Shown: positions 1 to 64,000, counted from the stretch's first letter. The stretch: 64,000 nucleotides of DNA from Thermoproteota archaeon (GCA_003352285.1 QQVN01000003.1:454490-518489); one strand, 5' to 3'. The notes: a model not told the origin generated them from the sequence alone. A program made the numbers and translations.

Positions 1-686
1 TGATTGATTTTTGGTAATGCCTCAAAAAGCAACATATCTGCAGGAAGCATCATCATCTTTGTTCTAGGTGTCATTACTGAACGTAACGCTGTATCATCAA
101 ACTCTAATGCGCTTCTAACCATTCTGGATTCTTCTCCTTCTAAGGCCTTGTCTCTATGACCTTGATCAATTATTCCCATTATCTCTGCTTCAGTAAGTGC
201 TGGAGGATGATAGTCACTTCCGGTAATCTTGATCATAATTCGTGTAATTCTTTCTAATATCCAAACAACAGGATATGTTACATAGCTAAATGCAATCAAA
301 ATCGGACTTGCGCGAAGAGCAACTTTTGATGCATTTGCATTACAATATGTTTTTGGTGTAACTTCTCCGAAAATTATAATTAAAAATGTCATAATTCCAA
401 CAGCTATGCCAAGACCTTCATCTCCAAATATCTCAATTGCAACAACCGTTGCTAGTGCAGAAGAACCAACGTTGACTAGATTATTTCCAAGGTTTACAGC
501 TGACATCATCCAACCTGGATTAGATTTTAATTTCTGAAGTGCTTTTGAACCTCTTTTATGTTCTTTAACTAATCGTTCTACAGTTGCCTGACTAGTGCCT
601 ACTAGTGCAACTTCTAAACCACTAAAAAACCCTGATAGCCCAATTAATGCAGCAAGTGCGGCTATTTCAGCCCAGACATCTACCAT
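1..686 (-). CDS. CNNM-domain membrane protein (CorC/HlyC family), partial
   Basis: The first 228 codons are visible and the C-terminus lies beyond the left edge of the window. The protein opens with a hydrophobic segment (MVDVWAEIAALAALIGLSGF) and continues with the DUF21/CNNM transmembrane domain, including the family-typical stretches NLGNNLVNVGSSALATVVA and IIIFGEVTPKTYC. After about residue 180 it enters the CBS-pair region (ALRSVMTPRTKMMMLPADM). CNNM proteins are linked to Mg2+/Co2+ efflux in the cytoplasmic membrane; the substrate here is inferred. The ATG at 684-686 is preceded by a strong GGAGG ribosome-binding site. The family call is secure. Confidence 0.85.
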   Translation of the reverse strand, partial: MVDVWAEIAALAALIGLSGFFSGLEVALVGTSQATVERLVKEHKRGSKALQKLKSNPGWMMSAVNLGNNLVNVGSSALATVVAIEIFGDEGLGIAVGIMTFLIIIFGEVTPKTYCNANASKVALRASPILIAFSYVTYPVVWILERITRIMIKITGSDYHPPALTEAEIMGIIDQGHRDKALEGEESRMVRSALEFDDTALRSVMTPRTKMMMLPADMLLFEALPKIN

Positions 687-816
687 ATTATTCCTCCAAA
701 ATTATGAATAACTTCAAAGTTAATCATTTGTTTTTGATTTCACCATCTTACGAATAATTATTTCTAATCTTACTGATTTTTAAGGCTTGGCATGTGATCA
801 TGCATAAAGTATTGCT

Positions 817-2160
817 TTATTTCTTGGGGGGATTTGCAAATCTATTTTGGGGATTATTGTGATAATCTACAGGCAGCATAGCATCCTTCTGTCTACCTGT
901 TAGAATTCCTACCACGACATCATCTTTTTTGATAATTTCTTCTTTGATTAATTTTTTTACCCCTGCAGGAGATGCTCCTGATGCCATTTCACAGTCAAAT
1001 CCATTTAATCCTACAACTGACATTCCATCTAGCATCTCAGAATCTGAAACGGTTGTTGCAACTCCATCTGTGAAATCTAGAGCGCGTAATCCCTTTAGTA
1101 TGTTTGCTGGTCTTCCAATCTGTATTGCAGTCGCTTTTGTTTTAGGTCTGATTCCTTTTTTATCTAAATCATCATAATACTCTTCAATTAATTCCACATT
1201 TGGGTTTCCGTTATTCCATCGTAATTCCTCTCCATTGAACTTTCCATTATACAAATCTGATAATGTACTTGCACCTTCTGCGTTAATTACAGCTATTCGC
1301 GGAATTTTCTTTATCCATCCCCACTCATATAATTCCATTATTGCTTTACCACAACTTGATGTATTTCCAAGTGCACCTCCTGGATAAACTATCCAATCCG
1401 GAGCATCCCACTCTAAATACTCTAAAGCTCTAAACGGAATAGTTTTTTGTCCTTCAATTCTAAATGGATTAATTGAGTTAACTGTGTATCCGTTGGAGTT
1501 TTTTGCATCTTCTAATGATTGACTTAATGCATCGTCAAAATTTCCTTCTACTTCAATAATTTGAGCGCCAAATTGATATGCCTGACTAAGTTTACCAGGG
1601 GCAATTTGACCTTTGGGTATGTATACATCACAGTCAATGCCTTCATTGGCTGCAAACATTCCGGCAGATGCTGATGTATTGCCTGTTGATGCGCAAACTA
1701 TTTTTTTTGCATTAACCAACTTTGCGTGAGTTACTGCAGACGCCATGCCGTTATCTTTGAATGAGCCGCTTGGATTGTATCCTTCTGGTTGAAGCCATAA
1801 ATTTCCAGAATGTAATCCTACAAACTCTGCTGCTTTTGACATGTGATAGGGTTTTGATTGCCTACCTTCTGAGCCATCAAGTGAAACAAGATACTTGGAA
1901 CATTCTTCAAGATCTTCAGTATCTATTTGACAAAAATTTAATAATTCACGAAATCTCCAAACTCCACTTTCATTAAATATACTTCCTTCAGGATTCCTTC
2001 TCTTAAGAAAAGTTTCTTTGAGACTAGCGGGTTGTTTATTTTTGTATTTTACATCTAATAGATGACCTTTCTCACATTCTACTACCACACTGTTAATTGG
2101 ATACTCTAAACCGCATTTGGGATCAATACACTTCAAGTATGCACTATCTTGCATTGCCAA
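817..2160 (-). CDS. thrC: threonine synthase
   Basis: This 447-aa fold-type II PLP enzyme converts O-phosphohomoserine to threonine in the cytoplasm. The PLP lysine is K135 in NPSGSFKDNG, followed by the ASTGNTSASAG phosphate-binding region and the glycine-rich YPGGALGNTSS loop. The N-terminus has a small zinc-ribbon-like element (C11, C16, C29, H33), common in archaeal and long-form threonine synthases. Length is normal. Threonine dehydratase, which uses its product, is encoded about 15 kb away. It stands alone, divergent from the small gene at 2244. A cysteate synthase paralogue is the main alternative, but the overall match is to ThrC. Confidence 0.9.
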   Translation of the reverse strand: MAMQDSAYLKCIDPKCGLEYPINSVVVECEKGHLLDVKYKNKQPASLKETFLKRRNPEGSIFNESGVWRFRELLNFCQIDTEDLEECSKYLVSLDGSEGRQSKPYHMSKAAEFVGLHSGNLWLQPEGYNPSGSFKDNGMASAVTHAKLVNAKKIVCASTGNTSASAGMFAANEGIDCDVYIPKGQIAPGKLSQAYQFGAQIIEVEGNFDDALSQSLEDAKNSNGYTVNSINPFRIEGQKTIPFRALEYLEWDAPDWIVYPGGALGNTSSCGKAIMELYEWGWIKKIPRIAVINAEGASTLSDLYNGKFNGEELRWNNGNPNVELIEEYYDDLDKKGIRPKTKATAIQIGRPANILKGLRALDFTDGVATTVSDSEMLDGMSVVGLNGFDCEMASGASPAGVKKLIKEEIIKKDDVVVGILTGRQKDAMLPVDYHNNPQNRFANPPKK

Positions 2161-2243
2161 TAGGTTATGCGGTACTGATTTAAAGTTAACATTATTTGAT
2201 TTGTAATTCTAAACTTATAGTCTGGATAATTTTCAATACTTTT

Positions 2244-2618
2244 GTGGTTACTAAAGACGAATATGTAAAAGGAATTTTAGAGCAGATCCTTGTTGCCTAT
2301 AGTACCATTTCTGCTATTAAGGATAAACCCGGAACCTTAGACAATGTAAAAAAAGAATGGCTAAAAATTCATGGATTGCTCCTTGCATTACTGAATAAAC
2401 TAGAATCCTTTGAAAATAAATCCGATCATTTTTTAGATTTACAATCCAGTTCCGAATATTATATTCAAAACTATGACTTTCAACGAGAAATCGACACCAT
2501 GAGTCCTCTCTATTCTGACGATGTAGATAGATTAAAAAACATCAGAATAAAAGTTTTGGAATCTTTACATGATAAACATTTTATTGATAAAATTGAGTCT
2601 ATTATTACCAAGCTTTAG
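2244..2618 (+). CDS. conserved hypothetical helical protein
   Basis: An unrecognised, acidic, probably all-helical cytoplasmic protein of about 124 aa (VTKDEYVKGILEQILVAYSTI...). The frame opens at a TTG at 2196, but a TATA-like element (tttaaag, about 2180) would place transcription start near 2205. I therefore prefer the GTG at 2244, just before TKDEYVKG. No catalytic motif, membrane segment or signal peptide is visible. It diverges from thrC and is followed after 9 nt by a Cys-rich micro-gene on the same strand, so the two may be co-transcribed. Confidence 0.6.
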   Translation: MVTKDEYVKGILEQILVAYSTISAIKDKPGTLDNVKKEWLKIHGLLLALLNKLESFENKSDHFLDLQSSSEYYIQNYDFQREIDTMSPLYSDDVDRLKNIRIKVLESLHDKHFIDKIESIITKL

Positions 2619-2627
2619 GTGTATGGT

Positions 2628-2732
2628 GTGACTGATTCTAAAAAAAAATGTATTTTATGTGGATGTAAGGATCATAAATTGTTTGGATGCAACAAACATT
2701 TTTCCAAAAAATGTAGTTGCCATAATAATTAA
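2628..2732 (+). CDS. 34-aa Cys-rich micro-protein
   Basis: GTG start, then TDSKKKCILCGCKDHKLFGC and a C-terminal CSCHNN. Cysteines are arranged C-x2-C-x-C, GC, C-x-C with interspersed histidines, as in a tiny zinc-binding module. It begins 9 nt after the preceding gene and its stop overlaps the end of the convergent gene at 2729-2968 by 4 nt, the tight packing seen between real genes here. A similarly patterned 40-aa protein lies nearby at 2970-3092 on the other strand. Function unknown. Confidence 0.55.
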   Translation: MTDSKKKCILCGCKDHKLFGCNKHFSKKCSCHNN

Positions 2733-2968
2733 TCAGGATTACAAATTTTACAATTTTTTATATCTGTGAATTTTTTTTCTGCCAAAGAAATTGTTGAGAA
2801 CCAGTGAAATTCCGTATCTTCATTTTCCGAGTTAGAAAATTTTTCTTTGTTAATTTCAATACATTTGGTTTCGTGAATAATTACTGATTCTTTGTTTTTA
2901 ATTATCATGTAACCATAATTTGATTTTATTATATTTTCAAATTCTTCTATGTTGATAATCTTTACCAT
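2729..2968 (-). CDS. small protein with C-terminal Cys cluster
   Basis: A 79-aa unrecognised protein. The N-terminal half (MVKIINIEEFENIIKSNYGY) looks like a mixed alpha/beta fold, and the C-terminus carries CKIC, with an earlier Cys and His that could complete a zinc site (HETKC). It starts 1 nt after the stop of the upstream 40-aa Cys-rich gene at 2970-3092, so the pair is almost certainly one transcript and possibly translationally coupled. No function can be assigned. Confidence 0.6.
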   Translation of the reverse strand: MVKIINIEEFENIIKSNYGYMIIKNKESVIIHETKCIEINKEKFSNSENEDTEFHWFSTISLAEKKFTDIKNCKICNPD

Positions 2969-2969
2969 C

Positions 2970-3092
2970 TTATTCTTTCTTAATTTTTGGACCTGATCTC
3001 ACATGAAAATTTATACAACATTTACACTCTTTTTTCCTACACTCATCTTCAGAAAAATGACCACAAATACCACATTCACAACTTTTTGCCAT
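2970..3092 (-). CDS. 40-aa Cys-rich micro-protein
   Basis: Sequence begins MAKSCECGICGHFSEDECRK and continues KECKCCINFHVRSG. The spacing C-x-C-x2-C, then C, C-x-C-C, with two histidines, suggests one or two zinc sites. It is the first gene of a two-gene unit, with the downstream 79-aa gene starting at 2968. No catalytic motif is present. Its cysteine-dense pattern resembles the 34-aa protein encoded at 2628-2732. A role as a zinc-finger adaptor or nucleic-acid binder is speculation. Confidence 0.6.
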   Translation of the reverse strand: MAKSCECGICGHFSEDECRKKECKCCINFHVRSGPKIKKE

Positions 3093-3163
3093 ATTGTTAA
3101 TTGTAATTTCAAGAATATAACTAATTTGAGTATTCTTTAACTAAATAACTACTCAAAATATGA

Positions 3164-3532
3164 TTACTTTTTAGATTTCACTTTCTTTTTTGGTGCTTTT
3201 GCAGCTTTTGCCTGTCCTTGCAGCTCTTGTTCAACTTCAGCTGCTTTGTTATCTACCACTTTGATGATTTCTTGGATCAGACCATCTAGATCACTATCTG
3301 ATGCTTCTGGTTCTACTGCACCTGCAATCTCGTTAATTGTATTTGATATTTCTGCACTTACTTGTTCAAAGCTTTCAGGATCTTCATACGCAGCTGCGTA
3401 CAAATCTTTCAAATTATTTACTTGATTAATCACCTGATCTGTAAGGGTAACTCTGAATGATGTCCCGTTAACTATGACTTGTTTTGTAATCAATAACAGC
3501 TTTCGAAATCTAGTCCTTAAAACCTTTTTCAC
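3164..3532 (-). CDS. acidic helical protein with Lys-rich tail
   Basis: A 122-aa GTG-started protein. After a basic N-terminus (KKVLRTRFRKLLLITKQ) it has an acidic helical middle (LKDLYAAAYEDPESFEQVSAEI) and ends in a lysine-rich tail (AKAAKAPKKKVKSKK), suggesting nucleic-acid or surface electrostatic contacts. The true start could instead be just before VIVNGTSFRVTL, as the first 17 residues are unlike the rest. No domain is recognised and no membrane segment is visible. Confidence 0.55.
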   Translation of the reverse strand: MKKVLRTRFRKLLLITKQVIVNGTSFRVTLTDQVINQVNNLKDLYAAAYEDPESFEQVSAEISNTINEIAGAVEPEASDSDLDGLIQEIIKVVDNKAAEVEQELQGQAKAAKAPKKKVKSKK

Positions 3533-3575
3533 TTGGATTATAGTTAATTAGTATTGAAATTTTTTAAAAGCCCGA

Positions 3576-4175
3576 CTAAAATACTATGTAATCCAATGCG
3601 GCAGCATCACTAATTAACGATGTATGCCGTGAGGCTACTACATATCCATTTTTTATCTCATTGGTAGGAATCCATCTGTTAGTTGATGTATAATGTCTTT
3701 TTTCAGTTAACTCTTTCTCAATTGCTTCAATGTCGCACTCTCCTTCTTCAATTTGTTGAGTTTCCAAATGTTTTATTGTGATCAAAATTTTGTTTACTTT
3801 TACTCTATCTCCAAACTTCCATTGAAGTGGTGGATGTTCATCTGAAACTTCGAGAACCTTGACCTTCATTTCTTTTTTCCCCATTAAATCTCGACTGATT
3901 AGCATCCGTTCATCTACAAATTCGTCAAAAGAATATTTCTGGCGGGATTTACTTGTCTCTTCATCGTCTGTAGATTGTAAAAGAGATTCGACTACATCAT
4001 TTCTCAATGGTTTAGCATACATTTCCCTCTCAGAATTATCGTTATCTGCGGTTGGTGATTCTGATTTTTGTGTAGAAATATTATCTGATTCATTTTCTTG
4101 CTTTTTCATTAAATCCGCTAATCGCTTTAATTTTTCAAGAGTGTTTGAATCCGAATCACCGGAATTGTTATTCAT
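3576..4175 (-). CDS. conserved hypothetical protein, disordered N-terminus
   Basis: A 199-aa protein whose first about 75 residues are polar and probably disordered (NNNSGDSDSN, SESPTADNDNSER). The second half looks folded and beta-rich (MKVKVLEVSDEHPPLQWKFG, KILITIKHLETQQIEEGECDI, RWIPTNEIKNGYVVASRHTS). It lies 37 nt downstream of the nuclease-like gene at 4213-4788 in the same orientation and could share its transcript. No family recognised. Confidence 0.6.
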   Translation of the reverse strand: MNNNSGDSDSNTLEKLKRLADLMKKQENESDNISTQKSESPTADNDNSEREMYAKPLRNDVVESLLQSTDDEETSKSRQKYSFDEFVDERMLISRDLMGKKEMKVKVLEVSDEHPPLQWKFGDRVKVNKILITIKHLETQQIEEGECDIEAIEKELTEKRHYTSTNRWIPTNEIKNGYVVASRHTSLISDAAALDYIVF

Positions 4176-4212
4176 ACTATTGTTTCACTTTTACTATTAA
4201 AAAATGATTTGA

Positions 4213-4788
4213 CTAGTACCCAGTATTGGCTCTAGGGGTTTTTATCTCAAATGGCATTTCATAATCTTTGAGATTAATTTTGAAACGTGTTTTTTCCTTC
4301 AAGCCATATACTTCCCCCTCATAAGTGCACACACAATCCATAATCTCATCTCCTTTATGCCAAACTTTGAAAAATTCACGTAATTCTCTACTTTCATACT
4401 GTCCTACACCGATCCTCTTTTTTGATAAAAATTTGAATGCCAATATCACATTTCTCGTTTTGTACACCTTGAAAGTTTCTGTCCATTTCAAACACCTGGA
4501 TATCTGATCATAAGGAACTTGTAATGTATTGTTGGTTCCTGATTTTGCCTCGATAGTGAATAGTATTCTTTCTTGATTATTTACAGTCAAAATATCTGGT
4601 AGTGCTACACTTGGGGAACCTAATCTGAATGCTTCCCAATTTTCCAATTTGTTGAATCTCTTCACGATAGTATCTTCCCAATGATATCCTCTTTGCCTTC
4701 TAGTCCTTGCTATTTTTTTATTATTCTTTGATATTTGTTCTATTGAAACAGCTTGATTTGATGTTATGGGTATGGTTTTTGTTTTCAT
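4213..4788 (-). CDS. PD-(D/E)XK nuclease, Holliday-junction-resolvase-like
   Basis: A 191-aa protein with the order of catalytic motifs expected of archaeal Hjc-type resolvases: RRQRGYHWEDTIVKRF with an early Glu, then SVALPDILTV supplying the PD aspartate, then ILFTIEAKSG supplying the E-x-K pair. It is longer than typical Hjc (about 120-140 aa), with about 80 extra C-terminal residues containing a CVCTYEGEVYGL segment. The expected role is endonucleolytic cleavage of branched DNA in recombination. The nuclease fold call is good; the junction-resolving activity is inferred, and a host-defence or repair nuclease is the alternative. Confidence 0.65.
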   Translation of the reverse strand: MKTKTIPITSNQAVSIEQISKNNKKIARTRRQRGYHWEDTIVKRFNKLENWEAFRLGSPSVALPDILTVNNQERILFTIEAKSGTNNTLQVPYDQISRCLKWTETFKVYKTRNVILAFKFLSKKRIGVGQYESRELREFFKVWHKGDEIMDCVCTYEGEVYGLKEKTRFKINLKDYEMPFEIKTPRANTGY

Positions 4789-4918
4789 CTTTTGAATTCC
4801 ACTAGGATCTGAATATAGAACTCTTGGTAATTACATAATAACTCAATGAAATCTAACGAATTTGCGAAAGTAGAATTCAATTAAATTTTATCTTAGGAAT
4901 AGTATTTTTTGAAATTCA

Positions 4919-5281
4919 TTAAGATTTATTTTTATAGTAAAGTTTTATGACATTTTCTACAACAACATCTGTATTGAGATCTATCTCTGTACTGACCAAT
5001 AACAAATGATCATTTCCTAAATAAAAAGAAAATCTCTTAATTGTGTCATATTCATCTAATGTGTATTTTGTTTTTCCTACCCATTTTGAGATATTCTTTC
5101 TTGAATTCCAATTGAGAATTAATAGATTGACAAGTTCTTTTTCAGACCTTTCACTTAGTAGACTTTTTACTCCTTCACGCATACCGCCACCAACTTTTTG
5201 AGCCCATTGATCAAAAACTGCAGCGAATCTAATTTTATTATCGATTTTTAAAATATCTGAGCAAAATTTTTCGTAATTCAT
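4919..5281 (-). CDS. small paralogous-family protein (DUF6659-like)
   Basis: A 120-aa protein related to the product of 21473-21859 in this window. Both share I-R-[FY]-A-[AG]-V followed by a Gly-Met motif, G-[VI]-K-[SP]-LL, and a late beta-hairpin ending in K-hydrophobic-YY/K. I recall similar short thaumarchaeal proteins as DUF6659, a label that cannot be verified here. The fold may resemble roadblock-like sensory domains. No catalytic residues, membrane segments or signal peptide are visible; it is monocistronic. Confidence 0.6.
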   Translation of the reverse strand: MNYEKFCSDILKIDNKIRFAAVFDQWAQKVGGGMREGVKSLLSERSEKELVNLLILNWNSRKNISKWVGKTKYTLDEYDTIKRFSFYLGNDHLLLVSTEIDLNTDVVVENVIKLYYKNKS

Positions 5282-5356
5282 ATTCTATGGTATGTTTTCT
5301 AAATTAATAGAGTTTTATTAACAATATAAAATCAATAAACCAAAAAGCCTCAGAAA

Positions 5357-6187
5357 GTGATAAAACTGATCCAAGAAATAGCAAAAAATTTCATTACTCT
5401 CAAACAGGAATTTTACAAAAATTATGCAGGCAACAGCCACATTCAGGAATTCTTGCCTTTAGTCTCCTCTGATTCATTTCCTATTGATAAAGAGCATTTA
5501 CAAAAATTAATTGAATTTGCTGAATCAAATCCAATTTATCACAATTCTTTTGATATGGAACTAAATGATACTCCCTGTCGAATTTACGAGGGCGACATTA
5601 ACGATTATTGGATTAACAGTTTGAAACATGATTCTAGCTACCAGCCATTTTATCCTACTTGGATCCTTTCTGGATATTTACTTGCCTTATCATCAAAAAC
5701 CCTTGGGTATGAAAAATTAATTGATATTGGCTCTGGAGATGGAAGAATAGCGTATTGCGGAAGTATTCTCAACTTGACGTCTTATTCAATCGAAATTGAT
5801 GAAAGTCTAATTCAACTACAAAATAAAATTCAGTCAAATGTTTCGCAAAGATTTCATCCAATGTGTAGTGATGCTATGGAATTTGATTATGACTCAATTA
5901 ATTTATCTAAACCTGAGTTTTTTATTGGAGGACTACCTCAGCAAGGAGAAATGCTTGTCGCAAACGTTCTCACAAAAATTCAAAAAACTCCTCTTGCAGA
6001 AGAATCTGGATTTGTTTTAGCAGGAACACATTCTAAAAAACAATTTTCTGGAGATTCATCAAATGGTGGCTGGTCACAAATTATTAATGATTTTGGACTA
6101 ACTGTGCAAGAAATACTTGAAGTACCTACTAGCTGGACATTTGATCAACAAACTGACACACCATATTATTTTACAAAATTTCAGTAA
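5357..6187 (+). CDS. SAM-dependent methyltransferase-like protein
   Basis: A 276-aa cytoplasmic protein with a GTG start. A Rossmann SAM-binding motif I is clear at KLIDIGSGDGRIAYCG (about residue 120), followed by an acidic residue at the end of the next strand (SYSIEIDESL), as in class I methyltransferases. The following EFFIGGLPQQGE could be motif IV. The N-terminal about 110 residues (FYPTWILSGYLLALSSKT) look like a lineage-specific substrate domain. The substrate is unknown. Its last 7 nt overlap the convergent DUF35 gene. Confidence 0.7.
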   Translation: MIKLIQEIAKNFITLKQEFYKNYAGNSHIQEFLPLVSSDSFPIDKEHLQKLIEFAESNPIYHNSFDMELNDTPCRIYEGDINDYWINSLKHDSSYQPFYPTWILSGYLLALSSKTLGYEKLIDIGSGDGRIAYCGSILNLTSYSIEIDESLIQLQNKIQSNVSQRFHPMCSDAMEFDYDSINLSKPEFFIGGLPQQGEMLVANVLTKIQKTPLAEESGFVLAGTHSKKQFSGDSSNGGWSQIINDFGLTVQEILEVPTSWTFDQQTDTPYYFTKFQ

Positions 6188-6495
6188 TGTTGTGATACTT
6201 CAAATGAATAGTTTGACTTATTTTTTTTAATTTTTTGTAATATTACTTCTTGATTTATCTTAGGATTGTTAATTTGATTGAAATAACAGATCAATCGTAT
6301 TTGTCCTTCAAATTCCACAATTCCAAAATACCCTTGGTCATTTTTTGAGTATTCGATAATTCTCCCAATGTTATTCCCTTTCCTTAGTGTGTTTGAACTT
6401 AGACAATTTTTACAAAATTTTAACGAAGGCCAATTGATTTTTTTGCATTTGATACATTCACTTACCATAAATTCTTCGTCGGTATAATTCTCCAT
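6181..6495 (-). CDS. DUF35 Zn-ribbon/OB-fold thiolase partner
   Basis: This 104-aa protein has an N-terminal zinc ribbon (C14-x2-C17, then C-x2-C in KFCKNCLS) followed by an OB-fold-like beta domain (GRIIEYSKNDQGYFGIVEFE). That is the classic two-part architecture of DUF35 proteins, which bind thiolases and act as acyl-CoA-binding accessory subunits. The thiolase gene ends 3 nt upstream, so the pair is co-expressed, matching the family's usual context. The partner role follows from family knowledge plus adjacency. Confidence 0.85.
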   Translation of the reverse strand: MENYTDEEFMVSECIKCKKINWPSLKFCKNCLSSNTLRKGNNIGRIIEYSKNDQGYFGIVEFEGQIRLICYFNQINNPKINQEVILQKIKKNKSNYSFEVSQHY

Positions 6496-6498
6496 AAT

Positions 6499-7608
6499 TT
6501 ACGACTCCAATAGTAATATCGTTGAAGATGTTGCAGCAGCAGACATATTGTGAATCAATCCTTTTTTTGGAGAATCTACTTGTCTTTTACCTGCGGTGCC
6601 TTGTAATTGTTGGACTATCTCAATTGTTTGTGCAATTCCTGTTGCACCTAATGGATGACCTGCTCCGATTAATCCTCCTCTTGGATTGATGATTTTTTCA
6701 TTTGTTTTGATCATATTTTCAAGAAACGACATTCCATTTCCAAGATTAGTAATTCCAATACTTTCAAGAGCCATCGGCTCACATACTGAAAACGCATCAT
6801 GTAATTCCATGACTTCAATATCTGAAGGAGACCATCCTACGGCATCAAATGCCATTTTTGAAGCTAAAGAGGTTGAATACATATTTGTTAAATTTGGATT
6901 GTTGGTAAAACTAGCAGAAATTGTTTTTTGGCCTATTCCTTGAATTTTAATTGGGTTATCTGTGAATTTTTTCGCTATCTCATTGTCTGCCAAAAGAATT
7001 GCTGATGCACCAGCACAAGGTCTTGAACAATTTAAAATTCTAAGATCATCTGTTAATCTCTTTGAAGATAACACATCCTCAACACTGATGACTTTGTCTG
7101 AATATGCATTGGGGTTATCTCTAGCATTTTTGTAATTTTTTACAGATACAAGCGCTAGTTGCTCATCATTAACTTTGTTTACCCGTTTGTATGCACTAGT
7201 AAAAATGGATGCCCAAAAAATTGGATGTTTGAATTCTCCTCTTGCTTGATCCCATTCCAAAATTTGACCTGGACTATCATGTCTGTCTCCTCCGATAACT
7301 AAGATGGTTTTTGCAATTTTTGAGTTAACATGGGCGGCAGCTGAAACAATAGCATTTGTTCCAGAGTTACATAGACTTTCCACTGTGTGAGAAACATTTG
7401 GCTCGATCCCTAGTGTTTCTGAAATTATTGCTGACAAGTATTTTGAATTACTGTTTGTGGAAATTAAAACCCCGTCAATTTCTTTTTGTGTTAGATTTTT
7501 AGTGTTGTCAAAGAGGTTTTTGACGGCACCTACCATCTGTTCTTCAATAGAAACATCTTCTGTAGTAAATTTTGTACTTCCATGCCCTACGATACTAACG
7601 TTATTCAT
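6499..7608 (-). CDS. thiolase (acetyl-CoA C-acetyltransferase-like)
   Basis: A 369-aa SCP2-type thiolase. The nucleophile is C80 in ESLCNSGTNA; the conserved HDAFSVCE motif and the C-terminal GAGHPLGATG histidine motif are present. It should make or cleave beta-ketoacyl-CoA in the cytoplasm. In ammonia-oxidising archaea a thiolase releases two acetyl-CoA from acetoacetyl-CoA at the end of the 3-hydroxypropionate/4-hydroxybutyrate cycle. Whether this is that enzyme cannot be decided from sequence. Its start overlaps the upstream LLM-family oxidoreductase by 8 nt, and a DUF35 partner follows. Confidence 0.85.
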   Translation of the reverse strand: MNNVSIVGHGSTKFTTEDVSIEEQMVGAVKNLFDNTKNLTQKEIDGVLISTNSNSKYLSAIISETLGIEPNVSHTVESLCNSGTNAIVSAAAHVNSKIAKTILVIGGDRHDSPGQILEWDQARGEFKHPIFWASIFTSAYKRVNKVNDEQLALVSVKNYKNARDNPNAYSDKVISVEDVLSSKRLTDDLRILNCSRPCAGASAILLADNEIAKKFTDNPIKIQGIGQKTISASFTNNPNLTNMYSTSLASKMAFDAVGWSPSDIEVMELHDAFSVCEPMALESIGITNLGNGMSFLENMIKTNEKIINPRGGLIGAGHPLGATGIAQTIEIVQQLQGTAGKRQVDSPKKGLIHNMSAAATSSTILLLES

Positions 7609-8584
7609 ATCCTATACCAGAAAATGTTTTTGTTAGTGTTTTAACGGAATCATGAACTTCTCCAACTGGATTAAATTGTAAAATTGGATGAGTTACTCCT
7701 GAATTTGTGAATTCCTCAATTTTTTTTATTCCGTCATTAGGAGTTCCACAAATAGTTAGTGCTTTCAACATCCCATCAGTGACTAATTCATGATTAGATT
7801 TTAATCCCGATATTTTGAATTCATCATAAATATTGTTTACTTCATTAGCGAATCCATTTTTTTCTAGAAATTCACGATAAATTTTCCCAACTGAGACGTA
7901 AAATGCTAATGTTATTTTTGCCCTCTCAATAGCTTTTTCTGCGTCGTTATCTATGGCGGTAATTATTTGACAACCGACATCAATTTTTCGTTTCGATTGA
8001 AATTTTTTGATTGTCTCTTTTAATTCATTTAGGGGTCTTAGGTAAAAAATAACTCCATCTGCTTTATCCCATGCAAGTTGAGTCATTTTTCGATTAACTG
8101 CTGCAATATAGATGGGGATTTTTTCTCGAATTGGTTTTACTAAAAGAGTAAATCCTTTCAAATTAAAGAATTTACCTGTAAAATCTATTTTCTTTTTTGA
8201 CACTACCAAATTTATGATGTCAATATATTCACTCATTCTAGATAGAGGATTTTTAAAACTGCCTCCATGAAAATCCTCTACTATTGGAACGCTGCTGGTT
8301 CCTAACCCAAGTATTAATCGACCTTTAGAAATTGTATCCACTGTTACTGCTCCCATTGCTATTAGTGCCGGACTTCTAGAATAGATGTTGATGATGGATG
8401 ACCCTATTCGTGCATTGTTTATTTTCTGTGAAGCCATGGTGAGCATAGAAAAATTTTCCATTCCCCAAGTTTCGGGAATCCATACCGTATCTGGACTGTG
8501 CTTTCCTATGATAGTAGCACATTCCATTACTTCATTTATTGATAATACTGAGCCTAAACTGTAAGAAATACCCATGTTTAACAA
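7601..8584 (-). CDS. LLM-class F420-dependent oxidoreductase
   Basis: A 327-aa luciferase-like monooxygenase fold protein of the Mer/F420-oxidoreductase type. Recognisable features are the N-terminal strand GISYSLG, the DTVWIPETWG segment, RIGSSIINIYSRSPALIAMGAVTVD and GRLILGLGTSS. The family uses F420H2 (or FMN) for hydride transfer. It is the first gene of the thiolase/DUF35 operon, so it may reduce or oxidise an acyl-CoA or lipid-like substrate; that is inference. Translation could start at M1 or at M4 (MGISYSL), which looks more typical. Confidence 0.8.
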   Translation of the reverse strand: MLNMGISYSLGSVLSINEVMECATIIGKHSPDTVWIPETWGMENFSMLTMASQKINNARIGSSIINIYSRSPALIAMGAVTVDTISKGRLILGLGTSSVPIVEDFHGGSFKNPLSRMSEYIDIINLVVSKKKIDFTGKFFNLKGFTLLVKPIREKIPIYIAAVNRKMTQLAWDKADGVIFYLRPLNELKETIKKFQSKRKIDVGCQIITAIDNDAEKAIERAKITLAFYVSVGKIYREFLEKNGFANEVNNIYDEFKISGLKSNHELVTDGMLKALTICGTPNDGIKKIEEFTNSGVTHPILQFNPVGEVHDSVKTLTKTFSGIGYE

Positions 8585-8677
8585 ATAATTGAATCCTATT
8601 CTAGTTTATCTCTTTTAGCATTAGGTAAATAATCATTGAGGCAGAAGATTATGAAATTGAAATCACGAATATAGGCA

Positions 8678-8827
8678 ATGTCAATTCAAGAATTTAAAGA
8701 AAATAAATCTGAAAAAAAAACCTTTTGGCATTATGCCACTAAGTACGCAGCAGCTGTACAAGACGATGAATCGTTTGTTAACGAAATGGCATACATGATG
8801 GTAACTCTACACCGAACCGGAGCTTAA
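8678..8827 (+). CDS. 49-aa hypothetical micro-protein
   Basis: Encodes MSIQEFKENKSEKKTFWHYA followed by a helical stretch (TKYAAAVQDDESFVNEMAYM) ending VTLHRTGA. Amphipathic helices with no cysteines, membrane segment or signal. It starts with ATG and its stop overlaps the convergent nucleotidyltransferase gene by 4 nt, a junction type common in this window between real genes. Function unknown. Confidence 0.5.
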   Translation: MSIQEFKENKSEKKTFWHYATKYAAAVQDDESFVNEMAYMMVTLHRTGA

Positions 8828-9498
8828 TTTTTTATTATTTTTTTAATCCTTCCAGAACAATCTTCCATATCTTTGAATGAGTCAATGGAATACCATTCTA
8901 CATTTTCAAATTTTGTTATGTTTAATTTTTGCTCTTTTGCATATTTTGGAAATGTTGTTTTTTCAATATCTCCTTTAGATGGGAGATCTTTGAAAATTTT
9001 ATCAGAAAAATGATATATTCCTGCGTTCATCCACAAATTTTCTACTTGTTTTTTTTCTGAAAAATTAATAATTTTATTATCTTTTACATCCAGAATACCA
9101 AATTTCGTCTTTAATTGAATTGATGCAATTGTATTAGTTTTAGATTTTAGTTTGTTAATATTGATGTTTGTTATTACATCTCCATTTATTACAATGAATG
9201 ATTCATTTTTAATCCATTTTCTTAATTTTTTTATTGCACCTCCAGTACCAAGTGGTGTTTTTTCTTCTGAAAATCGTATTTTGACTTGCAGATTATTTTT
9301 TGTGTCTAGAAAATTTTTAATTTGTTCAGTTCTATATCCTGTACAAATAATGAATTCATTGATGCCGTATTTTTTCAAATATCTTATTTGCCATTCAATT
9401 ATTGGAACATTGTTGAGTGGAATTAGTGGTTTAGGAACATAATCTGTTATGGGTTTGAGTCTTTTTCCTCTTCCCCCTGCAAGTATCACTGCTTTCAT
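8824..9498 (-). CDS. sugar-phosphate nucleotidyltransferase
   Basis: A 224-aa GT-A-type nucleotidyltransferase. The signature LAGGRGKRLKPIT with YVPKPLIPL binds the NTP and metal, and INGDVIT carries the metal-ligand aspartate. It activates a sugar 1-phosphate to an NDP-sugar for glycans or surface polymers. It is short, lacking the C-terminal left-handed beta-helix of GlmU/RfbA-type enzymes, so it resembles MurNAc-1-P uridylyltransferase-like or ManC-like minimal forms. The sugar specificity is not apparent, and no glycan genes are adjacent. Confidence 0.8.
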   Translation of the reverse strand: MKAVILAGGRGKRLKPITDYVPKPLIPLNNVPIIEWQIRYLKKYGINEFIICTGYRTEQIKNFLDTKNNLQVKIRFSEEKTPLGTGGAIKKLRKWIKNESFIVINGDVITNININKLKSKTNTIASIQLKTKFGILDVKDNKIINFSEKKQVENLWMNAGIYHFSDKIFKDLPSKGDIEKTTFPKYAKEQKLNITKFENVEWYSIDSFKDMEDCSGRIKKIIKN

Positions 9499-9589
9499 AT
9501 CTTTTCTAATTCTAAATTACATTCAAACTTATCGCAATCCTAGGTGCTATGAATTACTTAATTACTAGAATACTCATATTCTCATACTG

Positions 9590-10405
9590 ATGGGGGCATT
9601 TGATTCTGATCTTTATCAAGAGATCAAAGATGAACTATCTTATTTTGGATTGGAAAAGACTGATGCTGAAATTTATCTTACATTATTAGAATTTGGTCCA
9701 TCTACTATGAGTGAACTTGCAACAAAACTTGAAGTTGATCGCGGAAAAATATATCGTGCAATGGAGCGATTACAAGATTTGGGAATGGTAATCTTGCATA
9801 ATTCTAAAATCACATCTTGTGAAGCAGTCAAACCCGAAGAAGCATTTATGATGATTATAGAGAAAAAAAAGACAAAAATTACAGAATTGAAACATGCTGC
9901 AAAAACTATTGAAAAAGAATTAGAACAAATAACTAGACCGACTATGTCTCAAGCAGCATCTGCATTCTCAATTATTGAAGGTAGAAATAGCATTTATGCA
10001 AGAATTGGAAAATTAATTCAAGATGCTCAAAATACTGTCTATCTAGTAACTACTGCTGATGACCTATCAAGAATGTTTCAAACCGCAATTCCTGAAAAAA
10101 TCAATCTTGCAATTAAAAAAAATGTGAGTATCAATATTGCAGTAGATGCTAACTCGGGCATATTACAAAATCTTTCGAGTCAGTACGGCATATCCAATAT
10201 ACGGATTGGGACTCTTCCATCTAAGAGTCGTATTATTGTAGAAAAAAAAGCACATTTGCTCATGTCTGGAGCAATAAAAGAAACAAACTCTCTAACTGAA
10301 CAATCTGAATCAATTCTTTATTCAGATTCTTTAGAAATGATAGAAAATATGTTTAGTCTATGTGAGCAAATTTGGAAGAAGACAAAAACTACAATCGTAA
10401 GTTAA
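9590..10405 (+). CDS. TrmB-family transcriptional regulator
   Basis: A 271-aa protein with an N-terminal winged helix (LSYFGLEKTDAEIYLTLLEF, then KLEVDRGKIYRAMERLQDLG as the recognition region), a short coiled coil around residues 90-120, and a C-terminal effector domain (FSIIEGRNSIYARIGKLIQD, LPSKSRIIVEKKAHLLMSG). TrmB proteins sense metabolites, often sugars, and repress or activate promoters. It is closely related over its full length to the proteins at 13475-14296 and 37241-38065. A GAATA-CTCA-TATTC dyad in the promoter, about 20 nt before the ATG, could be an autoregulatory site. Confidence 0.85.
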   Translation: MGAFDSDLYQEIKDELSYFGLEKTDAEIYLTLLEFGPSTMSELATKLEVDRGKIYRAMERLQDLGMVILHNSKITSCEAVKPEEAFMMIIEKKKTKITELKHAAKTIEKELEQITRPTMSQAASAFSIIEGRNSIYARIGKLIQDAQNTVYLVTTADDLSRMFQTAIPEKINLAIKKNVSINIAVDANSGILQNLSSQYGISNIRIGTLPSKSRIIVEKKAHLLMSGAIKETNSLTEQSESILYSDSLEMIENMFSLCEQIWKKTKTTIVS

Positions 10406-10409
10406 TAAT

Positions 10410-10934
10410 TTAATTTCCAAATACTGAAATGCCAAAATAATATCCTGCTAGAATTACTCCTGTGCTATACACACAGGATCCTAAAAATGTGAATAATAGA
10501 AATTTTCCAATATTCATTTTTAATAATCCTGCAGGAACTGAAATCATCTCCCTCATGACTGGAACCATCCTTCCAAAAAATACTGTTTTGTCCCCATGTC
10601 GTTCAAACCAACTTTCAATTTTGACTAATTTTTCTTCAGAAATTCTAGCATATCTGAGGTATTTCAAAAGTGCTTTTCTTCCCAAAAAATATGCTACAAA
10701 ATAAATCACAGTAGAACCAATTGTCGCACCAATACCTCCAACAATTCCTAGTATTATGACTTGCAATAATTCCGCACCACTTTGTGATGCTATGTATCCT
10801 GCAACTGGAAAAATTGCTAATGTGGGTATTGGTGGAAAAACAGTTTCAATTAATGCTGCTAAAAATACTCCTAAAAAAAGGTGCTCTGAAATTAACTCTG
10901 TAATCCATTGAATTAATGATTCTATCTCATTCAA
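10410..10934 (-). CDS. DedA-family membrane protein
   Basis: A 174-aa polytopic membrane protein with the family's re-entrant motif region FPPIPTLAIFPVAGYIASQSG and the conserved FFGRMVPVMREMISVPAG segment. DedA/VTT proteins are linked to lipid scrambling and proton-dependent transport. The start is a TTG (10932-10934) that overlaps the stop of the upstream zinc-ribbon micro-gene, which explains the unusual codon as translational coupling. Three genes from 11468 to 10410 form one tight unit. Confidence 0.85.
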   Translation of the reverse strand: MNEIESLIQWITELISEHLFLGVFLAALIETVFPPIPTLAIFPVAGYIASQSGAELLQVIILGIVGGIGATIGSTVIYFVAYFLGRKALLKYLRYARISEEKLVKIESWFERHGDKTVFFGRMVPVMREMISVPAGLLKMNIGKFLLFTFLGSCVYSTGVILAGYYFGISVFGN

Positions 10935-11062
10935 TTATTTTCCTGTTCCGTCAGATAATAATGAAGTTCTGTATAGCATTCAGTACAATACTCTTGGTCA
11001 TTGGTATGTTCACAATCACGTACCTTAGATACTTCGGTACCGCATTTGGCACAAATCGGCAT
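10931..11062 (-). CDS. 43-aa zinc-ribbon micro-protein
   Basis: Sequence begins MPICAKCGTEVSKVRDCEHT and continues NDQEYCTECYTELHYY. Two C-x2-C knuckles (C4/C7 and C26/C29), plus an extra Cys and His pair between them, make a plausible zinc ribbon. It sits between a four-helix membrane protein (13 nt upstream) and DedA, whose TTG start overlaps its stop. Co-expression with two membrane proteins is clear; function is not. Confidence 0.65.
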   Translation of the reverse strand: MPICAKCGTEVSKVRDCEHTNDQEYCTECYTELHYYLTEQENN

Positions 11063-11075
11063 AAATCATCTTTTT

Positions 11076-11468
11076 TTATGATTTCTTTAACTTTATGGCA
11101 CCTAATGCAGTAATGAATGCGCCTGCTCCAAATAGAGGACCAACTTGAGATATCACACTTCTTTCTTCAGCACCAGCTTCTACTGGTGAAGGCATAGCTA
11201 ACACAACTATTCCTCCAATTATTATCAGAATTCCTGCAATAATGATTAATCCGCCCAATCCCTTGGAAGGTTCTTTTCTAGAAATGAAAAATGCAACAAT
11301 TGGCAAAATTATTGATGGCATTCCAAGACCGACTCCGCGAGCCATATGATCAAATGGTAAAAATCCTACACGATCTTCTGACATCATACCCGCAGCAACA
11401 TCTGCGGCATAAATTACAAGCAAGCCTATTGAAATTCCTGCTAAAATCATCGAAACTTTTAGTGCCAT
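11076..11468 (-). CDS. four-TM hypothetical membrane protein
   Basis: A 130-aa hydrophobic protein with about four transmembrane helices (MILAGISIGLLVIYAADVAA; GLGMPSIILPIVAFFIS; GGLIIIAGILIIIGGIVVLA; GPLFGAGAFITALGAI) and very short loops. No transporter signature or charged catalytic pair is visible. It leads a three-gene unit with the zinc-ribbon micro-gene and DedA. It is unrecognised beyond being an integral membrane protein. Confidence 0.7.
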   Translation of the reverse strand: MALKVSMILAGISIGLLVIYAADVAAGMMSEDRVGFLPFDHMARGVGLGMPSIILPIVAFFISRKEPSKGLGGLIIIAGILIIIGGIVVLAMPSPVEAGAEERSVISQVGPLFGAGAFITALGAIKLKKS

Positions 11469-11527
11469 ATCACGCTGGCCTTATTTGTAATTAATAAATC
11501 TATAATGATTTTTAATTATTTTTAACA

Positions 11528-12634
11528 CTATGAATTCTTAGGTAGTCTCACAACAAAGGTTGTGGGATGATTTTTTACACTAATACTGCCATTATGCTGT
11601 TCTATGATATTTTTACAAATTGATAATCCGAGCCCGGTACCAGTTTGTTTTGTTGTAAATAATGGGTCAAAAATCTTTGGTAAAATGTCATTTGGAATTC
11701 CTTTACCTGAATCTTCTACTGCCACCATTACATCAGCTCCGTTGTCCATTATTCTTACATTAACTGTACCTACTGTGTCTGTTGCTTGAATAGCATTCAT
11801 AATCAAATTAGTAAAAACTGCTTCCAGTTTTCTTTTATCACAATAAATTCTGGCATCATTCTGTTCAATATTTATTGTTACATCATTCGGAATTATGATG
11901 TTATCTTTTGACATTCTAATAATATTGAGAATGGATGTTGGTTCTAAAGTTAATTCTGTGGTTCTAACAAAATCCAATACATCATCTACTTGATGAGACA
12001 TTCTTTCAATCGCTCTTCTTAATTTTCCATAATACTGCAATTTTTCTTCAATTTTCATTCTTGGTTTTGATTCAATGATTTCAACTACGTTTTTTATTGT
12101 GGATAGTGGATTTCGCAAATCATGGGCCATTCTTGACGCTAGTTCTCCTATTACGGCTAGCCTTTCTGATTTTTCTAACTCTCCTGATTTTTCATCCACT
12201 TGTCTTGCTAATTGATCCCTGTGAATTTCTATCTCTTTTTCTTTAACTAATACCTTCTCCAAATTTTTTCTAAGGTCTATTGTTAATTTTGCATTTTGTT
12301 CTTTTTGTTTTTCTAATTCTTTATTTTTTCTTTCCAGTTCTTCATTTTTCTTACTTAACGATGAAGCTAATTCTTGTAAAAATAATATTTTCTCTTTAAC
12401 GTCTGTACTCATTTTCTTTTCTTTATTGAAAAGTTCACTTGATTGTTGAGCTAATTCCTTAATGAGGGATTCTTTTTCCTCCATTTCAGATTTTGCAATA
12501 CCTAATTCATAATACGCCTTTGCGGTTAATTCTGCTAAATTTTCATTAGGGATTTCTTCTTTTGGTACCTGCAATATACTCGATTTAATTTCTGAAACTT
12601 TTCCTATTATCCTATGTTTGTTGTATTCAAACAC
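11528..12634 (-). CDS. soluble sensor histidine kinase
   Basis: A 368-aa kinase. Residues about 45-155 are a long coiled coil; the dimerisation H-box is ELASRMAHDLRNPLSTI with phospho-acceptor H171. The ATPase domain follows with N-box NLIMNAIQAT, G1 VEDSGKGIP and G2 TKQTGTGLGLSIC. There is no transmembrane segment or recognised sensor domain, so it probably reads a cytoplasmic signal or works through a partner. No response regulator is adjacent; the nearest is at 27438-28085. The first about 40 residues may hold a small unrecognised input element. Confidence 0.9.
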   Translation of the reverse strand: MFEYNKHRIIGKVSEIKSSILQVPKEEIPNENLAELTAKAYYELGIAKSEMEEKESLIKELAQQSSELFNKEKKMSTDVKEKILFLQELASSLSKKNEELERKNKELEKQKEQNAKLTIDLRKNLEKVLVKEKEIEIHRDQLARQVDEKSGELEKSERLAVIGELASRMAHDLRNPLSTIKNVVEIIESKPRMKIEEKLQYYGKLRRAIERMSHQVDDVLDFVRTTELTLEPTSILNIIRMSKDNIIIPNDVTINIEQNDARIYCDKRKLEAVFTNLIMNAIQATDTVGTVNVRIMDNGADVMVAVEDSGKGIPNDILPKIFDPLFTTKQTGTGLGLSICKNIIEQHNGSISVKNHPTTFVVRLPKNS

Positions 12635-12653
12635 ACAAATTTTTTACGATAAT

Positions 12654-13352
12654 TTATGTAAATAATCCAAATAAACTGAAAATAATATCTCCATAGAATA
12701 ATTGAACCAGAAATCCTCCTAAAATAAACAACATGTAGGGAATACCGGGAGTGACCCATGTGTCAGGTTTGCTGCAGAATTTTGCATATTCTGCGTGTTG
12801 AAGAGATAAATTCAATTTTTTCATTTTTCCTGCCTTTTTTTCAATAGAAAAGCAATACTTTGGATTTGATGCTTTGTATCCAATAAACATCGCAAGAATT
12901 CTTCTACTTTTTGTTTCCGAAAACCCCTCAAAAATATTCTTTTTTTGAGCAATTAAAATTAGATTTCTTGAAAAATTAACAAACATTGGAATAATTGAAA
13001 AAATTACGGCATTTGTTAAAACAGTAAACGGACTGATCATATTTTCCGAAAGTGAAATCTGTGGTGCAAGTATTGCCAAAGATATTATTGCAAATGCATC
13101 CGCTCCACCAAACAATCCTAATCTCCAGATAAGTAAAACAAATGGAGCAATTATTAATGAAATTGCCATTAAATAGATACTATCCATAAAATCTGGTTCT
13201 AAAAATAATAGTGCAATTCCAGAAATGCTAAACACAATCCATATCAAATCATTAATTTCTCTTTTAGTAACATCTGTGTATGATGCAATTCCTAACATAG
13301 TTAAAGCCAAGATGATTCGAATGTTTGTAATTTCTATTAATGGCTCGAACAT
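12654..13352 (-). CDS. archaeal prepilin peptidase (A24 family)
   Basis: A 232-aa membrane protein with about six helices. Two aspartates typical of FlaK/PibD aspartyl peptidases are visible: one in SYTDVTKREINDLIW after helix 1, and one in GLFGGADAFAIISLA, a GGAD variant of the GxGD motif. The enzyme removes the short basic leader from class III signal peptides of pilins and archaellins. Four such substrates are encoded here (41660, 58256, 60049, 60720). It lies 19 nt upstream of the histidine kinase in the same direction. The GxGD variation lowers certainty slightly. Confidence 0.8.
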   Translation of the reverse strand: MFEPLIEITNIRIILALTMLGIASYTDVTKREINDLIWIVFSISGIALLFLEPDFMDSIYLMAISLIIAPFVLLIWRLGLFGGADAFAIISLAILAPQISLSENMISPFTVLTNAVIFSIIPMFVNFSRNLILIAQKKNIFEGFSETKSRRILAMFIGYKASNPKYCFSIEKKAGKMKKLNLSLQHAEYAKFCSKPDTWVTPGIPYMLFILGGFLVQLFYGDIIFSLFGLFT

Positions 13353-13474
13353 TTTTTCCCCATCCTATGTAATTTGGACAATTTTTTTATTTAATAACAA
13401 GCTTGTGCGAAGAAATAAACTGAATTTGGTACTAAAATAATAAAAATTTGTGGTAGTTTTCAAAAGATCTACCA

Positions 13475-14296
13475 TTAAGCATTCAGAACTTTTAGTGGCT
13501 TTGCTTTCTTCCAAAGGTGCTGGCAAAGACTGTGCATGTTGTTTATCATCTCTGCAGAATTTGTATACAGAATTGAGTCTGTGTCTTCATTAAGATCCAT
13601 TGTTTCCTTTATTGATCCTGACATGATGAGTTGTCCTTTCTCTTCAACAATTACTCTGCTTTTGGATGGTAGTTTTCCTATCCTTGTCTCTTGAGCGCCT
13701 AGTCTGTCTATCAGTGGTATGATGTTGTCACTTTCTGCATATGTGAGAACCTTGACTGTCCCTCCATTCTTCTTACAGAGTTTTATCTTCTCAGGAATTG
13801 CAGTATGATACATTCTAAGTACATCTTCTGCGGTAGTCATTATGTAGATGGTTTTTGATGACTCTTGGATCATTTTTCCAATTCTGGAATATATGTTGGA
13901 ACGTCCTTGTACGATAGAGATTGAAGAAACTTCTGAAATCTCTTCTGGGCGTTTGAGTTCTTTTAACTCTGCGATAATTTTTCGTGAGAGCTTTTGCATA
14001 GTTGTTACTTCGTCTTCTTTTCGTTGAATTACCGATGTGAGTGCATCAGATGGTGCTACTGCTTCGCAAATTGTTGGATTAGAAAATGTAGTTGTAATCA
14101 AACCCATGTCTCTTAATTTGTTAAGAGAGCGATATGCCTTACCTCTATCAATTTCTAATTTTGTCGAAATCTTGCCTACAGTTAATGAACCTATTCTTAG
14201 TAGGCCCAGGTACATCTTTGAATCGGTTTCATCCAATCCAAAATATGACAATTCTGTAGCCAGATTTGATTCTGTACTCATTTTGTTTGCCTCCAT
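13475..14296 (-). CDS. TrmB-family transcriptional regulator
   Basis: A 273-aa paralogue of the 9590-10405 regulator, with the same layout: winged helix (LSYFGLDETDSKMYLGLL; KLEIDRGKAYRSLNKLRDMG), coiled-coil hinge and effector-like C-terminus (SIVQGRSNIYSRIGKMIQES; LPSKSRVIVEEKGQLIMSG). A start at M6 (MSTESN) is possible. Its upstream region (about 14300-14345) is a low-complexity TTGTT-rich tract. It is monocistronic between the prepilin peptidase and purK. The ligand is unknown. Confidence 0.85.
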   Translation of the reverse strand: MEANKMSTESNLATELSYFGLDETDSKMYLGLLRIGSLTVGKISTKLEIDRGKAYRSLNKLRDMGLITTTFSNPTICEAVAPSDALTSVIQRKEDEVTTMQKLSRKIIAELKELKRPEEISEVSSISIVQGRSNIYSRIGKMIQESSKTIYIMTTAEDVLRMYHTAIPEKIKLCKKNGGTVKVLTYAESDNIIPLIDRLGAQETRIGKLPSKSRVIVEEKGQLIMSGSIKETMDLNEDTDSILYTNSAEMINNMHSLCQHLWKKAKPLKVLNA

Positions 14297-14421
14297 TCAA
14301 AAATTGTCTGAATTTTTTGTTGTTTTTGTTGGTTGTTGTTTGTCGTTATGACCATTTTTCCCAAACTAATGATTATTTGGATGGTTATTTCCCCTAGTAT
14401 GTAATTTTTTGAACTGACATT

Positions 14422-15573
14422 TTATTCATCTATAGGTTGTAGAGTCAGTTCTTCATTAATCTCTTCAACCTTCTCTATCATATTAGTAATTGTTTCACTA
14501 TTTTGAAAATCTACCATATTAAAATGACCCATCTTACGTTGAGGTTTTGATTCTAATTTATGATACATTTTCAAAAAAATATTTTTTTGTGAAATTTTCA
14601 ATGGTTTGTATTTTCCTTGAAAATTTTTTGGTCCTAGAATATTGCACATTATTGTTTGATAAATTAAATCTGTATCTCCTAAATCCAATCCCAAAATTGC
14701 TTTCAGGTGTTGTTCAAATTGAGATGTTTTGCTAGACTGTAATGTGTGATGACCCGAATTATGTACCCGTGGCGCAATTTCATTAATTAAGATTGAATCA
14801 TTTTTTGTAACAAACATCTCTATTCCAAAAACGCCTGCACCCTTTAACACATCCATTGTTTTGATTGCAATTTCTTTTGCTTTTTCTGATATTTTATCTG
14901 GTACTCTAGCTGGTGCTATCGTCATCTTTAAAATATTATCTTCATGAATATTTTCAACTACTGGAAATGTTTTGATCTCTCCATGTGTGTTTCTTGCCGC
15001 AATTACAGATACTTCCATTTTGTAATCAACAAATTTTTCTAGGTATGTGGGTTTTCCTTCAAAGTAATTAATTGCATTTTGAATTTCACTTTGATTGTTT
15101 ATCTTATAATTCCCTCTGCCATCATATGCATCCCTTCGAATTTTTAACAATGCTGGAAAACCAAATTTTTGTAAATTATATTCCAATTCCTCTTTGGATT
15201 CTATCTTGATAAAATCCCCGACTGGAAGTTCGTTTTGACGTAAAAATAATTTTTGAGTATATTTGTCCTGAATAATTTTCAGAGTATCTGGTGATGGGTT
15301 GATTATTACTTTAGATTCCAAAGTTTTTAGAACCTTGCTATTTCCAGATTCTATCTCATATGTCAAAACATCTGCTTTTTCTGCTAATTCTTGAATGGCC
15401 CTCTCATCTTTGAAATCTGCGACTATCTGTTCAGCCCCCACAATTGATGCTGGACAATTCTCAGTAGGATCAAGTACAATAACTTTGGAGATTTTTTCAG
15501 GAATTTTGTTTGCAGCTTCTGTGAGCATCATTCCAAGCTGTCCGCCGCCTATGATCCCAAGAATTACTGCCAT
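14422..15573 (-). CDS. purK: N5-carboxyaminoimidazole ribonucleotide synthase
   Basis: A 383-aa ATP-grasp enzyme converting AIR, ATP and bicarbonate to N5-CAIR in purine synthesis. The N-terminal pre-ATP-grasp motif GIIGGGQLGMML is diagnostic. DAYDGRGNYKI and YLEKFVDYKMEVSVI belong to the ATP-binding core, and ILINEIAPRVHNSGHHT carries metal-binding and substrate residues. Its partner purE lies 1.1 kb away on the opposite strand, with a regulator gene between them, so the two genes are separated rather than fused as in eukaryotes. Confidence 0.93.
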   Translation of the reverse strand: MAVILGIIGGGQLGMMLTEAANKIPEKISKVIVLDPTENCPASIVGAEQIVADFKDERAIQELAEKADVLTYEIESGNSKVLKTLESKVIINPSPDTLKIIQDKYTQKLFLRQNELPVGDFIKIESKEELEYNLQKFGFPALLKIRRDAYDGRGNYKINNQSEIQNAINYFEGKPTYLEKFVDYKMEVSVIAARNTHGEIKTFPVVENIHEDNILKMTIAPARVPDKISEKAKEIAIKTMDVLKGAGVFGIEMFVTKNDSILINEIAPRVHNSGHHTLQSSKTSQFEQHLKAILGLDLGDTDLIYQTIMCNILGPKNFQGKYKPLKISQKNIFLKMYHKLESKPQRKMGHFNMVDFQNSETITNMIEKVEEINEELTLQPIDE

Positions 15574-15621
15574 ACTGTTTTCCTAATTAATCGACTAAAA
15601 ATAGTTAATGCTGTATTACTG

Positions 15622-16470
15622 TTAAATTACTTTGGAAGATTTCCACATGAGTTCAAACAATAATTCCATTGAAGAAATCATTGCAGTAGAATCAGTCCAC
15701 ATGGCTGATGAATCATCAGGTCTCTTATGATTATTTTTGGTATAGAATATGATTTCTTTTTTATCTTTTATTACAAAACATGTTTTTTTATCCATATCTT
15801 TAGTAATTTGTTTTAATTCTTTATTTTTTATCTCGTCAAAAACATATGAGGTCTTATCTGTACATGTTGTTAAAATTTTTATCTTAATATTTTTCTTATT
15901 GATTTTATCAAAATCATTAGAATGATATAATCTTAGATGATCTTTTTCTGAACCTATTAAAAGAATCTCATGCTCTGTGGTGTCGAGCATTTCAATTAAT
16001 TTACTTTTAATAGGATTTGTTCCTTGAAGCATCTGAAACTTGTCTTCATGATTGTCTGATTCATTAGAAAGGAAATTTGGAATCTTTTCCCAAATATTCA
16101 TGATGTCTTTTTCCTGTTGTTCTAAGCTCTTTATCCGCTCTTTTTCTGAGTTTACCAATGTCTTCATAGCTTTGTCTACGGGCAATGCTGAAAATTTTAT
16201 TGGGTGCTCAAATGTTGCAGAAACTATCCCTCTGCTCTGAAGAGTTGATAAAAGATGATATGTTTCAGTTCTTGCAATTTTTAATGCTTTGCAAACTTCA
16301 GGTGCAGTTTTTGAACCGTATTTTCCTAAAAATATGTAAACTTTTGATTGATTGGGAGTTAAATTGAATTTTGTTAGATTTTCCTGTAATTCGTCTACTT
16401 TGATTTTATAATCTTGATGTAGGGATTCTGTACTATCAAATATGGTGATCTGTTTTTCAGCCAAGTTCAT
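15622..16470 (-). CDS. divergent TrmB-like regulator
   Basis: A 282-aa protein with a winged helix at about residues 30-100 (LTPNQSKVYIFLGKYGSK; VCKALKIARTETYHLLSTLQ), a coiled hinge, and a C-terminal domain (FQMLQGTNPIKSKLIEMLDT; SEKDHLRLYHSNDFDKI). It follows the TrmB plan but is clearly diverged from the other three copies, lacking the LPSKSR motif. It sits between purK and purE, and an 18-bp perfect palindrome lies 58-75 nt upstream of its ATG, in the purE-regulator intergenic region. Control of itself or of pur genes is plausible inference. Confidence 0.75.
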   Translation of the reverse strand: MNLAEKQITIFDSTESLHQDYKIKVDELQENLTKFNLTPNQSKVYIFLGKYGSKTAPEVCKALKIARTETYHLLSTLQSRGIVSATFEHPIKFSALPVDKAMKTLVNSEKERIKSLEQQEKDIMNIWEKIPNFLSNESDNHEDKFQMLQGTNPIKSKLIEMLDTTEHEILLIGSEKDHLRLYHSNDFDKINKKNIKIKILTTCTDKTSYVFDEIKNKELKQITKDMDKKTCFVIKDKKEIIFYTKNNHKRPDDSSAMWTDSTAMISSMELLFELMWKSSKVI

Positions 16471-16527
16471 TTCTGATCGATATTGGGATCCTAATATTGT
16501 GCCAAGGTTAAGATCTTTTGATTAGAC

Positions 16528-16545
16528 TGATCGGATATCCGATCA
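16528..16545. promoter_or_regulatory. 18-bp perfect palindrome, candidate operator
   Basis: TGATCGGATATCCGATCA is a perfect 18-bp dyad in the 230-bp region between the diverging regulator gene (start 16470) and purE (start 16701). A degenerate relative (TGATCGATATTGGGATCC) begins at 16474. Such symmetry in an AT-rich intergenic region is typical of a dimeric winged-helix binding site. The adjacent TrmB-like protein is the obvious candidate ligand; this is inference. Confidence 0.5.
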
Positions 16546-16700
16546 AAATAGGCACAGAATCAATTTTTTACAAAAATTTAGGCATAAATTATCGTATTTT
16601 TTCATGCTTATGCATTATCAGAGGTAAAAAATTTTGATCTATATGCCTAGATTGTTTTCGGGCAGTATAGATAATAACATCAAAATCGCCTTTCTGATTT

Positions 16701-17288
16701 GTGAGTTATAGCAAAAAACCCCTTGTAGGCATCATTATGGGTTCTAGTTCAGATAGTAGAATCATGCACAATGCCGCTGAAATTTTAGAAAAATTTGGAG
16801 TAAAACACGAAGACCAGATTGTCTCTGCCCACCGAACTCCTACTAGATTAGTTGAATATGCAGAACATGCTGAAAAAAGCGGTTTTAAAGTAATAATTGC
16901 AGGGGCTGGAGGAGCCGCGCATCTTCCAGGAATGATTGCTTCCCATACTATTATTCCTGTCATTGGAGTTCCAATCTTAGTTTACAATGATAAACACGAC
17001 CAAAAATCTGAAAAATCCAAGTTTTCAGCATTTGGCGGCCTTGATTCTTTATTGTCAATATCAGAAATGCCCACAGGCTCACCTGTGGTTAGTGTGGGTG
17101 TGAATAAATCTGCAAATGCAGCAATTTATGCTATGAAAATCCTTGCAAATCAATATCCTGATTTAGCTAAAAAATTGAAAAATCATAAAATTGATCAATA
17201 CAAATCTGTTCTAAAGGAATCAGATGAATTAAAAAAACACGGATTGAGTAAATTTGTTAAAAAAAAGTTCAAACAATCAAGTCATTAA
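16701..17288 (+). CDS. purE: N5-carboxyaminoimidazole ribonucleotide mutase
   Basis: A 195-aa class I PurE with a GTG start. The substrate-phosphate loop GIIMGSSSDSRIM and the catalytic-histidine motif IVSAHRTPTRLVEYA are intact, followed by AGAGGAAHLPGMIAS. It moves the carboxylate from N5 to C4 of the aminoimidazole ring, using the product of PurK. It is slightly longer than bacterial PurE (about 165 aa), with an extra basic C-terminal tail. Its 3' end overlaps the convergent threonine dehydratase gene by 12 nt. Confidence 0.93.
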   Translation: MSYSKKPLVGIIMGSSSDSRIMHNAAEILEKFGVKHEDQIVSAHRTPTRLVEYAEHAEKSGFKVIIAGAGGAAHLPGMIASHTIIPVIGVPILVYNDKHDQKSEKSKFSAFGGLDSLLSISEMPTGSPVVSVGVNKSANAAIYAMKILANQYPDLAKKLKNHKIDQYKSVLKESDELKKHGLSKFVKKKFKQSSH

Positions 17289-18485
17289 CTTAAACTGAAT
17301 GTTTTTTCTTTTTAGATGATCAATTAGTTTATCTGCACTGTCTTTTCCTTGGGTTTCTAAACTAAGTATTACACCTGCAGACCCTGCATTAATAGCAGAA
17401 CTTAATCTGTCGTGAACCACTTCTACAATGTTTGCATTTGCAGATGTAATCTCATCAACTACTTCTTTTAATGCTCCTGGTCTATCAGGTAACAGTATTG
17501 ACATTTTTAATAATCTGCCCACTGCAGCTAGACCCTTATCGACAATTTGTCCTAATAGATACATATCAACATTACCGCCAGCTAAAATTGTAACTATTTT
17601 TTTTCCAGGGGATGGTTTTTTGTGTAAAAGATATGCTAGTCCTACAGCTCCTGCTGGCTCTACAACAATTTTTGCTCTCTCCATTAACAAAAACATGGCC
17701 TTGATGATCTCAGCATCATTAACGAGAACTATGTCGTCAATCAATTCTTTGATAATTGAATATGTTAACTCTCCTGGATTTTTTACTGAAATACCGTCTG
17801 CAATTGTTCTATCTCCACCTTTGGTTACAATCTTTCCATTATTCACTGATTCCTTCATAGCTGGAAATGATTCTGATTGAACTCCAATTACCCTTACTTT
17901 TGGATTCTTTGATTTTATTGCAATTAGAGTTCCAGCGGCTAGACCTCCTCCTCCTATTGGAACATAAACTTCGTCTACATCTGGTAGGTCTTCTAATATC
18001 TCTAATCCTATTACTCCTTGAGCAGCAATAATTTGAGGATCATCAAAAGCATGGATGATTTTTGCGCCTGTTTGCTTTGAAATTTCTTGAGCTTTCTTCC
18101 AAGCCTCATCATAATTTGCCCCTTCTAAAACAACTTTTGCACCATATCCAATAGTTGCAGCTACTTTAGCTGGTGATGCATTTTTTGGCATAACAATAGT
18201 GCATGAAATTTTCTCTCTATATGCTGCAAATGCAACTCCTTGTGCATGATTTCCTGCAGATGCAGCAATCACTCCGTTTTTCTTTTCATCATCACTTAGT
18301 GATTTGATTTTATAATAAGCACCTCTAATTTTAAACGAACCTGTTTTTTGTTGAAACTCTGATTTTAGATAAATTTCTGCACCTGTCATAGAACTAAATG
18401 TTGGTGAAAATGTCAGTGGTGTTTTTCTAATATCTGAACCCCGCATGGAGTTTGCTTTTTGAATTTCTTCATATGTGGGATTCAT
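17277..18485 (-). CDS. ilvA: threonine ammonia-lyase (threonine dehydratase)
   Basis: A 402-aa PLP enzyme deaminating threonine to 2-oxobutanoate, the first step to isoleucine. The PLP lysine is K52 in KTGSFKIRGA; the glycine-rich phosphate loop is PIGGGGLAAGT. The last about 80 residues (MSILLPDRPGALKEVVDEIT) are an ACT regulatory domain, giving the length of the short regulated class. Some archaea make oxobutanoate via citramalate instead, so this may serve catabolism or a parallel route. An inverted repeat lies in its upstream region. Confidence 0.9.
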   Translation of the reverse strand: MNPTYEEIQKANSMRGSDIRKTPLTFSPTFSSMTGAEIYLKSEFQQKTGSFKIRGAYYKIKSLSDDEKKNGVIAASAGNHAQGVAFAAYREKISCTIVMPKNASPAKVAATIGYGAKVVLEGANYDEAWKKAQEISKQTGAKIIHAFDDPQIIAAQGVIGLEILEDLPDVDEVYVPIGGGGLAAGTLIAIKSKNPKVRVIGVQSESFPAMKESVNNGKIVTKGGDRTIADGISVKNPGELTYSIIKELIDDIVLVNDAEIIKAMFLLMERAKIVVEPAGAVGLAYLLHKKPSPGKKIVTILAGGNVDMYLLGQIVDKGLAAVGRLLKMSILLPDRPGALKEVVDEITSANANIVEVVHDRLSSAINAGSAGVILSLETQGKDSADKLIDHLKRKNIQFKLMT

Positions 18486-18597
18486 GAAAACTATTCGCTT
18501 AAATCATCTATATTTGACTTGTTCTCATATCGCGTGCATATTGTTTCAAATTTTATTGATATTCTAAGAAAATCTTTTATACTTTGAGCAAACCGAT

Positions 18598-18676
18598 CAG
18601 ATCAAGTCGTGAGGATCAGCTCTCCCCTTTGAGGAAACCTCGCCTCAGTTTGCTGATCCTCCGATAATTATTTTCT
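18598..18676 (+). ncRNA. candidate structured small RNA / regulatory hairpin
   Basis: A perfect 10-bp inverted repeat, GAGGATCAGC (18611-18620) and GCTGATCCTC (18652-18661), encloses a 31-nt loop with its own GAGG-AAA-CCTC hairpin (18631-18641). The segment 18601-18663 is about 54% GC in an AT-rich genome. Plus-strand reading is favoured by TTTTATA at 18575-18581 and a T-rich run (18668-18676) after the stem. The same TATA also reads well on the minus strand toward ilvA, so the element could instead be an ilvA operator or leader. I do not recognise a known RNA family. Confidence 0.3.
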
Positions 18677-18693
18677 AAATAATCTGACATAAA

Positions 18694-19536
18694 TTAATTT
18701 TTGGATATAATTAGCAAAAACTGTTCAAGTGTTTGAATAATACCTTGTTTAGTTTTCTCTGAAATTTTTTTTGGATCAAATAATCCTTCTTTAACATTAT
18801 TTTTTACAAATTCCAAATCAAAGGTACAGAGAGAACCTTCTTCTCCGGCAATTAATTTTGTATCATCGATTAAAACTGGAGATGTTTGATATGTTTCTAA
18901 TAAGAAACTATCCAATTCATTAAATAATTGAGTCTTTTTATTGGATAATTCTTTGAAATTTACATCTGTTTTTCCTTCAACTTCATTGTAGATTTTCTCT
19001 CTTAATTCATCATTGTCATAAAAAATTTCAAATAAGTTCTGATGTGTTAAATTAGTATATCCCATTTCTTTTAGTTTTGATAAAACAAACTCATCGCCCA
19101 TCTCTGAGAGTTGAATTTCTTTATCTTTTGTATTGTCTATCAAATCTGCAAGCTCCTTTTGGATCTTTATTACTCGATTATCCGGTCTATAGTATAATAA
19201 AACATGAAATTGTATGGATAAATGTCCTGAAATTATATAATTTCCAATCTTTGTTTCAAATTTTGTAAATATTCTCCTAACATCTTCATTATTTGATATT
19301 GATATATCTTGAATTTGCCAATTTTCAAGACTTTCAGTAATTTTTTTGTAATAGTCACTTATCTTTTTAGGATCAAATGTTGATTGTTCGGTGATGGTGC
19401 TATCGCCAAGCATAACTTTGATTTTTACTGTATTGGTTAATTCTTTAATATGCTCTAAAAATGAATTCTGAATTTGTTCATTAGTTTGGTTTAATGATTG
19501 AATAAATTCATCATTTGTTCTATTCCCTAGCCTCAT
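18694..19536 (-). CDS. conserved hypothetical protein
   Basis: A 280-aa protein without signal peptide or membrane helices. It looks mixed alpha/beta, with a beta-rich middle (KFETKIGNYIISGHLSIQFHVLLYY) and a helical C-terminal half containing an acidic stretch (ELDSFLLETYQTSPVLIDDT). DPKKIS occurs twice (near residues 55 and 255), which may be coincidence. No family recognised. It is monocistronic, downstream of the inverted-repeat element and divergent from the zinc-ribbon/cyclase pair. Confidence 0.6.
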   Translation of the reverse strand: MRLGNRTNDEFIQSLNQTNEQIQNSFLEHIKELTNTVKIKVMLGDSTITEQSTFDPKKISDYYKKITESLENWQIQDISISNNEDVRRIFTKFETKIGNYIISGHLSIQFHVLLYYRPDNRVIKIQKELADLIDNTKDKEIQLSEMGDEFVLSKLKEMGYTNLTHQNLFEIFYDNDELREKIYNEVEGKTDVNFKELSNKKTQLFNELDSFLLETYQTSPVLIDDTKLIAGEEGSLCTFDLEFVKNNVKEGLFDPKKISEKTKQGIIQTLEQFLLIISKN

Positions 19537-19612
19537 TATGATCCTTTAGTGTATACTACATTAAATCTTTCAAGAACATTGTTTTAAATAGAAAAATCAC
19601 TGTTATTCATTA

Positions 19613-19735
19613 TTGGAGATTGAAAAAATTGTATGTTGGAATTGCAATGCTGAAATTGTTCAATATTTCAATGATAAATATAAGGGAAAACGAGGCAGAT
19701 GCCCTATCTGTGGAGTGGATTTTCCATTAGAATAG
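19613..19735 (+). CDS. 40-aa zinc-ribbon micro-protein
   Basis: TTG start, then EIEKIVCWNCNAEIVQYFND and KYKGKRGRCPICGVDFPLE. Two perfect C-x2-C knuckles 20 residues apart form a textbook zinc ribbon. It ends 10 nt before the adenylate cyclase gene on the same strand, so the two are probably co-transcribed. It could be an adaptor for the cyclase, but only the linkage is observed. Confidence 0.65.
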   Translation: MEIEKIVCWNCNAEIVQYFNDKYKGKRGRCPICGVDFPLE

Positions 19736-19745
19736 GTGATAGTTT

Positions 19746-20549
19746 ATGTCAAAAAAAGAATATGATGAACAAAATTCCGATGAATCAGAACAAGGTTCTC
19801 CAAATGTGGTCGATATGCTTCTTAGCAAAAAAAATGAGCTAGTAGTAGATTCTGAAACTTTGATCAAAGAAACTCAAAAGAGAGTTTGGGCAGCATTAAA
19901 GAAAGGATATGAGTATTCAGGTAGTCCTGATGAATCTGATGCATTTTTGAGAAAACATGTGTTTTCTAGAATAGACATGGTTGTTTTGTATGTGGATTTA
20001 GTGGGTTCTACTACTATGACTCTGGAAATGCCAGAAGACAAACTTGCAATAATAATTAGCTCTTTTGCTCAAGAGATGGCCTTTGTCATTAGGCAATATG
20101 ATGGATATGTGTTAAAATTTGTCGGTGATGCAGTTATTGGTTATTTTGTTGCAGAAGATAACTCTCTTCGAGCATCTGATAATGCAATAAACTGCGCTAA
20201 ATCCATTATCACTGTTATAGAAAAAGGAATCAATCCAATTTTGAATCAATATGATTATCCCGATCTTAAAGTAAAGATTGGAATTGACTTTGGAAAAAAC
20301 ATAGTAATTCGATATGGTGCCGACGAAAAGAAATCACGTGTAGACTTGATGGGTCCTCCGATGAATATTGCTGCAAAAATACAATCACTTGCTAAACCAA
20401 ATCAAATCTTAATTGGTGATGATGTGTACTCAAGAATCCATCCAGCTTCTCAAAAGTTTTTCAGTGAAGTGATATGGAAAAACCACGAGTGGAGATACAG
20501 AAGTAGAACCACTGGAAATATTTACAAAGTATATCAACATCACAACTAA
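19746..20549 (+). CDS. class III adenylate cyclase
   Basis: A 267-aa soluble cyclase. The catalytic domain spans about residues 76-245, with metal aspartates D84 (LYVDLVGST) and D128 (KFVGDAVIG). K124 and D200 sit at the positions that select adenine, arguing for cAMP rather than cGMP. The transition-state asparagine N207 is present, but the arginine four residues later is K211 (MNIAAKIQ), an unusual replacement. The N-terminal 75 residues are charged and helical with no recognised sensor. It follows a zinc-ribbon micro-gene and overlaps the convergent 49-aa gene by 4 nt. Confidence 0.85.
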   Translation: MSKKEYDEQNSDESEQGSPNVVDMLLSKKNELVVDSETLIKETQKRVWAALKKGYEYSGSPDESDAFLRKHVFSRIDMVVLYVDLVGSTTMTLEMPEDKLAIIISSFAQEMAFVIRQYDGYVLKFVGDAVIGYFVAEDNSLRASDNAINCAKSIITVIEKGINPILNQYDYPDLKVKIGIDFGKNIVIRYGADEKKSRVDLMGPPMNIAAKIQSLAKPNQILIGDDVYSRIHPASQKFFSEVIWKNHEWRYRSRTTGNIYKVYQHHN

Positions 20550-20695
20550 ACTGTAAATCTATCTGGACATTCTATGTGTTCATAGTGGTGTTCTGTAAAT
20601 TTTTCATTAACCACATAAATAACAATTTTATGCAAATCTTTTTCGACAATTTTTCTTTTGCATCTCATACATGTCTTTGTGATATTTTCTGACAT
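20546..20695 (-). CDS. 49-aa Cys/His micro-protein
   Basis: Sequence begins MSENITKTCMRCKRKIVEKD, then LHKIVIYVVNEKFTEHHYEH and IECPDRFTV. The C-x2-C knuckle (C9, C12) pairs with a downstream cluster HHYEHIEC, giving a Cys2-His/Cys zinc site. ATG start; the stop overlaps the cyclase gene end by 4 nt. The upstream region contains two copies of ATCAGCGATCA. Function unknown. Confidence 0.6.
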   Translation of the reverse strand: MSENITKTCMRCKRKIVEKDLHKIVIYVVNEKFTEHHYEHIECPDRFTV

Positions 20696-20700
20696 ATTGT

Positions 20701-20742
20701 ATCAGCGATCAAAATATCATGGGGTATAAGGATCAGCGATCA
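20701..20742. repeat. paired 11-bp direct repeat in a divergent promoter
   Basis: ATCAGCGATCA occurs at 20701-20711 and again at 20732-20742, a 31-bp period (about three helical turns). It lies in the 140-bp gap between the 49-aa gene (start 20695) and the gene starting at 20836. A small GCTC-GATTT-GAGC hairpin follows the second copy. The helical phasing suggests a protein-binding pair controlling one or both genes. Confidence 0.35.
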
Positions 20743-20835
20743 GCTCGATTTGAGCAAAAATGACAGCTTCTTCACCTCCTGGTATATGTAAAAATCAATA
20801 ATAAAGCAAAAATAGCCCTCTGATTCTTGTTGAAC

Positions 20836-21213
20836 ATGGATTATTACATTACTCAACATATGATGAATCTGTATGGAATGGGACCAAATACTTTACCTGC
20901 ACTTCACTTTCCAAGAATTCCTCCTGGATTGACACATCCATTATCTCCAATTCGACCAGAGTTCAAAAAACAATTTACAAATCACGGAACATCTCTAAAT
21001 CCTAAATTAGAAGATTTTCGACAAATGTATCATAATATGGCACTTGGTTTATTGAAGATGAACAATCCTGGAATTGTTCCACCTGGACACCCTTTATACT
21101 CTAGAGAAAACTCTATTGAGACATTACAAACCGAAAACTCCAAATTACAAAAAGAAAATCAGGAACTAAAAAAACAATTAGAAAAAGTAAATCAGCCTAA
21201 ACCGAATCATTAG
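20836..21213 (+). CDS. hypothetical protein with C-terminal coiled coil
   Basis: About 125 aa. The ATG at 20836 (MDYYITQHMMNLYGMGPNTL) is preferred over in-frame TTGs at 20827/20830. The N-terminal two thirds are rich in Pro, Met and aromatic residues and look extended (HFPRIPPGLTHPLSPIRPEF). The last about 35 residues form a leucine-zipper-like coiled coil (ENSKLQKENQELKKQLEKV). Such a layout suits a small scaffold or oligomerising protein. No family recognised. It overlaps the convergent gene at 21210 by 4 nt. Confidence 0.6.
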   Translation: MDYYITQHMMNLYGMGPNTLPALHFPRIPPGLTHPLSPIRPEFKKQFTNHGTSLNPKLEDFRQMYHNMALGLLKMNNPGIVPPGHPLYSRENSIETLQTENSKLQKENQELKKQLEKVNQPKPNH

Positions 21214-21440
21214 GAAAAATATTTTCTATATTTGTTGTAGATCTCTTGAAAATGTTTTATCTCTTTTTCTTTAATTTGATGATCATTTTCTAAATTTTTC
21301 AATAATGATGATATAAACAGCCTTTCTTGACTTTCCAAGTAATTCTTGACTTCTGAATTCATTAGCACATGCATCTTTATTTTCATTGAATCACTAGACA
21401 CATCAAACTGTTTTTTCAATATTTGATATCTTTTTGGCAA
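21210..21440 (-). CDS. small helical hypothetical protein
   Basis: A 76-aa, highly charged, predicted all-helical protein (MPKRYQILKKQFDVSSDSMK, ending HFQEIYNKYRKYFS). No Cys, membrane segment or signal. It diverges from the DUF6659-like gene at 21473, with which the upstream TTG frame would overlap. Function unknown. Confidence 0.5.
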   Translation of the reverse strand: MPKRYQILKKQFDVSSDSMKIKMHVLMNSEVKNYLESQERLFISSLLKNLENDHQIKEKEIKHFQEIYNKYRKYFS

Positions 21441-21472
21441 TATGCTTAATAATTTCTACTCAAACAAGAATT

Positions 21473-21859
21473 GTGGTAAAAACTCCTCAAGACAAGTGGA
21501 ATGATACAATTCTCAAACTTAGGAAACAATGTCTGAGCATTATCAAAGTATCAGATAATATTCGATATGCAGGAGTCATCAATGAATATGGTAGAACATT
21601 AACTGGTATGGTAAAACCTGGAATTAAACCACTTTTAAAATCTGAACAAGTAAAGAATGAATTTTTTATCATGTCTACACTAATCACATTGAGACAGAAT
21701 GCAGCTTCCGCAGTAGGCAAGCTTGAATATGTTGTTTTAAAACATGAAAAGGTCTCAATTATTCTTTTACAAAAAAACAAAATTACATTTTATGTCTCTA
21801 TTGACAACAAAGAAAAGACTCCTGACAAACTAATTTTAAAAATTAAAAAAATTATCTAA
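21473..21859 (+). CDS. small paralogous-family protein (DUF6659-like)
   Basis: About 128 aa from the GTG at 21473 (VVKTPQDKWNDTILKLRKQC). The in-frame TTG at 21434 would add 13 residues and overlap the divergent gene, so it is disfavoured. It is a paralogue of the protein at 4919-5281: shared NIRYAGVINEYGR / KIRFAAVFDQWAQ, GIKPLL / GVKSLL, and a closing beta-hairpin. The compact alpha/beta pattern suggests a small sensory or dimerisation module. The DUF label is from memory. It overlaps the convergent VOC gene by 4 nt. Confidence 0.6.
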   Translation: MVKTPQDKWNDTILKLRKQCLSIIKVSDNIRYAGVINEYGRTLTGMVKPGIKPLLKSEQVKNEFFIMSTLITLRQNAASAVGKLEYVVLKHEKVSIILLQKNKITFYVSIDNKEKTPDKLILKIKKII

Positions 21860-22269
21860 GCTGGTGTAAATCCGTGATAGCCACCAGTTTGCTGATCTTT
21901 GTCTCCAAAGTTTGGTTCAAATAAAGATACCAGATAGTCATCTGGATCTAAAACTATGGCATTTTTTCCAGCTTCTCTTTCAACAATCTCTCTGTGTATT
22001 TTAACTCCCTTACTACGTAATTCTTCAACTGCTGATTTAACGTCCCCAACAAGAAAACCTATCGTAATCCCGTTTTCAATAGAACTTCCTATATGTTCGG
22101 CTGTTAGTGATGCTGGATGAAGGCTCAAAATTGCTCCAGTGCTTCCCAAGTCTACCCAAGATCTTCTTTGCCTTTTAATGGGTAATCCTATCTTATTATG
22201 ATAGAAATCAATGGATTTGTCGATGTCTTTAACTGCTAAAATGACATTGCCAACCTTCTTTACGTTCAC
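21856..22269 (-). CDS. VOC (glyoxalase/bleomycin-resistance) family protein
   Basis: A 137-aa protein with two beta-alpha-beta-beta-beta modules: VGNVILAVKDIDKSIDFYHN opening the first, and ITIGFLVGDVKSAVEELRSK opening the second, ending DPDDYLVSLFEP. These are typical of single-chain VOC metalloenzymes that dimerise to bind a metal. The substrate is not evident. Alternatives include glyoxalase I-like detoxification or methylmalonyl-CoA epimerase-like activity, though the characteristic epimerase residues are not obvious. Confidence 0.8.
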   Translation of the reverse strand: MNVKKVGNVILAVKDIDKSIDFYHNKIGLPIKRQRRSWVDLGSTGAILSLHPASLTAEHIGSSIENGITIGFLVGDVKSAVEELRSKGVKIHREIVEREAGKNAIVLDPDDYLVSLFEPNFGDKDQQTGGYHGFTPA

Positions 22270-22305
22270 GTATTATCTGTACTCCTGAGTGTTAAATGCT
22301 TTTTG

Positions 22306-22524
22306 TTATTGCACTTCAATCATGGTCTCGGTTCGCTCGACTCCAGAAATTTTTTGGATTTCTGTAGTAATTTGTTTAATTTTTACAAGATCACTAACTT
22401 CAACAAAGGCTACTGCATCAAATTGACCACTAACAGGAAATGAGTCATAGATTGACTTTACCTTTCTTAATCTGGCTGCAATAAGCTTTTTTGGTGATTT
22501 TACTAAAATAACAGCTCTTACCAA
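22306..22524 (-). CDS. stand-alone Lrp/AsnC ligand-binding (RAM) domain
   Basis: A 72-aa protein equal to the C-terminal RAM/AsnC effector domain alone: MVRAVILVKSPKKLIAARLR, SIYDSFPVSGQFDAVAFVEV, SGVERTETMIEVQ. There is no helix-turn-helix. Such proteins form ring-like oligomers and bind amino acids, and may co-assemble with full Lrp regulators. Its start overlaps the end of a second RAM-only gene by 7 nt, making a tandem pair. Confidence 0.8.
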   Translation of the reverse strand: MVRAVILVKSPKKLIAARLRKVKSIYDSFPVSGQFDAVAFVEVSDLVKIKQITTEIQKISGVERTETMIEVQ

Positions 22525-22757
22525 CCTAAATTCACCTCGACTTCAATTAGAGTTTCTGTTGTAACAATCTCTTTAACTTTTTTAAAATCAATGACCATGT
22601 TATTTATCTCGTCCATACTTCCCTGAAGTAATGTGCAAATGTCAGCCCTTCCAGTAACGACCATAATCTGTTTTACAATCTTTCTTTTCTTTTTTAATAC
22701 TTGTACAACTGTATCTACTTTGCCAGGTTTAACTGTAATAAGACACAATGCACGCAT
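22518..22757 (-). CDS. stand-alone Lrp/AsnC ligand-binding (RAM) domain
   Basis: A 79-aa RAM-domain protein (MRALCLITVKPGKVDTVVQV, QIMVVTGRADICTLLQGSMD, VTTETLIEVEV) without a DNA-binding domain. The GRADI turn is at the usual effector-contact site. It is the first gene of a two-gene overlapping unit with the 72-aa RAM protein, suggesting a hetero-oligomer. Regulation of amino-acid metabolism is a family-based guess. Confidence 0.8.
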   Translation of the reverse strand: MRALCLITVKPGKVDTVVQVLKKKRKIVKQIMVVTGRADICTLLQGSMDEINNMVIDFKKVKEIVTTETLIEVEVNLGW

Positions 22758-22792
22758 ATTATCTAAACATGCTCATACTGGATAAAGATTGC

Positions 22793-23044
22793 TTAATCGT
22801 CAAATGATTCTTGGGAACGAGCTTCTTCTAAGTATGCTCTTCTCTCTTCATTTTCTTTTTCCTTATCAACTTGTAAATCATCTTCTACAATTACTAGTCC
22901 TGAGTCCTCAATTGGTTCTTCTTTATTCTTTGATTTTTTAGATTTTGATTTGGATTGAGTTTTAGCAGGTTTTGATTTTTTTGCTGATTTTGATTCAGTC
23001 TTTGTTTTTTTTGCAGATGTCTTTTTAGATTTTTTTTCAACCAT
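22793..23044 (-). CDS. Lys/Ser-rich low-complexity protein
   Basis: An 83-aa protein with an extremely basic N-terminal half built of K/S/T/A repeats (VEKKSKKTSAKKTKTESKSA), resembling histone H1 tails, and an acidic C-terminal half (GLVIVEDDLQVDKEKENEER). The basic arm suggests nucleic-acid binding; the acidic part could modulate it. The composition is unlike its neighbours, so homology cannot be inferred from it. It lies just downstream of the tRNA on the same strand. Confidence 0.55.
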   Translation of the reverse strand: MVEKKSKKTSAKKTKTESKSAKKSKPAKTQSKSKSKKSKNKEEPIEDSGLVIVEDDLQVDKEKENEERRAYLEEARSQESFDD

Positions 23045-23102
23045 GAATGTCGGAAAAACAAGAGGATGTGATGTTATTAAATATTGTGTAGGATCCGAGA
23101 TT

Positions 23103-23179
23103 TGGTGCCAGGGGCGGGATTTGAACGCGCGACAGCTCGGTCTTCAGCCGAGTGCTCTCCCGGGCTGAGCTACCCTGGC
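23103..23179 (-). tRNA. tRNA-Phe (GAA)
   Basis: The minus strand folds as a full cloverleaf: acceptor GCCAGGG/CCCTGGC (perfect), U8-A9, D arm GCTC...GAGC, anticodon stem CTCGG/CCGAG around loop CTGAAGA giving anticodon GAA, and T loop TTCAAAT. The discriminator is A73 and CCA is encoded. The T stem has one C-C opposition (52/62). No intron is seen in the anticodon loop. Confidence 0.93.
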
Positions 23180-23205
23180 ACATTCGTCCTTTTTAAGCTG
23201 TGGCA

Positions 23206-23757
23206 TTAAAGCGTATCTTTTCCAGATGACCAAATAACATCTGAAACATTATTTTGTTTGTTAATTGTTCTGCCTATAACAAATAGTAGATCTGACAGAC
23301 GATTCAGATACGTTATACAGAGTTTATTGATTTTTTGATTTTCTGACAACTCTACTGTTTGAATTTCTGCACGTCTTGTGACTGTACGGGCAAAATGTAT
23401 TTGTGAAGCAGCTTGATTTCCTCCAGGAAGTATGAAATTTGTTAGTGGTGGTAAATTTTCTTCTAGTTTGTCAATATCTTGTTCTAGATTCTCTATCATT
23501 TTTACCTCGATTCGGTTTTCTTTGTGTTCTAAATCGGGATTTGATAAATCAGAACCTAAAACAAACAACTCATTTTGAATTCTTGTAAGGATTTTTTTGA
23601 TATCTTCTTTTAATTCGAATGTTAATGCAATTCCAAGTATGGAGTTAATTTCATCAACAATCCCGTATGCCTTTATTCGTGAATCTGTTTTTGAAACTCT
23701 TGGCCCGCTTTGCAGTCCTGTAGTACCATCGTCCCCTGTTTTTGTATAAATTTTCAT
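23206..23757 (-). CDS. cob(I)alamin adenosyltransferase, PduO type
   Basis: A 183-aa protein with the PduO/MMAB signature: N-terminal ATP-binding YTKTGDDGTTGLQSG, KAYGIVDEINSILGIA, and the C-terminal helix HFARTVTRRAEIQTVEL. It transfers the adenosyl group from ATP to cob(I)alamin, making coenzyme B12. In ammonia-oxidising archaea this cofactor serves methylmalonyl-CoA mutase in carbon fixation and B12-dependent ribonucleotide reductase; that link is from general knowledge. Length is typical. Confidence 0.92.
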   Translation of the reverse strand: MKIYTKTGDDGTTGLQSGPRVSKTDSRIKAYGIVDEINSILGIALTFELKEDIKKILTRIQNELFVLGSDLSNPDLEHKENRIEVKMIENLEQDIDKLEENLPPLTNFILPGGNQAASQIHFARTVTRRAEIQTVELSENQKINKLCITYLNRLSDLLFVIGRTINKQNNVSDVIWSSGKDTL

Positions 23758-23828
23758 AAGAACTATTTTAAAATGAGGATATTATTTCGTTCGAATCGTT
23801 TAATAAAAAGTAAACCAGATTCTGCAGT

Positions 23829-23951
23829 ATGACCTCAAAGGCTTGCCCTTACTGTGACTCTGTTTTTGAAAATAAAGAAGACCTTTCAAAACACATTGAC
23901 AGAATTCATCACGGGTCTGGTTTACTTGAAGGCGATACCAGAAAATACTAA
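23829..23951 (+). CDS. 40-aa C2H2 zinc-finger micro-protein
   Basis: Sequence begins MTSKACPYCDSVFENKEDLS, then KHIDRIHHGSGLLEGDTRKY. C6-x2-C9-x12-H22-x4/5-H27/H28 is a classical C2H2 finger, very like those at 49493-49621 and at the N-terminus of the flavoprotein at 38269. Its TAA is followed 1 nt later by the TTG start proposed for the HD-domain gene, so the two should be coupled. The longer HD reading frame overlapping it is therefore disfavoured. Confidence 0.7.
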   Translation: MTSKACPYCDSVFENKEDLSKHIDRIHHGSGLLEGDTRKY

Positions 23952-23952
23952 C

Positions 23953-24483
23953 TTGCTTTCAAACTTTTTTCATCACGTATTAAATCTAAAAACAGTTCCT
24001 AGACAAGGCTGGATTGACAAACTCAATCTCACTAGTCCAGAATCAGTTGCAGATCATTCATACTCTATGGCCGTTATTGCAATGTTTCTTGGGGATTTGC
24101 TAAAACTGGACACAGCTAAAATGATTAAAATGGCCTTATTGCATGATTTGGCCGAATCCATAACGGGAGACTTGACTCCTGAACAGGCTTCCAAACTCAA
24201 CAAGGAAAAATTAGAAGAGGACACAATCAAAGACATATTGCAAGATTTGCCCGATTCAATCAATAAAGAATATTTTGAAATTTGGAAAGAATATCTTAAC
24301 AAATCTTCTAGTGAGTCACTTGTGGTTCATGAAATTGACAAATTCGAAATGGCTATACAAGCAATCAAATATTCTAATGAAACAAATGAGAAATTAATTC
24401 AAGAGTTTTTGGATTCTTCATTACCATACATATCAAATCCTAAACTAAAAGAAATTTTGAATAACATGTTAAATGAACAATAA
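23953..24483 (+). CDS. HD-domain phosphohydrolase (YfbR/HDDC2-like)
   Basis: About 176 aa from the TTG at 23953 (LLSNFFHHVLNLKTVPRQGW). The open frame extends back to a GTG at 23854, but that part overlaps the zinc-finger gene and is unlike homologues. The HD metal motif is intact: H in VADHSYSMAV, HD in MALLHDLAES, and a late aspartate in VHEIDKFEMA. Related enzymes hydrolyse deoxynucleoside 5'-monophosphates. It is co-oriented with an upstream zinc-finger gene and a downstream 75-aa helical gene. Confidence 0.8.
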   Translation: MLSNFFHHVLNLKTVPRQGWIDKLNLTSPESVADHSYSMAVIAMFLGDLLKLDTAKMIKMALLHDLAESITGDLTPEQASKLNKEKLEEDTIKDILQDLPDSINKEYFEIWKEYLNKSSSESLVVHEIDKFEMAIQAIKYSNETNEKLIQEFLDSSLPYISNPKLKEILNNMLNEQ

Positions 24484-24492
24484 TCATTCAAA

Positions 24493-24720
24493 ATGACTGA
24501 TGATAAAGACGAGTTAATTGAAGCTCAAAAACAAGTAATTGGTATTTTGTTTGAAATAATCAAGAGATTGCAAGCAAACAATGATCTAGATGAAGAATAT
24601 TTTCAAATCATTGCTTCAAAGAAAAAGATGTCCCAGAATAAAAGATTGGATGAAATACTCAAGGAGAGAACTGAAAATGCTAAAATCGTTACTAGATTAC
24701 TAGAACAACTAGAGATCTAA
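24493..24720 (+). CDS. small helical hypothetical protein
   Basis: A 75-aa charged, all-helical protein (MTDDKDELIEAQKQVIGILF, ending ENAKIVTRLLEQLEI). Heptad-like leucines suggest a helical hairpin. It begins 9 nt after the HD-domain gene, so probably one transcript. It overlaps the convergent gene at 24717 by 4 nt. No family recognised. Confidence 0.55.
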   Translation: MTDDKDELIEAQKQVIGILFEIIKRLQANNDLDEEYFQIIASKKKMSQNKRLDEILKERTENAKIVTRLLEQLEI

Positions 24721-25022
24721 TTTCCACAACCGCAAGAATCTGGATTGTCAGAAATCACCCTGAATCTATCTAGTTGCTCATATTTGCTTTGAACATAATG
24801 TGACAAATTTGCTAATCGTACCCTGACATCTTTATTTTTCCAAGAGCCCTCATTTTCAAACCATGATTCTATCTCTTCTGAATCATACCTTTCTCCTGAT
24901 TGCAAAATATCCTTGAATATTTTTTTAATCTCTTCAACTTCTGATTGTTGCAAGGATTCCTTGTTTTCTACAAATGTTGTAATCTCATTTAGTCTTATAA
25001 TCACATTATTAGTTAGTGGCAT
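24717..25022 (-). CDS. hypothetical protein with C-terminal CGCG
   Basis: A 101-aa helical protein (MPLTNNVIIRLNEITTFVEN; YDSEEIESWFENEGSWKNKD) ending in DSCGCGN. The terminal Cys pair could bind a metal or be redox active. The middle NEGSWKNKDVRVRLANLSHY resembles a small conserved archaeal helical domain, but I cannot name it. It is single-gene and divergent from the 25096 gene. Confidence 0.55.
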   Translation of the reverse strand: MPLTNNVIIRLNEITTFVENKESLQQSEVEEIKKIFKDILQSGERYDSEEIESWFENEGSWKNKDVRVRLANLSHYVQSKYEQLDRFRVISDNPDSCGCGN

Positions 25023-25095
25023 GTTTTTCAGATTCTAATTAATTATAACAATCTTTTGAGTCATGATTTTTATAATTACTCACATTTGATAAATC

Positions 25096-25443
25096 ATGCA
25101 ATACTTTTCTGCTTTAAGACTGGGGCAAAAAAGAGTCGCACAATCAAGGGAATATCTTAATTCGTTGACTAATGGGAAGGCAATGCCAGCATTGGCCTTG
25201 ATTGATAATAAAACAAATGTTTGGGAACCAGTTGGTGAAGAGAATCTTTATGCAATAGTTGATGAGTCATCAGGTTTTGTCCTTACTGATACAAGTGGTT
25301 ACATTGTAAGCATTGTTGATAAAAATGGAATAACCAAAGCTCTGGTGCAAGGTGTTTCAAAGGAACAGAGAGACGAATTAATCAAAATATTTGAAAAAGA
25401 TTCTGTTCCAGAGTATAAAGGAAAAGTAACTCTTCCTGTCTAG
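25096..25443 (+). CDS. conserved hypothetical small beta protein
   Basis: A 115-aa protein with alternating short strands (PALALIDNKTNVWEPVGEEN; YAIVDESSGFVLTDTSGYIV; IVDKNGITKALVQGV) reminiscent of a single small beta-sandwich or profilin-like fold. No signal peptide. It overlaps the convergent coiled-coil gene by 4 nt. Unrecognised. Confidence 0.55.
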   Translation: MQYFSALRLGQKRVAQSREYLNSLTNGKAMPALALIDNKTNVWEPVGEENLYAIVDESSGFVLTDTSGYIVSIVDKNGITKALVQGVSKEQRDELIKIFEKDSVPEYKGKVTLPV

Positions 25444-26069
25444 TCTGTTTTTCTTTTTCGTTTTGTGGATGTGATTACATCGATAGCATATGTTAATTCC
25501 TTTATGCCGTATTTTTTTAATAATGAATTTAGTTCTTCTTTAACGATTCTTTCAGACTCTGGTTCTGTCTTTGACTGTTTTTTGTCTATCTCTTGGAGTT
25601 GCCACTCTTTTTCTTGTAATTCCTCATTTGCAGATTTTATCTTGTTTTTGTAGTAGTCGATCTTTGATTCTGCAATCTCTTTTTGTAATTTCATATATTC
25701 TGATAGCTCAGAAATCTCATTCTGATTTAATTCATTTATTGATATGTCTGGAAAAATCATTAAATTTGTAATCTCATTTGTTTGGAGTAGTTCTATCTCA
25801 GAATCCAAATTGTTTTTTATCTCCTTCATTTTGTTAATATGTTCCAGTCTTTCAAGCAGATGGGCGTTTACAAACTTTAGATATTGATGAGTTACCTCAC
25901 CTTTTACCTCTCCCCATTTTCTTCTAGAGGCAAAATTCATGTCTAACCCCTTTGTCTTTGCTTGAACTGTTACATTATCTAGTATCTTTGGTTTTGGGTA
26001 CTCTTTTGAAATTCGAATGATCTCATTTTCATTGAAATTTTCTATTTTATCGGAATTTGTAATTAGCAT
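25440..26069 (-). CDS. coiled-coil hypothetical protein
   Basis: A 209-aa protein. After a short N-terminal module (MLITNSDKIENFNENEIIRI) most of the chain is helical coiled coil, especially about residues 115-175 (ISELSEYMKLQKEIAESKID; ANEELQEKEWQLQEIDKKQS). The C-terminus (LNSLLKKYGIKELTYAIDVI) looks folded. No membrane anchor. It may be a scaffold or cytoskeletal accessory; no family is recognised. Confidence 0.55.
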   Translation of the reverse strand: MLITNSDKIENFNENEIIRISKEYPKPKILDNVTVQAKTKGLDMNFASRRKWGEVKGEVTHQYLKFVNAHLLERLEHINKMKEIKNNLDSEIELLQTNEITNLMIFPDISINELNQNEISELSEYMKLQKEIAESKIDYYKNKIKSANEELQEKEWQLQEIDKKQSKTEPESERIVKEELNSLLKKYGIKELTYAIDVITSTKRKRKTD

Positions 26070-26210
26070 TTAGAACTCTTTATCATAAAATTAAGTTAAG
26101 GAATCTGCTGTCCATAGTGAACAACAAATTTTGATATATTCTGCCCATTTACTAATAAATCAAATTTTTCACAGTAAACCTTTAGTTATCGCCTAGACTT
26201 TTTATAATAA

Positions 26211-27437
26211 ATGACAAAATACAGGCAAGAAATTGAAGTTCGCGGACATCTAATAGATTCTTCAATTCTTACAAAGATTTTTGATAAAATCATGGATGTC
26301 AATGGAGAGTTTGAGGTATTAACCATAGACATTGGCAAGAAAAAGAAGGATGAAAGTTATGCACTATTATCGGTAAAAGGAAAAAATCAAAAACATTTGG
26401 ATAAAATTTTAGACTTAGTTTATCGAGAGGGCGCTACATCAAAGACTCAAAAAGAGATCAAAGTAAAGTCAGCACCTAAAAACATGGTTATGCCCGAGAA
26501 TTTCTACAGTACAACTAACAATCGAACTAGCCTCTTTTACAAGAATCAATGGATAGTTGTAGAAAATATGATGATGGACAAGTGTATTGTCGTTAAAGGC
26601 AACAGGGCTTTTTGTGTTCCAATTAGAGATGTCAAAAAAGGAGACAAGGTAGTAGTTGGAGAATCTGGAATCAAGGTAACTCCCCCAGAAAGGCCTAGAG
26701 AAGGAATCAATGTCTTTGAATTCATGGGAAGTAGCAGCTCAAGTGAAAGACCGACTCAACACATTGCACGAAGAGTAGCTGAAGACATTATCAAGATTAA
26801 AAAAAATGGTGGCAAGATAATCGTCGTAGGTGGGCCTGCAATTGTCCACACTGGCGCAGCAGATTCTTTGGCAGAGTTAATTCGTAAAGGATACATCGAT
26901 GGAGTATTGGCAGGAAACGCCCTTGCCGTTCATGATATAGAATATGCAACACTAGGAACATCATTAGGAATGAATGTCTCTGATGGAACACTTGCAGTTA
27001 GAGGTCACAGAAATCATATGGATACTATCAATGCTGTATTCAAAGCAGGTTCTATTTCCAATATGGTTAAGACAAAAAAACTTCGACGAGGAATCATGTA
27101 TGAATGTGTGAAAAAGAAAATTCCCTTTGTTCTTGCTGGCTCAATTAGAGATGATGGTCCATTACCTGATGTAATTACGGACATTGCTTTGGCACAACGA
27201 AGATACAAAGAAGTTCTAAAGGATGCAAACATGGTGATGATGATTTCAACAATGTTGCACTCTATTGCAACTGGAAATATGCTTCCTGCAGATGTAAAGG
27301 TAATTGTTGTAGATATCAGTCAGCCAACCGTGACTAAATTAATGGATAGAGGTACATGGCAGGCATTGGGAATAGTATCTGATATTGGCGCATTTTTGCC
27401 TCTAGTGACTAATGAGATTAAAAGATTAAAGAAATAA
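26211..27437 (+). CDS. LOR/SDH-domain enzyme, archaeal ornithine cyclodeaminase candidate
   Basis: A 408-aa cytoplasmic protein of the TIGR00300 / LOR-SDH conserved-region family. An N-terminal about 100-residue domain (YRQEIEVRGHLIDSSILTKI) precedes a Rossmann-like NAD-binding domain (GGKIIVVGGPAIVHTGAADS) with conserved VLAGNALAVHDIEYA and GTSLGMNVSDG. As I recall, methanogen relatives convert ornithine to proline and ammonia. If so, this supplies proline in an organism lacking the usual route. The family match is firm; the activity is inferred. Confidence 0.75.
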   Translation: MTKYRQEIEVRGHLIDSSILTKIFDKIMDVNGEFEVLTIDIGKKKKDESYALLSVKGKNQKHLDKILDLVYREGATSKTQKEIKVKSAPKNMVMPENFYSTTNNRTSLFYKNQWIVVENMMMDKCIVVKGNRAFCVPIRDVKKGDKVVVGESGIKVTPPERPREGINVFEFMGSSSSSERPTQHIARRVAEDIIKIKKNGGKIIVVGGPAIVHTGAADSLAELIRKGYIDGVLAGNALAVHDIEYATLGTSLGMNVSDGTLAVRGHRNHMDTINAVFKAGSISNMVKTKKLRRGIMYECVKKKIPFVLAGSIRDDGPLPDVITDIALAQRRYKEVLKDANMVMMISTMLHSIATGNMLPADVKVIVVDISQPTVTKLMDRGTWQALGIVSDIGAFLPLVTNEIKRLKK

Positions 27438-28085
27438 CTAGTTCTCTAAAACCTGAAGAAAATCCTTGATATCCTGTTGATTTGAAATTTCTTTCATGTT
27501 GTTGTTTAGTGATATCAAAATATCGTGATATGAATTTCCAAATAAATCCTGTAATGTTTGCTTAAGATATTCAGGATTTTGGTAACAATCTTCAAGTGTT
27601 GCATTGTGATCCTTTTGAAGTAAAGATACTACCTTGTCATATTCTTGAACTCCTAATTCTAACAGGGTGTTCTTTAATGCCAAAGTCACGATTGTTTGTT
27701 TCATATTCTGTTCAGAATCTAATGAAGGGGCACATAGCTGATTTACTGTTCTGAGAATCTCATCAATGTCTATTGGCTCTCGAATTATTGCAGATGGTTT
27801 TAACTTGTTTAACGCCAGCTGACTGCTAATTGTCATCTTGTTTGTTGTAATAATCACTACTGCCTCATTGTTCATCTCTCTGATTCTCTTTAATCCATAA
27901 ATTCCATCATAAACAGGCATATTTACATCCAGAAATACTACATCTGGTTTTAGTTTTTGATAAAGAAATGTTGCATCTTGTCCATTGTACCCAGTACCTA
28001 CCACTTCGATATCATTACTCTGTAATAGTTCACTAAAGAGCATCACAGTTTCTTTATCGTCATCTACGATTACTGCCCTTATCAT
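27438..28085 (-). CDS. orphan response regulator with atypical receiver
   Basis: A 215-aa protein. The N-terminal receiver domain has acidic residues D8-D10 and phospho-acceptor D53 (VVFLDVNMPVYDG). The conserved lysine before proline is replaced (IIREPID, E103 at the Lys position), so phosphorylation signalling may be altered. The C-terminal about 90 residues (LALKNTLLELGVQEYDKVVS; NSYHDILISLNNNMKEISNQ) are helical with no HTH recognised. No kinase gene adjoins; the soluble kinase at 11528 is the nearest candidate. It ends 1 nt from the convergent LOR/SDH gene. Confidence 0.8.
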   Translation of the reverse strand: MIRAVIVDDDKETVMLFSELLQSNDIEVVGTGYNGQDATFLYQKLKPDVVFLDVNMPVYDGIYGLKRIREMNNEAVVIITTNKMTISSQLALNKLKPSAIIREPIDIDEILRTVNQLCAPSLDSEQNMKQTIVTLALKNTLLELGVQEYDKVVSLLQKDHNATLEDCYQNPEYLKQTLQDLFGNSYHDILISLNNNMKEISNQQDIKDFLQVLEN

Positions 28086-28166
28086 AAATCAAATAATTTT
28101 TTTCTTTATTAAAAGACTAGCTTTGAATCCGGTTGATACTGATCGTCCAATTAGGACACATCGTTG

Positions 28167-29243
28167 TTATTGATCTGAGGAAATATTGTCTTTTTTTGAG
28201 CCATTTACCGTTTTATCAAACTCTGCCTTTGATTCATCCAAACTTTTTTGCTGATCAGACATATCCCTTAACAATCTGGTTTGTTCCTTTTTTATCTGCT
28301 CAAGGATTATCTCTTGTTCAACCTTGCTCTGTTCTAGCTGTTTCTGTGAATGAACTAATTCTTCTACTAACCTGTCATGGGCTATAATTTTCTTATTTTC
28401 GGATACTAGTTGTATATAGATATCTTCTTTTGCTTTGAGGATTTTTTGTTCGTATTCCTTTCTATATTGGATTAGCTGATTGAGTCTCTCTTTTTGTTGC
28501 TTTATTTTATCATGTAAGATGTCTTGATATGATATTTTTTCGTTTTCTGCATTTATCTGATTTTTTAAATCTTGCAATTCTGGATTATTATTTACTAATT
28601 TGATCTTTGATAATTCCTGTGTAAGTGTCCCTATTTTTTGATTCTTTTTAGTTATTTCTAGATTTTTCTCTTCAATTGTTTTTTGTAGTGTGGATATGGT
28701 GCTTAAAGCATCATCTAGTTTTTTTATTAATTCATCATTAGAGTTTTTTGATATTTCTAATTCTTGTTTTAAATTTTCTATCTCAGTTTCTCTTTTTAGT
28801 GATCTTTGTGAGAATTCATTGTGAATTAATTGGTATGATGTATTTGTTTCAGAATGCTTTGGTTTGATTACACTTTCTTGATGATTTTTAATTAATTTGA
28901 GTTTATTTTCTAAATATGTTTGATCTGTTTTGAATAGTTTTTTTCCTTTTTTTACACTTTCTAGGATGTAATTTAGTCTTCCTGGGTCACCTTGTTTCCC
29001 TTGGATGAGAGATTTAATTTGTTTTTGTAAATCAAAATTTTTATTTTTTTGTTCTTGTTTTTTATAACTTAAGACTCCGTTGATCTTCTTTTCAATATAG
29101 TTTTGATCAGATTTGTACAGTTTTTTCTTATTTTTTAGAGATTCTATGATGAAATTTAATCTTCCAATATCTCCTTGATTGTTAGCTATGATATTTTGAA
29201 TTAATAGGATTGCCTGCTTAACGTCTATTTCCTTGTTATCCAC
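28167..29243 (-). CDS. coiled-coil protein with tandem N-terminal repeats
   Basis: A 358-aa protein. The first about 110 residues contain two copies of a roughly 40-residue module: GDIGRLNFIIESLKNKKKLY / KSDQNYIEKKI and GDPGRLNYILESVKKGKKLF / KTDQTYLENKL. The rest, about residues 130-345, is continuous coiled coil rich in K/E/Q/N. No signal peptide or membrane segment. The repeated GD-x-GRL-x-[FY]-I-[IL]-ES module is probably a small binding domain. Function unknown; a structural or chromosome-associated scaffold is one guess. Confidence 0.65.
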   Translation of the reverse strand: MDNKEIDVKQAILLIQNIIANNQGDIGRLNFIIESLKNKKKLYKSDQNYIEKKINGVLSYKKQEQKNKNFDLQKQIKSLIQGKQGDPGRLNYILESVKKGKKLFKTDQTYLENKLKLIKNHQESVIKPKHSETNTSYQLIHNEFSQRSLKRETEIENLKQELEISKNSNDELIKKLDDALSTISTLQKTIEEKNLEITKKNQKIGTLTQELSKIKLVNNNPELQDLKNQINAENEKISYQDILHDKIKQQKERLNQLIQYRKEYEQKILKAKEDIYIQLVSENKKIIAHDRLVEELVHSQKQLEQSKVEQEIILEQIKKEQTRLLRDMSDQQKSLDESKAEFDKTVNGSKKDNISSDQ

Positions 29244-29355
29244 TATGAAACTTTTGATAATAACCTGTTTAAGAAGTTGGTTGGCAAAAGATCATTTTTT
29301 GGTTGTAATTATTTTATCAAGGATATGTTAGAAATTTGATACGTATTTCACTAAT

Positions 29356-30714
29356 TCACCCTGGTACTTTTAGTGAATCAAACTTACATTCAATTTTTGA
29401 TGATGCATTCTTTTTGATATGCTCAAAATACAGTTCAATCATTTTGATTCCTGCTACAATTCTTGGTGCATTGGTCTTTACAAACTCTAACCTGTCTGAG
29501 GCTGTTTTTGGTTTATTGTTTTGATAATTTGCATAAGCCTTTGTGCCGTCATAATCCACAAATGCCATTCTTGCACTAAAGTCAGTTCTTTCTAAAACTA
29601 GGCTGTCTCCACCAACTATTGCAGTATGATAGGGATGCTGGATTAATGATTCTGCAAATCTTTGTGATACTTGAATTTTAGAGCCTGCCAACTCTGATGA
29701 ATAGTGATTAAAGTTTGCCAAAAGATAGAATGTTGCTTGGGGTTTGGTTGCTTTGACTCCGTCAATTGCTGTAACTGTATTGTATGTGTATTCGCCCATA
29801 ATTTCATGAATACGTCTTGTTATCTCAAAGTATTCATCCATCTCTTTGCTTATCTCAAAACCTGCTACTGCTGCATGCTGAATTGGTGTGGATACTGCAG
29901 TATACTCTGTTGCAAGAATTTTCTTGAATTGTTGTTTTAATTCAGTGACATATTGTGGAAATATTACATATCCTAAGCGGTATCCTCCCGCAGCATGTGA
30001 TTTTGATAGACCATTTGTAACAAATGTTCCTTCAGGATAGATTTTTCCCATGCTGACAAACTCTTTCATGTCATATGTAGTCTGGGCATAAATTTCATCA
30101 GAGATTACAGTGATGTTTTGCTCTCTGCAGACATCTGCAATCTCTTCTAGCTCTAATCTAGAATATAGAAGACCTGTTGGGTTATTTGGATTATTTAGTA
30201 TCAGTATCTTTTGCCTATCGTGTAATCGTAATGCTAATTTTTTTAGATCATCTGCATTGATCTTTCTACTGGATTTTGTTGGAAGCATGTGGTAATTTTT
30301 CTTTAGGAATCTAATCTGTGGTAAGTACCCTATCCATGCTGGTGTTGGGAGAATTACAGTACCGTGAAGAATTTCAAAGAGATTAAAGATCAATTCTTTT
30401 GTTCCAGGTCCAACATACACTCTCTTTGGGTCAATATCCATTCCAAAGTAATGTTTGTTGTATGTTGCAATTGCCTCACGTAGTTCCTCAATTCCGGGAA
30501 CTGGAGCATATTTTCCTTTATCTGAATTTTTTTGTAATGCTGTCTGCATTATTTGTGGTACATGAAAAGGTGATTGACCAAACGCAAATCCATAAAATCC
30601 AAAATTACATTCTGGATGAGGGCAATCTTGATGAAATTCTTGTAAAAATGTGTTTAATCTTAGATTTTCAGGTAATTCGATATCCTCAACCTGCTGGTCA
30701 ACAATGAATTTCAT
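29356..30714 (-). CDS. fold-type I PLP aminotransferase
   Basis: A 452-aa class I/II aminotransferase. Visible motifs are YAPVPGIEELREAIA, the ILNNPNNPTG asparagine motif, the cofactor-ring aspartate in VISDEIYA, and the PLP lysine K238 in NGLSKSHAAGGYRLGYV. The extended N-terminus with CPHPEC and length above 400 set it apart from typical AspC. Candidate substrates include aspartate, alanine or aromatic amino acids; specificity is not evident. It is monocistronic, upstream of the coiled-coil gene. Confidence 0.85.
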   Translation of the reverse strand: MKFIVDQQVEDIELPENLRLNTFLQEFHQDCPHPECNFGFYGFAFGQSPFHVPQIMQTALQKNSDKGKYAPVPGIEELREAIATYNKHYFGMDIDPKRVYVGPGTKELIFNLFEILHGTVILPTPAWIGYLPQIRFLKKNYHMLPTKSSRKINADDLKKLALRLHDRQKILILNNPNNPTGLLYSRLELEEIADVCREQNITVISDEIYAQTTYDMKEFVSMGKIYPEGTFVTNGLSKSHAAGGYRLGYVIFPQYVTELKQQFKKILATEYTAVSTPIQHAAVAGFEISKEMDEYFEITRRIHEIMGEYTYNTVTAIDGVKATKPQATFYLLANFNHYSSELAGSKIQVSQRFAESLIQHPYHTAIVGGDSLVLERTDFSARMAFVDYDGTKAYANYQNNKPKTASDRLEFVKTNAPRIVAGIKMIELYFEHIKKNASSKIECKFDSLKVPG

Positions 30715-30770
30715 ATAAGATCTCTAAATTTTAGAAATTAAAGGCTTGTGCTTTTTCATATCAGACAAAA

Positions 30771-32708
30771 TCAATGCTTTGAGAAAATTGGAGTGATTTC
30801 ATCTAAAACGTGAGGATTTTCTAGAGATGAGTTGTCTCCAATTTGGTTTCCAAGTAGTTTATCTTTTAACAATCTTCGCATAATTTTACCAGTACGGGTT
30901 TTTGGAAGATCTGATAACTGGATTACAAATTTTGGTTTTGCTAGTTTGCCTATCTTTTCAGAAACAAAGGATGAAATTTCATCAGTTAGCTTTTCTTCTT
31001 TGAACTTCATTTCAGGCACCACAAAAACAACTATGGCCTCACCTGTTATTTCATCAGGGATTGAAATTGAGGCAACCTCTGAAATCTTTTGATGAGTCAT
31101 TATTGTCTGCTCAATTTCAGCAGTACTCATTCTATGTCCTGATATGTTTATCACATCATCAATTCTTCCATGCATATACCACAAACCATCTGAATTTGCC
31201 AAGACGTAATCTCCATGAAACCATATCTCTTCGAATCTAGACCAGTATGTCTTGAGATATCGTTCATCGTCATTGAGCAATCCTTTGGTCATTCCCGGCC
31301 ATGCGTTTTTTACAACAAGGTAGCCTTTTTGATCCCTGACTTGATTGCCTTTATCATCAAACACATCCACATCAATTCCGGGACACGGCATTCCTACAGT
31401 TGTAGGTTTTAGTCTCATGCCCGGCAATACGGATAACATTGCCCCACCAATTTCTGTTCCTCCTGACAAGTTCATTATTGGTATTCTTTTCTTTCCAACC
31501 TTTTCAAATAACCACCACCATGATTCTTCATCGATTGGCTCTCCAGTAGTTGGAATCAATCTGATTTTTTTAAAATCATGTAACTCAGTTGGAATGATTC
31601 CAGTTTTTTTAAACATACGAACGGCTGTTGGAGAGATTCCAAAGATTGTTGCGCCATACTTTGACATGATGTCCCATATTCTATTGGTATTGGGATAATC
31701 TAATGCACCATCATAAATTATACCGGTTGCACCCATCTCTAGTAGGCCGTACACATTCCAAACAATTCCGGTAATCCAACCAATATCTGCAGGCCAAAAC
31801 AAGACATCGTCATGATGATTGTCTATTAGATATGCTGATTGATGTCCCGCAAAGACTGAAAAACCTCCATGTGTATGGACAACCCCTTTTGGTTTTCCAG
31901 TTGTTCCTGATGTATATAGGATGAATAGCTTATCATTTGAATCTAAAATTTCAGTTTTGCAATCTTTTGATTGGCTTTTGATTAATTCATTGTAGTTGAC
32001 CAGAATATCAGAGTATGAGTAATCATCAACTTTTTTGTAAGGGACAATGATGACATTTTGTATCTGTGTTTCCTTGATTCCTGTGTTGATTGCTTCCTTT
32101 TGAGAAATTTTTTTCCCTTTTCGTTCGAAACCATCTGATATTAGCAGTATCTTTGCATTGCAATCTTGTAGTCTAATCTTTAATGCATCTGCACTGTATC
32201 CAGAAAAAATTACGGTTTGAACTGCTCCGATCTTTGCACACGCCAATATTGAAACAATTGCTTCTTTGATCATTGGCATGTAGATGGCTACAACATCTCC
32301 TTTGGAAATTTTTAAAGATTTTAGACCATTTGCTAGCTGATTTACTTCGTCTTCCAGTACTTTGTATGTAAGAGAATGATAGTCTCCATTTTCAGATATA
32401 AAATGATAGACTACTTTTTGAGGCGTTTTTTTTGCAAATTTATCAAGAGTTGAGAGAATTATGTTTGTTTTACCGTTTACAAACCAGTTTGTCCAAGGTA
32501 CTCCTTTAGAAGAATCCATTACTTTTTCAAATTTTTTATCCCAAACTATGCCGATATCTTCACTTACTGCATTCCAATACCATGCAGGATCTGAAATGGA
32601 TTTTTGATGCAACTCTTCTAAAGTTTTAAGATTGTGCTTTTGCATGAATCTGTAAATATTTGATGTTTCAATCTGTTCTTTGTTAGGAACAAAGACATAC
32701 TCTGACAT
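30771..32708 (-). CDS. AMP-forming acyl-CoA synthetase (acetyl-/propionyl-CoA synthetase type)
   Basis: A 645-aa adenylate-forming enzyme of the Acs subfamily. Core motifs are LYTSGTTGKPKGVVHTHGG (ATP phosphate loop), DIGWITGIVWNVYGLL, FHGDYVLANSDGLWYMHGR and the C-terminal catalytic lysine motif PKTRTGKIMRRLLK. The length fits acetyl-CoA or acetoacetyl-/propionyl-CoA synthetases. It activates a short carboxylic acid with ATP and CoA. Ammonia-oxidising archaea use such ligation steps in 3HP/4HB fixation, often with ADP-forming enzymes, so the role here is open. Confidence 0.88.
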   Translation of the reverse strand: MSEYVFVPNKEQIETSNIYRFMQKHNLKTLEELHQKSISDPAWYWNAVSEDIGIVWDKKFEKVMDSSKGVPWTNWFVNGKTNIILSTLDKFAKKTPQKVVYHFISENGDYHSLTYKVLEDEVNQLANGLKSLKISKGDVVAIYMPMIKEAIVSILACAKIGAVQTVIFSGYSADALKIRLQDCNAKILLISDGFERKGKKISQKEAINTGIKETQIQNVIIVPYKKVDDYSYSDILVNYNELIKSQSKDCKTEILDSNDKLFILYTSGTTGKPKGVVHTHGGFSVFAGHQSAYLIDNHHDDVLFWPADIGWITGIVWNVYGLLEMGATGIIYDGALDYPNTNRIWDIMSKYGATIFGISPTAVRMFKKTGIIPTELHDFKKIRLIPTTGEPIDEESWWWLFEKVGKKRIPIMNLSGGTEIGGAMLSVLPGMRLKPTTVGMPCPGIDVDVFDDKGNQVRDQKGYLVVKNAWPGMTKGLLNDDERYLKTYWSRFEEIWFHGDYVLANSDGLWYMHGRIDDVINISGHRMSTAEIEQTIMTHQKISEVASISIPDEITGEAIVVFVVPEMKFKEEKLTDEISSFVSEKIGKLAKPKFVIQLSDLPKTRTGKIMRRLLKDKLLGNQIGDNSSLENPHVLDEITPIFSKH

Positions 32709-32750
32709 AAAATAATGATATTTTGAAATGATATAACGGCTTCTCTCAAT

Positions 32751-34151
32751 CTATGATAATTTCTTTTTAAATAATTCCAACGTAATGATTGGGTCTGCTT
32801 TTCCTTTTGTCTTTTGCATTACTTTTCCAACCAGATAATTTATCGTCTGAGGATTTGCTTTTGCTTCTTCAACTGCTTTTGTCTCCTGTGATATCACTTC
32901 ATCTACAATCTTTTCTAATTCACCTTCATCCGATTTACCAAGATCTAAATCTTTGATTATTTCTTCAAGGCTTTTACCTGATTTTACCATCTCTTGTAAT
33001 GCTGTCTTTGCTGATGTTCGTGTAATTCTGCTGGCTTGAATTGCACTTACCAAATCTTGTAAGTGGTTTGGTTTTAGTTTTGATTGTTCTCTCTTCTCAC
33101 GTGTATCTACAAGACCCATCAAATCAGTAGTTATCAGATTTGCAATGTCTTTTGCATTTTTTTCATCGTGAGATTTTTCAAATAGATCTGAATAAAATTT
33201 GTCAGATGACAAAACATCTGCAACTTGTGGAGGAATATCAAATTGTGTTACATACCTCTGTTTTTTTGAGCTGATACTCTCAGGCATATCTTCTTTTAAT
33301 TTTTGAATTCTGGCATCTGCAATCTTTATCCAAGGAATATCTCCTTCTGGGAAATAACGATAATCCATCTCCTCTTCTTTTGTTCTTGCAGATACTGTAA
33401 CTTTACGTCTGTCATCCCAGTGTCTTGTTTCTTGAGCAATTGGAATGTCTCTTGATGAAAGACTCTCCTGCCTTGTAATTTCAAAGTGTAGTGCTTTTTC
33501 TAAATCATGAAATGAACCAATGTTTTTGATTTCTACCTTTGGACCATTCTCTATTGAGACGTTTCCATCTGCACGCATTGCACCTTCTAATGTTGGCTCA
33601 CTGACACCTAGATTCTCTAAAAGATCTGACAGTATGTTCAGAAAAATTCTAACCTGTTTTGGATTATCAAAATCAGGTTCTGTAACGATTTCAACTAGGG
33701 GTGTTCCTGCACGATTATAATCTACAAGTGTGATCTGGGTTTTCTCTGAGGTTCCTTCATAGATTAGTCTTCCAGGGTCTTCTTCTAACTGGATTCTGCG
33801 TATTCTGATTTCCTTGTCTTCAACATTTACCATACCCTTCTCACCAATGCTTGTTGGTCCATACACGTTTAGCTGAGTGATTTGGAAGTTCTTTGGCAAA
33901 TCTGGATAAAAGTAATTTTTTCTAAAGAATGCAATCTTTTCTGGAACTTGGCAGCTCAATGCTAAAGCAATAGTAGTTGCCTTTTCCACTGCCTTTTGAT
34001 TTAATCTCGGTAAGGAGCCTGGCAATCCCATACATATAGGACAGATGTTTGTGTTTGGTTCAAACTCTCTATAATCTGCTTTACATGAGCAGAAAAGTTT
34101 GCTGTTTAATTTTGTTAATTGACAGTGAATCTCTAGGCCAATCTTTGTCAT
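32751..34151 (-). CDS. gatB: Asp/Glu-tRNA amidotransferase subunit B
   Basis: A 466-aa GatB. N-terminal IGLEIHCQLTKLNSKLFCSC and CPICMGLPGSLPRLN supply the zinc-binding cysteines and tRNA-dependent kinase region; KNYFYPDLPKNFQITQ is diagnostic. The C-terminal YqeY-like domain (IANLITTDLMGL...; INYLVGKVMQKTKGKADP) binds tRNA. It phosphorylates the mischarged tRNA carboxylate and accepts ammonia from GatA. Last gene of the aspS-gatC-gatA-gatB operon, overlapping gatA by 4 nt. Confidence 0.95.
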   Translation of the reverse strand: MTKIGLEIHCQLTKLNSKLFCSCKADYREFEPNTNICPICMGLPGSLPRLNQKAVEKATTIALALSCQVPEKIAFFRKNYFYPDLPKNFQITQLNVYGPTSIGEKGMVNVEDKEIRIRRIQLEEDPGRLIYEGTSEKTQITLVDYNRAGTPLVEIVTEPDFDNPKQVRIFLNILSDLLENLGVSEPTLEGAMRADGNVSIENGPKVEIKNIGSFHDLEKALHFEITRQESLSSRDIPIAQETRHWDDRRKVTVSARTKEEEMDYRYFPEGDIPWIKIADARIQKLKEDMPESISSKKQRYVTQFDIPPQVADVLSSDKFYSDLFEKSHDEKNAKDIANLITTDLMGLVDTREKREQSKLKPNHLQDLVSAIQASRITRTSAKTALQEMVKSGKSLEEIIKDLDLGKSDEGELEKIVDEVISQETKAVEEAKANPQTINYLVGKVMQKTKGKADPIITLELFKKKLS

Positions 34152-35590
34152 AGTGGAACCTCCGGAAGTTTTGTATCTTTTTCTAATGAATATGCTGCCT
34201 GCAAAAGGAACTTGTCCTCATTATGTTCTGCCATCAATTGGATTCCAATAGGCAGACCATTTGTCACCTTGAATGGAACAGAGATTGCAGGCTTTCCTGT
34301 TAAATTTGCAGTAACTGTGTTAAAATCAACTAGGAATAATGCGATAGGGTCTTCAATCTTTTCTCCAATCTTAAATGGCTGTACAGGAACAGTTGGTGAG
34401 ATTAAAAGATCAACCTTCTTGAATGCTTCATTGACTTCTCTTGTTAGTTTATTTTTTACTTTCATTGCTTTAAGGAAATATCTTCCCGCGTAACCAGCTG
34501 ATGGAACAAAACCGCCTAGTATCATTCGTCTTGTTACTTCTGGGCCAAATTTTTTTCTAGCCTTTGATATGTATGAATTAAACTCATATCCTTCTAATGG
34601 AAAATCATATCCGTATCTTAGATTATCATATCTTGCAAGATTACTTCCTGCCTCAGTCGCAGTAATGGTGTAATAAGCAGCTACAGAATAATCTACTGTC
34701 TCAAGATTGATGTCTTGAATTTGCGCTCCCTGTTTTTCGAGTTTTGATATTGCCTCATTTGTTGCATCAACTACTTCCTTTGATGTTCCTTCTCCCATCA
34801 TTTGCTTGATAATTCCTATCTTTTTTCCTTCGATTCCATGATCAATCTCAGCCAGATAATCATCATTGTGATTGTCAATTGTAGTGTTGTCGTTTTCATC
34901 CAGACCTGCAATTGTGTTTAGCAAAAATGCAGTATCCTTTACTGTACGAGTCAAGGGACCTATCTGCTCAATGCTATTTGCATATGAGATTAGACCATAT
35001 CTGCTGATTAGTCCATAACTAGGCTTGTAACCTACTACTGAACAAAAACTAGCTGGGTTTCTAACAGAACCACCGGTATCTGAGCCTAAAGATGCTAGAC
35101 ATTCCAAGGCACTGACTGCAACAGCACTTCCTCCAGATGAACCTCCTGGAACATATTCTGAATTCCATGGGTTTCTACTTGGACCAAATGAGCTAAATTC
35201 TGTAGTCAAACCCATTGCAAACTCGTCTAGATTGTTTTTGCCTATGAATAATGCATCCTGATTTTTGAGTCGCGTAATTACGGTGGCATCATAGGGTGCA
35301 ACAAAATCTTCCAAGATTCTTGAAGCACATGTTGTCTTTGAGTTTTTTATGCAGATGTTATCTTTGATTGAAATTGGAGCACCGTAAAATGAACCTGCCT
35401 CTCCGGACTTTATCTTCTTGTCGATATTTTTTGCATCCTCTATTGCTTTATTGTTAATTGAAATGTAAGAGTGGAGTATCTCTTCGTGTTTTTCTATTTG
35501 CTCTAATGTTTCTAAAACAAATTCCTCACATGTAAAGGAGCCATTTTTTACATTATCGATATATTCTAGCAGAGATTGTTTTATTTTCAA
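34148..35590 (-). CDS. gatA: Asp/Glu-tRNA amidotransferase subunit A
   Basis: A 480-aa amidase. The Ser-cisSer-Lys triad is visible: Lys in APISIKDNICIK, cis-Ser and Ser in PGGSSGGSAVAVSA and SDTGGSVRNPASF. It releases ammonia from glutamine or asparagine and channels it to GatB. It starts directly at gatC's end and overlaps gatB by 4 nt. Length and motifs are normal for a true GatA rather than a generic amidase. Confidence 0.95.
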   Translation of the reverse strand: MKIKQSLLEYIDNVKNGSFTCEEFVLETLEQIEKHEEILHSYISINNKAIEDAKNIDKKIKSGEAGSFYGAPISIKDNICIKNSKTTCASRILEDFVAPYDATVITRLKNQDALFIGKNNLDEFAMGLTTEFSSFGPSRNPWNSEYVPGGSSGGSAVAVSALECLASLGSDTGGSVRNPASFCSVVGYKPSYGLISRYGLISYANSIEQIGPLTRTVKDTAFLLNTIAGLDENDNTTIDNHNDDYLAEIDHGIEGKKIGIIKQMMGEGTSKEVVDATNEAISKLEKQGAQIQDINLETVDYSVAAYYTITATEAGSNLARYDNLRYGYDFPLEGYEFNSYISKARKKFGPEVTRRMILGGFVPSAGYAGRYFLKAMKVKNKLTREVNEAFKKVDLLISPTVPVQPFKIGEKIEDPIALFLVDFNTVTANLTGKPAISVPFKVTNGLPIGIQLMAEHNEDKFLLQAAYSLEKDTKLPEVPL

Positions 35591-35857
35591 TTAAACCATC
35601 TTTGGAGCTCTAACATACGTTCCTTTGTAATTTTTTAATTTTTCAATCAGTTTTTCATCATATGGAATAAACTCATCTTTGCGTAAATTCTCAATTGGCA
35701 TTATTGTAAAATCAATCTCTTCGGATTCAACATTTGCTTTATCTAATAAATCAAAATAACCCAGCATCTTTTTGACTCGCTCAATGTATTCGGCATGATC
35801 ATCCATCTCTATTCTCATTAGTTTTGCAACTTTTTCAATCTCTTCGGCAGTTACCAA
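35591..35857 (-). CDS. gatC: Asp/Glu-tRNA amidotransferase subunit C
   Basis: An 88-aa GatC, the small clamp that holds GatA to GatB: N-terminal helices (VTAEEIEKVAKLMRIEMDDH), the LGYFDLLDKANVESEEID belt and the conserved RKDEFIPYDEKLIEKLKN. It lies 9 nt after aspS and abuts gatA. The synteny confirms the identification, which would be weaker from so short a sequence alone. Confidence 0.93.
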   Translation of the reverse strand: MVTAEEIEKVAKLMRIEMDDHAEYIERVKKMLGYFDLLDKANVESEEIDFTIMPIENLRKDEFIPYDEKLIEKLKNYKGTYVRAPKMV

Positions 35858-35866
35858 TCAAATCAC

Positions 35867-37174
35867 CTATGGGGTTAGTCTATCCACATCTCTTGGATAG
35901 AATGTTACATCACGAATGTTCTCAGTACCGGTTAATGCCATCATTAGTCTCTCTAGTCCAATACCACAACCAGCATGTGGTGGTACGCCATAATCAAATG
36001 CTTTAAGATGGTACTCAAATGCTTCTGCTTTCATTCCTTTGTTCTTCATTCGCTCAACTAATTCGTGTCGCTTTTCAATTCTTGTGCTGCCTGATGATAA
36101 TTCCAAATCTCCAAACATCAAATCAAATGATTCTGAAATCTTTGGATTGTCTTTGCTTGCCTTTACATAGAATGGCTTTGGAGCCATAGGCCAATCTTTT
36201 ATGAAGTAGAAACCGGATAACCCTATCTTCTTTAGATTTGAAGGATACAAATCATCGCCCCACTCTGTCTTTGCGCCTGCCTTTTGCATCTTTTCGACTA
36301 ATTCATCATAGGAGTATCGTGGAATAGAATCAGGAATTTCAGGTATTGTAAACTCTACGTCTTCATTTGTGCTTGCAAATTCTTTTACAGCCTTTACTGA
36401 TGCCTTGATGATGTCTTCTATTCTATTCATTACATCATTGTAATCAACAAATGCTTCCTCTAAATCAATGGATATTGCTTCGGCAAGATGTCGATTAGTT
36501 CTTGATGGCTCTGCTCTAAATATTGGAGCAATCTCAAAAACTTTCTCAAGACTCATTGTTAATTGTTCTTTGTACAATTGTGGGCTCTGTGCAAGAAACG
36601 CTTCTTTGTTGTAGTAAAAGATTGCAAAGAGTGCAGCGCCCCCTTCTGTTGCAGTTGCAATCATCTTTGGTGTGTTGATTTCAGAAAAATTTTGTGAATA
36701 AAAATAATCTCTAATTGATTTTAAGACGGCACTTCTTGCATGAAAGATATCAAGTAAAACTTTTCTTCTAAGATCAATTGGTCGCACTTCCAATCTTGTA
36801 TCGATATTTTTTACTGTCTTTGCTAATGGCTCAAATGGTGGAATCAACTCGACTTCTGAAAACACTCGAAGCTCAGTTGGTGTAATCTCTAAACCCTTTG
36901 GAGCTTTATCTGACGGCTTTATCTTTCCCGTGATTGCAATTGAAGAATGAGCCTTTAGTGAAGAAATCTTTTCACGAACATCATCAGGACAATCACCTTT
37001 TTTTGCGACAACTTGGATATCTCCAGTTTTGTCTCGTAATGTCAAAAATGAAATGTTTCCATGACCTCTAATTGTTAGAACCCATCCCATCAAGGTAACT
37101 TGTGTGCTAATTGATGGATCTAAGTCTGCCGCATAATGCGTTCTTCGTAAATTTCCTAATTCAGTATCGATCAT
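35867..37174 (-). CDS. aspS: aspartyl-tRNA synthetase, probably non-discriminating
   Basis: A 435-aa archaeal/eukaryal-type class IIb synthetase. The N-terminal OB fold binds the anticodon (TLMGWVLTIRGHGNISFLTL). Class II motif 2 is FEIAPIFRAEPSRTNRHLAE and motif 3 GCGIGLERLMMAL. Because it heads an operon with gatCAB, it probably also charges tRNA-Asn with Asp for transamidation. That inference is standard but not proven by sequence. The short length and absence of a bacterial insertion domain fit archaeal AspRS. Confidence 0.93.
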   Translation of the reverse strand: MIDTELGNLRRTHYAADLDPSISTQVTLMGWVLTIRGHGNISFLTLRDKTGDIQVVAKKGDCPDDVREKISSLKAHSSIAITGKIKPSDKAPKGLEITPTELRVFSEVELIPPFEPLAKTVKNIDTRLEVRPIDLRRKVLLDIFHARSAVLKSIRDYFYSQNFSEINTPKMIATATEGGAALFAIFYYNKEAFLAQSPQLYKEQLTMSLEKVFEIAPIFRAEPSRTNRHLAEAISIDLEEAFVDYNDVMNRIEDIIKASVKAVKEFASTNEDVEFTIPEIPDSIPRYSYDELVEKMQKAGAKTEWGDDLYPSNLKKIGLSGFYFIKDWPMAPKPFYVKASKDNPKISESFDLMFGDLELSSGSTRIEKRHELVERMKNKGMKAEAFEYHLKAFDYGVPPHAGCGIGLERLMMALTGTENIRDVTFYPRDVDRLTP

Positions 37175-37240
37175 GATTTACTAAATGCCTGTTTTTTTGG
37201 TGTATTTAGTTTTCTTTTAAGAAATAGTTGAGAAACTGAT

Positions 37241-38065
37241 CTAATTTACCTGAACTTGGGGCAAATTCAATGGTTTGGAATTTTCCCATAATAGGCTGCA
37301 GAGTGTGAAAATGTTGCCTGACATCTCTACTGAATTTGTGCATATAGCAAAATCTGATTCTGAATTGGCATGGTCTGATGGGGCATCTGAGAGTATCATG
37401 TTTCTGTTCTTTTCTACAATCATCCTGCCCCTTGTGCGTAAAATTCCCATTCTAGTTGATGTTGCTCCAAATCTTCTAATGAATTGCACCTCTGAGAAAT
37501 CTAACATTTCAGTGATCAACCTCACCTCGCCCCCGTTTTTCTCGCACGTCTTAATCTTTTCAGGGATATCTGTATGGTACATCTTTGAGATGTCTTTTAG
37601 GGTGGTGACGAGGTATACAATATCTTCTGATTCTTCAATTAACTTTTCAATTTCTGAATAGATATTGCCAGTTCCTTGTGTTACATGAAATGTTGGTATG
37701 GTTGTCTTAAAATTAGTTGGTATCGTAGTCTGTATTGTTTCAATAATTTGCTGTTGGGAGTTTTTTATTCTATTTACCTGATTCTCTTTTTGTTGTAAGA
37801 TGTTATTTAGTACCTCTTCTGGTTTATTTGCAACACATAACTTTGGTTTTGATAGAGTAGTTGAAACAATCTGTAGGTGTAAAAGCTTGTCAATTGTTCT
37901 GTAGGCCTTTGTTCTATCCATGTGTAGTTCCTTTGCTAAAGCACTAGCCGTAACAGGACCTAATCTTAACAAATTAAGATAAACATGTGCATCTATTTCG
38001 TCCAGTTCTAATAATGATGATAATTTGATTCCAAGCTCCTCAATTTTGTTAATTGAAGAATACAT
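37241..38065 (-). CDS. TrmB-family transcriptional regulator
   Basis: A 274-aa regulator of the same group as those at 9590 and 13475: winged helix (LSSLLELDEIDAHVYLNLLR; ELHMDRTKAYRTIDKLLHLQ), coiled hinge and C-terminal domain (FHVTQGTGNIYSEIEKLIEE; GILRTRGRMIVEKNRNMILS). LRTRGR replaces the LPSKSR of the other two, so ligand or partner contacts may differ. It is transcribed from its own about 200-bp upstream region, which is AT-rich and holds no other gene. Confidence 0.83.
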   Translation of the reverse strand: MYSSINKIEELGIKLSSLLELDEIDAHVYLNLLRLGPVTASALAKELHMDRTKAYRTIDKLLHLQIVSTTLSKPKLCVANKPEEVLNNILQQKENQVNRIKNSQQQIIETIQTTIPTNFKTTIPTFHVTQGTGNIYSEIEKLIEESEDIVYLVTTLKDISKMYHTDIPEKIKTCEKNGGEVRLITEMLDFSEVQFIRRFGATSTRMGILRTRGRMIVEKNRNMILSDAPSDHANSESDFAICTNSVEMSGNIFTLCSLLWENSKPLNLPQVQVN

Positions 38066-38268
38066 TTTGTTTTCTGAATCTGAAAAAAACTGATCTGAAC
38101 TTTCTATATTATTTTGTATGTTTTTTTGATTTATTTTTTCCAGACCTTTGTTTAGCTCAAGTATTTTTTTCGTGGTTTAATTATTCAAATTTTTATTAAA
38201 ATGATTACGTATCATTCATCAGTGGAACAATAAAATTTTAGAAATTTTTGTCTGATATGCAATTACAA

Positions 38269-39705
38269 TTACAGGTCTGCAAAGAGTTGTTCTTTTAATG
38301 ATGGCATCTCTGCACCAAGGTGGAATTGTTGCAGCTCTTTTTTCTTGATCTTTCCAACAAGTGTTAGATCCCTTTCAAACAATAAATCGATGGTCCAGTC
38401 AAATGCAACTTTAATCTTCTTCTCCATTGTAGGTAGATTTGCCAAATAATACATCCTCCATATTGCCCAGGCAGGCATTCCACTCAGATTTCTTCCAAAT
38501 ATTGAAACTACGCCTACTCTATTGCCAATTGTAGCCATCATTCCCTTACTTTTGTAGGAAAACTCCTTGAATTTTGTGCCTTCTTTGAGGGCTTCTAGTA
38601 TGTTTTGTGCAACTATCTTACTCTCACGAATAGCATGCTGTGCAGTAGGGGGGTAATACTTGCCACTTTTTTCATCCTTAATTGCGGCACAATCACCTAG
38701 TGCAAATACATTTGGGTTACAGGGATTTTGCAAAAATTTGTTTACTTTAATCCTACCTCCGTTTTCATGTTCACAATTTATTGATGATATTACAGGATCT
38801 ATTGCAACACCGCCGGCCCAGATTATTGTAGAGCATGGAATTGTTCCACCATTGTTTAATACAATTTCAGTTTCAGATGCATCGATTGCTTTTGTGTTAG
38901 TGATAATATTGACACCCACTTTTTTGAGATAACTCATAGCAACTTTACCTAATTCTTGGCCAACTTCTGGGAGTATTCCTCCTCTTGCAGAAATCAAAAT
39001 TGGTGTAATGTTTTTTGGTTCAATTGTAGGATATGCATGCTTTACCGATTCTCTGATGAAATGATTTAGCTCACCTATTGTTTCAACTCCTGCAAATCCA
39101 CCACCAACTACTGCAAATGTAAGTAACCTTTTCTGTAAATCTTCATCTCCTGTTTGTGCTGCATTTTCCATCATGGATATTGTGTGATTTTTTAGAGCAA
39201 TTCCATCTTCAATTGATTTTATCGTAAATGAATTTTCTTGCATGTTTTTGCTTCCAAAAAAGTTATTCTTACTACCTAATGCCAAAACCAAATAATCATA
39301 TTCTAATGCATGAACTTTACCATCAAAGGTTCTTGTTATGGTGACAAGTTTGTCATTTAGATTAATGTCAGAGACGACTGCTTGATAGAACTTTGCAGTC
39401 TTGCAAAACTTTCTAATCGGAATTGCAATATTGCTTGGATGAATCATTCCTGCTGCCATCTCGGGCAACATTGGAGTAAAGAGAAAATAATTTTCTTCAT
39501 TAACTAGAGTGATACTTGCTTTATCCTTTGAGATTTTTTTCTCAAGTTCCTTTAGAACTCCGATTCCTCCAAATCCTCCTCCCAAAATCAATATCTTTTT
39601 GATATTTGGCGGAGCTGTTTTGTGTGCAAATATCATATGGGCATTTTGAGACTTTTTAGAGTCAAATACCAGATCACACTGCTTGCACCTATACTGTCCA
39701 GACAC
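38269..39705 (-). CDS. NDH-2-like flavoprotein with N-terminal C2H2 zinc finger
   Basis: A 478-aa protein. Residues 5-30 form a C2H2 finger (YRCKQCDLVFDSKKSQNAHM, IFAH). From residue 37 it is a two-dinucleotide-fold oxidoreductase: FAD motif KILILGGGFGGIGVL, NAD(P)H motif FAVVGGGFAGVETIGE, and the second FAD motif NVFALGDCAAI. The C-terminal about 80 residues are amphipathic, as in type II NADH dehydrogenases that sit on the inner membrane face. It would pass electrons from NAD(P)H to quinone. A zinc finger on such an enzyme is unusual. Confidence 0.85.
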   Translation of the reverse strand: MSGQYRCKQCDLVFDSKKSQNAHMIFAHKTAPPNIKKILILGGGFGGIGVLKELEKKISKDKASITLVNEENYFLFTPMLPEMAAGMIHPSNIAIPIRKFCKTAKFYQAVVSDINLNDKLVTITRTFDGKVHALEYDYLVLALGSKNNFFGSKNMQENSFTIKSIEDGIALKNHTISMMENAAQTGDEDLQKRLLTFAVVGGGFAGVETIGELNHFIRESVKHAYPTIEPKNITPILISARGGILPEVGQELGKVAMSYLKKVGVNIITNTKAIDASETEIVLNNGGTIPCSTIIWAGGVAIDPVISSINCEHENGGRIKVNKFLQNPCNPNVFALGDCAAIKDEKSGKYYPPTAQHAIRESKIVAQNILEALKEGTKFKEFSYKSKGMMATIGNRVGVVSIFGRNLSGMPAWAIWRMYYLANLPTMEKKIKVAFDWTIDLLFERDLTLVGKIKKKELQQFHLGAEMPSLKEQLFADL

Positions 39706-39810
39706 ATCAAAAATTATAGAAAATGAATCAAAAGGCTAAGTATGTCCAGCCATCACAAACAAAATTACAAAATTTGTACATTAATTTACCAGATTTATGC
39801 CTAAATTTTC

Positions 39811-40020
39811 ATGGATTTAACACAAAAAGAAAAGGCTGTTGCTTTGATATCAAATGCAGTATCTGTCTATTCTCTGTATCAGGAAAGGGGCAAAATTCCT
39901 CAAAATACTAGCATGATTGATTTTATCCTAAAAGCAATTCCTGAGGAAATCAAACCGGAGATATCAATGGAGCTCGTCGATACGGTCTTTAATTATGTCT
40001 CAAGCGCACATAATTCATAA
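39811..40020 (+). CDS. small hypothetical helical protein
   Basis: A 69-aa protein starting at ATG 39811 (MDLTQKEKAVALISNAVSVY; SMIDFILKAIPEEIKPEISM). Three or four helices, no Cys, no signal. It ends 29 nt before purP on the same strand and could be co-transcribed with it. Unrecognised. Confidence 0.5.
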   Translation: MDLTQKEKAVALISNAVSVYSLYQERGKIPQNTSMIDFILKAIPEEIKPEISMELVDTVFNYVSSAHNS

Positions 40021-40049
40021 AGTCAAGGTTTTTTCTATCTAGTATCACC

Positions 40050-41075
40050 TTGACATCGATAGCTACGCTCGGATCTCACTGCTCTCTTCAGGTCTTAAAG
40101 GGTGCAAAAGACGAGGGATTCAAAACGCTTTTGGTTTGTGAGAAGAAAAGAGAGAAGCTGTATCGCAGATTCAATTTCATTGATGAGCTTATTTTGGTTG
40201 ATTCCTTTCCAGAAATTTTAGAAAAGAGATGTCTTGACATTTTAGAAAAGAATGATTCTGTATTGATTCCTCATGGTACTCTGATTGCTCAGATGAGCTC
40301 AGAAGAAATAGAATCAATAAAGATTCCAATATTTGGCAACAAGTGGATTCTCCGATGGGAATCCGACAGAAACAAAAAAGAACAACTCATGAAGGAATCA
40401 AAACTCAATCTGCCAAGAACCGTTCCAACACCAGAAGAAATTAACGGTCTTGTCATTGTAAAGAGACAGGGTGCTGCAGGTGGCAAAGGATACTTTTTGG
40501 CAACAAACAAAGCAGATTATGATGCAAAAAGAGATTCTTTAATCAAACAAGGTATTCTATCAAAAGATGAGCAGCTCTACATTCAGGAATATTCACCAGG
40601 AGTATTGGCATATTTGCAATTCTTTTACTCTCCATTAAATGAGGACATTGAATTCTTTGGCTCTGATCAAAGACATGAATCCGACATTGAAAGTCTGGCA
40701 AGAATTCCATCTTCTGTTCAAATCAAACACGAAAAGGTTCCATCATTTAATGTCATAGGAAACACTCCAATAGTATTACGTGAATCATTACTTCAAGAAG
40801 CATATGATATGGGTGAGCGATTTGTTGAAGCATCACGCAGACTAGTAAAACCTGGAATGAATGGTCCTTTCTGTATTGAAGGTGTATACGATGAGAATGC
40901 AAAATTTACATCATTTGAGTTTTCAGCTAGAATAGTAGCTGGAACCAACATCTACATGGAAGGCTCACCGTACTATGGACTGTTATTTAATGAGCCAATG
41001 AGTATGGGTAGAAGAATTGCTCGTGAGATAAAAAATGCGAATAAATCAAATCAGCTTGATAAGGTTACAACCTAA
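40050..41075 (+). CDS. purP: AICAR formyltransferase (formate-dependent), PurP
   Basis: A 341-aa ATP-grasp ligase with a TTG start, unique to archaea. It formylates AICAR to FAICAR with formate and ATP, replacing bacterial PurH. Diagnostic features are IATLGSHCSLQVLKGAKDEG at the N-terminus, VIVKRQGAAGGKGYFLA (ATP loop) and PFCIEGVYDENAKFTSFEFS near the C-terminus. Length is near the family norm (about 350). It overlaps the convergent PEF-anchored gene by 11 nt. Confidence 0.93.
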   Translation: MTSIATLGSHCSLQVLKGAKDEGFKTLLVCEKKREKLYRRFNFIDELILVDSFPEILEKRCLDILEKNDSVLIPHGTLIAQMSSEEIESIKIPIFGNKWILRWESDRNKKEQLMKESKLNLPRTVPTPEEINGLVIVKRQGAAGGKGYFLATNKADYDAKRDSLIKQGILSKDEQLYIQEYSPGVLAYLQFFYSPLNEDIEFFGSDQRHESDIESLARIPSSVQIKHEKVPSFNVIGNTPIVLRESLLQEAYDMGERFVEASRRLVKPGMNGPFCIEGVYDENAKFTSFEFSARIVAGTNIYMEGSPYYGLLFNEPMSMGRRIAREIKNANKSNQLDKVTT

Positions 41076-41538
41076 ACAACTGGTTTTTCTTTGTTAAAAC
41101 AAGAATTGATGTCATAGTTACCACTAAAATCACCAAAACCCCTAAAGGAAATTCTGGAATTACGTTAGTGCCTATAATCTCAATCTCTTGGGCACCATTA
41201 AACACAGGGATGGTAAACGTATTGATATCTTCAGATGATTCTAGACCATATTCTACATCAATTCCATCTACCAGAATCACAAAATCTCCATTTTGAGCTG
41301 AAATCATCTCATTTGGAATACTAATAACGAATTGACCCTCATTAGTATCTTGAATTCCTATTAGAAAAGAACGTAATTCTTGATCAATTTGCATTGCTAA
41401 AACATTGCCAGAAAAATCATACTCTAAATCAAAAGTATGCTCATCTATAGAATACTGGAAAATTTCGGTTTCGGCATATGCAGAATTAACGAGTCCCACA
41501 CAAATAATACCAATTAAGGTTAGCGCATAATTTCTCAT
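41065..41538 (-). CDS. exported protein with PEF-type C-terminal sorting signal
   Basis: 157 aa from the ATG at 41536-41538. The reading frame stays open for 76 further codons upstream, but those residues are nonsense-like and overlap the divergent pilin gene and its control region. Signal peptide MRNYALTLIGIICVGLVNSAYA; a beta-rich domain (FVISIPNEMISAQNGDFVIL); then the tripartite sorting signal PEFPLG + hydrophobic VLVILVVTMTSILVL + TKKNQLFRL. PEF(G)-type signals in these archaea are thought to be cut by an archaeosortase. The beta domain recurs inside the 932-aa protein at 51819. Confidence 0.8.
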   Translation of the reverse strand: MRNYALTLIGIICVGLVNSAYAETEIFQYSIDEHTFDLEYDFSGNVLAMQIDQELRSFLIGIQDTNEGQFVISIPNEMISAQNGDFVILVDGIDVEYGLESSEDINTFTIPVFNGAQEIEIIGTNVIPEFPLGVLVILVVTMTSILVLTKKNQLFRL

Positions 41539-41590
41539 TGGAATCTTTAGATGACATTTAGTATTAGAATATTGTTTAGGATTGTTTAGT

Positions 41591-41621
41591 GTGTTCAACT
41601 GTTGTGCATTTTGCACAGCAT
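41591..41621 (+). promoter_or_regulatory. conserved 31-bp dyad element upstream of pilin
   Basis: Begins GTGTTCAACTGTT, ends CAGCAT, with a 12-nt variable centre containing TGTGCA-TTT-TGCACA. The same 13-nt start and 6-nt end, at the same 31-nt spacing, occur at 44877-44907. It ends 38 nt before the pilin ATG, just upstream of the expected TATA position, which fits an activator or repressor site. A tandem copy of ATTGTTTAG (41571-41590) lies next to it on the side of the divergent PEF gene. Confidence 0.5.
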
Positions 41622-41659
41622 TTGCCTTAACAAAAGTATGATGATATAGATTTGTAATA

Positions 41660-42280
41660 ATGACAAACCTAACACCAAAAGAACATTTGACCAACCGAAG
41701 AGCAGTTGCACCAGTAATTGCAACACTTCTAATGGTTGCAATAGCAGTGGTTGGAGGAACTATCATCTTTGTATTCTCACAAGGATTCTTTAGTTCATCA
41801 CAAATCAGTGGTACCCCAACTATTGAAGCAGTAAAGATTCTTGGTTACGACGCAAGAGCAGTATCTGAATTACAAGCACATAACGGTAATCCAATGCTAG
41901 CAGGTTCTGCAGGTGATGGCAATCCAAACGTTCAAGCAGATGAGAGAGTTGCAGTATATGTCACAAATGACAGTGTACAACCAGTAGTTATTGGTACTCT
42001 GAGATTTGCTGGATACGAATATGATTACATCCAAGCAGCCGGCGGTATGGGCGCATGGAACTCTGCAAACATCCCACAGGGTAACTATACTGTCTTGTTA
42101 AACACACCTGATGCAGTATTGCAAGAAGGTGCTGCTGAGATTGCCCCAGGACAAACAGCAACCATATTGATGGACCTTCCACAAGACCTAAGATCTGGAC
42201 GCTCTGCACAGTTTAACATCCAAACAACTAACGGAAATCAGTTCGTCGGCACTGTCCAAGTTGGTCAACAAAGTGGTTAA
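41660..42280 (+). CDS. archaeal type IV pilin / archaellin-like surface protein
   Basis: A 206-aa protein with a class III signal peptide: basic leader LTNRRA, then hydrophobic VAPVIATLLMVAIAVVGGTI, cleaved after RRA by prepilin peptidase. The mature domain is beta-rich, Gly/Asn-rich and charge-poor (DERVAVYVTNDSVQPVVIGT), as in filament subunits. It is preceded by the conserved dyad at 41591. A T-rich tract follows, then an 852-aa surface protein gene, so pilin may be made in excess of its downstream partner by partial termination. Confidence 0.82.
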   Translation: MTNLTPKEHLTNRRAVAPVIATLLMVAIAVVGGTIIFVFSQGFFSSSQISGTPTIEAVKILGYDARAVSELQAHNGNPMLAGSAGDGNPNVQADERVAVYVTNDSVQPVVIGTLRFAGYEYDYIQAAGGMGAWNSANIPQGNYTVLLNTPDAVLQEGAAEIAPGQTATILMDLPQDLRSGRSAQFNIQTTNGNQFVGTVQVGQQSG

Positions 42281-42286
42281 TCCACC

Positions 42287-42299
42287 TTTTTTTCTTTTT
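42287..42299 (+). terminator. poly-T tract after pilin
   Basis: A TTTTTTTCTTTTT run directly after the pilin stop is a typical archaeal oligo-T terminator. Because the next gene starts 14 nt later in the same direction with no clear promoter of its own, it may act as a partial terminator. Confidence 0.5.
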
Positions 42300-42313
42300 A
42301 TGAGGGGAAAATC

Positions 42314-44872
42314 ATGAATCAAAAAATTCTAGTTCTGTTCTTTTCTGTTATACTAATCACATCATCATTTGGATTTTCTGAAGCGCAAATTCTTGTAACA
42401 AATTTAGATCATGCATCACTTGAGCTACGATTAGCACCTTCTCGTGTGATATCAGAAGAGAACCAGCATTTGGCAGGATATGTCAATCTAATTGATGCAA
42501 AGGGCACCATGATAAAACCATCAAATGATGTTAGAATATTTTTGGAATCAGACAACTCTGAGATTGCCAAAGTTCCAGAGTTTGTAACTATACGAGCAGA
42601 GCAAGGATATGCATCATTTTTCATTGAAACATTTGGAATCGAAGGCTCTTCTATAATCTCTGCAACGTTTAATGATCAAACCATATCAAAGAGGTTCTTT
42701 GTTGGAGAAAAGGTGCCGATACTTCCAGATACTCTTGATATCGTAATCAATCTACCATCAAATGAGATGCATGTATCTTCAGAAATGCCATTTTCTGTAT
42801 ATTTGATTGATGATGAAAAAAAGATAATCCAAGCACCATATGACATCACAATAGATTTTGAGTATGAAGATTCCTTGATTTCACTACAAGATTCCACCCT
42901 TACAATTAACAAGGGAAATTACTATTCCTGGAGCACCATACTAACAAAAGGAAATGTTGGTAATGCTTTCATTCGTGCTACACAGGATGATCTTAACATT
43001 CACAGTGCAAAGAATATTAGAATTTCATCCTCATTGCCTGCATCGCTAGATATTGACATCTTTCCAAAATTTGTACCAAAGGAAGTAGATAGGACAGTAG
43101 AGGTCATTGTCAGTCTTGTGGATGCTGATGGAAATCCAACTTTGGCAACTGAAGATATACCTCTAGAGTTTTTTTCTGATTATGATTATGTTGGAAGAAT
43201 CATAGATGATAAAATAAAGGAATCCCTCTCAACTGGAGTAATCAAAAAAGGTCAATTTAGCCATCATTTTCAAATTAAAATGAATCTGAATAGCTCTCCA
43301 GAAGAAATCACAATAGGTGCTAGCACAAAGGGATTAGGTATTGCTTCTGACATGTTCACAACGGCAAATGCAATGAACTTTGAGAATAAGCTAATTGCAG
43401 AAAACAAGACCATGATAGTATACACATTAGAAAAGATTCCTAGCGATTCTACAACGATTGCCGTGTACCAAATTGTAGTGGAAGAGGAGGAAGAGGAAAC
43501 AGAGGATGCATCAGAGGAAACAACTGAAGAAGATGAAGAACCAGTTACCATACCAGTAATATCTAATGAGCATTTTCAATCAAAAGGCAGTCTCCAAAAG
43601 ATTAACCTAATTTCTAGCGATGATCTATTACTGCACATCATAGATTCAGGAAAGATTGAATCTGGAAAATCATATGGCATTGCCACAATAAAATCAGGCA
43701 AGGAAAATGGATTAGTAACATTAGCGTCTACACTAAAGGGGGTAGGTTCTGGTACTGTTGATGCGCAAATAATCAATACATTACGACATGACAAGACAAA
43801 GATATTTTCTCCAACAGGTCCTAACATGATTCTCTTTGATAAGACAGGAAATTTTGATATCTTTGTGTTATCCTTGGACTCTAAAGGTCGTCCTACTATA
43901 GTTGAAGATGAAGCAAGATTTCTTTTATCTCCAGTAAATGAGATGGTGGAGATAAAACGAAACAAGACGTTTAGTCATGCCACATTACACAGTACTTCAT
44001 TTATCAAAGGAGAATCATCATTTACAATTAATGCAATTCCAATTGGGATATCAGCTGATTCTGATTTAGAGACATCATCAACATACAGTACAGAACCTTC
44101 AGCTAAAATCAAGATTAGCTTACCATATACCATACTGGATTCAAATGCAAAATCAGAATTTCCTGGCGTTATCCAGATAACTGATTTTAATGACAATCCA
44201 ATTCATGCACTAGAAGACATCAAGATTCAACTAATCGCAGAAGATTCTGATCTGCTAAACATTCCAAGAAATGTTCAGTTGCTCAAAGGTGAATCCCAGG
44301 CAATATTTCCAATAATGACAAATGGAATAGTTGGGGAAAGTAAGATTTCAGCTAATGCAAAGGGTGCTATATCTTCAGAATCCTCCTTTGAGACAAGATC
44401 ATTTCTAACAAAACTAGAGATATCAACTGGAGGAATAATAGAGCCTCTGCCAGTTAATCAGCCTGTAACCCTAGATGTTTACGTTGATGATGAGAACTTT
44501 GAGCCAGTAGGTGGGGCAATCATACAGATTTCTACGATAAATGGCGTTGCAACCCCTGCCAGTATTACAACAGATAACGGTGGAATTGCAAAGATTCGCT
44601 TTACTGCAAATGATCTTGATTCTTTCACATCATTAGAAATAATTGCAACAGCAGAAGGATACCTTGATGAATCTGAGACCTTTGAGTTTGAAGTAGATGT
44701 ACCCGAAGTCATTGTAGAAGAAGAGATGACGGTACTTGGCTTGCCTGAATGGGTAATCTATGTTGGTATAGCTGGCATATTGGTCATAGTTGGAATTATA
44801 GTGATGTTTCTTAAAAAACCAAAGCAGGTTCTCGAAGACGAAGATGAAATCTATGAAGAAGATGATATTTAG
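42314..44872 (+). CDS. large exported Ig-like repeat protein, membrane-anchored
   Basis: An 852-aa surface protein. Signal peptide MNQKILVLFFSVILITSSFG; then serial beta-sandwich domains with bacterial-Ig/invasin-like phrases (VNLIDAKGTMIKPSNDVRIF; VSLVDADGNPTLATEDIPLE; DFNDNPIHALEDIKIQLIAE; VYVDDENFEPVGGAIIQIST). Residues about 385-415 are an acidic Glu-rich linker. A C-terminal helix (WVIYVGIAGILVIVGIIVMF) plus KKPKQ and an acidic tail anchors it in the membrane. It directly follows the pilin gene and could be a stalk, adhesin or pilus-associated cell-wall protein. Confidence 0.8.
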   Translation: MNQKILVLFFSVILITSSFGFSEAQILVTNLDHASLELRLAPSRVISEENQHLAGYVNLIDAKGTMIKPSNDVRIFLESDNSEIAKVPEFVTIRAEQGYASFFIETFGIEGSSIISATFNDQTISKRFFVGEKVPILPDTLDIVINLPSNEMHVSSEMPFSVYLIDDEKKIIQAPYDITIDFEYEDSLISLQDSTLTINKGNYYSWSTILTKGNVGNAFIRATQDDLNIHSAKNIRISSSLPASLDIDIFPKFVPKEVDRTVEVIVSLVDADGNPTLATEDIPLEFFSDYDYVGRIIDDKIKESLSTGVIKKGQFSHHFQIKMNLNSSPEEITIGASTKGLGIASDMFTTANAMNFENKLIAENKTMIVYTLEKIPSDSTTIAVYQIVVEEEEEETEDASEETTEEDEEPVTIPVISNEHFQSKGSLQKINLISSDDLLLHIIDSGKIESGKSYGIATIKSGKENGLVTLASTLKGVGSGTVDAQIINTLRHDKTKIFSPTGPNMILFDKTGNFDIFVLSLDSKGRPTIVEDEARFLLSPVNEMVEIKRNKTFSHATLHSTSFIKGESSFTINAIPIGISADSDLETSSTYSTEPSAKIKISLPYTILDSNAKSEFPGVIQITDFNDNPIHALEDIKIQLIAEDSDLLNIPRNVQLLKGESQAIFPIMTNGIVGESKISANAKGAISSESSFETRSFLTKLEISTGGIIEPLPVNQPVTLDVYVDDENFEPVGGAIIQISTINGVATPASITTDNGGIAKIRFTANDLDSFTSLEIIATAEGYLDESETFEFEVDVPEVIVEEEMTVLGLPEWVIYVGIAGILVIVGIIVMFLKKPKQVLEDEDEIYEEDDI

Positions 44873-44876
44873 AATC

Positions 44877-44907
44877 GTGTTCAACTGTTCACTCAAATGA
44901 ACAGCAT
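44877..44907 (+). promoter_or_regulatory. conserved 31-bp dyad element, second copy
   Basis: Same flanks as the element at 41591 (GTGTTCAACTGTT ... CAGCAT). Its centre forms a clean 7-bp hairpin, CTGTTCA-CTCAAA-TGAACAG (44885-44904). TTTAAATT at 44913-44920 fits a TATA box about 25 nt before the ATG at 44942, implying a leaderless transcript with this element just upstream of BRE/TATA. It could alternatively act as a terminator for the 852-aa gene. Confidence 0.5.
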
Positions 44908-44941
44908 CGGATGTTTAAATTTCTGAAATTAATTTTCGATA

Positions 44942-46216
44942 ATGACTGCAAACAAGAAACTTCTATCGACGATAATATTGACATTCATACTAGCAGGTGG
45001 AATTATTTCCATAGCGCCAAATGCATATTCTACATACTATAATGATGACGATGAGGATGATGACCATGATGATGATCATCACGAGGAGACATGTGAATGC
45101 AAAAAGCCAAAGGTATTCTCTGTAATTTACAATGGCCCTGGAATTGAAAATGGAGCTGAAGGAACTGCTGATGAGCCAGTAACTGTTGAAATCTACAAGA
45201 AATTAGATGATGTTGGAAAAGAAGGCAAAAAGCTTGTATCATTTCCAAACATTGTAGATGGAGATTCTATTGTACTTGATGCAAACTCTTTTGGAAAAAA
45301 GAAGATAAACTCTAACACCGTTTATCATATCATACAAGGAGATGACACCATTGCAACAGTTTCATTTCATACATCATGCTCCCAACCATTATTCATTGGC
45401 GACATGCACACTGATGGTCCAGTAACCATAACAGTTGAATCTGGATTTGATCACAAAGGAAGACAATCAATATTTTTGCAAAATGATCCATTGTGTCAAG
45501 GCGATACACCTGTTGTGATACCTGCCAAAGTGACATTCTTTAATTCCATTACAACTGATAATGGAGTTGCATTACCTGATGAATCATCATTTGGTTATGG
45601 AATTACCGGCGTGACAAACCCTGTATTCTCTAGCACTCATGAAGTAACACCTGATACTCCAATTACAATATCAATGGTGGTACCTGATGGGTTTACGCGA
45701 GTAATGATTTCAGGTGATGGTTGTCCTAGTGCAGCTGATTTTGCGGCTACAAATTCTGTTAGTATGACATTTGATCAAGGAGAAGAACTAGTCTGTACTG
45801 TTTATCATGATGATAATGGGGATGGTGCATCAGGAGGGTCTGGAGTGATATTTCACTTTGCTAACCAACAGTTTAGTCTTAACGGTGGAGTCCAGCAAAC
45901 TGGAACAGGTAACATCTGTGGTGATGTCACTGCAGGGCCATGTATTACAATAGATGGTCAAAACGTTATCGTTGTGCCTGATTTGAGTGGAACTGGGCAG
46001 GAATTAACGGATACTACAATTGTAATATTCACTATAATTCCAATTGGTGCTCATGTCAACCCAATGGTGGAACCCCCTCAGGCAATCTGTACATTTGATG
46101 GGCTAGGTGAGCCATTTGATAATGGTGCCTTACTTGGATTTCGATTGAATTGTCAAGCAGGACTCGATGGAAATACTTCATTTAATGTAAACTATGCATT
46201 AATCGAGACCGCATAA
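44942..46216 (+). CDS. exported protein with Asp/His-rich N-terminus
   Basis: A 424-aa secreted protein. Signal peptide MTANKKLLSTIILTFILAGG ending near APNAYS; then an acidic metal-binding-like run (YYNDDDEDDDHDDDHHEETC) followed by CECKKPK. The rest is beta-rich with scattered cysteines (GDMHTDGPVTITVESGFDHK; VTFFNSITTDNGVALPDESS). No C-terminal anchor is seen. The Asp/His cluster could hold divalent cations such as Ca, Cu or Zn at the cell surface; that is inference. Its promoter carries the dyad shared with the pilin gene. Confidence 0.72.
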   Translation: MTANKKLLSTIILTFILAGGIISIAPNAYSTYYNDDDEDDDHDDDHHEETCECKKPKVFSVIYNGPGIENGAEGTADEPVTVEIYKKLDDVGKEGKKLVSFPNIVDGDSIVLDANSFGKKKINSNTVYHIIQGDDTIATVSFHTSCSQPLFIGDMHTDGPVTITVESGFDHKGRQSIFLQNDPLCQGDTPVVIPAKVTFFNSITTDNGVALPDESSFGYGITGVTNPVFSSTHEVTPDTPITISMVVPDGFTRVMISGDGCPSAADFAATNSVSMTFDQGEELVCTVYHDDNGDGASGGSGVIFHFANQQFSLNGGVQQTGTGNICGDVTAGPCITIDGQNVIVVPDLSGTGQELTDTTIVIFTIIPIGAHVNPMVEPPQAICTFDGLGEPFDNGALLGFRLNCQAGLDGNTSFNVNYALIETA

Positions 46217-46220
46217 CCTC

Positions 46221-46232
46221 TTTTCTTTTTTT
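46221..46232 (+). terminator. poly-T terminator
   Basis: TTTTCTTTTTTT a few nt after the stop of the 424-aa gene, an archaeal-type oligo-T termination signal before rlmN. Confidence 0.5.
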
Positions 46233-46286
46233 GTATCTGATATAATCCAGTTAGGAATTTTAAGGTGGATTTGCCAATTTTACAAG

Positions 46287-47363
46287 ATGACTGATCTGTA
46301 TAGGTTGTATCCTGAAGAGATGGAGGAAATGGTAAAGAAGCTAGGATATGAGCGATTTCGAGCAGACCAAATTTTACATTATATCTACAAGGAATTTCCT
46401 GTGGATATCAATGATATGTTGCAGCTCCCAGCTGCAATGCGTGAGAAGTTAATCTCAGAGGGGTATAGTATAGGCTCTGCAAAACAGACTCACATGATTC
46501 AAAGTGATAATGAAGATACTGTAAAGTTGTTGTTGGAGCTGGATGATAAGAAATCAGTAGAGACGGTTCTGATGCGTTATAGGCCATTGAAGCTAAACAC
46601 AAAGACACGACATACAGTTTGTGTATCTACTCAAGTTGGGTGTGCAATGGGTTGTACATTTTGTGCAACAGGACAGATGGGCTTTGAGCGAAACATGAAA
46701 GCAGAAGAGATTGTTACACAAGTTATTCACTTTGCTAATTTACTAAAAGAGAGAGGTGAGCATGTGACTAATCTTGTATTTATGGGAATGGGGGAACCAC
46801 TTGCAAACTATGATGAGATGATTCGCGCAATTAGATTGTTGACAAATCCACGAGCATTTGGTTTGGGTCAGCGACACATTACAGTATCTACAATTGGTTT
46901 GGTATCGGGTATCTCAAGACTAGCTGGGGAAGATCTTCAAATTGGTCTTGCTGTTTCATTACATGCACCAAATGATACTCTACGAAGAAAATTGGTTCCA
47001 ACTGCTTCTCCTAATTCTGTTAGTGAAATAATAGAATCAGGTAGGGAATATTTCAAGAGAACAGGTAGACGTGTGACCTTTGAGTATGCATTAATCGAAG
47101 GAGTAAATGACACACCAGAGATTGCAAATGAATTAGCAGAATTACTTGATGGAAACGGCTCTCACATCAATCTTATTCCGTTAAATCCTACTGCGGGAAA
47201 TTTCTCTCGCCCTGCAAAGAAAAGAATTCTAGAGTTTGAGCGGGTTCTGTATCGACATAACATTAACTGTACTGTGCGAGTTGAGAAAGGAGTAGAGATT
47301 GCAGCTGCCTGTGGTCAACTTCGAACCGATGTCTTGAATGAAAAAGCTGCCAAATTACCCTGA
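46287..47363 (+). CDS. rlmN: dual-specificity rRNA/tRNA adenine-C2 methyltransferase (RlmN/Cfr family)
   Basis: A 358-aa radical SAM enzyme. The cluster cysteines are C119, C123 and C126 in GCAMGCTFCATG; the catalytic C-terminal cysteine is C342 in AAACGQLRTD. LVFMGMGEPLANYDEM and VSLHAPNDTLRRKLVP are family hallmarks. The bacterial family methylates C2 of A2503 in 23S rRNA and A37 of some tRNAs. The family is mainly bacterial, so its presence in an archaeon suggests ancient transfer. It is monocistronic. Confidence 0.88.
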   Translation: MTDLYRLYPEEMEEMVKKLGYERFRADQILHYIYKEFPVDINDMLQLPAAMREKLISEGYSIGSAKQTHMIQSDNEDTVKLLLELDDKKSVETVLMRYRPLKLNTKTRHTVCVSTQVGCAMGCTFCATGQMGFERNMKAEEIVTQVIHFANLLKERGEHVTNLVFMGMGEPLANYDEMIRAIRLLTNPRAFGLGQRHITVSTIGLVSGISRLAGEDLQIGLAVSLHAPNDTLRRKLVPTASPNSVSEIIESGREYFKRTGRRVTFEYALIEGVNDTPEIANELAELLDGNGSHINLIPLNPTAGNFSRPAKKRILEFERVLYRHNINCTVRVEKGVEIAAACGQLRTDVLNEKAAKLP

Positions 47364-47418
47364 TTCCAGGCATGAAACTATGCCAAACTATGCCATTTTT
47401 TGTATATCTTGTCAATTT

Positions 47419-47437
47419 TTAGCTGACCTGCAGCTAA
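47419..47437. promoter_or_regulatory. 7-bp inverted repeat
   Basis: TTAGCTG-ACCTG-CAGCTAA lies about 55 nt after the rlmN stop and about 55 nt before the HTH gene at 47493. The position suits an operator of the HTH gene. A tandem AACTATGCCA repeat and a T run lie just upstream, probably the rlmN terminator region. Confidence 0.35.
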
Positions 47438-47492
47438 CTTGAAACCAATAATAGATCACAAATTTTTGAGAAACGTAACGTAATCTAGTGAA

Positions 47493-48092
47493 ATGTCAGA
47501 ATTAGATATTCCAGATGAGTTCATTGAAGAAAATAAAAACAATTTGAAGTTTGCAATTTCAAAAATTAAAAGATCTGGACCGTATCCTAAAAATCAAAAA
47601 CAAAAAAGACGAATGGAAGTTCATCGATTACATTTTGACTACGGTTATTCTGCAAGAAAAATAGCAGAAATGATGAAAGTGAATCGAAACACCATAAATG
47701 GAGATATTTCTTTTTGGTATTCAAAGTTAGTAACACATTACAATCTCTTTGATCCAGAAGCTAGTATCATTCTTAAGATTGCAAGATTTGAGGAGCAAAG
47801 GATCAGATTAAGGGAACAATTAGACAAAGTCACTGAATTTAATAAAAAAATTTGTTTAGAAAAAATGATATTTGACATTGATTACAAAATTCTTCAAACT
47901 CATCAAAGATTAACAGAATCTACATTAAGAATTCAAAATAACGACTTAGAAACACTAAACTATGCTATGGAGCGAAAAAAACTCCCTGAAAGATACACTT
48001 CTATGTTAGATGCCATTTCAGTTTCAAAAAAAGCACAAGAAAAAATAGATAAAATAATTACTGAAGATAGAAAAAAACTTAAAATTTTGTAA
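47493..48092 (+). CDS. helix-turn-helix protein with coiled-coil tail
   Basis: A 199-aa protein. A resolvase/sigma-like helix-turn-helix is visible at residues 50-80 (LHFDYGYSARKIAEMMKVNR, NTINGDISFWYSKL). The N-terminus is basic (KRSGPYPKNQKQKRRMEVHR). The remainder is helical and charged, probably a dimerising coiled coil. It could be a DNA-binding regulator or a terminase-small-subunit-like protein; no phage genes adjoin, which favours the former. The inverted repeat at 47419 may be its site. Confidence 0.65.
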   Translation: MSELDIPDEFIEENKNNLKFAISKIKRSGPYPKNQKQKRRMEVHRLHFDYGYSARKIAEMMKVNRNTINGDISFWYSKLVTHYNLFDPEASIILKIARFEEQRIRLREQLDKVTEFNKKICLEKMIFDIDYKILQTHQRLTESTLRIQNNDLETLNYAMERKKLPERYTSMLDAISVSKKAQEKIDKIITEDRKKLKIL

Positions 48093-48155
48093 AATTATTC
48101 AGAAATTTTCTTTTAAAGATTTTCTAATTAATTTACAAGTTTTCCAGAAAAGTCA

Positions 48156-48962
48156 CTAATCAAAGACAGATTTTTGTTTCTTATCGCGAAACTCTAGTTT
48201 TTCCAAACCAAGCATCATCCTAAGCGTATTTGCAGATTCTGGTGCAAAGCCTTCTAGGTGGTTATTTGAAAATGCCCAAAAGTATTTCACTTTTTCATTT
48301 TGCTCTAAATTTGATAATCTGTCTGCCCATTTTTGAATGATATCTGTCTTGTCTCTTACCTTGTGATCATAGACATCCTCTGGAAGGTTTCTGTCACCAA
48401 TTAATCTTGCATAGACAAAGTCAGTAGTTATTGGTGCAGGATTTTCTATCATTGGAACTTCATTCCACACTAGGGAATAATCATTCTCTGACAAAAATTC
48501 TAGTGCTACTTTTGAAAACCAGCTATCATGTCGTCCTTCTATTGCATATCTGCAGTAATGTGGTAGGTGTTTTCCCAAAGTTTCTAGTCTTTCTTTTGCA
48601 CATTCAAATGTCAATGAAGGTGGAAGTTGTAATACCAGAACTCGTATCTTTTTTTTCAGTGGTTCTAATCCAGAAAAGAATGCAGTTAGTGTATCCTTTG
48701 ATGGATCATAGTCTAGCTTGTTATCATGGGTAATCCTTCCAGGAAATTTTAGTGAGAACTCAAAATTATCAGGAGTATCTTCGTTCCATTTTGCTGCCAT
48801 ACTTTTTGGTATTGTATGATAAAAGCTAGAGTTTACCTCGGTCACATCAAAGATTGATGAATAGTGTTTCAGCCAGTCCTTTTGTTTTATTGTCTTTGGA
48901 TAAAACGTACCAGTCCATTCCTTGTAACCCCATCCAGTACAGCCTATTCTTTTTTCAAGCAT
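48156..48962 (-). CDS. DUF72 (YecE-like) TIM-barrel protein
   Basis: A 268-aa protein of the DUF72 family: N-terminal RIGCTGWGYKEWTGTFYPKT and FDVTEVNSSFYHTIPKSMAA, then VLQLPPSLTFECAKERLETL and YFWAFSNNHLEGFAPESANT. The fold is a TIM barrel related to xylose-isomerase-like proteins. Biochemical function is unknown for the family. Length is normal. Confidence 0.88.
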   Translation of the reverse strand: MLEKRIGCTGWGYKEWTGTFYPKTIKQKDWLKHYSSIFDVTEVNSSFYHTIPKSMAAKWNEDTPDNFEFSLKFPGRITHDNKLDYDPSKDTLTAFFSGLEPLKKKIRVLVLQLPPSLTFECAKERLETLGKHLPHYCRYAIEGRHDSWFSKVALEFLSENDYSLVWNEVPMIENPAPITTDFVYARLIGDRNLPEDVYDHKVRDKTDIIQKWADRLSNLEQNEKVKYFWAFSNNHLEGFAPESANTLRMMLGLEKLEFRDKKQKSVFD

Positions 48963-48983
48963 TTATTTTTCTTGTTTTCACTC

Positions 48984-49160
48984 TTAATTCAAAATTTGTA
49001 TTCGAACTACTAGATTATCATCTGAGATCATCATGGCATGATTTGTACAGAATCTCCACAGTGCCTTGCACACTGGTTTTTTGGCAGACGCATCTTCAAA
49101 GAAGTACACCATTGCCTGCCGATTTGATTCAGTATCACATCCTTGTACAGTACAAAGCAT
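48984..49160 (-). CDS. 58-aa Cys-containing micro-protein
   Basis: Sequence begins MLCTVQGCDTESNRQAMVYF, then FEDASAKKPVCKALWRFCTN and HAMMISDDNLVVRIQILN. C3-x4-C8 and C31-x6-C38 with H41 could make a zinc site. ATG start; it ends 21 nt before the DUF72 gene on the same strand, so probably co-transcribed. The region 49161-49321 upstream shows no gene. Function unknown. Confidence 0.6.
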   Translation of the reverse strand: MLCTVQGCDTESNRQAMVYFFEDASAKKPVCKALWRFCTNHAMMISDDNLVVRIQILN

Positions 49161-49321
49161 TACTGGATTGGGAGATTTTTGATTAAAACTAGCAGGTCAT
49201 CATACAATCCAGTCTGATTTACCATTAACCAAAACTCAATGATTCATCAATTGATCAAGATTTAGGATTATTTGCCATATCAAATAGCACCTTGAGGAAA
49301 ATCATTCTTAAAATAAAGACC

Positions 49322-49480
49322 ATGGATTATCTTGACTTTCTTAGAGCAAGTAACGAGTCTGGAAAACTTACCGTAGAAGATATGTTGTATGATTTAATCC
49401 AGTATTATGTCATTGTGGAGAGAAACAAAAGCAAACTGTTTAGGATAAAGCAAAAGAAGATGACTCATTTTGATGATTGA
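49322..49480 (+). CDS. small hypothetical helical protein
   Basis: 52 aa from the ATG at 49322 (MDYLDFLRASNESGKLTVED, MLYDLIQYYVIVERNKSKLF). The in-frame TTG at 49292 adds only a basic stretch and is less likely. Helical, with charged termini. It converges with the zinc-finger micro-gene at 49493. Unrecognised. Confidence 0.45.
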   Translation: MDYLDFLRASNESGKLTVEDMLYDLIQYYVIVERNKSKLFRIKQKKMTHFDD

Positions 49481-49492
49481 AAATTTTATTCG

Positions 49493-49621
49493 TCATGACC
49501 ACGCATCCAGACCTCTTGGTTCTGACTCCTTTACCCCCCATTTGTGCACGATTTGTAGGTGAACTTCCAGTCTTCTGGGAGTTTCAAAGACTTCACCGCA
49601 TTTTAAACATCGATAAATCAT
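49493..49621 (-). CDS. 42-aa C2H2 zinc-finger micro-protein
   Basis: Sequence begins MIYRCLKCGEVFETPRRLEV and continues HLQIVHKWGVKESEPRGLDA, ending WS. C5-x2-C8-x12-H21-x4-H26 is a classical C2H2 finger with the hydrophobic core F and L in place. It resembles the finger micro-gene at 23829 and the finger fused to the flavoprotein at 38269. Possible DNA-, RNA- or protein-binding adaptor. Confidence 0.68.
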   Translation of the reverse strand: MIYRCLKCGEVFETPRRLEVHLQIVHKWGVKESEPRGLDAWS

Positions 49622-49680
49622 GTTTCCAGTAGGATTTTTGAGTAATAACGAATTGGTTATTGTGAAATATGATAATTAAA

Positions 49681-51015
49681 TTATGAAACCCTTAGAATTC
49701 CAGTTTGAATCAAATGTTGAACTCCATTTACAAAATCTGAATCTGTTATGATGCCATCTGCCCACCAACCGGCATTTGTCTTAATCCAGGAAGGAATTTG
49801 GTCATTTTGTGATATTCCTTGAGTAGTTTTAGGTATGGAAATGATGTCATGTTTTATCAAATACTGAATTCCTGAAACAAAATCATCATTGCTTATTTTA
49901 TTTTCTGCCCACCACTTTGCATTATTTCTAATCCAGTCTGGAATAGAATAATCTTCAGTTAGAATCTCTTTTTGTATTTCTTTGGTGATAACAAATGGAA
50001 TTACATCAGAGCTGTATCCCATGTATCTTCCTTGAATTGTATATGCACCTGGTTTGATATTATCATCAATTCTAATTTGCAAAGAAAACATTCTTCCATC
50101 AGTAATATATGCCTTGTATTCTTTTTTGGCGCCATCAGGACTTGTAATATCTAGTAAAACATTTTGTCCTCTTGCAAACTGTTCTTTTGTTACCATTCCA
50201 TTAAATGTAATAATATCAGAATCTTTGTTTGATACATCAAAGGAATCAAATGGATTTACTTTCAGAATTCCCTCTGATTCATGTAGGAATCCATATGGAC
50301 CGTATAGATCATGCATCATGCGAATATCTGCAGGCCTAATCTGTAGTAGGGTGGTTGCTTCATCAAAGTTTGGAATCATTATTGATGGTACTAACGCACC
50401 ACTGAGAATCCAGTTTGACATATCTGCAGTTGTGTCAGTGTAGTGACCTAATCCAAATGCATGACCTAATTCATGTCGAATAATATTTCCAATTACAGTT
50501 GGACTGCGTAGTTGATCAAGATAGCATCTGTTGTAGTATATGTAAAAGTCATCTGTACTGGTACATATTCCGACTCTATTTACAAAAATAACAACCATTG
50601 ACTGTCTTGATTCATCCTCATACAATGCATATCCTGCAGTGCCATCTGGTAGGTCTCCTTCTGTTGGATATGGTTGGAACAGTACGTAAATGTCACAGAT
50701 TGGATTTTGTTTGTTAGAATCTGATTCTCCTTCTTGGTATGATAGTTCTCTGTAGGTCATGTCCCAGTATTTGGCAGTCTTTTTGTTTGATTCTTGGAGT
50801 TTTGTCTCCCATTCAGTTACAACATTTCTTGCCTGAGTTAAGAGGGATTTTTTATCAGTTTCAGATACAAAATCAGGCTCGATTGCACAAATTGTTGGAT
50901 TTTGCCAAATTCGCTGCCCCTTTAGAGCATAATTTGGTTCTGCATAGGCTTGAATTGGGATTAAAAGTATTATTCCAAATGATACCATAGTTAATAAAAT
51001 TCCAAATCTTGGCAT
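49681..51015 (-). CDS. secreted matrixin-like metalloprotease with WW-type repeats
   Basis: A 444-aa exported protein. Signal peptide MPRFGILLTMVSFGIILLIP ending at AYA. The zinc site is H181-ELGHAFGLG-H191, a perfect HExxHxxGxxH metzincin motif, followed by a Met-turn candidate (PSIMIPNF). A beta domain lies at about 250-350. Two C-terminal repeats follow: IPDWIRNNAKWWAENKISND and IPSWIKTNAGWWADGIITDS, each ending in a DFV-x-G-[IV]-Q-[YH]-LI helix. I recall this WW-containing repeat as common in thaumarchaeal secreted proteins; it may bind the S-layer. Confidence 0.82.
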   Translation of the reverse strand: MPRFGILLTMVSFGIILLIPIQAYAEPNYALKGQRIWQNPTICAIEPDFVSETDKKSLLTQARNVVTEWETKLQESNKKTAKYWDMTYRELSYQEGESDSNKQNPICDIYVLFQPYPTEGDLPDGTAGYALYEDESRQSMVVIFVNRVGICTSTDDFYIYYNRCYLDQLRSPTVIGNIIRHELGHAFGLGHYTDTTADMSNWILSGALVPSIMIPNFDEATTLLQIRPADIRMMHDLYGPYGFLHESEGILKVNPFDSFDVSNKDSDIITFNGMVTKEQFARGQNVLLDITSPDGAKKEYKAYITDGRMFSLQIRIDDNIKPGAYTIQGRYMGYSSDVIPFVITKEIQKEILTEDYSIPDWIRNNAKWWAENKISNDDFVSGIQYLIKHDIISIPKTTQGISQNDQIPSWIKTNAGWWADGIITDSDFVNGVQHLIQTGILRVS

Positions 51016-51098
51016 ATATTAGAAAATTATATGAATTAGATAAATTGATCTCAACATATCAATCAGAATTTAAACTAGTATGAACATACTAAAATAAT

Positions 51099-51344
51099 AT
51101 GGAAACAGATGTAAGAATTATCGATATTGATAAATGTCCATTATGTCAGAAAAAACATTCACATGAATTAAGTATAGAAGGAGGACATGTTATGTATAGT
51201 CTTTCAGGTCCAGTAAACGAAAAAGATTTTGATAAACAGTTTACAATATTTTTAACATGTCCTAACAAAGATCAAACATTCAAGACGTCTATAACGCTTA
51301 ACACGTTTGGTTATCACATTATCAAAGTGGAAGAAAAGAAATGA
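51099..51344 (+). CDS. small protein with CPLC knuckle
   Basis: An 81-aa protein. KCPLCQKKHSHELSIEGGHV gives C-x2-C plus His residues, with a later Cys (LTCPNKDQTF), so a single zinc site is likely within a beta-rich fold. Its stop overlaps the ATG of the membrane-protein gene at 51341 by 4 nt, showing translational coupling. No family recognised. Confidence 0.6.
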   Translation: METDVRIIDIDKCPLCQKKHSHELSIEGGHVMYSLSGPVNEKDFDKQFTIFLTCPNKDQTFKTSITLNTFGYHIIKVEEKK

Positions 51345-51817
51345 GTACAGATAAAGAAAAAAAAGAACAAGATGGAAACATATCAATTAAAGTAAATTCG
51401 ACATCAGCTCTTAATCCAGAAGATAAAGCGCTTTTAAAATTTGGAGAAGAAATATTGGTAAAATCAGTAGAAACTGCAAAAGAATTTGCAAAGACAATGA
51501 TAACTTTGATTACAGGATTGTTTGCAGCATATTTTGCAATCTTAAAATTTTTAGGAGCTGAAACAATATTAGATGAGCCAGTTCAAGATTTAATAATTGT
51601 TGGAATACCTCCGATTTTATTTATTATTAGCATTTTGACATTTGTTTTATCTTTAATGCCAGCATCTGGAAAAATGTCATTAAATAGATTAGAAGATATT
51701 AAAAAAATCAGAGATGATTCTCTGAATTTTAAGAGAAAATCAATAATTGCTGGAACCATTTTTTTTATAATTGGTTTAGTAATAATGCTGATAGTGAACA
51801 TCACACTGTTAAAGTAA
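51341..51817 (+). CDS. three-TM hypothetical membrane protein
   Basis: A 158-aa protein: a charged N-terminal about 45 residues, then hydrophobic helices at about 50-70 (MITLITGLFAAYFAILKFLG), 84-107 (LIIVGIPPILFIISILTFVL) and 135-157 (IIAGTIFFIIGLVIMLIVNI), with a basic cytoplasmic loop between the last two. It is coupled to the zinc-knuckle protein upstream and its end is 1 nt from the convergent 932-aa gene. Unrecognised. Confidence 0.62.
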   Translation: MSTDKEKKEQDGNISIKVNSTSALNPEDKALLKFGEEILVKSVETAKEFAKTMITLITGLFAAYFAILKFLGAETILDEPVQDLIIVGIPPILFIISILTFVLSLMPASGKMSLNRLEDIKKIRDDSLNFKRKSIIAGTIFFIIGLVIMLIVNITLLK

Positions 51818-51818
51818 A

Positions 51819-54617
51819 TTAATCAACAATTATTATTCCAATTTGCCAAGGATGAAGAGTACAAAAATATGGGTATCTTCCCTTTTCATTAAAATGATAT
51901 CCGAATGAAGTTCCAGGAGTAATTTCGCCACTATCAAACTTGTAATTTTTTCCCGTTGTTGGATTTCCACTGGTAATTGTATGAGGCGAAAAATCATTAT
52001 TTTTCCAAACAACAATTTGATTTGGTTTAATATGCAACTCTGACGGAATGTAACATTTGTGTTCATCCTCACAACCAGGAACATTCGTACCTAGGGGTAT
52101 ACTAACATCAAATTTTTGAGAAAATATGTTTGAATTTAATATGTTTTTTGATTCAGTGATTGTATCGCCAGATATTTCATATTCGGATTCTATTGGTGTG
52201 CATAACGCAACTGGATTTTCAAGTGATTCCCAAACATAAACCGTTAATGTGAACAAGCCGGATTTTTCTGGCTTCCATTCCGTAGTCAAACTTTTATGCT
52301 CTTTAGGCGATATTACACCCGATTTGAAAAATTGTTCAATTATATTTTTGTTAGAGTCAGTTATTTGTATAACGTGAACAAATTTTTGATCAGTAGCCTG
52401 AGTACTGAAAAATGTTGAAGAAATAATGATCTTTTGGTTTATTCCAGATGAAGCAAGTTGGTTTCCATAAGAATCAAAAAGTCTTGGAAAATCACAAACT
52501 ATTTTTTGTATAGATGGAATACGCTCACCAATAAAAGCAGTCGCAGTCATTGAAAGATCATCGTCTATAGAATATGGATCAGGTAATGTCTTATCTACAT
52601 ATTCAGCAGTTACCGTGTCACCCATACTTACCTTAAGGGTCGTTCCGATAGAATTTTCTTTTTCAGAAAATTTTATTTTAGCAAGAAAAATCCCCGTTGA
52701 ATTATCAGTTTCATTAACCGGAACAATTATTCCGATAGGATCAGTATCGCTCCAAACTTTAATTTTAAAAGAATCAATTTGTTCTGGATTAATATTCATA
52801 TCTGGATCAACTACTCTTACAATTCCATAATGTTCAGGCAAGTAGGCTGACTCTAACCACTGGATTTCTCCTATATTCCATCGAATTAATGCTGATGCAG
52901 TGATGGTTTTAGATTGCGTTGAAAAAACTATTGTTATTGCATCATCATTTTTACAAGCCAATAACCCATCTGCTGGACCATGCCCAGAGGTAATTTCTCT
53001 GCCAGAAATTTTATGCTTTTTTGAAATTTTAAATCCCGTAAGAGTTACTTCGCCAAAGAAAATTCCCGAATTTTTTTTGTTCTCTTGAAGCGAATAGTTG
53101 AGTTTCCCCAACTTTGTTTGAACAGATATTTTATAATTATCGCTATTTCCTATGGAATTGATTTTTTCAGGATTACGGTTTAGTTCAGGTGCAATTAAGG
53201 CTATACGAACTTTATCTCCCCAAGAGTATACTTTTTGATCTAGTATAAGCGCCATAACAAATTTTGTAGTGTGAAATTGAACTAGGTATTCTTGATCATT
53301 CAGAGTTGCTTTAATGATGTAATTTGTATTCTCTTTCCAATAATTTCCCTCAATTCTAACTATTTCTTGATATACTCCATTAGATTTTTCAGAAAGTGGA
53401 ATTACATTTGAATAAATCGTATTGTTATTTTCATCAATAATTTTTAGATGGATAGAATTCTGAGATAATTCTCTAGTATGAATTGAAATTAGAATTTTGT
53501 CTCCATACTCAAATGATTTTTTATTGGTCCGAACAAACAAGGGAAAATTAGTTCCAATAATTTCAATTTCTTCAGAACCTTCTAAGAATTTTATCGATAA
53601 AATTCTTTTATCTGGAAAAATCTTCTCATCAAAATCTTCTTCTTGACCATCAATCAATACGAAGAAATCATCATCCTCTGTGCCGTTTTTAGAGTCCAGT
53701 AGTTTTCTTGGAATGTCTATCGATAGTTGTCCATCACCTACAGTATGAACAGAAATTATCAATGACTTTGAATCAGAATCTGGAACAATATTACGAATTT
53801 TTCCTTTTGTAATGGAGTATGGTAAATCAAAAGAATAATTATCAAATTTAGTAGTAAATACACCTTCTTCTGTCACATCTGATGAAGGTTGTGACAATGC
53901 CTGAAATTCAGGTTCAGATATCTGAATATTTTCAGATATGTTATCCAAAGGATTGCTTACAGCTTCAATACATTCGAAATTCTTAGGTACAGGATCGAAA
54001 TTTAGTTCAATATCTTGAATTTCTGAGGAATGTTCTATTGTACAATGTTGGATTTGTTCATTGTTTGATATTAGAATAACATCAACACCATAATCCTCTA
54101 TATTGCCAACACTTTCAATTGATTTTGAAACCTCATTTAAAATTGATAAACCGTATTCTAGTGCAATCTTCCATTCAAGTTCATAAGGTTTGAATTTGCG
54201 TATTAAGTGGTTCGCTATCTCAATTCCGTCTCCATAAGATTTGAATTTTGGGGCATCATCAATTATCGTCTGCATTGAATTAGATAGATGTACTTGATGA
54301 AATTGATACTTTGTATTTTCTTTTATCATTAAAAGTCCTGATGAAACTTTAATTTCTCCACCAAAAGTTGGAGAGTTTTGCATTATTTGAGAAATTTTTA
54401 TTCTAGCATTATCAGAATTAATTGTTTGATCGGATTTTAACTCATTTATTATTGTGAAAATTCTATCCACATCACCAGACAGAGCTAAAAGAAATTCTTT
54501 GTTTTTAGGTAGATAGTATTTTTTTGAAATTTCACTTGTTGAGGAAGAATTAGTTTGCTTTCGATCGGCAATAATTAATTGGGCATCTTGACATTTCAGG
54601 TAAAGAATTAATGTCAT
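51819..54617 (-). CDS. proteasome-like Ntn domain fused to beta domains and a cupredoxin
   Basis: A 932-aa protein. Residues 1-about 195 look like a proteasome beta/HslV subunit: MTLILYLKCQDAQLIIADRK puts Thr at position 1 after Met removal, Asp at 17 (IIADRKQT), lysines at 31/32, and Gly at 47 (LLALSGD); EDYGVDVILISNNEQIQ matches the late GVDV strand. Residues about 260-335 repeat the beta domain of the PEF protein at 41065 (LSIDIPRKLLDSKNG; EEIEIIGTN). Several Ig-like domains follow. Residues about 838-932 are a cupredoxin with ligands H879, C919, H922 and Gln at the axial position (YFCTLHPWQIG). No signal peptide or membrane helix is visible, which is odd for such domains. Separately, each domain call is good; the combined function is unknown. 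Confidence 0.75.
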   Translation of the reverse strand: MTLILYLKCQDAQLIIADRKQTNSSSTSEISKKYYLPKNKEFLLALSGDVDRIFTIINELKSDQTINSDNARIKISQIMQNSPTFGGEIKVSSGLLMIKENTKYQFHQVHLSNSMQTIIDDAPKFKSYGDGIEIANHLIRKFKPYELEWKIALEYGLSILNEVSKSIESVGNIEDYGVDVILISNNEQIQHCTIEHSSEIQDIELNFDPVPKNFECIEAVSNPLDNISENIQISEPEFQALSQPSSDVTEEGVFTTKFDNYSFDLPYSITKGKIRNIVPDSDSKSLIISVHTVGDGQLSIDIPRKLLDSKNGTEDDDFFVLIDGQEEDFDEKIFPDKRILSIKFLEGSEEIEIIGTNFPLFVRTNKKSFEYGDKILISIHTRELSQNSIHLKIIDENNNTIYSNVIPLSEKSNGVYQEIVRIEGNYWKENTNYIIKATLNDQEYLVQFHTTKFVMALILDQKVYSWGDKVRIALIAPELNRNPEKINSIGNSDNYKISVQTKLGKLNYSLQENKKNSGIFFGEVTLTGFKISKKHKISGREITSGHGPADGLLACKNDDAITIVFSTQSKTITASALIRWNIGEIQWLESAYLPEHYGIVRVVDPDMNINPEQIDSFKIKVWSDTDPIGIIVPVNETDNSTGIFLAKIKFSEKENSIGTTLKVSMGDTVTAEYVDKTLPDPYSIDDDLSMTATAFIGERIPSIQKIVCDFPRLFDSYGNQLASSGINQKIIISSTFFSTQATDQKFVHVIQITDSNKNIIEQFFKSGVISPKEHKSLTTEWKPEKSGLFTLTVYVWESLENPVALCTPIESEYEISGDTITESKNILNSNIFSQKFDVSIPLGTNVPGCEDEHKCYIPSELHIKPNQIVVWKNNDFSPHTITSGNPTTGKNYKFDSGEITPGTSFGYHFNEKGRYPYFCTLHPWQIGIIIVD

Positions 54618-54697
54618 AATAGAATATCCACTGAATGGGATAAAACTATTTCAAAATATCATTTTGACGTATTATCATATAGTATGAAGTTTAGATT

Positions 54698-55306
54698 TTA
54701 ACAACCATATTTTATTGCCCACGACTCACCTGCAAACTCACTGCTATCACAAAATCCAGCATACATTACTGCCAATCCTGATTCCATTATCTCTTCATTG
54801 AGATTATATCCATTACAATGAATTTCCGCAATCATTCTGCCGTAACTTCCTTCTGTCTGCCCATCATCCTCATCAACTATAACAGTAGAACCAACAGGGC
54901 AGATAGTAGCGATATAGCTTTTTGCCTCCTCATATCCTGATTCCCCACGCTCAGGAGTATTTACTAGGGCAAATCGGATAGACTTGCCATCAACAGTTAT
55001 GGTATCCCCATCAACTATTCTATCTACAGTTCCTGCAAAGCACTTTGCTGTTCCTTTGCACTCATAATCAAGCACCGTTATTTTTTCAGGTGGAGGATAT
55101 GTGCATGATGCTCCACTCCATGTGCCACCTAGTGAGAGGCATTCTATCTTTTGATTCTGCTCGTCAGGTGGGGCAACACCTGAGAATCCCGTACGGGAGT
55201 CAGTAAAGGTATCTTGTGTGGTTTGGGCAAAGTTTGAGGCAAGAAATCCAAGTAAAATTGCAATACCTGCAACTACAATGATAATGCCAAGAATTCTTGT
55301 ATTCAT
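54698..55306 (-). CDS. membrane-anchored staphylococcal-nuclease-like protein
   Basis: A 202-aa protein. An N-terminal helix (ILGIIIVVAGIAILLGFLAS) anchors it, and residues about 90-202 are an SNase domain facing outside: VDRIVDGDTITVDGKSIRF (metal aspartates; R111 as Arg35), ALVNTPERGE (E119 as Glu43), and GSYGRMIAEIH (R157 as Arg87). The calcium ligand Asp40 of the S. aureus enzyme is Asn116 here. Several cysteines may form disulfides. It probably degrades extracellular DNA or RNA. It lies 31 nt downstream of an HNH-nuclease gene. Confidence 0.82.
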   Translation of the reverse strand: MNTRILGIIIVVAGIAILLGFLASNFAQTTQDTFTDSRTGFSGVAPPDEQNQKIECLSLGGTWSGASCTYPPPEKITVLDYECKGTAKCFAGTVDRIVDGDTITVDGKSIRFALVNTPERGESGYEEAKSYIATICPVGSTVIVDEDDGQTEGSYGRMIAEIHCNGYNLNEEIMESGLAVMYAGFCDSSEFAGESWAIKYGC

Positions 55307-55337
55307 GATTTTTTAAGAGTTTAGAAAGTTAAATTTT

Positions 55338-55904
55338 CTATTCGCTTTCTCCCATTTGGGCTTTACGACTTTTTATTGCGTGACAATTTGGGCATAATGC
55401 TTGACAATTACTAATATCATTATTTGTTCTATCACCATCAATGTGATCATAATCAACTACATTGAGAACACGTCTACAACTATTACACCTATGATCTTGC
55501 TTTTTTAAGACTTGATGTTTCACTGAAGACGAAAAACTTTTTCGTACTCCAATGGAGCCGCCGCCACCCCCTTTTACGGCCACAGCAATTATGATGATTA
55601 AGATAATTGCTCCAATGATATAGTAACCAGAATTTTCATCAAGAGTAATTGATGATACAGAGTTTGGATCATCGACACAGATAATTCTACCGCCACTAAC
55701 TGCTTTCTGAATTTTCCCTATAGGACAATCCACAGTACTAAATGTAGAAGATGAACCACCAGATTGAATTTCTTGTGCCTTTTTTGCATTTAGCTCATCT
55801 AGTTGACGATCTAATTCGCTAAGTGATTGACCAAAAGCTGGAGTCAATAATGGGATTAATATCAAAACAAAAAGAATTGATTTTATCATTTTGATTGAAT
55901 CCAT
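55338..55904 (-). CDS. membrane-spanning HNH endonuclease
   Basis: A 188-aa protein: signal-like helix (MIKSILFVLILIPLLTPAFG), a short extracytoplasmic segment with two cysteines (VDCPIGKIQKAVSGGRIICV), a transmembrane helix (GYYIIGAIILIIIIAVAV), a Gly-rich linker, and an HNH domain at about 128-180 (RCNSCRRVLNVVDYDHIDGD; ALCPNCHAIKS). C140/C143 and C171/C174 are the zinc ligands; D153-H154 and H175 the active site. If residue 1-25 is cleaved, the HNH part lies in the cytoplasm. Its start overlaps the upstream Cys-rich gene by 19 nt. Confidence 0.75.
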   Translation of the reverse strand: MDSIKMIKSILFVLILIPLLTPAFGQSLSELDRQLDELNAKKAQEIQSGGSSSTFSTVDCPIGKIQKAVSGGRIICVDDPNSVSSITLDENSGYYIIGAIILIIIIAVAVKGGGGGSIGVRKSFSSSVKHQVLKKQDHRCNSCRRVLNVVDYDHIDGDRTNNDISNCQALCPNCHAIKSRKAQMGESE

Positions 55905-56326
55905 TGCAAGATAACATTCAGTTGTTCACGAATTATTGAGTTTAATGAATCAATTTTTTTGTTCAATTGTTTAATTTGAGATTTTAAATCAAAGTTCTCT
56001 TGTTTGAGTTTAGAGTTTTCTTTTGTTAATTGATCTATCTTTGTAGTATACTTTGAAATGGATTCCTGAGTATATTGTTGTCCTGAACTTGAGCTAGAAT
56101 AACCTGATGAACTTGAGGAAGAACTGGAACTAGATTTTGGCTGGCCATTATAACAAAAGTTGTTGTTAGGACACTCAGAACAATATCCTTTGTCCCCGCA
56201 TGTGTAAGAACCAGAATCAGAAGGGCAACTGTGCCATCTGTGGCATCCATCTTGGTGGCCATAAACGGGTAAAATTGTGCCTAAAATCAGTAAGGAGATG
56301 CTCAAAAAGGAAAGTAATACTTTCAT
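55886..56326 (-). CDS. exported Cys-rich protein with coiled-coil tail
   Basis: A 146-aa protein. Signal peptide MKVLLSFLSISLLILGTILP ending at VYG; then a compact Cys/His module, HQDGCHRWHSCPSDSGSYTC, GDKGYCSEC, that I associate with secreted nucleases of the SNase/HNH type in prokaryotes; a long Ser-rich linker; and a C-terminal coiled coil (KIDQLTKENSKLKQENFDLK). It heads a three-gene unit with HNH and SNase proteins. The module may bind metal or nucleic acid. Confidence 0.7.
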   Translation of the reverse strand: MKVLLSFLSISLLILGTILPVYGHQDGCHRWHSCPSDSGSYTCGDKGYCSECPNNNFCYNGQPKSSSSSSSSSSGYSSSSSGQQYTQESISKYTTKIDQLTKENSKLKQENFDLKSQIKQLNKKIDSLNSIIREQLNVILQWIQSK

Positions 56327-56455
56327 GGAATGTTAGGGATGATGTATCTAATTAAATTTTAGAATTAATAAATTATGAAAACATAGTTTTTGGATAATTT
56401 TTACAGTTCTATAACAGCTCAACAGCATTATTAATTAGATTAAACTCAAGACATT

Positions 56456-56995
56456 ATGGCAATAATAAAATACACTGAATTATCAGAATTCCAAAAATGG
56501 TTATTTTTTTACTTAGTTGTTCATAATATGATTCCAAAAAATATGCAGGGGGTAATTTCTGATATGTGTAGTGGCTTAAAAATGAAAATTAATTTAGATG
56601 ATTTTGGCGGAGAGATTAATAAATTTAAAAAAGACGCAGAGATTCTTTATAATCACGGTTTATTGGAAAATGCCAGCAGACAATCAATAAACGATAGTTA
56701 TGGGCTTTCAGATATTGGTTCAATCTATCTTTTACAGAAAATTATTGGACCGGTCATAACAGCAAAAGATAAACAAATGGAACAAAAAATAATACAATAT
56801 TTTGGACAAAAAGAACCTAAATTAGAAAATGAAATACGATTTTTATTAGCTTCAGTTAGTAAAAAGAACTTTGCAACTTCTTTTAAGAATACAGCTGCTC
56901 ATGCGATAGAAGATTTCATGCCATTTGCAAATGCATTAGATAAATTACATGGTTTAGCTAAAGACTTTGGGTTAGATCAAGCACCAGCTGGTTGA
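56456..56995 (+). CDS. hypothetical winged-helix-like protein
   Basis: A 179-aa cytoplasmic protein. YTELSEFQKWLFFYLVVHNM and KKDAEILYNHGLLENASRQS, DSYGLSDIGSIYLLQKIIGP look like a winged-helix-type arrangement ending in a short beta wing, but no family is recognised. The C-terminal part is helical. It ends 8 nt before the membrane protein at 57004, forming a two-gene unit divergent from the exported nuclease cluster. Confidence 0.55.
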   Translation: MAIIKYTELSEFQKWLFFYLVVHNMIPKNMQGVISDMCSGLKMKINLDDFGGEINKFKKDAEILYNHGLLENASRQSINDSYGLSDIGSIYLLQKIIGPVITAKDKQMEQKIIQYFGQKEPKLENEIRFLLASVSKKNFATSFKNTAAHAIEDFMPFANALDKLHGLAKDFGLDQAPAG

Positions 56996-57003
56996 GCAAC
57001 TAG

Positions 57004-57801
57004 ATGGAAGCAACAAAGATTGGAATCTCAATTATAATTCCCATATTTACTGGTTTTTTATTTTCTGGAATATTTGCAGATGAAATTTTCACTGATTTCG
57101 ATATTATTTTTGAAGATCCACCTAACAATTTAATCAATCAGACTACTGTAATCATAAAAAATACGGGGGTAATACAATCAAAAAATACTATGATTAGTAT
57201 GGAAGTCAATACAAAAATTACAGAAATTAAGGATAATTGTTTAGAAGGAGACATAATTGATAATAAAGAGCTGAAAATAATAATAGCTTTTCAACGTATG
57301 TCACCAAAAATAAATTGTGAATTTACTCTTTTAGGAAATGAATTTCCTAAAATTTCTAATATTAAAATAACGGCAGATGATCGTTCTGCCATCGATTATC
57401 CATCAGATGTAAAAAATACCATTTATCTTTTAATGATTGGAGTAATTGGATTTGTAGAAGTTTTAGTAATCATATACTTCTATGCAAAATATTTACCCAT
57501 GTCAATCTACTTACTAAAAAATAGGAATTACGTTTTTACTGAATCAGAATCAAAAATTTCTCGTTTTTTGATAACAGAGTTTGGTAAGTACGATCTTCGA
57601 AAAAGAGACAGCATCATAGTGAATGCAATTTACAAAGGTAAAATAACTAAAGAACAAATTATTTCATTCACTAAACTTCATTCACGATATGTGACTATTC
57701 GATTAAAAAAGCTTAAGAAAAAAACAGTAGTGATTGAAGATGGAGTCTTCTTTCGACTTCATCCTTCTGTAGAGAATTACTTGAAAAAATTAGGAGTGTG
57801 A
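57004..57801 (+). CDS. membrane protein with cytoplasmic winged-helix domain
   Basis: A 265-aa protein. An N-terminal hydrophobic segment (IGISIIIPIFTGFLFSGIFA), an extracytoplasmic beta domain (residues 25-135, TVIIKNTGVIQSKNTMISME), a transmembrane helix at about 142-165 (TIYLLMIGVIGFVEVLVIIY), then about 100 cytoplasmic residues resembling a winged helix (DSIIVNAIYKGKITKEQIIS; VTIRLKKLKKKTVVIEDGVF). The layout is that of a one-component membrane sensor-regulator. The regulated genes are unknown; the divergent nuclease cluster is an obvious candidate. Confidence 0.62.
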   Translation: MEATKIGISIIIPIFTGFLFSGIFADEIFTDFDIIFEDPPNNLINQTTVIIKNTGVIQSKNTMISMEVNTKITEIKDNCLEGDIIDNKELKIIIAFQRMSPKINCEFTLLGNEFPKISNIKITADDRSAIDYPSDVKNTIYLLMIGVIGFVEVLVIIYFYAKYLPMSIYLLKNRNYVFTESESKISRFLITEFGKYDLRKRDSIIVNAIYKGKITKEQIISFTKLHSRYVTIRLKKLKKKTVVIEDGVFFRLHPSVENYLKKLGV

Positions 57802-57835
57802 ATTATAAAATATGTCAATAAAAAATTACAAAATT

Positions 57836-58183
57836 CTAGATTTTAGCGTAATCTAGTATTATTTCTAGAGGAAATTGCCAATCGCTCTTTTTGAATTCAT
57901 CAATTGTATGTCAACCACCAATTTCAGCAACTAAACCATAGTTGTAGCTTCTTCGAGAAATTCCCAAATCTTGTGTAATTTGAGAAATTGTCATTGGAGG
58001 TGTATGCTCATCTATTCCATTGAGTCTTTCAGATATCTTATCTTGAATTTGCTCTGAGGTACATCTATGCCCATTGATCTTAATTCTAGGATGAAATACT
58101 ATGAGAGAACACCCCAGAAAAGGTCGACCATAAATTTTTCAATGGGTTTTACCACATATTTGGCACCGAGTTTGATTATTCCA
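57836..58183 (-). pseudogene. degraded Zn-ribbon/HTH-type gene with two in-frame stops
   Basis: One minus-strand frame encodes coherent protein interrupted by two TGA codons: NNQTRCQICGKTH, stop, KIYGRPFLGCSLIVFHPRIK / INGHRCTSEQIQDKISERLN / ... / TISQITQDLGISRRSYNYGL / VAEIGG, stop, HTIDEFKKSDWQFPLEIILD. The first part has a C-x2-C knuckle, the middle a helix-turn-helix-like stretch. No start codon fits a shorter intact gene. It occupies the only sizeable gap (about 450 nt) in this part of the window. A decayed regulator is likely. Confidence 0.5.
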
Positions 58184-58255
58184 TCACCTTGTGCACTATG
58201 TTATGGTTTTTAGAAACTCTAATTTTGAAATAAACTAAATGGTATTAGATATTTT

Positions 58256-60052
58256 CTAGGGTACTACCTGTAACACAACCTCAGATGTAGGACCTATAGC
58301 AAAATCTTCTGAAGGATTACCATTAGTAACCTTTCCATCAGCTAGTACATACATGATATACATCTGGGTATTTGTCACAGTAGGTGCAGTTGCAGAAAAT
58401 TGAATTGTTTTACCCTCCAAACCTGCAGGTCCACTACCATCGATAGCACTATTCAAATCACCAATTATCTGAGATGAAGTATCTGAAAACACCTGGTAAC
58501 TAGTAGTAAAGTCACCAAATCCATTGATACTAGCAGGATTTACAGTCCATCCCCTAGGTACGTTAATGATTAATCGAGAGCTAGCATCAATCTCATTTGT
58601 TGTTCCCTTTTCAAAGTCAGCTAGAACAACATTAAACGTCTGAGAAGATCCTGATAGAATTCCAGTCTTATTCACATAGATGTTACTATTTACTGTAGAA
58701 TCTGGAACAGTAGACAAGTAAACATTAACCATCGAAGTATCTGAATTTCTATTATCAAAAGATGTACTGTATCCTGCTTTTCCAAATTCGCCCACAGTAG
58801 TAAACACATCAACATGTACAATGACAGATTCTAGCAATGCAGAGCTTGCAACACCTCCAGGATGCACCTTTGCTAGGAAAGGAAACACAGAGTATGGTGC
58901 AATTCTTTGTGGAGTACTCAAGTTTTGCCACATTAACTGGTTATGTGATGGACACGACCAATTACTAGTAGTAGGAGCTACAGTTATTGGATTACATTTA
59001 TCAGAACCAGTCGATGCATCAAGCATCACATCTTGGCTGTTTGCCCTAGGACTAAACACCGAAATTGCAACCTTACTGACATACATCTCCTGTCCAGTTG
59101 GGTTTACAATGTTTGCACCCCATAGTGCATGTTCTGGTGCATCACCAAACGGAGATGGTATCACCATGAATATTTCAGGACGAGACAACAAGTCCTGCGT
59201 TAGAACAATTAGCTCTGATGAATCAGGTGCTTGTAGTTTTACAGAATCAGAATCATCATTGCTTTTAACAAAATATCCTGTTATTGCTTCAGTTCCTGTT
59301 GCATTACCAGAAAATGTAACAAAGGTTCCAGCAGTACCATTTACCTTAAACTTCCAGGTAAAGATAGTAGATTCAGCAGGATCTAATGTAACTGGAATAG
59401 GATTTGGCGGCAAAGGTGTTGCAACTCCAGTAGATGGTGTGATGATTAGCTGCTGTGGTGCAACATCATAAATTCTGCTTTTGCCAATGTTGGTCACATG
59501 CATTGCAAGAGTGGTATTCTGCCCAACTTTGACATCAGGTGGAATGGTGAATACTTCGGCTCGTAGTTTGTTTGCACCTCCAGCAAATAGCTCCTCAGTG
59601 TGTATTGTTCCCAGAGTGGATACAACCTTGACATCATAGGTATCAGGAATCATGTGTAACTGCTGATTTGATACGATATCTGCCCCATATCCAGGCGGAA
59701 TTACAGTATCAATTCCAGTCAGGTTGTATGCCTTTACTGGATAGTCATTTGCAGCATCAGTCTTGTTGATAATCCATAATCTAGATATCTCAACTGGATA
59801 GGTTCCCTCATTTTTTACCAAAACGCTTAGTTTGTTATCATTTAATGGATCAGTCGATACCGAAATTGAATACTGTTCTCTAATCTTTTTGATTTCATTT
59901 TTTGTAATTGATTGTTGTGAATTTATCAATTCATTTTGTGTATCTAATGCCAAAAAAACTACGGATAATGAGCTAGTCATCAATACAAGAAAGAACAATG
60001 CGCCAACTACAGTTGAGATTCCACGTCTAGGAGTCTTGTACCATTGTATCAC
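58256..60052 (-). CDS. large pilin-like protein with class III signal
   Basis: A 598-aa protein with leader KTPRRG and hydrophobic ISTVVGALFFLVLMTSSLSV, as in archaeal pilins, but with a very large beta-rich extracellular part (VSVSTDPLNDNKLSVLVKNE; VKVGQNTTLAMHVTNIGKSR; YVNKTGILSGSSQTFNVVLA). It is the last of four coupled genes, overlapping the one upstream by 4 nt. The size suggests a tip adhesin or minor pilin rather than a filament subunit. Confidence 0.78.
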   Translation of the reverse strand: MIQWYKTPRRGISTVVGALFFLVLMTSSLSVVFLALDTQNELINSQQSITKNEIKKIREQYSISVSTDPLNDNKLSVLVKNEGTYPVEISRLWIINKTDAANDYPVKAYNLTGIDTVIPPGYGADIVSNQQLHMIPDTYDVKVVSTLGTIHTEELFAGGANKLRAEVFTIPPDVKVGQNTTLAMHVTNIGKSRIYDVAPQQLIITPSTGVATPLPPNPIPVTLDPAESTIFTWKFKVNGTAGTFVTFSGNATGTEAITGYFVKSNDDSDSVKLQAPDSSELIVLTQDLLSRPEIFMVIPSPFGDAPEHALWGANIVNPTGQEMYVSKVAISVFSPRANSQDVMLDASTGSDKCNPITVAPTTSNWSCPSHNQLMWQNLSTPQRIAPYSVFPFLAKVHPGGVASSALLESVIVHVDVFTTVGEFGKAGYSTSFDNRNSDTSMVNVYLSTVPDSTVNSNIYVNKTGILSGSSQTFNVVLADFEKGTTNEIDASSRLIINVPRGWTVNPASINGFGDFTTSYQVFSDTSSQIIGDLNSAIDGSGPAGLEGKTIQFSATAPTVTNTQMYIMYVLADGKVTNGNPSEDFAIGPTSEVVLQVVP

Positions 60053-60723
60053 CGCGTGTCACCACTCAGTATGATAAATTCAGCTGGCTGGTTTGCACCA
60101 AAGTTGATATGAATTTGCAATGGACGCCATACCAAAATGTCTGGTGCAATATCACCACTTAGTTTAATCACCAATCTAACTTCTTGGTCTGGTAATAATT
60201 CATTTGATGATTGTTGTAGTAACTGTACAGTATCTGATGCCGGAATAATACTAAACTGTCCACCCAATGGATACTTGCCAGTAAAATCATCAACAGATGT
60301 CTCTAGTAATTTTCCTGATGTGTTAGGATCCCAGCTGTGTAACACATTATTTATCTGAACATTATGGATAAAGACAGGCTTTGTGTATGTGTTTTTTATT
60401 TTCAAAACAATAAAGTGAGTACCTTCATTGCTAACACTTAGTGGGATGTTATTCTCATATAATGCACATGAATCAGTACACAATTCTTGATTGAAATTAT
60501 TATCCAATTGAAGGATATTAGAAAGATTTACAGAATCCCTTGTATCATATCCTGTAAGCTTTATTGAATTTGGTGGAATATCAGAAACTGTCTTTCCAAC
60601 ATTAGTCAGATCAGAATCACTCATTATTATAGAAAGAAACAGTGCGCCAACTAGCGTCATTGCTAAAATTAACAAAGTAGTGATTACTTCTGATACTCCT
60701 CTGTGTGATGATGTCTTCATCAA
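60049..60723 (-). CDS. pilin-like protein with class III signal
   Basis: A 224-aa protein with leader KTSSHRG and hydrophobic VSEVITTLLILAMTLVGALF. The mature part is beta-rich (VLKIKNTYTKPVFIHNVQIN; EVRLVIKLSGDIAPDILVWR), with a CTDSC pair that may form a disulfide. It overlaps both neighbours by 4 nt, so the three pilin-like proteins should be made in fixed proportion. Confidence 0.78.
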   Translation of the reverse strand: MMKTSSHRGVSEVITTLLILAMTLVGALFLSIIMSDSDLTNVGKTVSDIPPNSIKLTGYDTRDSVNLSNILQLDNNFNQELCTDSCALYENNIPLSVSNEGTHFIVLKIKNTYTKPVFIHNVQINNVLHSWDPNTSGKLLETSVDDFTGKYPLGGQFSIIPASDTVQLLQQSSNELLPDQEVRLVIKLSGDIAPDILVWRPLQIHINFGANQPAEFIILSGDTR

Positions 60724-61214
60724 GTGTTAAACGGCCTCGCTATTGTATCAAAGAAATTTCCACGTCCAGTAATTATTGAGATTTTATACTCGCTGTTTGA
60801 ATAGTAAGAATCCTGCCATTCCTCTGGTGTGGCATTTGGCAAATCTGCCTTGAATGAAATATCTCCTGAATCCTTAATCATCATTAAAGAGGCCAGATTA
60901 TTTTGAGAAAATATTACCTCCTGAGTATCCATTTTTACTACGGTAATCTTGTCTACTGAGGTCTGAATCGTGCCTATATTGCGTATAGATATCGTAACAG
61001 TATCGCTTTTTGGCTCAAACCTAATGTGCTCAAATATCAAATCCTCACGTAGGGAACCTGAAGTCTCTGGACCAGTTGTGATTAATCTTTGATTCAGCTC
61101 ATTTGTTTCCCCAAGGCCCTGACTGAGAATTACTCCACCTATTGGAACTACCACTGCCAACATAAACAAGCTCCCCACAACCTGACTTATCCCCCTACTT
61201 TTCCTCATTCTCAC
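60720..61214 (-). CDS. small pilin-like protein with class III signal
   Basis: A 164-aa protein with leader MRMRKSRG and hydrophobic ISQVVGSLFMLAVVVPIGGV, then a single beta domain (IRFEPKSDTVTISIRNIGTI). The size is that of a typical minor pilin or archaellin. It overlaps the upstream zinc-rich gene by 20 nt and the next pilin-like gene by 4 nt. No cysteines in the mature part. Confidence 0.78.
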   Translation of the reverse strand: MRMRKSRGISQVVGSLFMLAVVVPIGGVILSQGLGETNELNQRLITTGPETSGSLREDLIFEHIRFEPKSDTVTISIRNIGTIQTSVDKITVVKMDTQEVIFSQNNLASLMMIKDSGDISFKADLPNATPEEWQDSYYSNSEYKISIITGRGNFFDTIARPFNT

Positions 61215-62367
61215 TCAAAACCGATAATCTTGCCTTGATAACATTTTCAGTATCAGAAATGATTTGTTCAGGATTCTCAGATGCAATCACGGACACATTA
61301 TAGCTTAATGCAATTGATTTTGCCTTGTCTGATATTGTTGCAAAGCCAATTAGTATGGCAATTGATGGTGACGTATCAAGCACTTCGATAATTTTTGAAT
61401 TGATTTCAGAGTTGTCAATCTCTTTTTCAGCTTTTTTAATAAAAATCATAATAGATTTGCCAGAATCATTTTTACCATAGATATCTACATGATGATATCT
61501 TCCACTTGTACCCTTTATGGAATAATTCTCATCTGCATTAAACCCAAACTTTGATAGTACATGTAATAGTTTCTGTTGTAATTGAATGGTATCTGAATTT
61601 GCATCATAGTTATCATCACGTAATTTGTATCCATTTACCGATATAGTTGCAGCATTACTAGTATCAAAATCATGATCATGCTTTCTACAGTATAGCTTTA
61701 CCATTACATCATCAAATTTCTCATTACAGTTATTACACTCATACCACATTGCAGGAATTCTAATCTCTTTTGAGTGGTCCTTGATTGGTTTCTTACATGA
61801 AGGACAGGATACTATCTCATTTTTTTCATCATGCTCAAATTTTCCACGCTCTGAAATGTAACCGCATCTCGTATGCTCTAGTAGATGTAATTTCTCAATA
61901 TCCATTGAAGAGCATTTTTTACAGTATAGTCTTACATTGATATTAAATGAATCAGAATGTTTCGGACATACTATAATTTTCTCATAAACAATCTTTTCTA
62001 GAATCTGTGCATTCTGTGATGATAAATTTTCTAAAAATTCTACATTATCTTCTGATTCATTAATCTCTGATAAAATTGGATATGTCACCAAGCCATTGAA
62101 AAAATCAATCTTTGGTGCAATGACTCGGTTTTTGTGTCTTTGAATGGTCTTGATTAGCTGAGAGATTTTATCGATTGGTGGCTCTGCAGTTGAAACTTCG
62201 GATGTTTTTTCTTCAGTCTTTGAATCAAGAGGCTCTGTTGCCTTTTGCCTATGCAAAAATGAGTTAATCATGGCCTGCTTTAGGGGTATTTTATCTGGTT
62301 TTAGCTCAGAATTGGCCTCTTTTTGGGTATTTTCTTCATTTTTTAGCCGATTTTTATTAAACATCAT
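61195..62367 (-). CDS. multi-zinc-ribbon protein (TackOD1-like) of a pilus locus
   Basis: A 390-aa cytoplasmic protein. Residues 1-80 are polar and disordered. Residues 130-235 hold at least three zinc knuckles: C134/H137 with C149/C152, C168 with C188/C191, and C211/C214 with C227/H230. I recall such a domain as TackOD1, a thaumarchaeal output domain described near pili and receiver genes. The C-terminal about 120 residues (LLHVLSKFGFNADENYSIKG; HHVDIYGKNDSGKSIMIFIK) look like a restriction-endonuclease-type fold. It heads the pilin operon and diverges from the pilus ATPase gene. Confidence 0.7.
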   Translation of the reverse strand: MMFNKNRLKNEENTQKEANSELKPDKIPLKQAMINSFLHRQKATEPLDSKTEEKTSEVSTAEPPIDKISQLIKTIQRHKNRVIAPKIDFFNGLVTYPILSEINESEDNVEFLENLSSQNAQILEKIVYEKIIVCPKHSDSFNINVRLYCKKCSSMDIEKLHLLEHTRCGYISERGKFEHDEKNEIVSCPSCKKPIKDHSKEIRIPAMWYECNNCNEKFDDVMVKLYCRKHDHDFDTSNAATISVNGYKLRDDNYDANSDTIQLQQKLLHVLSKFGFNADENYSIKGTSGRYHHVDIYGKNDSGKSIMIFIKKAEKEIDNSEINSKIIEVLDTSPSIAILIGFATISDKAKSIALSYNVSVIASENPEQIISDTENVIKARLSVLSENEEK

Positions 62368-62453
62368 AATTTTCCCCTCTATCCCTACCTCTAACTAGTA
62401 AATCCGAATTGGGCATAGGTATTATCGAATTTTATCGGATGTAAGACGAATGT

Positions 62454-62471
62454 TGTTCATTTGTCCGAACA
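62454..62471 (+). promoter_or_regulatory. TGTTC-N8-GAACA dyad upstream of pilus ATPase
   Basis: TGTTC ATTTGTCC GAACA has the same half-sites and 8-nt spacing as the core of the element at 44877 (TGTTC-N8-GAACA), and resembles 41600-41617 (TGTTG-N8-GCACA). It ends 34 nt before the TTG start of the ATPase gene, the same geometry as the other copies. It also lies in the promoter region of the divergent pilin operon. Confidence 0.45.
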
Positions 62472-62505
62472 ATTGTTTAAGAAAATTATTTTTGCACTAG
62501 AATCA

Positions 62506-64000
62506 TTGGAGTTTAAAATTATCAAGGATATCCTCCCCAAGGTAAAGTTAAGATCTATTCTAAATGGAAAAACAGAGTTTGATTATGTATCTAATGCAGA
62601 TTCTACAAAGCTGAATCTTGCATCCCTGCCAAAAACAGTAGAAGAAGATGTAGACCCAAGCATTCCAAAGTTTTTCTCTGTATCAAAGCTGGATTTTGAT
62701 GGTGTAGAAATACACGGTGGTGTTGTAAAAGATCCCACATCAAAGAGCGGTGTACGATACATGGTGATTCAGCCAAGATTAAGCATTCGTGATAAGAAAA
62801 ATTTTGATATTATTAGAAAATTATTGATGAGTGAATTAACAGTATCACTGCATGAAATAAAGACAAAAAAGGATGCAGAAAAACGACTCAAAAAGAAGAT
62901 TATACAATTAATTAAAAAATACAAACTAGAAATTCCGACCAAAAATCTATCAAAGATTTCATACTATGCAATTAGGGATTTTATCTATCTTGGAAAGATT
63001 GAGCCATTAATGCGAGACCACATGGTTGAAGAAGTCAGTTGTGATGGAACAGGCATTCCATTATACGTATGGCACAGAGAGTACGAGTCCATTCCAACAA
63101 ATGTTGTGTTTACTACGGATGCTGAGCTAAACAACTTTGCAAGAAAGGTATCCTACGTATGTGGAAAACATGTATCCATGGCAAATCCAATTATTGATGC
63201 ATCATTACCAGATGGTTCTAGAATTAATCTTACACTTGGACATGAAATTACAAAACGCGGTAGTACATTTACTATCAGAAGATTCAGAGCAGACCCAATT
63301 ACCATTATAGACTTGATAAAATTTGGTACAATGAATTCAGATATTGCAGCATATCTTTGGTATATTGCAGAAAAAAATTCTACAATGCTAGTAGCTGGTG
63401 GAACTGCCAGTGGAAAGACGACAGCACTAAACGCACTAGCATCATTTATCCGTCCTGGACAGAAAATAGTCAGTATAGAGGATACCCAGGAGCTAAACTT
63501 GCCTCATGAAAACTGGATTCCTGCTGTATCAAGACAGAACTTTACAGATGGACAAATCGGTGAGATTAACCAGTATGATTTGCTCAGAGCAGCACTCAGA
63601 CAAAGACCAGATATTATCATCGTAGGGGAAACAAGAGGACGAGAGGCATACACGCTATTTCAGGCAATGGCTACAGGTCACGGTGGCTTCTCATCAATAC
63701 ATGCAGATTCAGTTGAGGCAACACTGACAAGATTGGCATCATCTCCAATGGATATTCCTAAACCATTAATTGCAAACACATTAGACCTTATCACATTACA
63801 GCTAAAAATTCGCGTCAAGGACAAATCAGTTAGAAGAATTATTCAGATTTCTGAAATTGCAGGACTAGATGAGGAAACAAACGAAATCAAAACACATGAG
63901 ATATTCAAGTGGAATCCTAACCAAGACATTCACCAGTATGCAGGAAATAGTGTTGTCCTAGAAAAGATCAAGGATAGAACAGGTGAAAGTGATGAAGAGA
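62506..64000 (+). CDS. type II/IV secretion (pilus assembly) ATPase, partial
   Basis: About 498 codons are visible and the gene runs off the right edge. It is a TadA/VirB11-type hexameric ATPase that powers pilus or archaellum assembly: Walker A LVAGGTASGKTT, the Asp box VSIEDTQELNLP, Walker B DIIIVGETRGREA, and the His box TGHGGFSSIHADS. The N-terminal domain begins LEFKIIKDILPKVKLRSILN from a TTG at 62506; the frame is open farther upstream, with other TTGs at 62461 and 62473. It diverges from the pilin operon, and a membrane platform gene is expected downstream. Confidence 0.88.
   Translation, partial: MEFKIIKDILPKVKLRSILNGKTEFDYVSNADSTKLNLASLPKTVEEDVDPSIPKFFSVSKLDFDGVEIHGGVVKDPTSKSGVRYMVIQPRLSIRDKKNFDIIRKLLMSELTVSLHEIKTKKDAEKRLKKKIIQLIKKYKLEIPTKNLSKISYYAIRDFIYLGKIEPLMRDHMVEEVSCDGTGIPLYVWHREYESIPTNVVFTTDAELNNFARKVSYVCGKHVSMANPIIDASLPDGSRINLTLGHEITKRGSTFTIRRFRADPITIIDLIKFGTMNSDIAAYLWYIAEKNSTMLVAGGTASGKTTALNALASFIRPGQKIVSIEDTQELNLPHENWIPAVSRQNFTDGQIGEINQYDLLRAALRQRPDIIIVGETRGREAYTLFQAMATGHGGFSSIHADSVEATLTRLASSPMDIPKPLIANTLDLITLQLKIRVKDKSVRRIIQISEIAGLDEETNEIKTHEIFKWNPNQDIHQYAGNSVVLEKIKDRTGESDEE

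Follow-up and report, generated by a model that had tools for sequence, protein, structure and literature searches.

A 932-codon gene on the minus strand of the window (the whole 64,000-nucleotide stretch of DNA analysed here, from an ammonia-oxidising archaeon) encodes a proteasome-like Ntn-hydrolase domain joined to a tail of domains typical of the cell envelope. The anatomy and fold of this protein are well supported, and we tentatively propose that it has a role in defence. Each of the domain types is already known. As claimed in an earlier note on this DNA, it is their combination that appears to be new: no description of this architecture was found in the literature searched.

A proteasome-like domain with an envelope-type tail

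The gene and its parts are listed below, where G104 is a genome from another genus within the window's family and G112 is a third genome, carrying a SIR2 fusion.

51819-54617, minus strand: 932-aa gene (Ntn hydrolase, surface and Ig-like domains, S-layer tail, cupredoxin), from its reading frame and translation and the G104 homologue
54640-54647, minus strand: TATA-like box, lying 23-30 nt before the ATG, read by eye
54003-54617, minus strand: proteasome-like Ntn-hydrolase domain, residues 1-205, from AF2, Foldseek, VIA-align and the homologue alignment
54612-54614, minus strand: Thr2 codon, predicted catalytic Thr1 once Met is removed, invariant in six homologues and in structural register
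54564-54566, minus strand: Asp18 codon (mature Asp17), invariant, within the motif DRK
54519-54521, minus strand: Lys33 codon (equivalent to proteasome Lys33; mature number 32), invariant in six homologues
54474-54476, minus strand: Gly48 codon (mature Gly47, oxyanion hole), invariant in six homologues
53853-54002, minus strand: variable linker, residues 206-255, with 25% identity to G104 against 32-53% for the domains
53550-53852, minus strand: thaumarchaeal cell-surface domain, residues 256-356, resembling secreted PEFG-type proteins
53301-53549, minus strand: Ig-like domain, residues 357-439, found together with the S-layer tail only in the window, G104 and the G112 SIR2 fusion
52176-53300, minus strand: S-layer tail, residues 440-814, homologous to residues 1352-1732 of the Nitrosopumilus maritimus S-layer protein (NmSLP)
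51822-52100, minus strand: cupredoxin, residues 840-932, from PF00127, PDB 5fc9 and the ligand positions

The gene coordinates given in the earlier note are correct, but the strand had been omitted: stops are abundant on the plus strand across this interval, and the N-terminal letters quoted there match the minus-strand translation exactly. The annotated ATG is the likely start because in-frame stops lie 11 codons 5' of it and 8 codons 5' of the ATG in the G104 homologue, and because a TATA-like box (by eye) precedes both ATGs at identical spacing. The position of this box suggests a leaderless start. With stops so close, neither Ntn-fused protein has space for a signal peptide. Indeed, no signal peptide was found in the 932-residue protein, in agreement with the initial reading, and no segment of the chain is sufficiently hydrophobic to form a transmembrane span.

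The predicted fold of the N-terminal domain and its putative set of active-site residues are both well supported. An AF2 model based on an alignment of five sequences (pLDDT 74.7, pTM 0.76) is of the Ntn type, as had been expected for residues 1-200 from their resemblance to HslV and proteasome beta subunits. Proteasome subunits occupy all of the top 50 rows when this model is compared with the PDB by Foldseek (E-value 1e-8). In VIA-align, the highest score is that of Anbu (5nyw_L; Z 18.8 over 193 residues, 3.0 A), followed by 20S beta subunits with Z about 17, so that the lead of Anbu lies within about 1-2 Z. Residue 2 of the model falls on residue 1 of the Anbu and 20S beta chains. Confidence is low beyond residue 196, in the region of the Anbu C-terminal helix H5. 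A full-length AF2 model confirmed the Ntn part, with a tail too poor to judge the pairing of cysteines C555 and C708.

The six aligned homologues, with identities to the window domain as low as 21%, all begin with Met-Thr (from ATG, GTG or TTG start codons) and share eleven invariant columns, including T2, D18, R19, K20, K33, G48, G129, G177 and D179. The catalytic positions of proteasomes are conventionally numbered Thr1, Asp17, Lys33 and Gly47 (PMC8665760), and the lysine of the window's family lies one residue earlier than proteasome Lys33 in mature numbering. The earlier note had read Thr1, Asp17 and Gly47 into this sequence, and the invariance of T2, D18 and G48 bears this out, as does that of G177 and D179 for the late GVDV strand. 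Its catalytic lysine, placed at 31/32, is precursor K33 (mature 32) and not K32. The proposed Thr21 does not hold, because T22 (mature 21) varies among the homologues. No variation is seen at T2, D18 or K33, and none of the findings that the note had named as refuting its reading was observed.

Used by itself as a query, the N-terminal domain gave nothing beyond chance against Pfam and PDB sequences, and weak matches to 7mcd and DUF4397 were discarded. The window domain has no match to PF00227 (Proteasome), for which the best homologue shown scores 15.0 bits against a gathering cut-off of 22.4, and no PADLOC model recognises the Ntn protein. When a profile was built from the six homologues, its best PDB matches were proteasome alpha subunits, at an E-value of only 0.05. 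This profile also yields short N-terminal matches at about 1e-6 in reading frames of proteasome-subunit size from genomes of the phylum, which were taken to be ordinary proteasome subunits. The source genome also encodes four ordinary proteasome-family subunits, and profile-profile comparison with its own proteasome subunits is collinear and weak (E 0.0096, probability 4%). Because the Pfam cut-off is missed and the profile-profile match is weak, we class the domain as a branch of the proteasome-like family that is divergent, new at the level of sequence and outside PF00227.

The remainder of the protein resembles exported proteins. Among the secreted PEFG-type proteins that this genome encodes, some are up to 63% identical to residues 256-356. 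Residues 440-814 match NmSLP (8c8k) with a phmmer E-value of 2.9e-91 and share 39-42% identity with the S-layer proteins of many genomes. Thus, the Ig-like domains first reported are present, but at residues 440-814 they are the tail of a Nitrosopumilus-type S-layer protein, which had been missed. The N. maritimus protein consists of ten Ig-like domains, the last of which is possibly an anchor (PMC11153153). The cupredoxin, likewise anticipated with H879, C919 and H922, scores 23.9 bits against a PF00127 cut-off of 21.2 and matches PDB 5fc9 with an E-value of 1e-10. Its predicted copper ligands are these three residues and an axial Gln925. Gln rather than Met occupies the axial position in both Ntn-fused proteins, whereas Met is found in 12 of the 13 cupredoxins compared from the source genome; axial Gln occurs in stellacyanins. 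The cupredoxin also retains a GC...CY cysteine pair. C555 and C708 are common to both Ntn-fused proteins and absent from the S-layer proteins compared. In the source genome, near relatives of each tail domain bear a signal peptide or membrane anchor.

Two nuclease genes, listed here as neighbours and not as partners, precede this gene:

54698-55306, minus strand: staphylococcal-nuclease domain (PF00565) with an N-terminal anchor
55338-55904, minus strand: HNH nuclease with a signal peptide or transmembrane segment (weak PF01844; ZorE-like HNH, 2e-6)

Together with a gene for a small secreted coiled-coil-like protein, they form a run of three upstream genes (54698-56326, minus strand). Their close spacing to the 932-codon gene suggests that all four are one transcription unit of envelope-facing nucleases. 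Elsewhere in the window, also on the minus strand, are a gene for a secreted metallopeptidase-like protein, which has a HELGHAFGLGH motif and, towards its C-terminus, two repeats of the IPxWIKxNAxWWA type (49681-51015), and three consecutive genes for pilin-like proteins (58256-61214; 598, 224 and 164 aa), two with weak Pilin_N matches, followed by one for a TackOD1 output-domain protein.

Relatives of the fusion and of its parts

The full-length homologue in G104 has 933 residues and is 45% identical over window residues 1-932, which shows that the fusion is not the joining error that the earlier note had allowed for. Every domain is retained and the linker alone drifts (identities of 52% for the Ntn domain, 25% linker, 46% surface, 32% Ig, 48% S-layer and 53% cupredoxin). 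A phage-type integrase, scoring below the Pfam cut-off, lies near the G104 gene.

When the tail was used as query against 250 genomes of the window's family, most matches were ordinary S-layer proteins. One match in G112, however, is an 835-residue protein (L151:8356-10863) that begins with a SIR2_2 domain (PF13289, 2.7e-24). The best match of this domain is Thoeris ThsA (4e-32), followed by Dsr2/DSR2 (3e-20). The Ig/S-layer module of the G112 protein is shared with the window protein at 39% identity (E 1.7e-105) and with the G104 protein at 42% (E 3.9e-120), and the G112 protein has no signal peptide, surface domain or cupredoxin. A profile of the Ig domain, built from these three proteins, recovers them at 1e-43 or better and nothing else in the 250 genomes better than 4.8e-10. 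A putative effector domain fused to the Ig/S-layer module is present in only three of these genomes. In a tree of the tail, the three fusions fall on one side of a branch with support of 90/83, although the branches are long and this grouping is not decisive, and the window and G104 Ntn fusions group together with support of 98/93. The SIR2 fusion is a single gene from one fragmented genome (330 contigs). Near it are genes for the PADLOC candidate defence proteins PDC-S01 (an ATPase) and PDC-S02/Mrr-like. We know of no precedent for the exchange of SIR2 and proteasome-like domains in front of one S-layer module.

Genome searches also identified four stand-alone Ntn proteins of roughly 207-240 aa, in Candidatus Nitrosotalea devanaterra (G008), an uncultured Cenarchaeum (G023), the Thaumarchaeota MAG APA_bin_56 (G013) and a Nitrososphaerales MAG (G262). 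The G013 gene (L007:1501-2127) carries an in-frame TGA, which reflects either decay or a sequencing error. A single-sequence scan of the genome contigs with the N-terminal domain found nothing; of the alignments used for patterns, one of six rows was too diverse and one of four rows worked. Low-scoring hits in G098, G109, G114, G119, G127 and G032 were dropped as homologues; translations from dropped hits (L010, L015) have the look of 2H-phosphoesterases and align only to the middle. The Ntn family is present in five of the 250 genomes of the window's family and in 5 of its 22 genera, a patchy distribution like that of mobile accessory genes. A phage-type integrase lies near the G008 Ntn gene. 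Sequence searches among viruses, phages and plasmids brought up no homologue of the Ntn domain.

In all four stand-alone cases, the Ntn gene is followed by a member of one homologous gene family encoding about 750 aa (35% identity at 6e-157 and 28% at 3e-88 among pairs). These two-gene cassettes are located at L018:7164-10102, L019:9253-12207, L085:7938-10918 and L082 (G013). The partner copy of G013 ends at the contig end, and in G008 the two reading frames overlap. The partner has HEAT-like repeats and, over its N-terminal half, a match to OloA (5e-14), which belongs to the anti-phage system Olokun. Its last roughly 200 residues have relatives in haloarchaeal plasmids, one adjoining a BREX-5 pglZ gene; a PD-(D/E)xK nuclease in the C-terminal part appeared possible by eye and was supported by no model. 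No OloA-like partner gene was found near the window gene or the G104 fused gene. Fuchs et al. (2021) described 22 further families of proteasome homologues and reported no suggestive genome context for them (PMC8665760). Against that background, and as far as the literature searched goes, the linkage of Ntn and partner genes has not been described before for a proteasome homologue.

Proteins with the same S-layer tail are also encoded by four IMG/VR contigs (L087-L090). Complete S-layer genes with signal peptides are present on two of these contigs (G669 and G671; 1557 and 1606 codons; L157:2130-6800 and L158:4176-8993), amid genes of head and packaging type that were recognised by eye, with weak PHROG head matches for one. 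None of the four viral contigs gave a match to the PF03237 terminase, but portal-, terminase- and head-like genes were seen there by eye. The literature searched yielded no paper on thaumarchaeal S-layer proteins encoded by viruses. One depiction of integrated elements from Thaumarchaeota includes SLP and PetE (plastocyanin) genes (PMC6563490).

Proposed role and alternative explanations

We favour, at somewhat short of an even chance, a single cytosolic modular protein of defence type, with an exchangeable effector in front and a mimic of the surface coat behind. Removal of Met1 by methionine aminopeptidase would expose Thr1 and leave a dormant Ntn hydrolase as the effector, and the protein would stay in the cytosol. 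The tail, whose surface, Ig, last S-layer and cupredoxin domains copy host envelope proteins, might serve as sensor or scaffold. Its target would be a foreign protein of S-layer or cupredoxin type that a virus or mobile element produces inside the cell, and the tail would either bind this protein or co-assemble with it through the Ig/S-layer interfaces. Clustering of the Ntn domains would then switch on proteolysis of host or viral proteins, with an antiviral outcome. Our confidence falls along this series, from exposure of Thr1 through cytosolic location, recognition or assembly by the tail and activation by clustering to the antiviral effect.

The reading of the tail as a sensor arose from the G112 fusion and not from the window protein alone. 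NAD, the substrate of SIR2, is cytosolic. The presence of SIR2 in front of this Ig/S-layer module therefore argues for a cytosolic protein, and makes it more likely that the surface part works in recognition or assembly within the cell than that it is a secreted redox device. The interpretation in the earlier note is partly supported: the fold, the active-site set, the conserved fusion and the cupredoxin ligands hold, and protease activity and a coupling of the enzyme to copper redox chemistry would go beyond them. The viral contigs with whole S-layer proteins, apparently from head-tailed viruses, suggest a possible trigger, and envelope-type proteins brought in by mobile elements would fit a sensor built from envelope domains. 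The conserved G104 fusion, the SIR2 sister with the candidate defence genes near it, the patchy spread, the integrases and the OloA-like partner all lend support to defence, which we nevertheless hold only tentatively. The main counter-evidence to a cytosolic defence protein is the intact predicted copper site with its GC...CY pair, features that would fit an oxidising, copper-bearing exterior better than the cytosol. In addition, the SIR2 fusion is one gene that lacks the cupredoxin and surface domain, its grouping with the Ntn fusions has the limited support given above, neither fused gene adjoins an OloA-like partner, and the immediate neighbours in the window include secreted nucleases and not clear defence genes. 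Lone proteasome-type subunits are also usually inactive outside an assembly. We class the protein as a putative modular effector/sensor and not as a proven defence system. It is possible, though doubtful, that such proteins constitute a new class of archaeal immune receptor, in which an intracellular copy of the S-layer tail and of the cupredoxin acts as bait or sensor for envelope-like proteins introduced by viruses and mobile elements, and is coupled to exchangeable effectors, either a SIR2 NADase or a proteasome-type protease.

The leading rival is pure secretion, ranked second, with a surface enzyme that is exported without a classical signal. Such an enzyme, a protease or connectase-like ligase acting on S-layer or envelope proteins, would be set in the lattice by its S-layer tail while the cupredoxin senses or shuttles electrons. 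The retained copper ligands and cysteine pair, the exported relatives of the tail domains in the same genome and the secreted or anchored nucleases upstream are all consistent with this location, and connectase, a proteasome homologue, is indeed a ligase (PMC8665760). However, the upstream stops preclude a signal peptide in either fused protein, there is no transmembrane stretch, removal of Met before Thr is cytosolic, and the SIR2 sister would find no NAD outside, which leaves this explanation unlikely. The same absence of an export signal, together with the proteasome-type catalytic set and a tail copied from the proteins that these cells export most abundantly, is what a cytosolic quality-control protease would show if its tail docked homotypically on unexported S-layer or cupredoxin chains for the Ntn domain to degrade. 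Yet most relatives have S-layer proteins and the Ntn fusion is confined to 2 of the 250 genomes, an unusual distribution for a housekeeping function. The SIR2 sister would also be left unexplained, and we consider this role improbable.

Slightly less probable again is that the Ntn domain is dead or serves as a self-processing assembly domain, in the manner of alpha subunits, in which case the protein would act structurally or as a decoy. Alpha subunits do share the fold while being inactive, and they are the first match of the six-homologue profile, but they lack Thr1, whereas T2, D18, K33 and G48 stay invariant down to the most distant homologue. Only the odd domain mix by itself would point to an assembly or frameshift join with a chance resemblance to HslV. 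This explanation is refuted by the second genome, where the same fusion is conserved throughout, and is at odds with the strength of the fold match, so that its probability is negligible.

Comparison with known systems

Although homologues of the proteasome are common beyond the 20S particle, hardly any of them has a known role. The conserved fusion, the stand-alone two-gene cassette and the exchange with a SIR2 immune domain give a concrete context for one of them. If the immune reading is true, a proteasome-type protease would join the prokaryotic immune effectors, among which we know of no proteasome-like member before, and an archaeon would have turned an imitation of its surface coat into a sensor inside the cell. 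These findings also draw attention to head-tailed archaeal viruses carrying whole host-type S-layer genes.

Proteasome-like Ntn hydrolases such as Anbu, 20S beta and HslV share with the window protein the fold over residues 1-204, the Thr1 register and Asp17/Lys33/Gly47; the window protein differs from them in its 730-aa envelope-type tail and the missing PF00227 match. In the genomes searched here, its family is known from Thaumarchaeota only, and its stand-alone forms have a conserved downstream partner, unlike the 22 families of Fuchs et al. That partner matches OloA over about 300 residues. Olokun, however, needs both OloA and OloB, whereas the Ntn protein corresponds to neither through any PADLOC model and the window locus has no partner.

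In the tail, residues 440-814 correspond to the last domains of NmSLP (8c8k; PMC11153153), but the window protein has no signal peptide and carries these tail domains only, instead of the array of ten. The tail of the window protein also diverges much faster and has two cysteines, C555 and C708, that it shares with the G104 protein. The cupredoxin has the same His, Cys and His ligands as the plastocyanin/amicyanin type, with the axial Met replaced by Gln in both fused proteins. Among immune proteins, DSR2 is described as depleting NAD upon recognising a phage tail tube protein (PMC10981675), and the G112 sister is headed by a SIR2 domain of the ThsA kind. ThsA combines SIR2 with SLOG, in whose place G112 has Ig and S-layer domains, and the C-terminal part of DSR2 is likewise replaced in G112 by an S-layer-like putative sensor. 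The window protein differs from these SIR2 proteins in turn, having an Ntn domain where G112 has SIR2.
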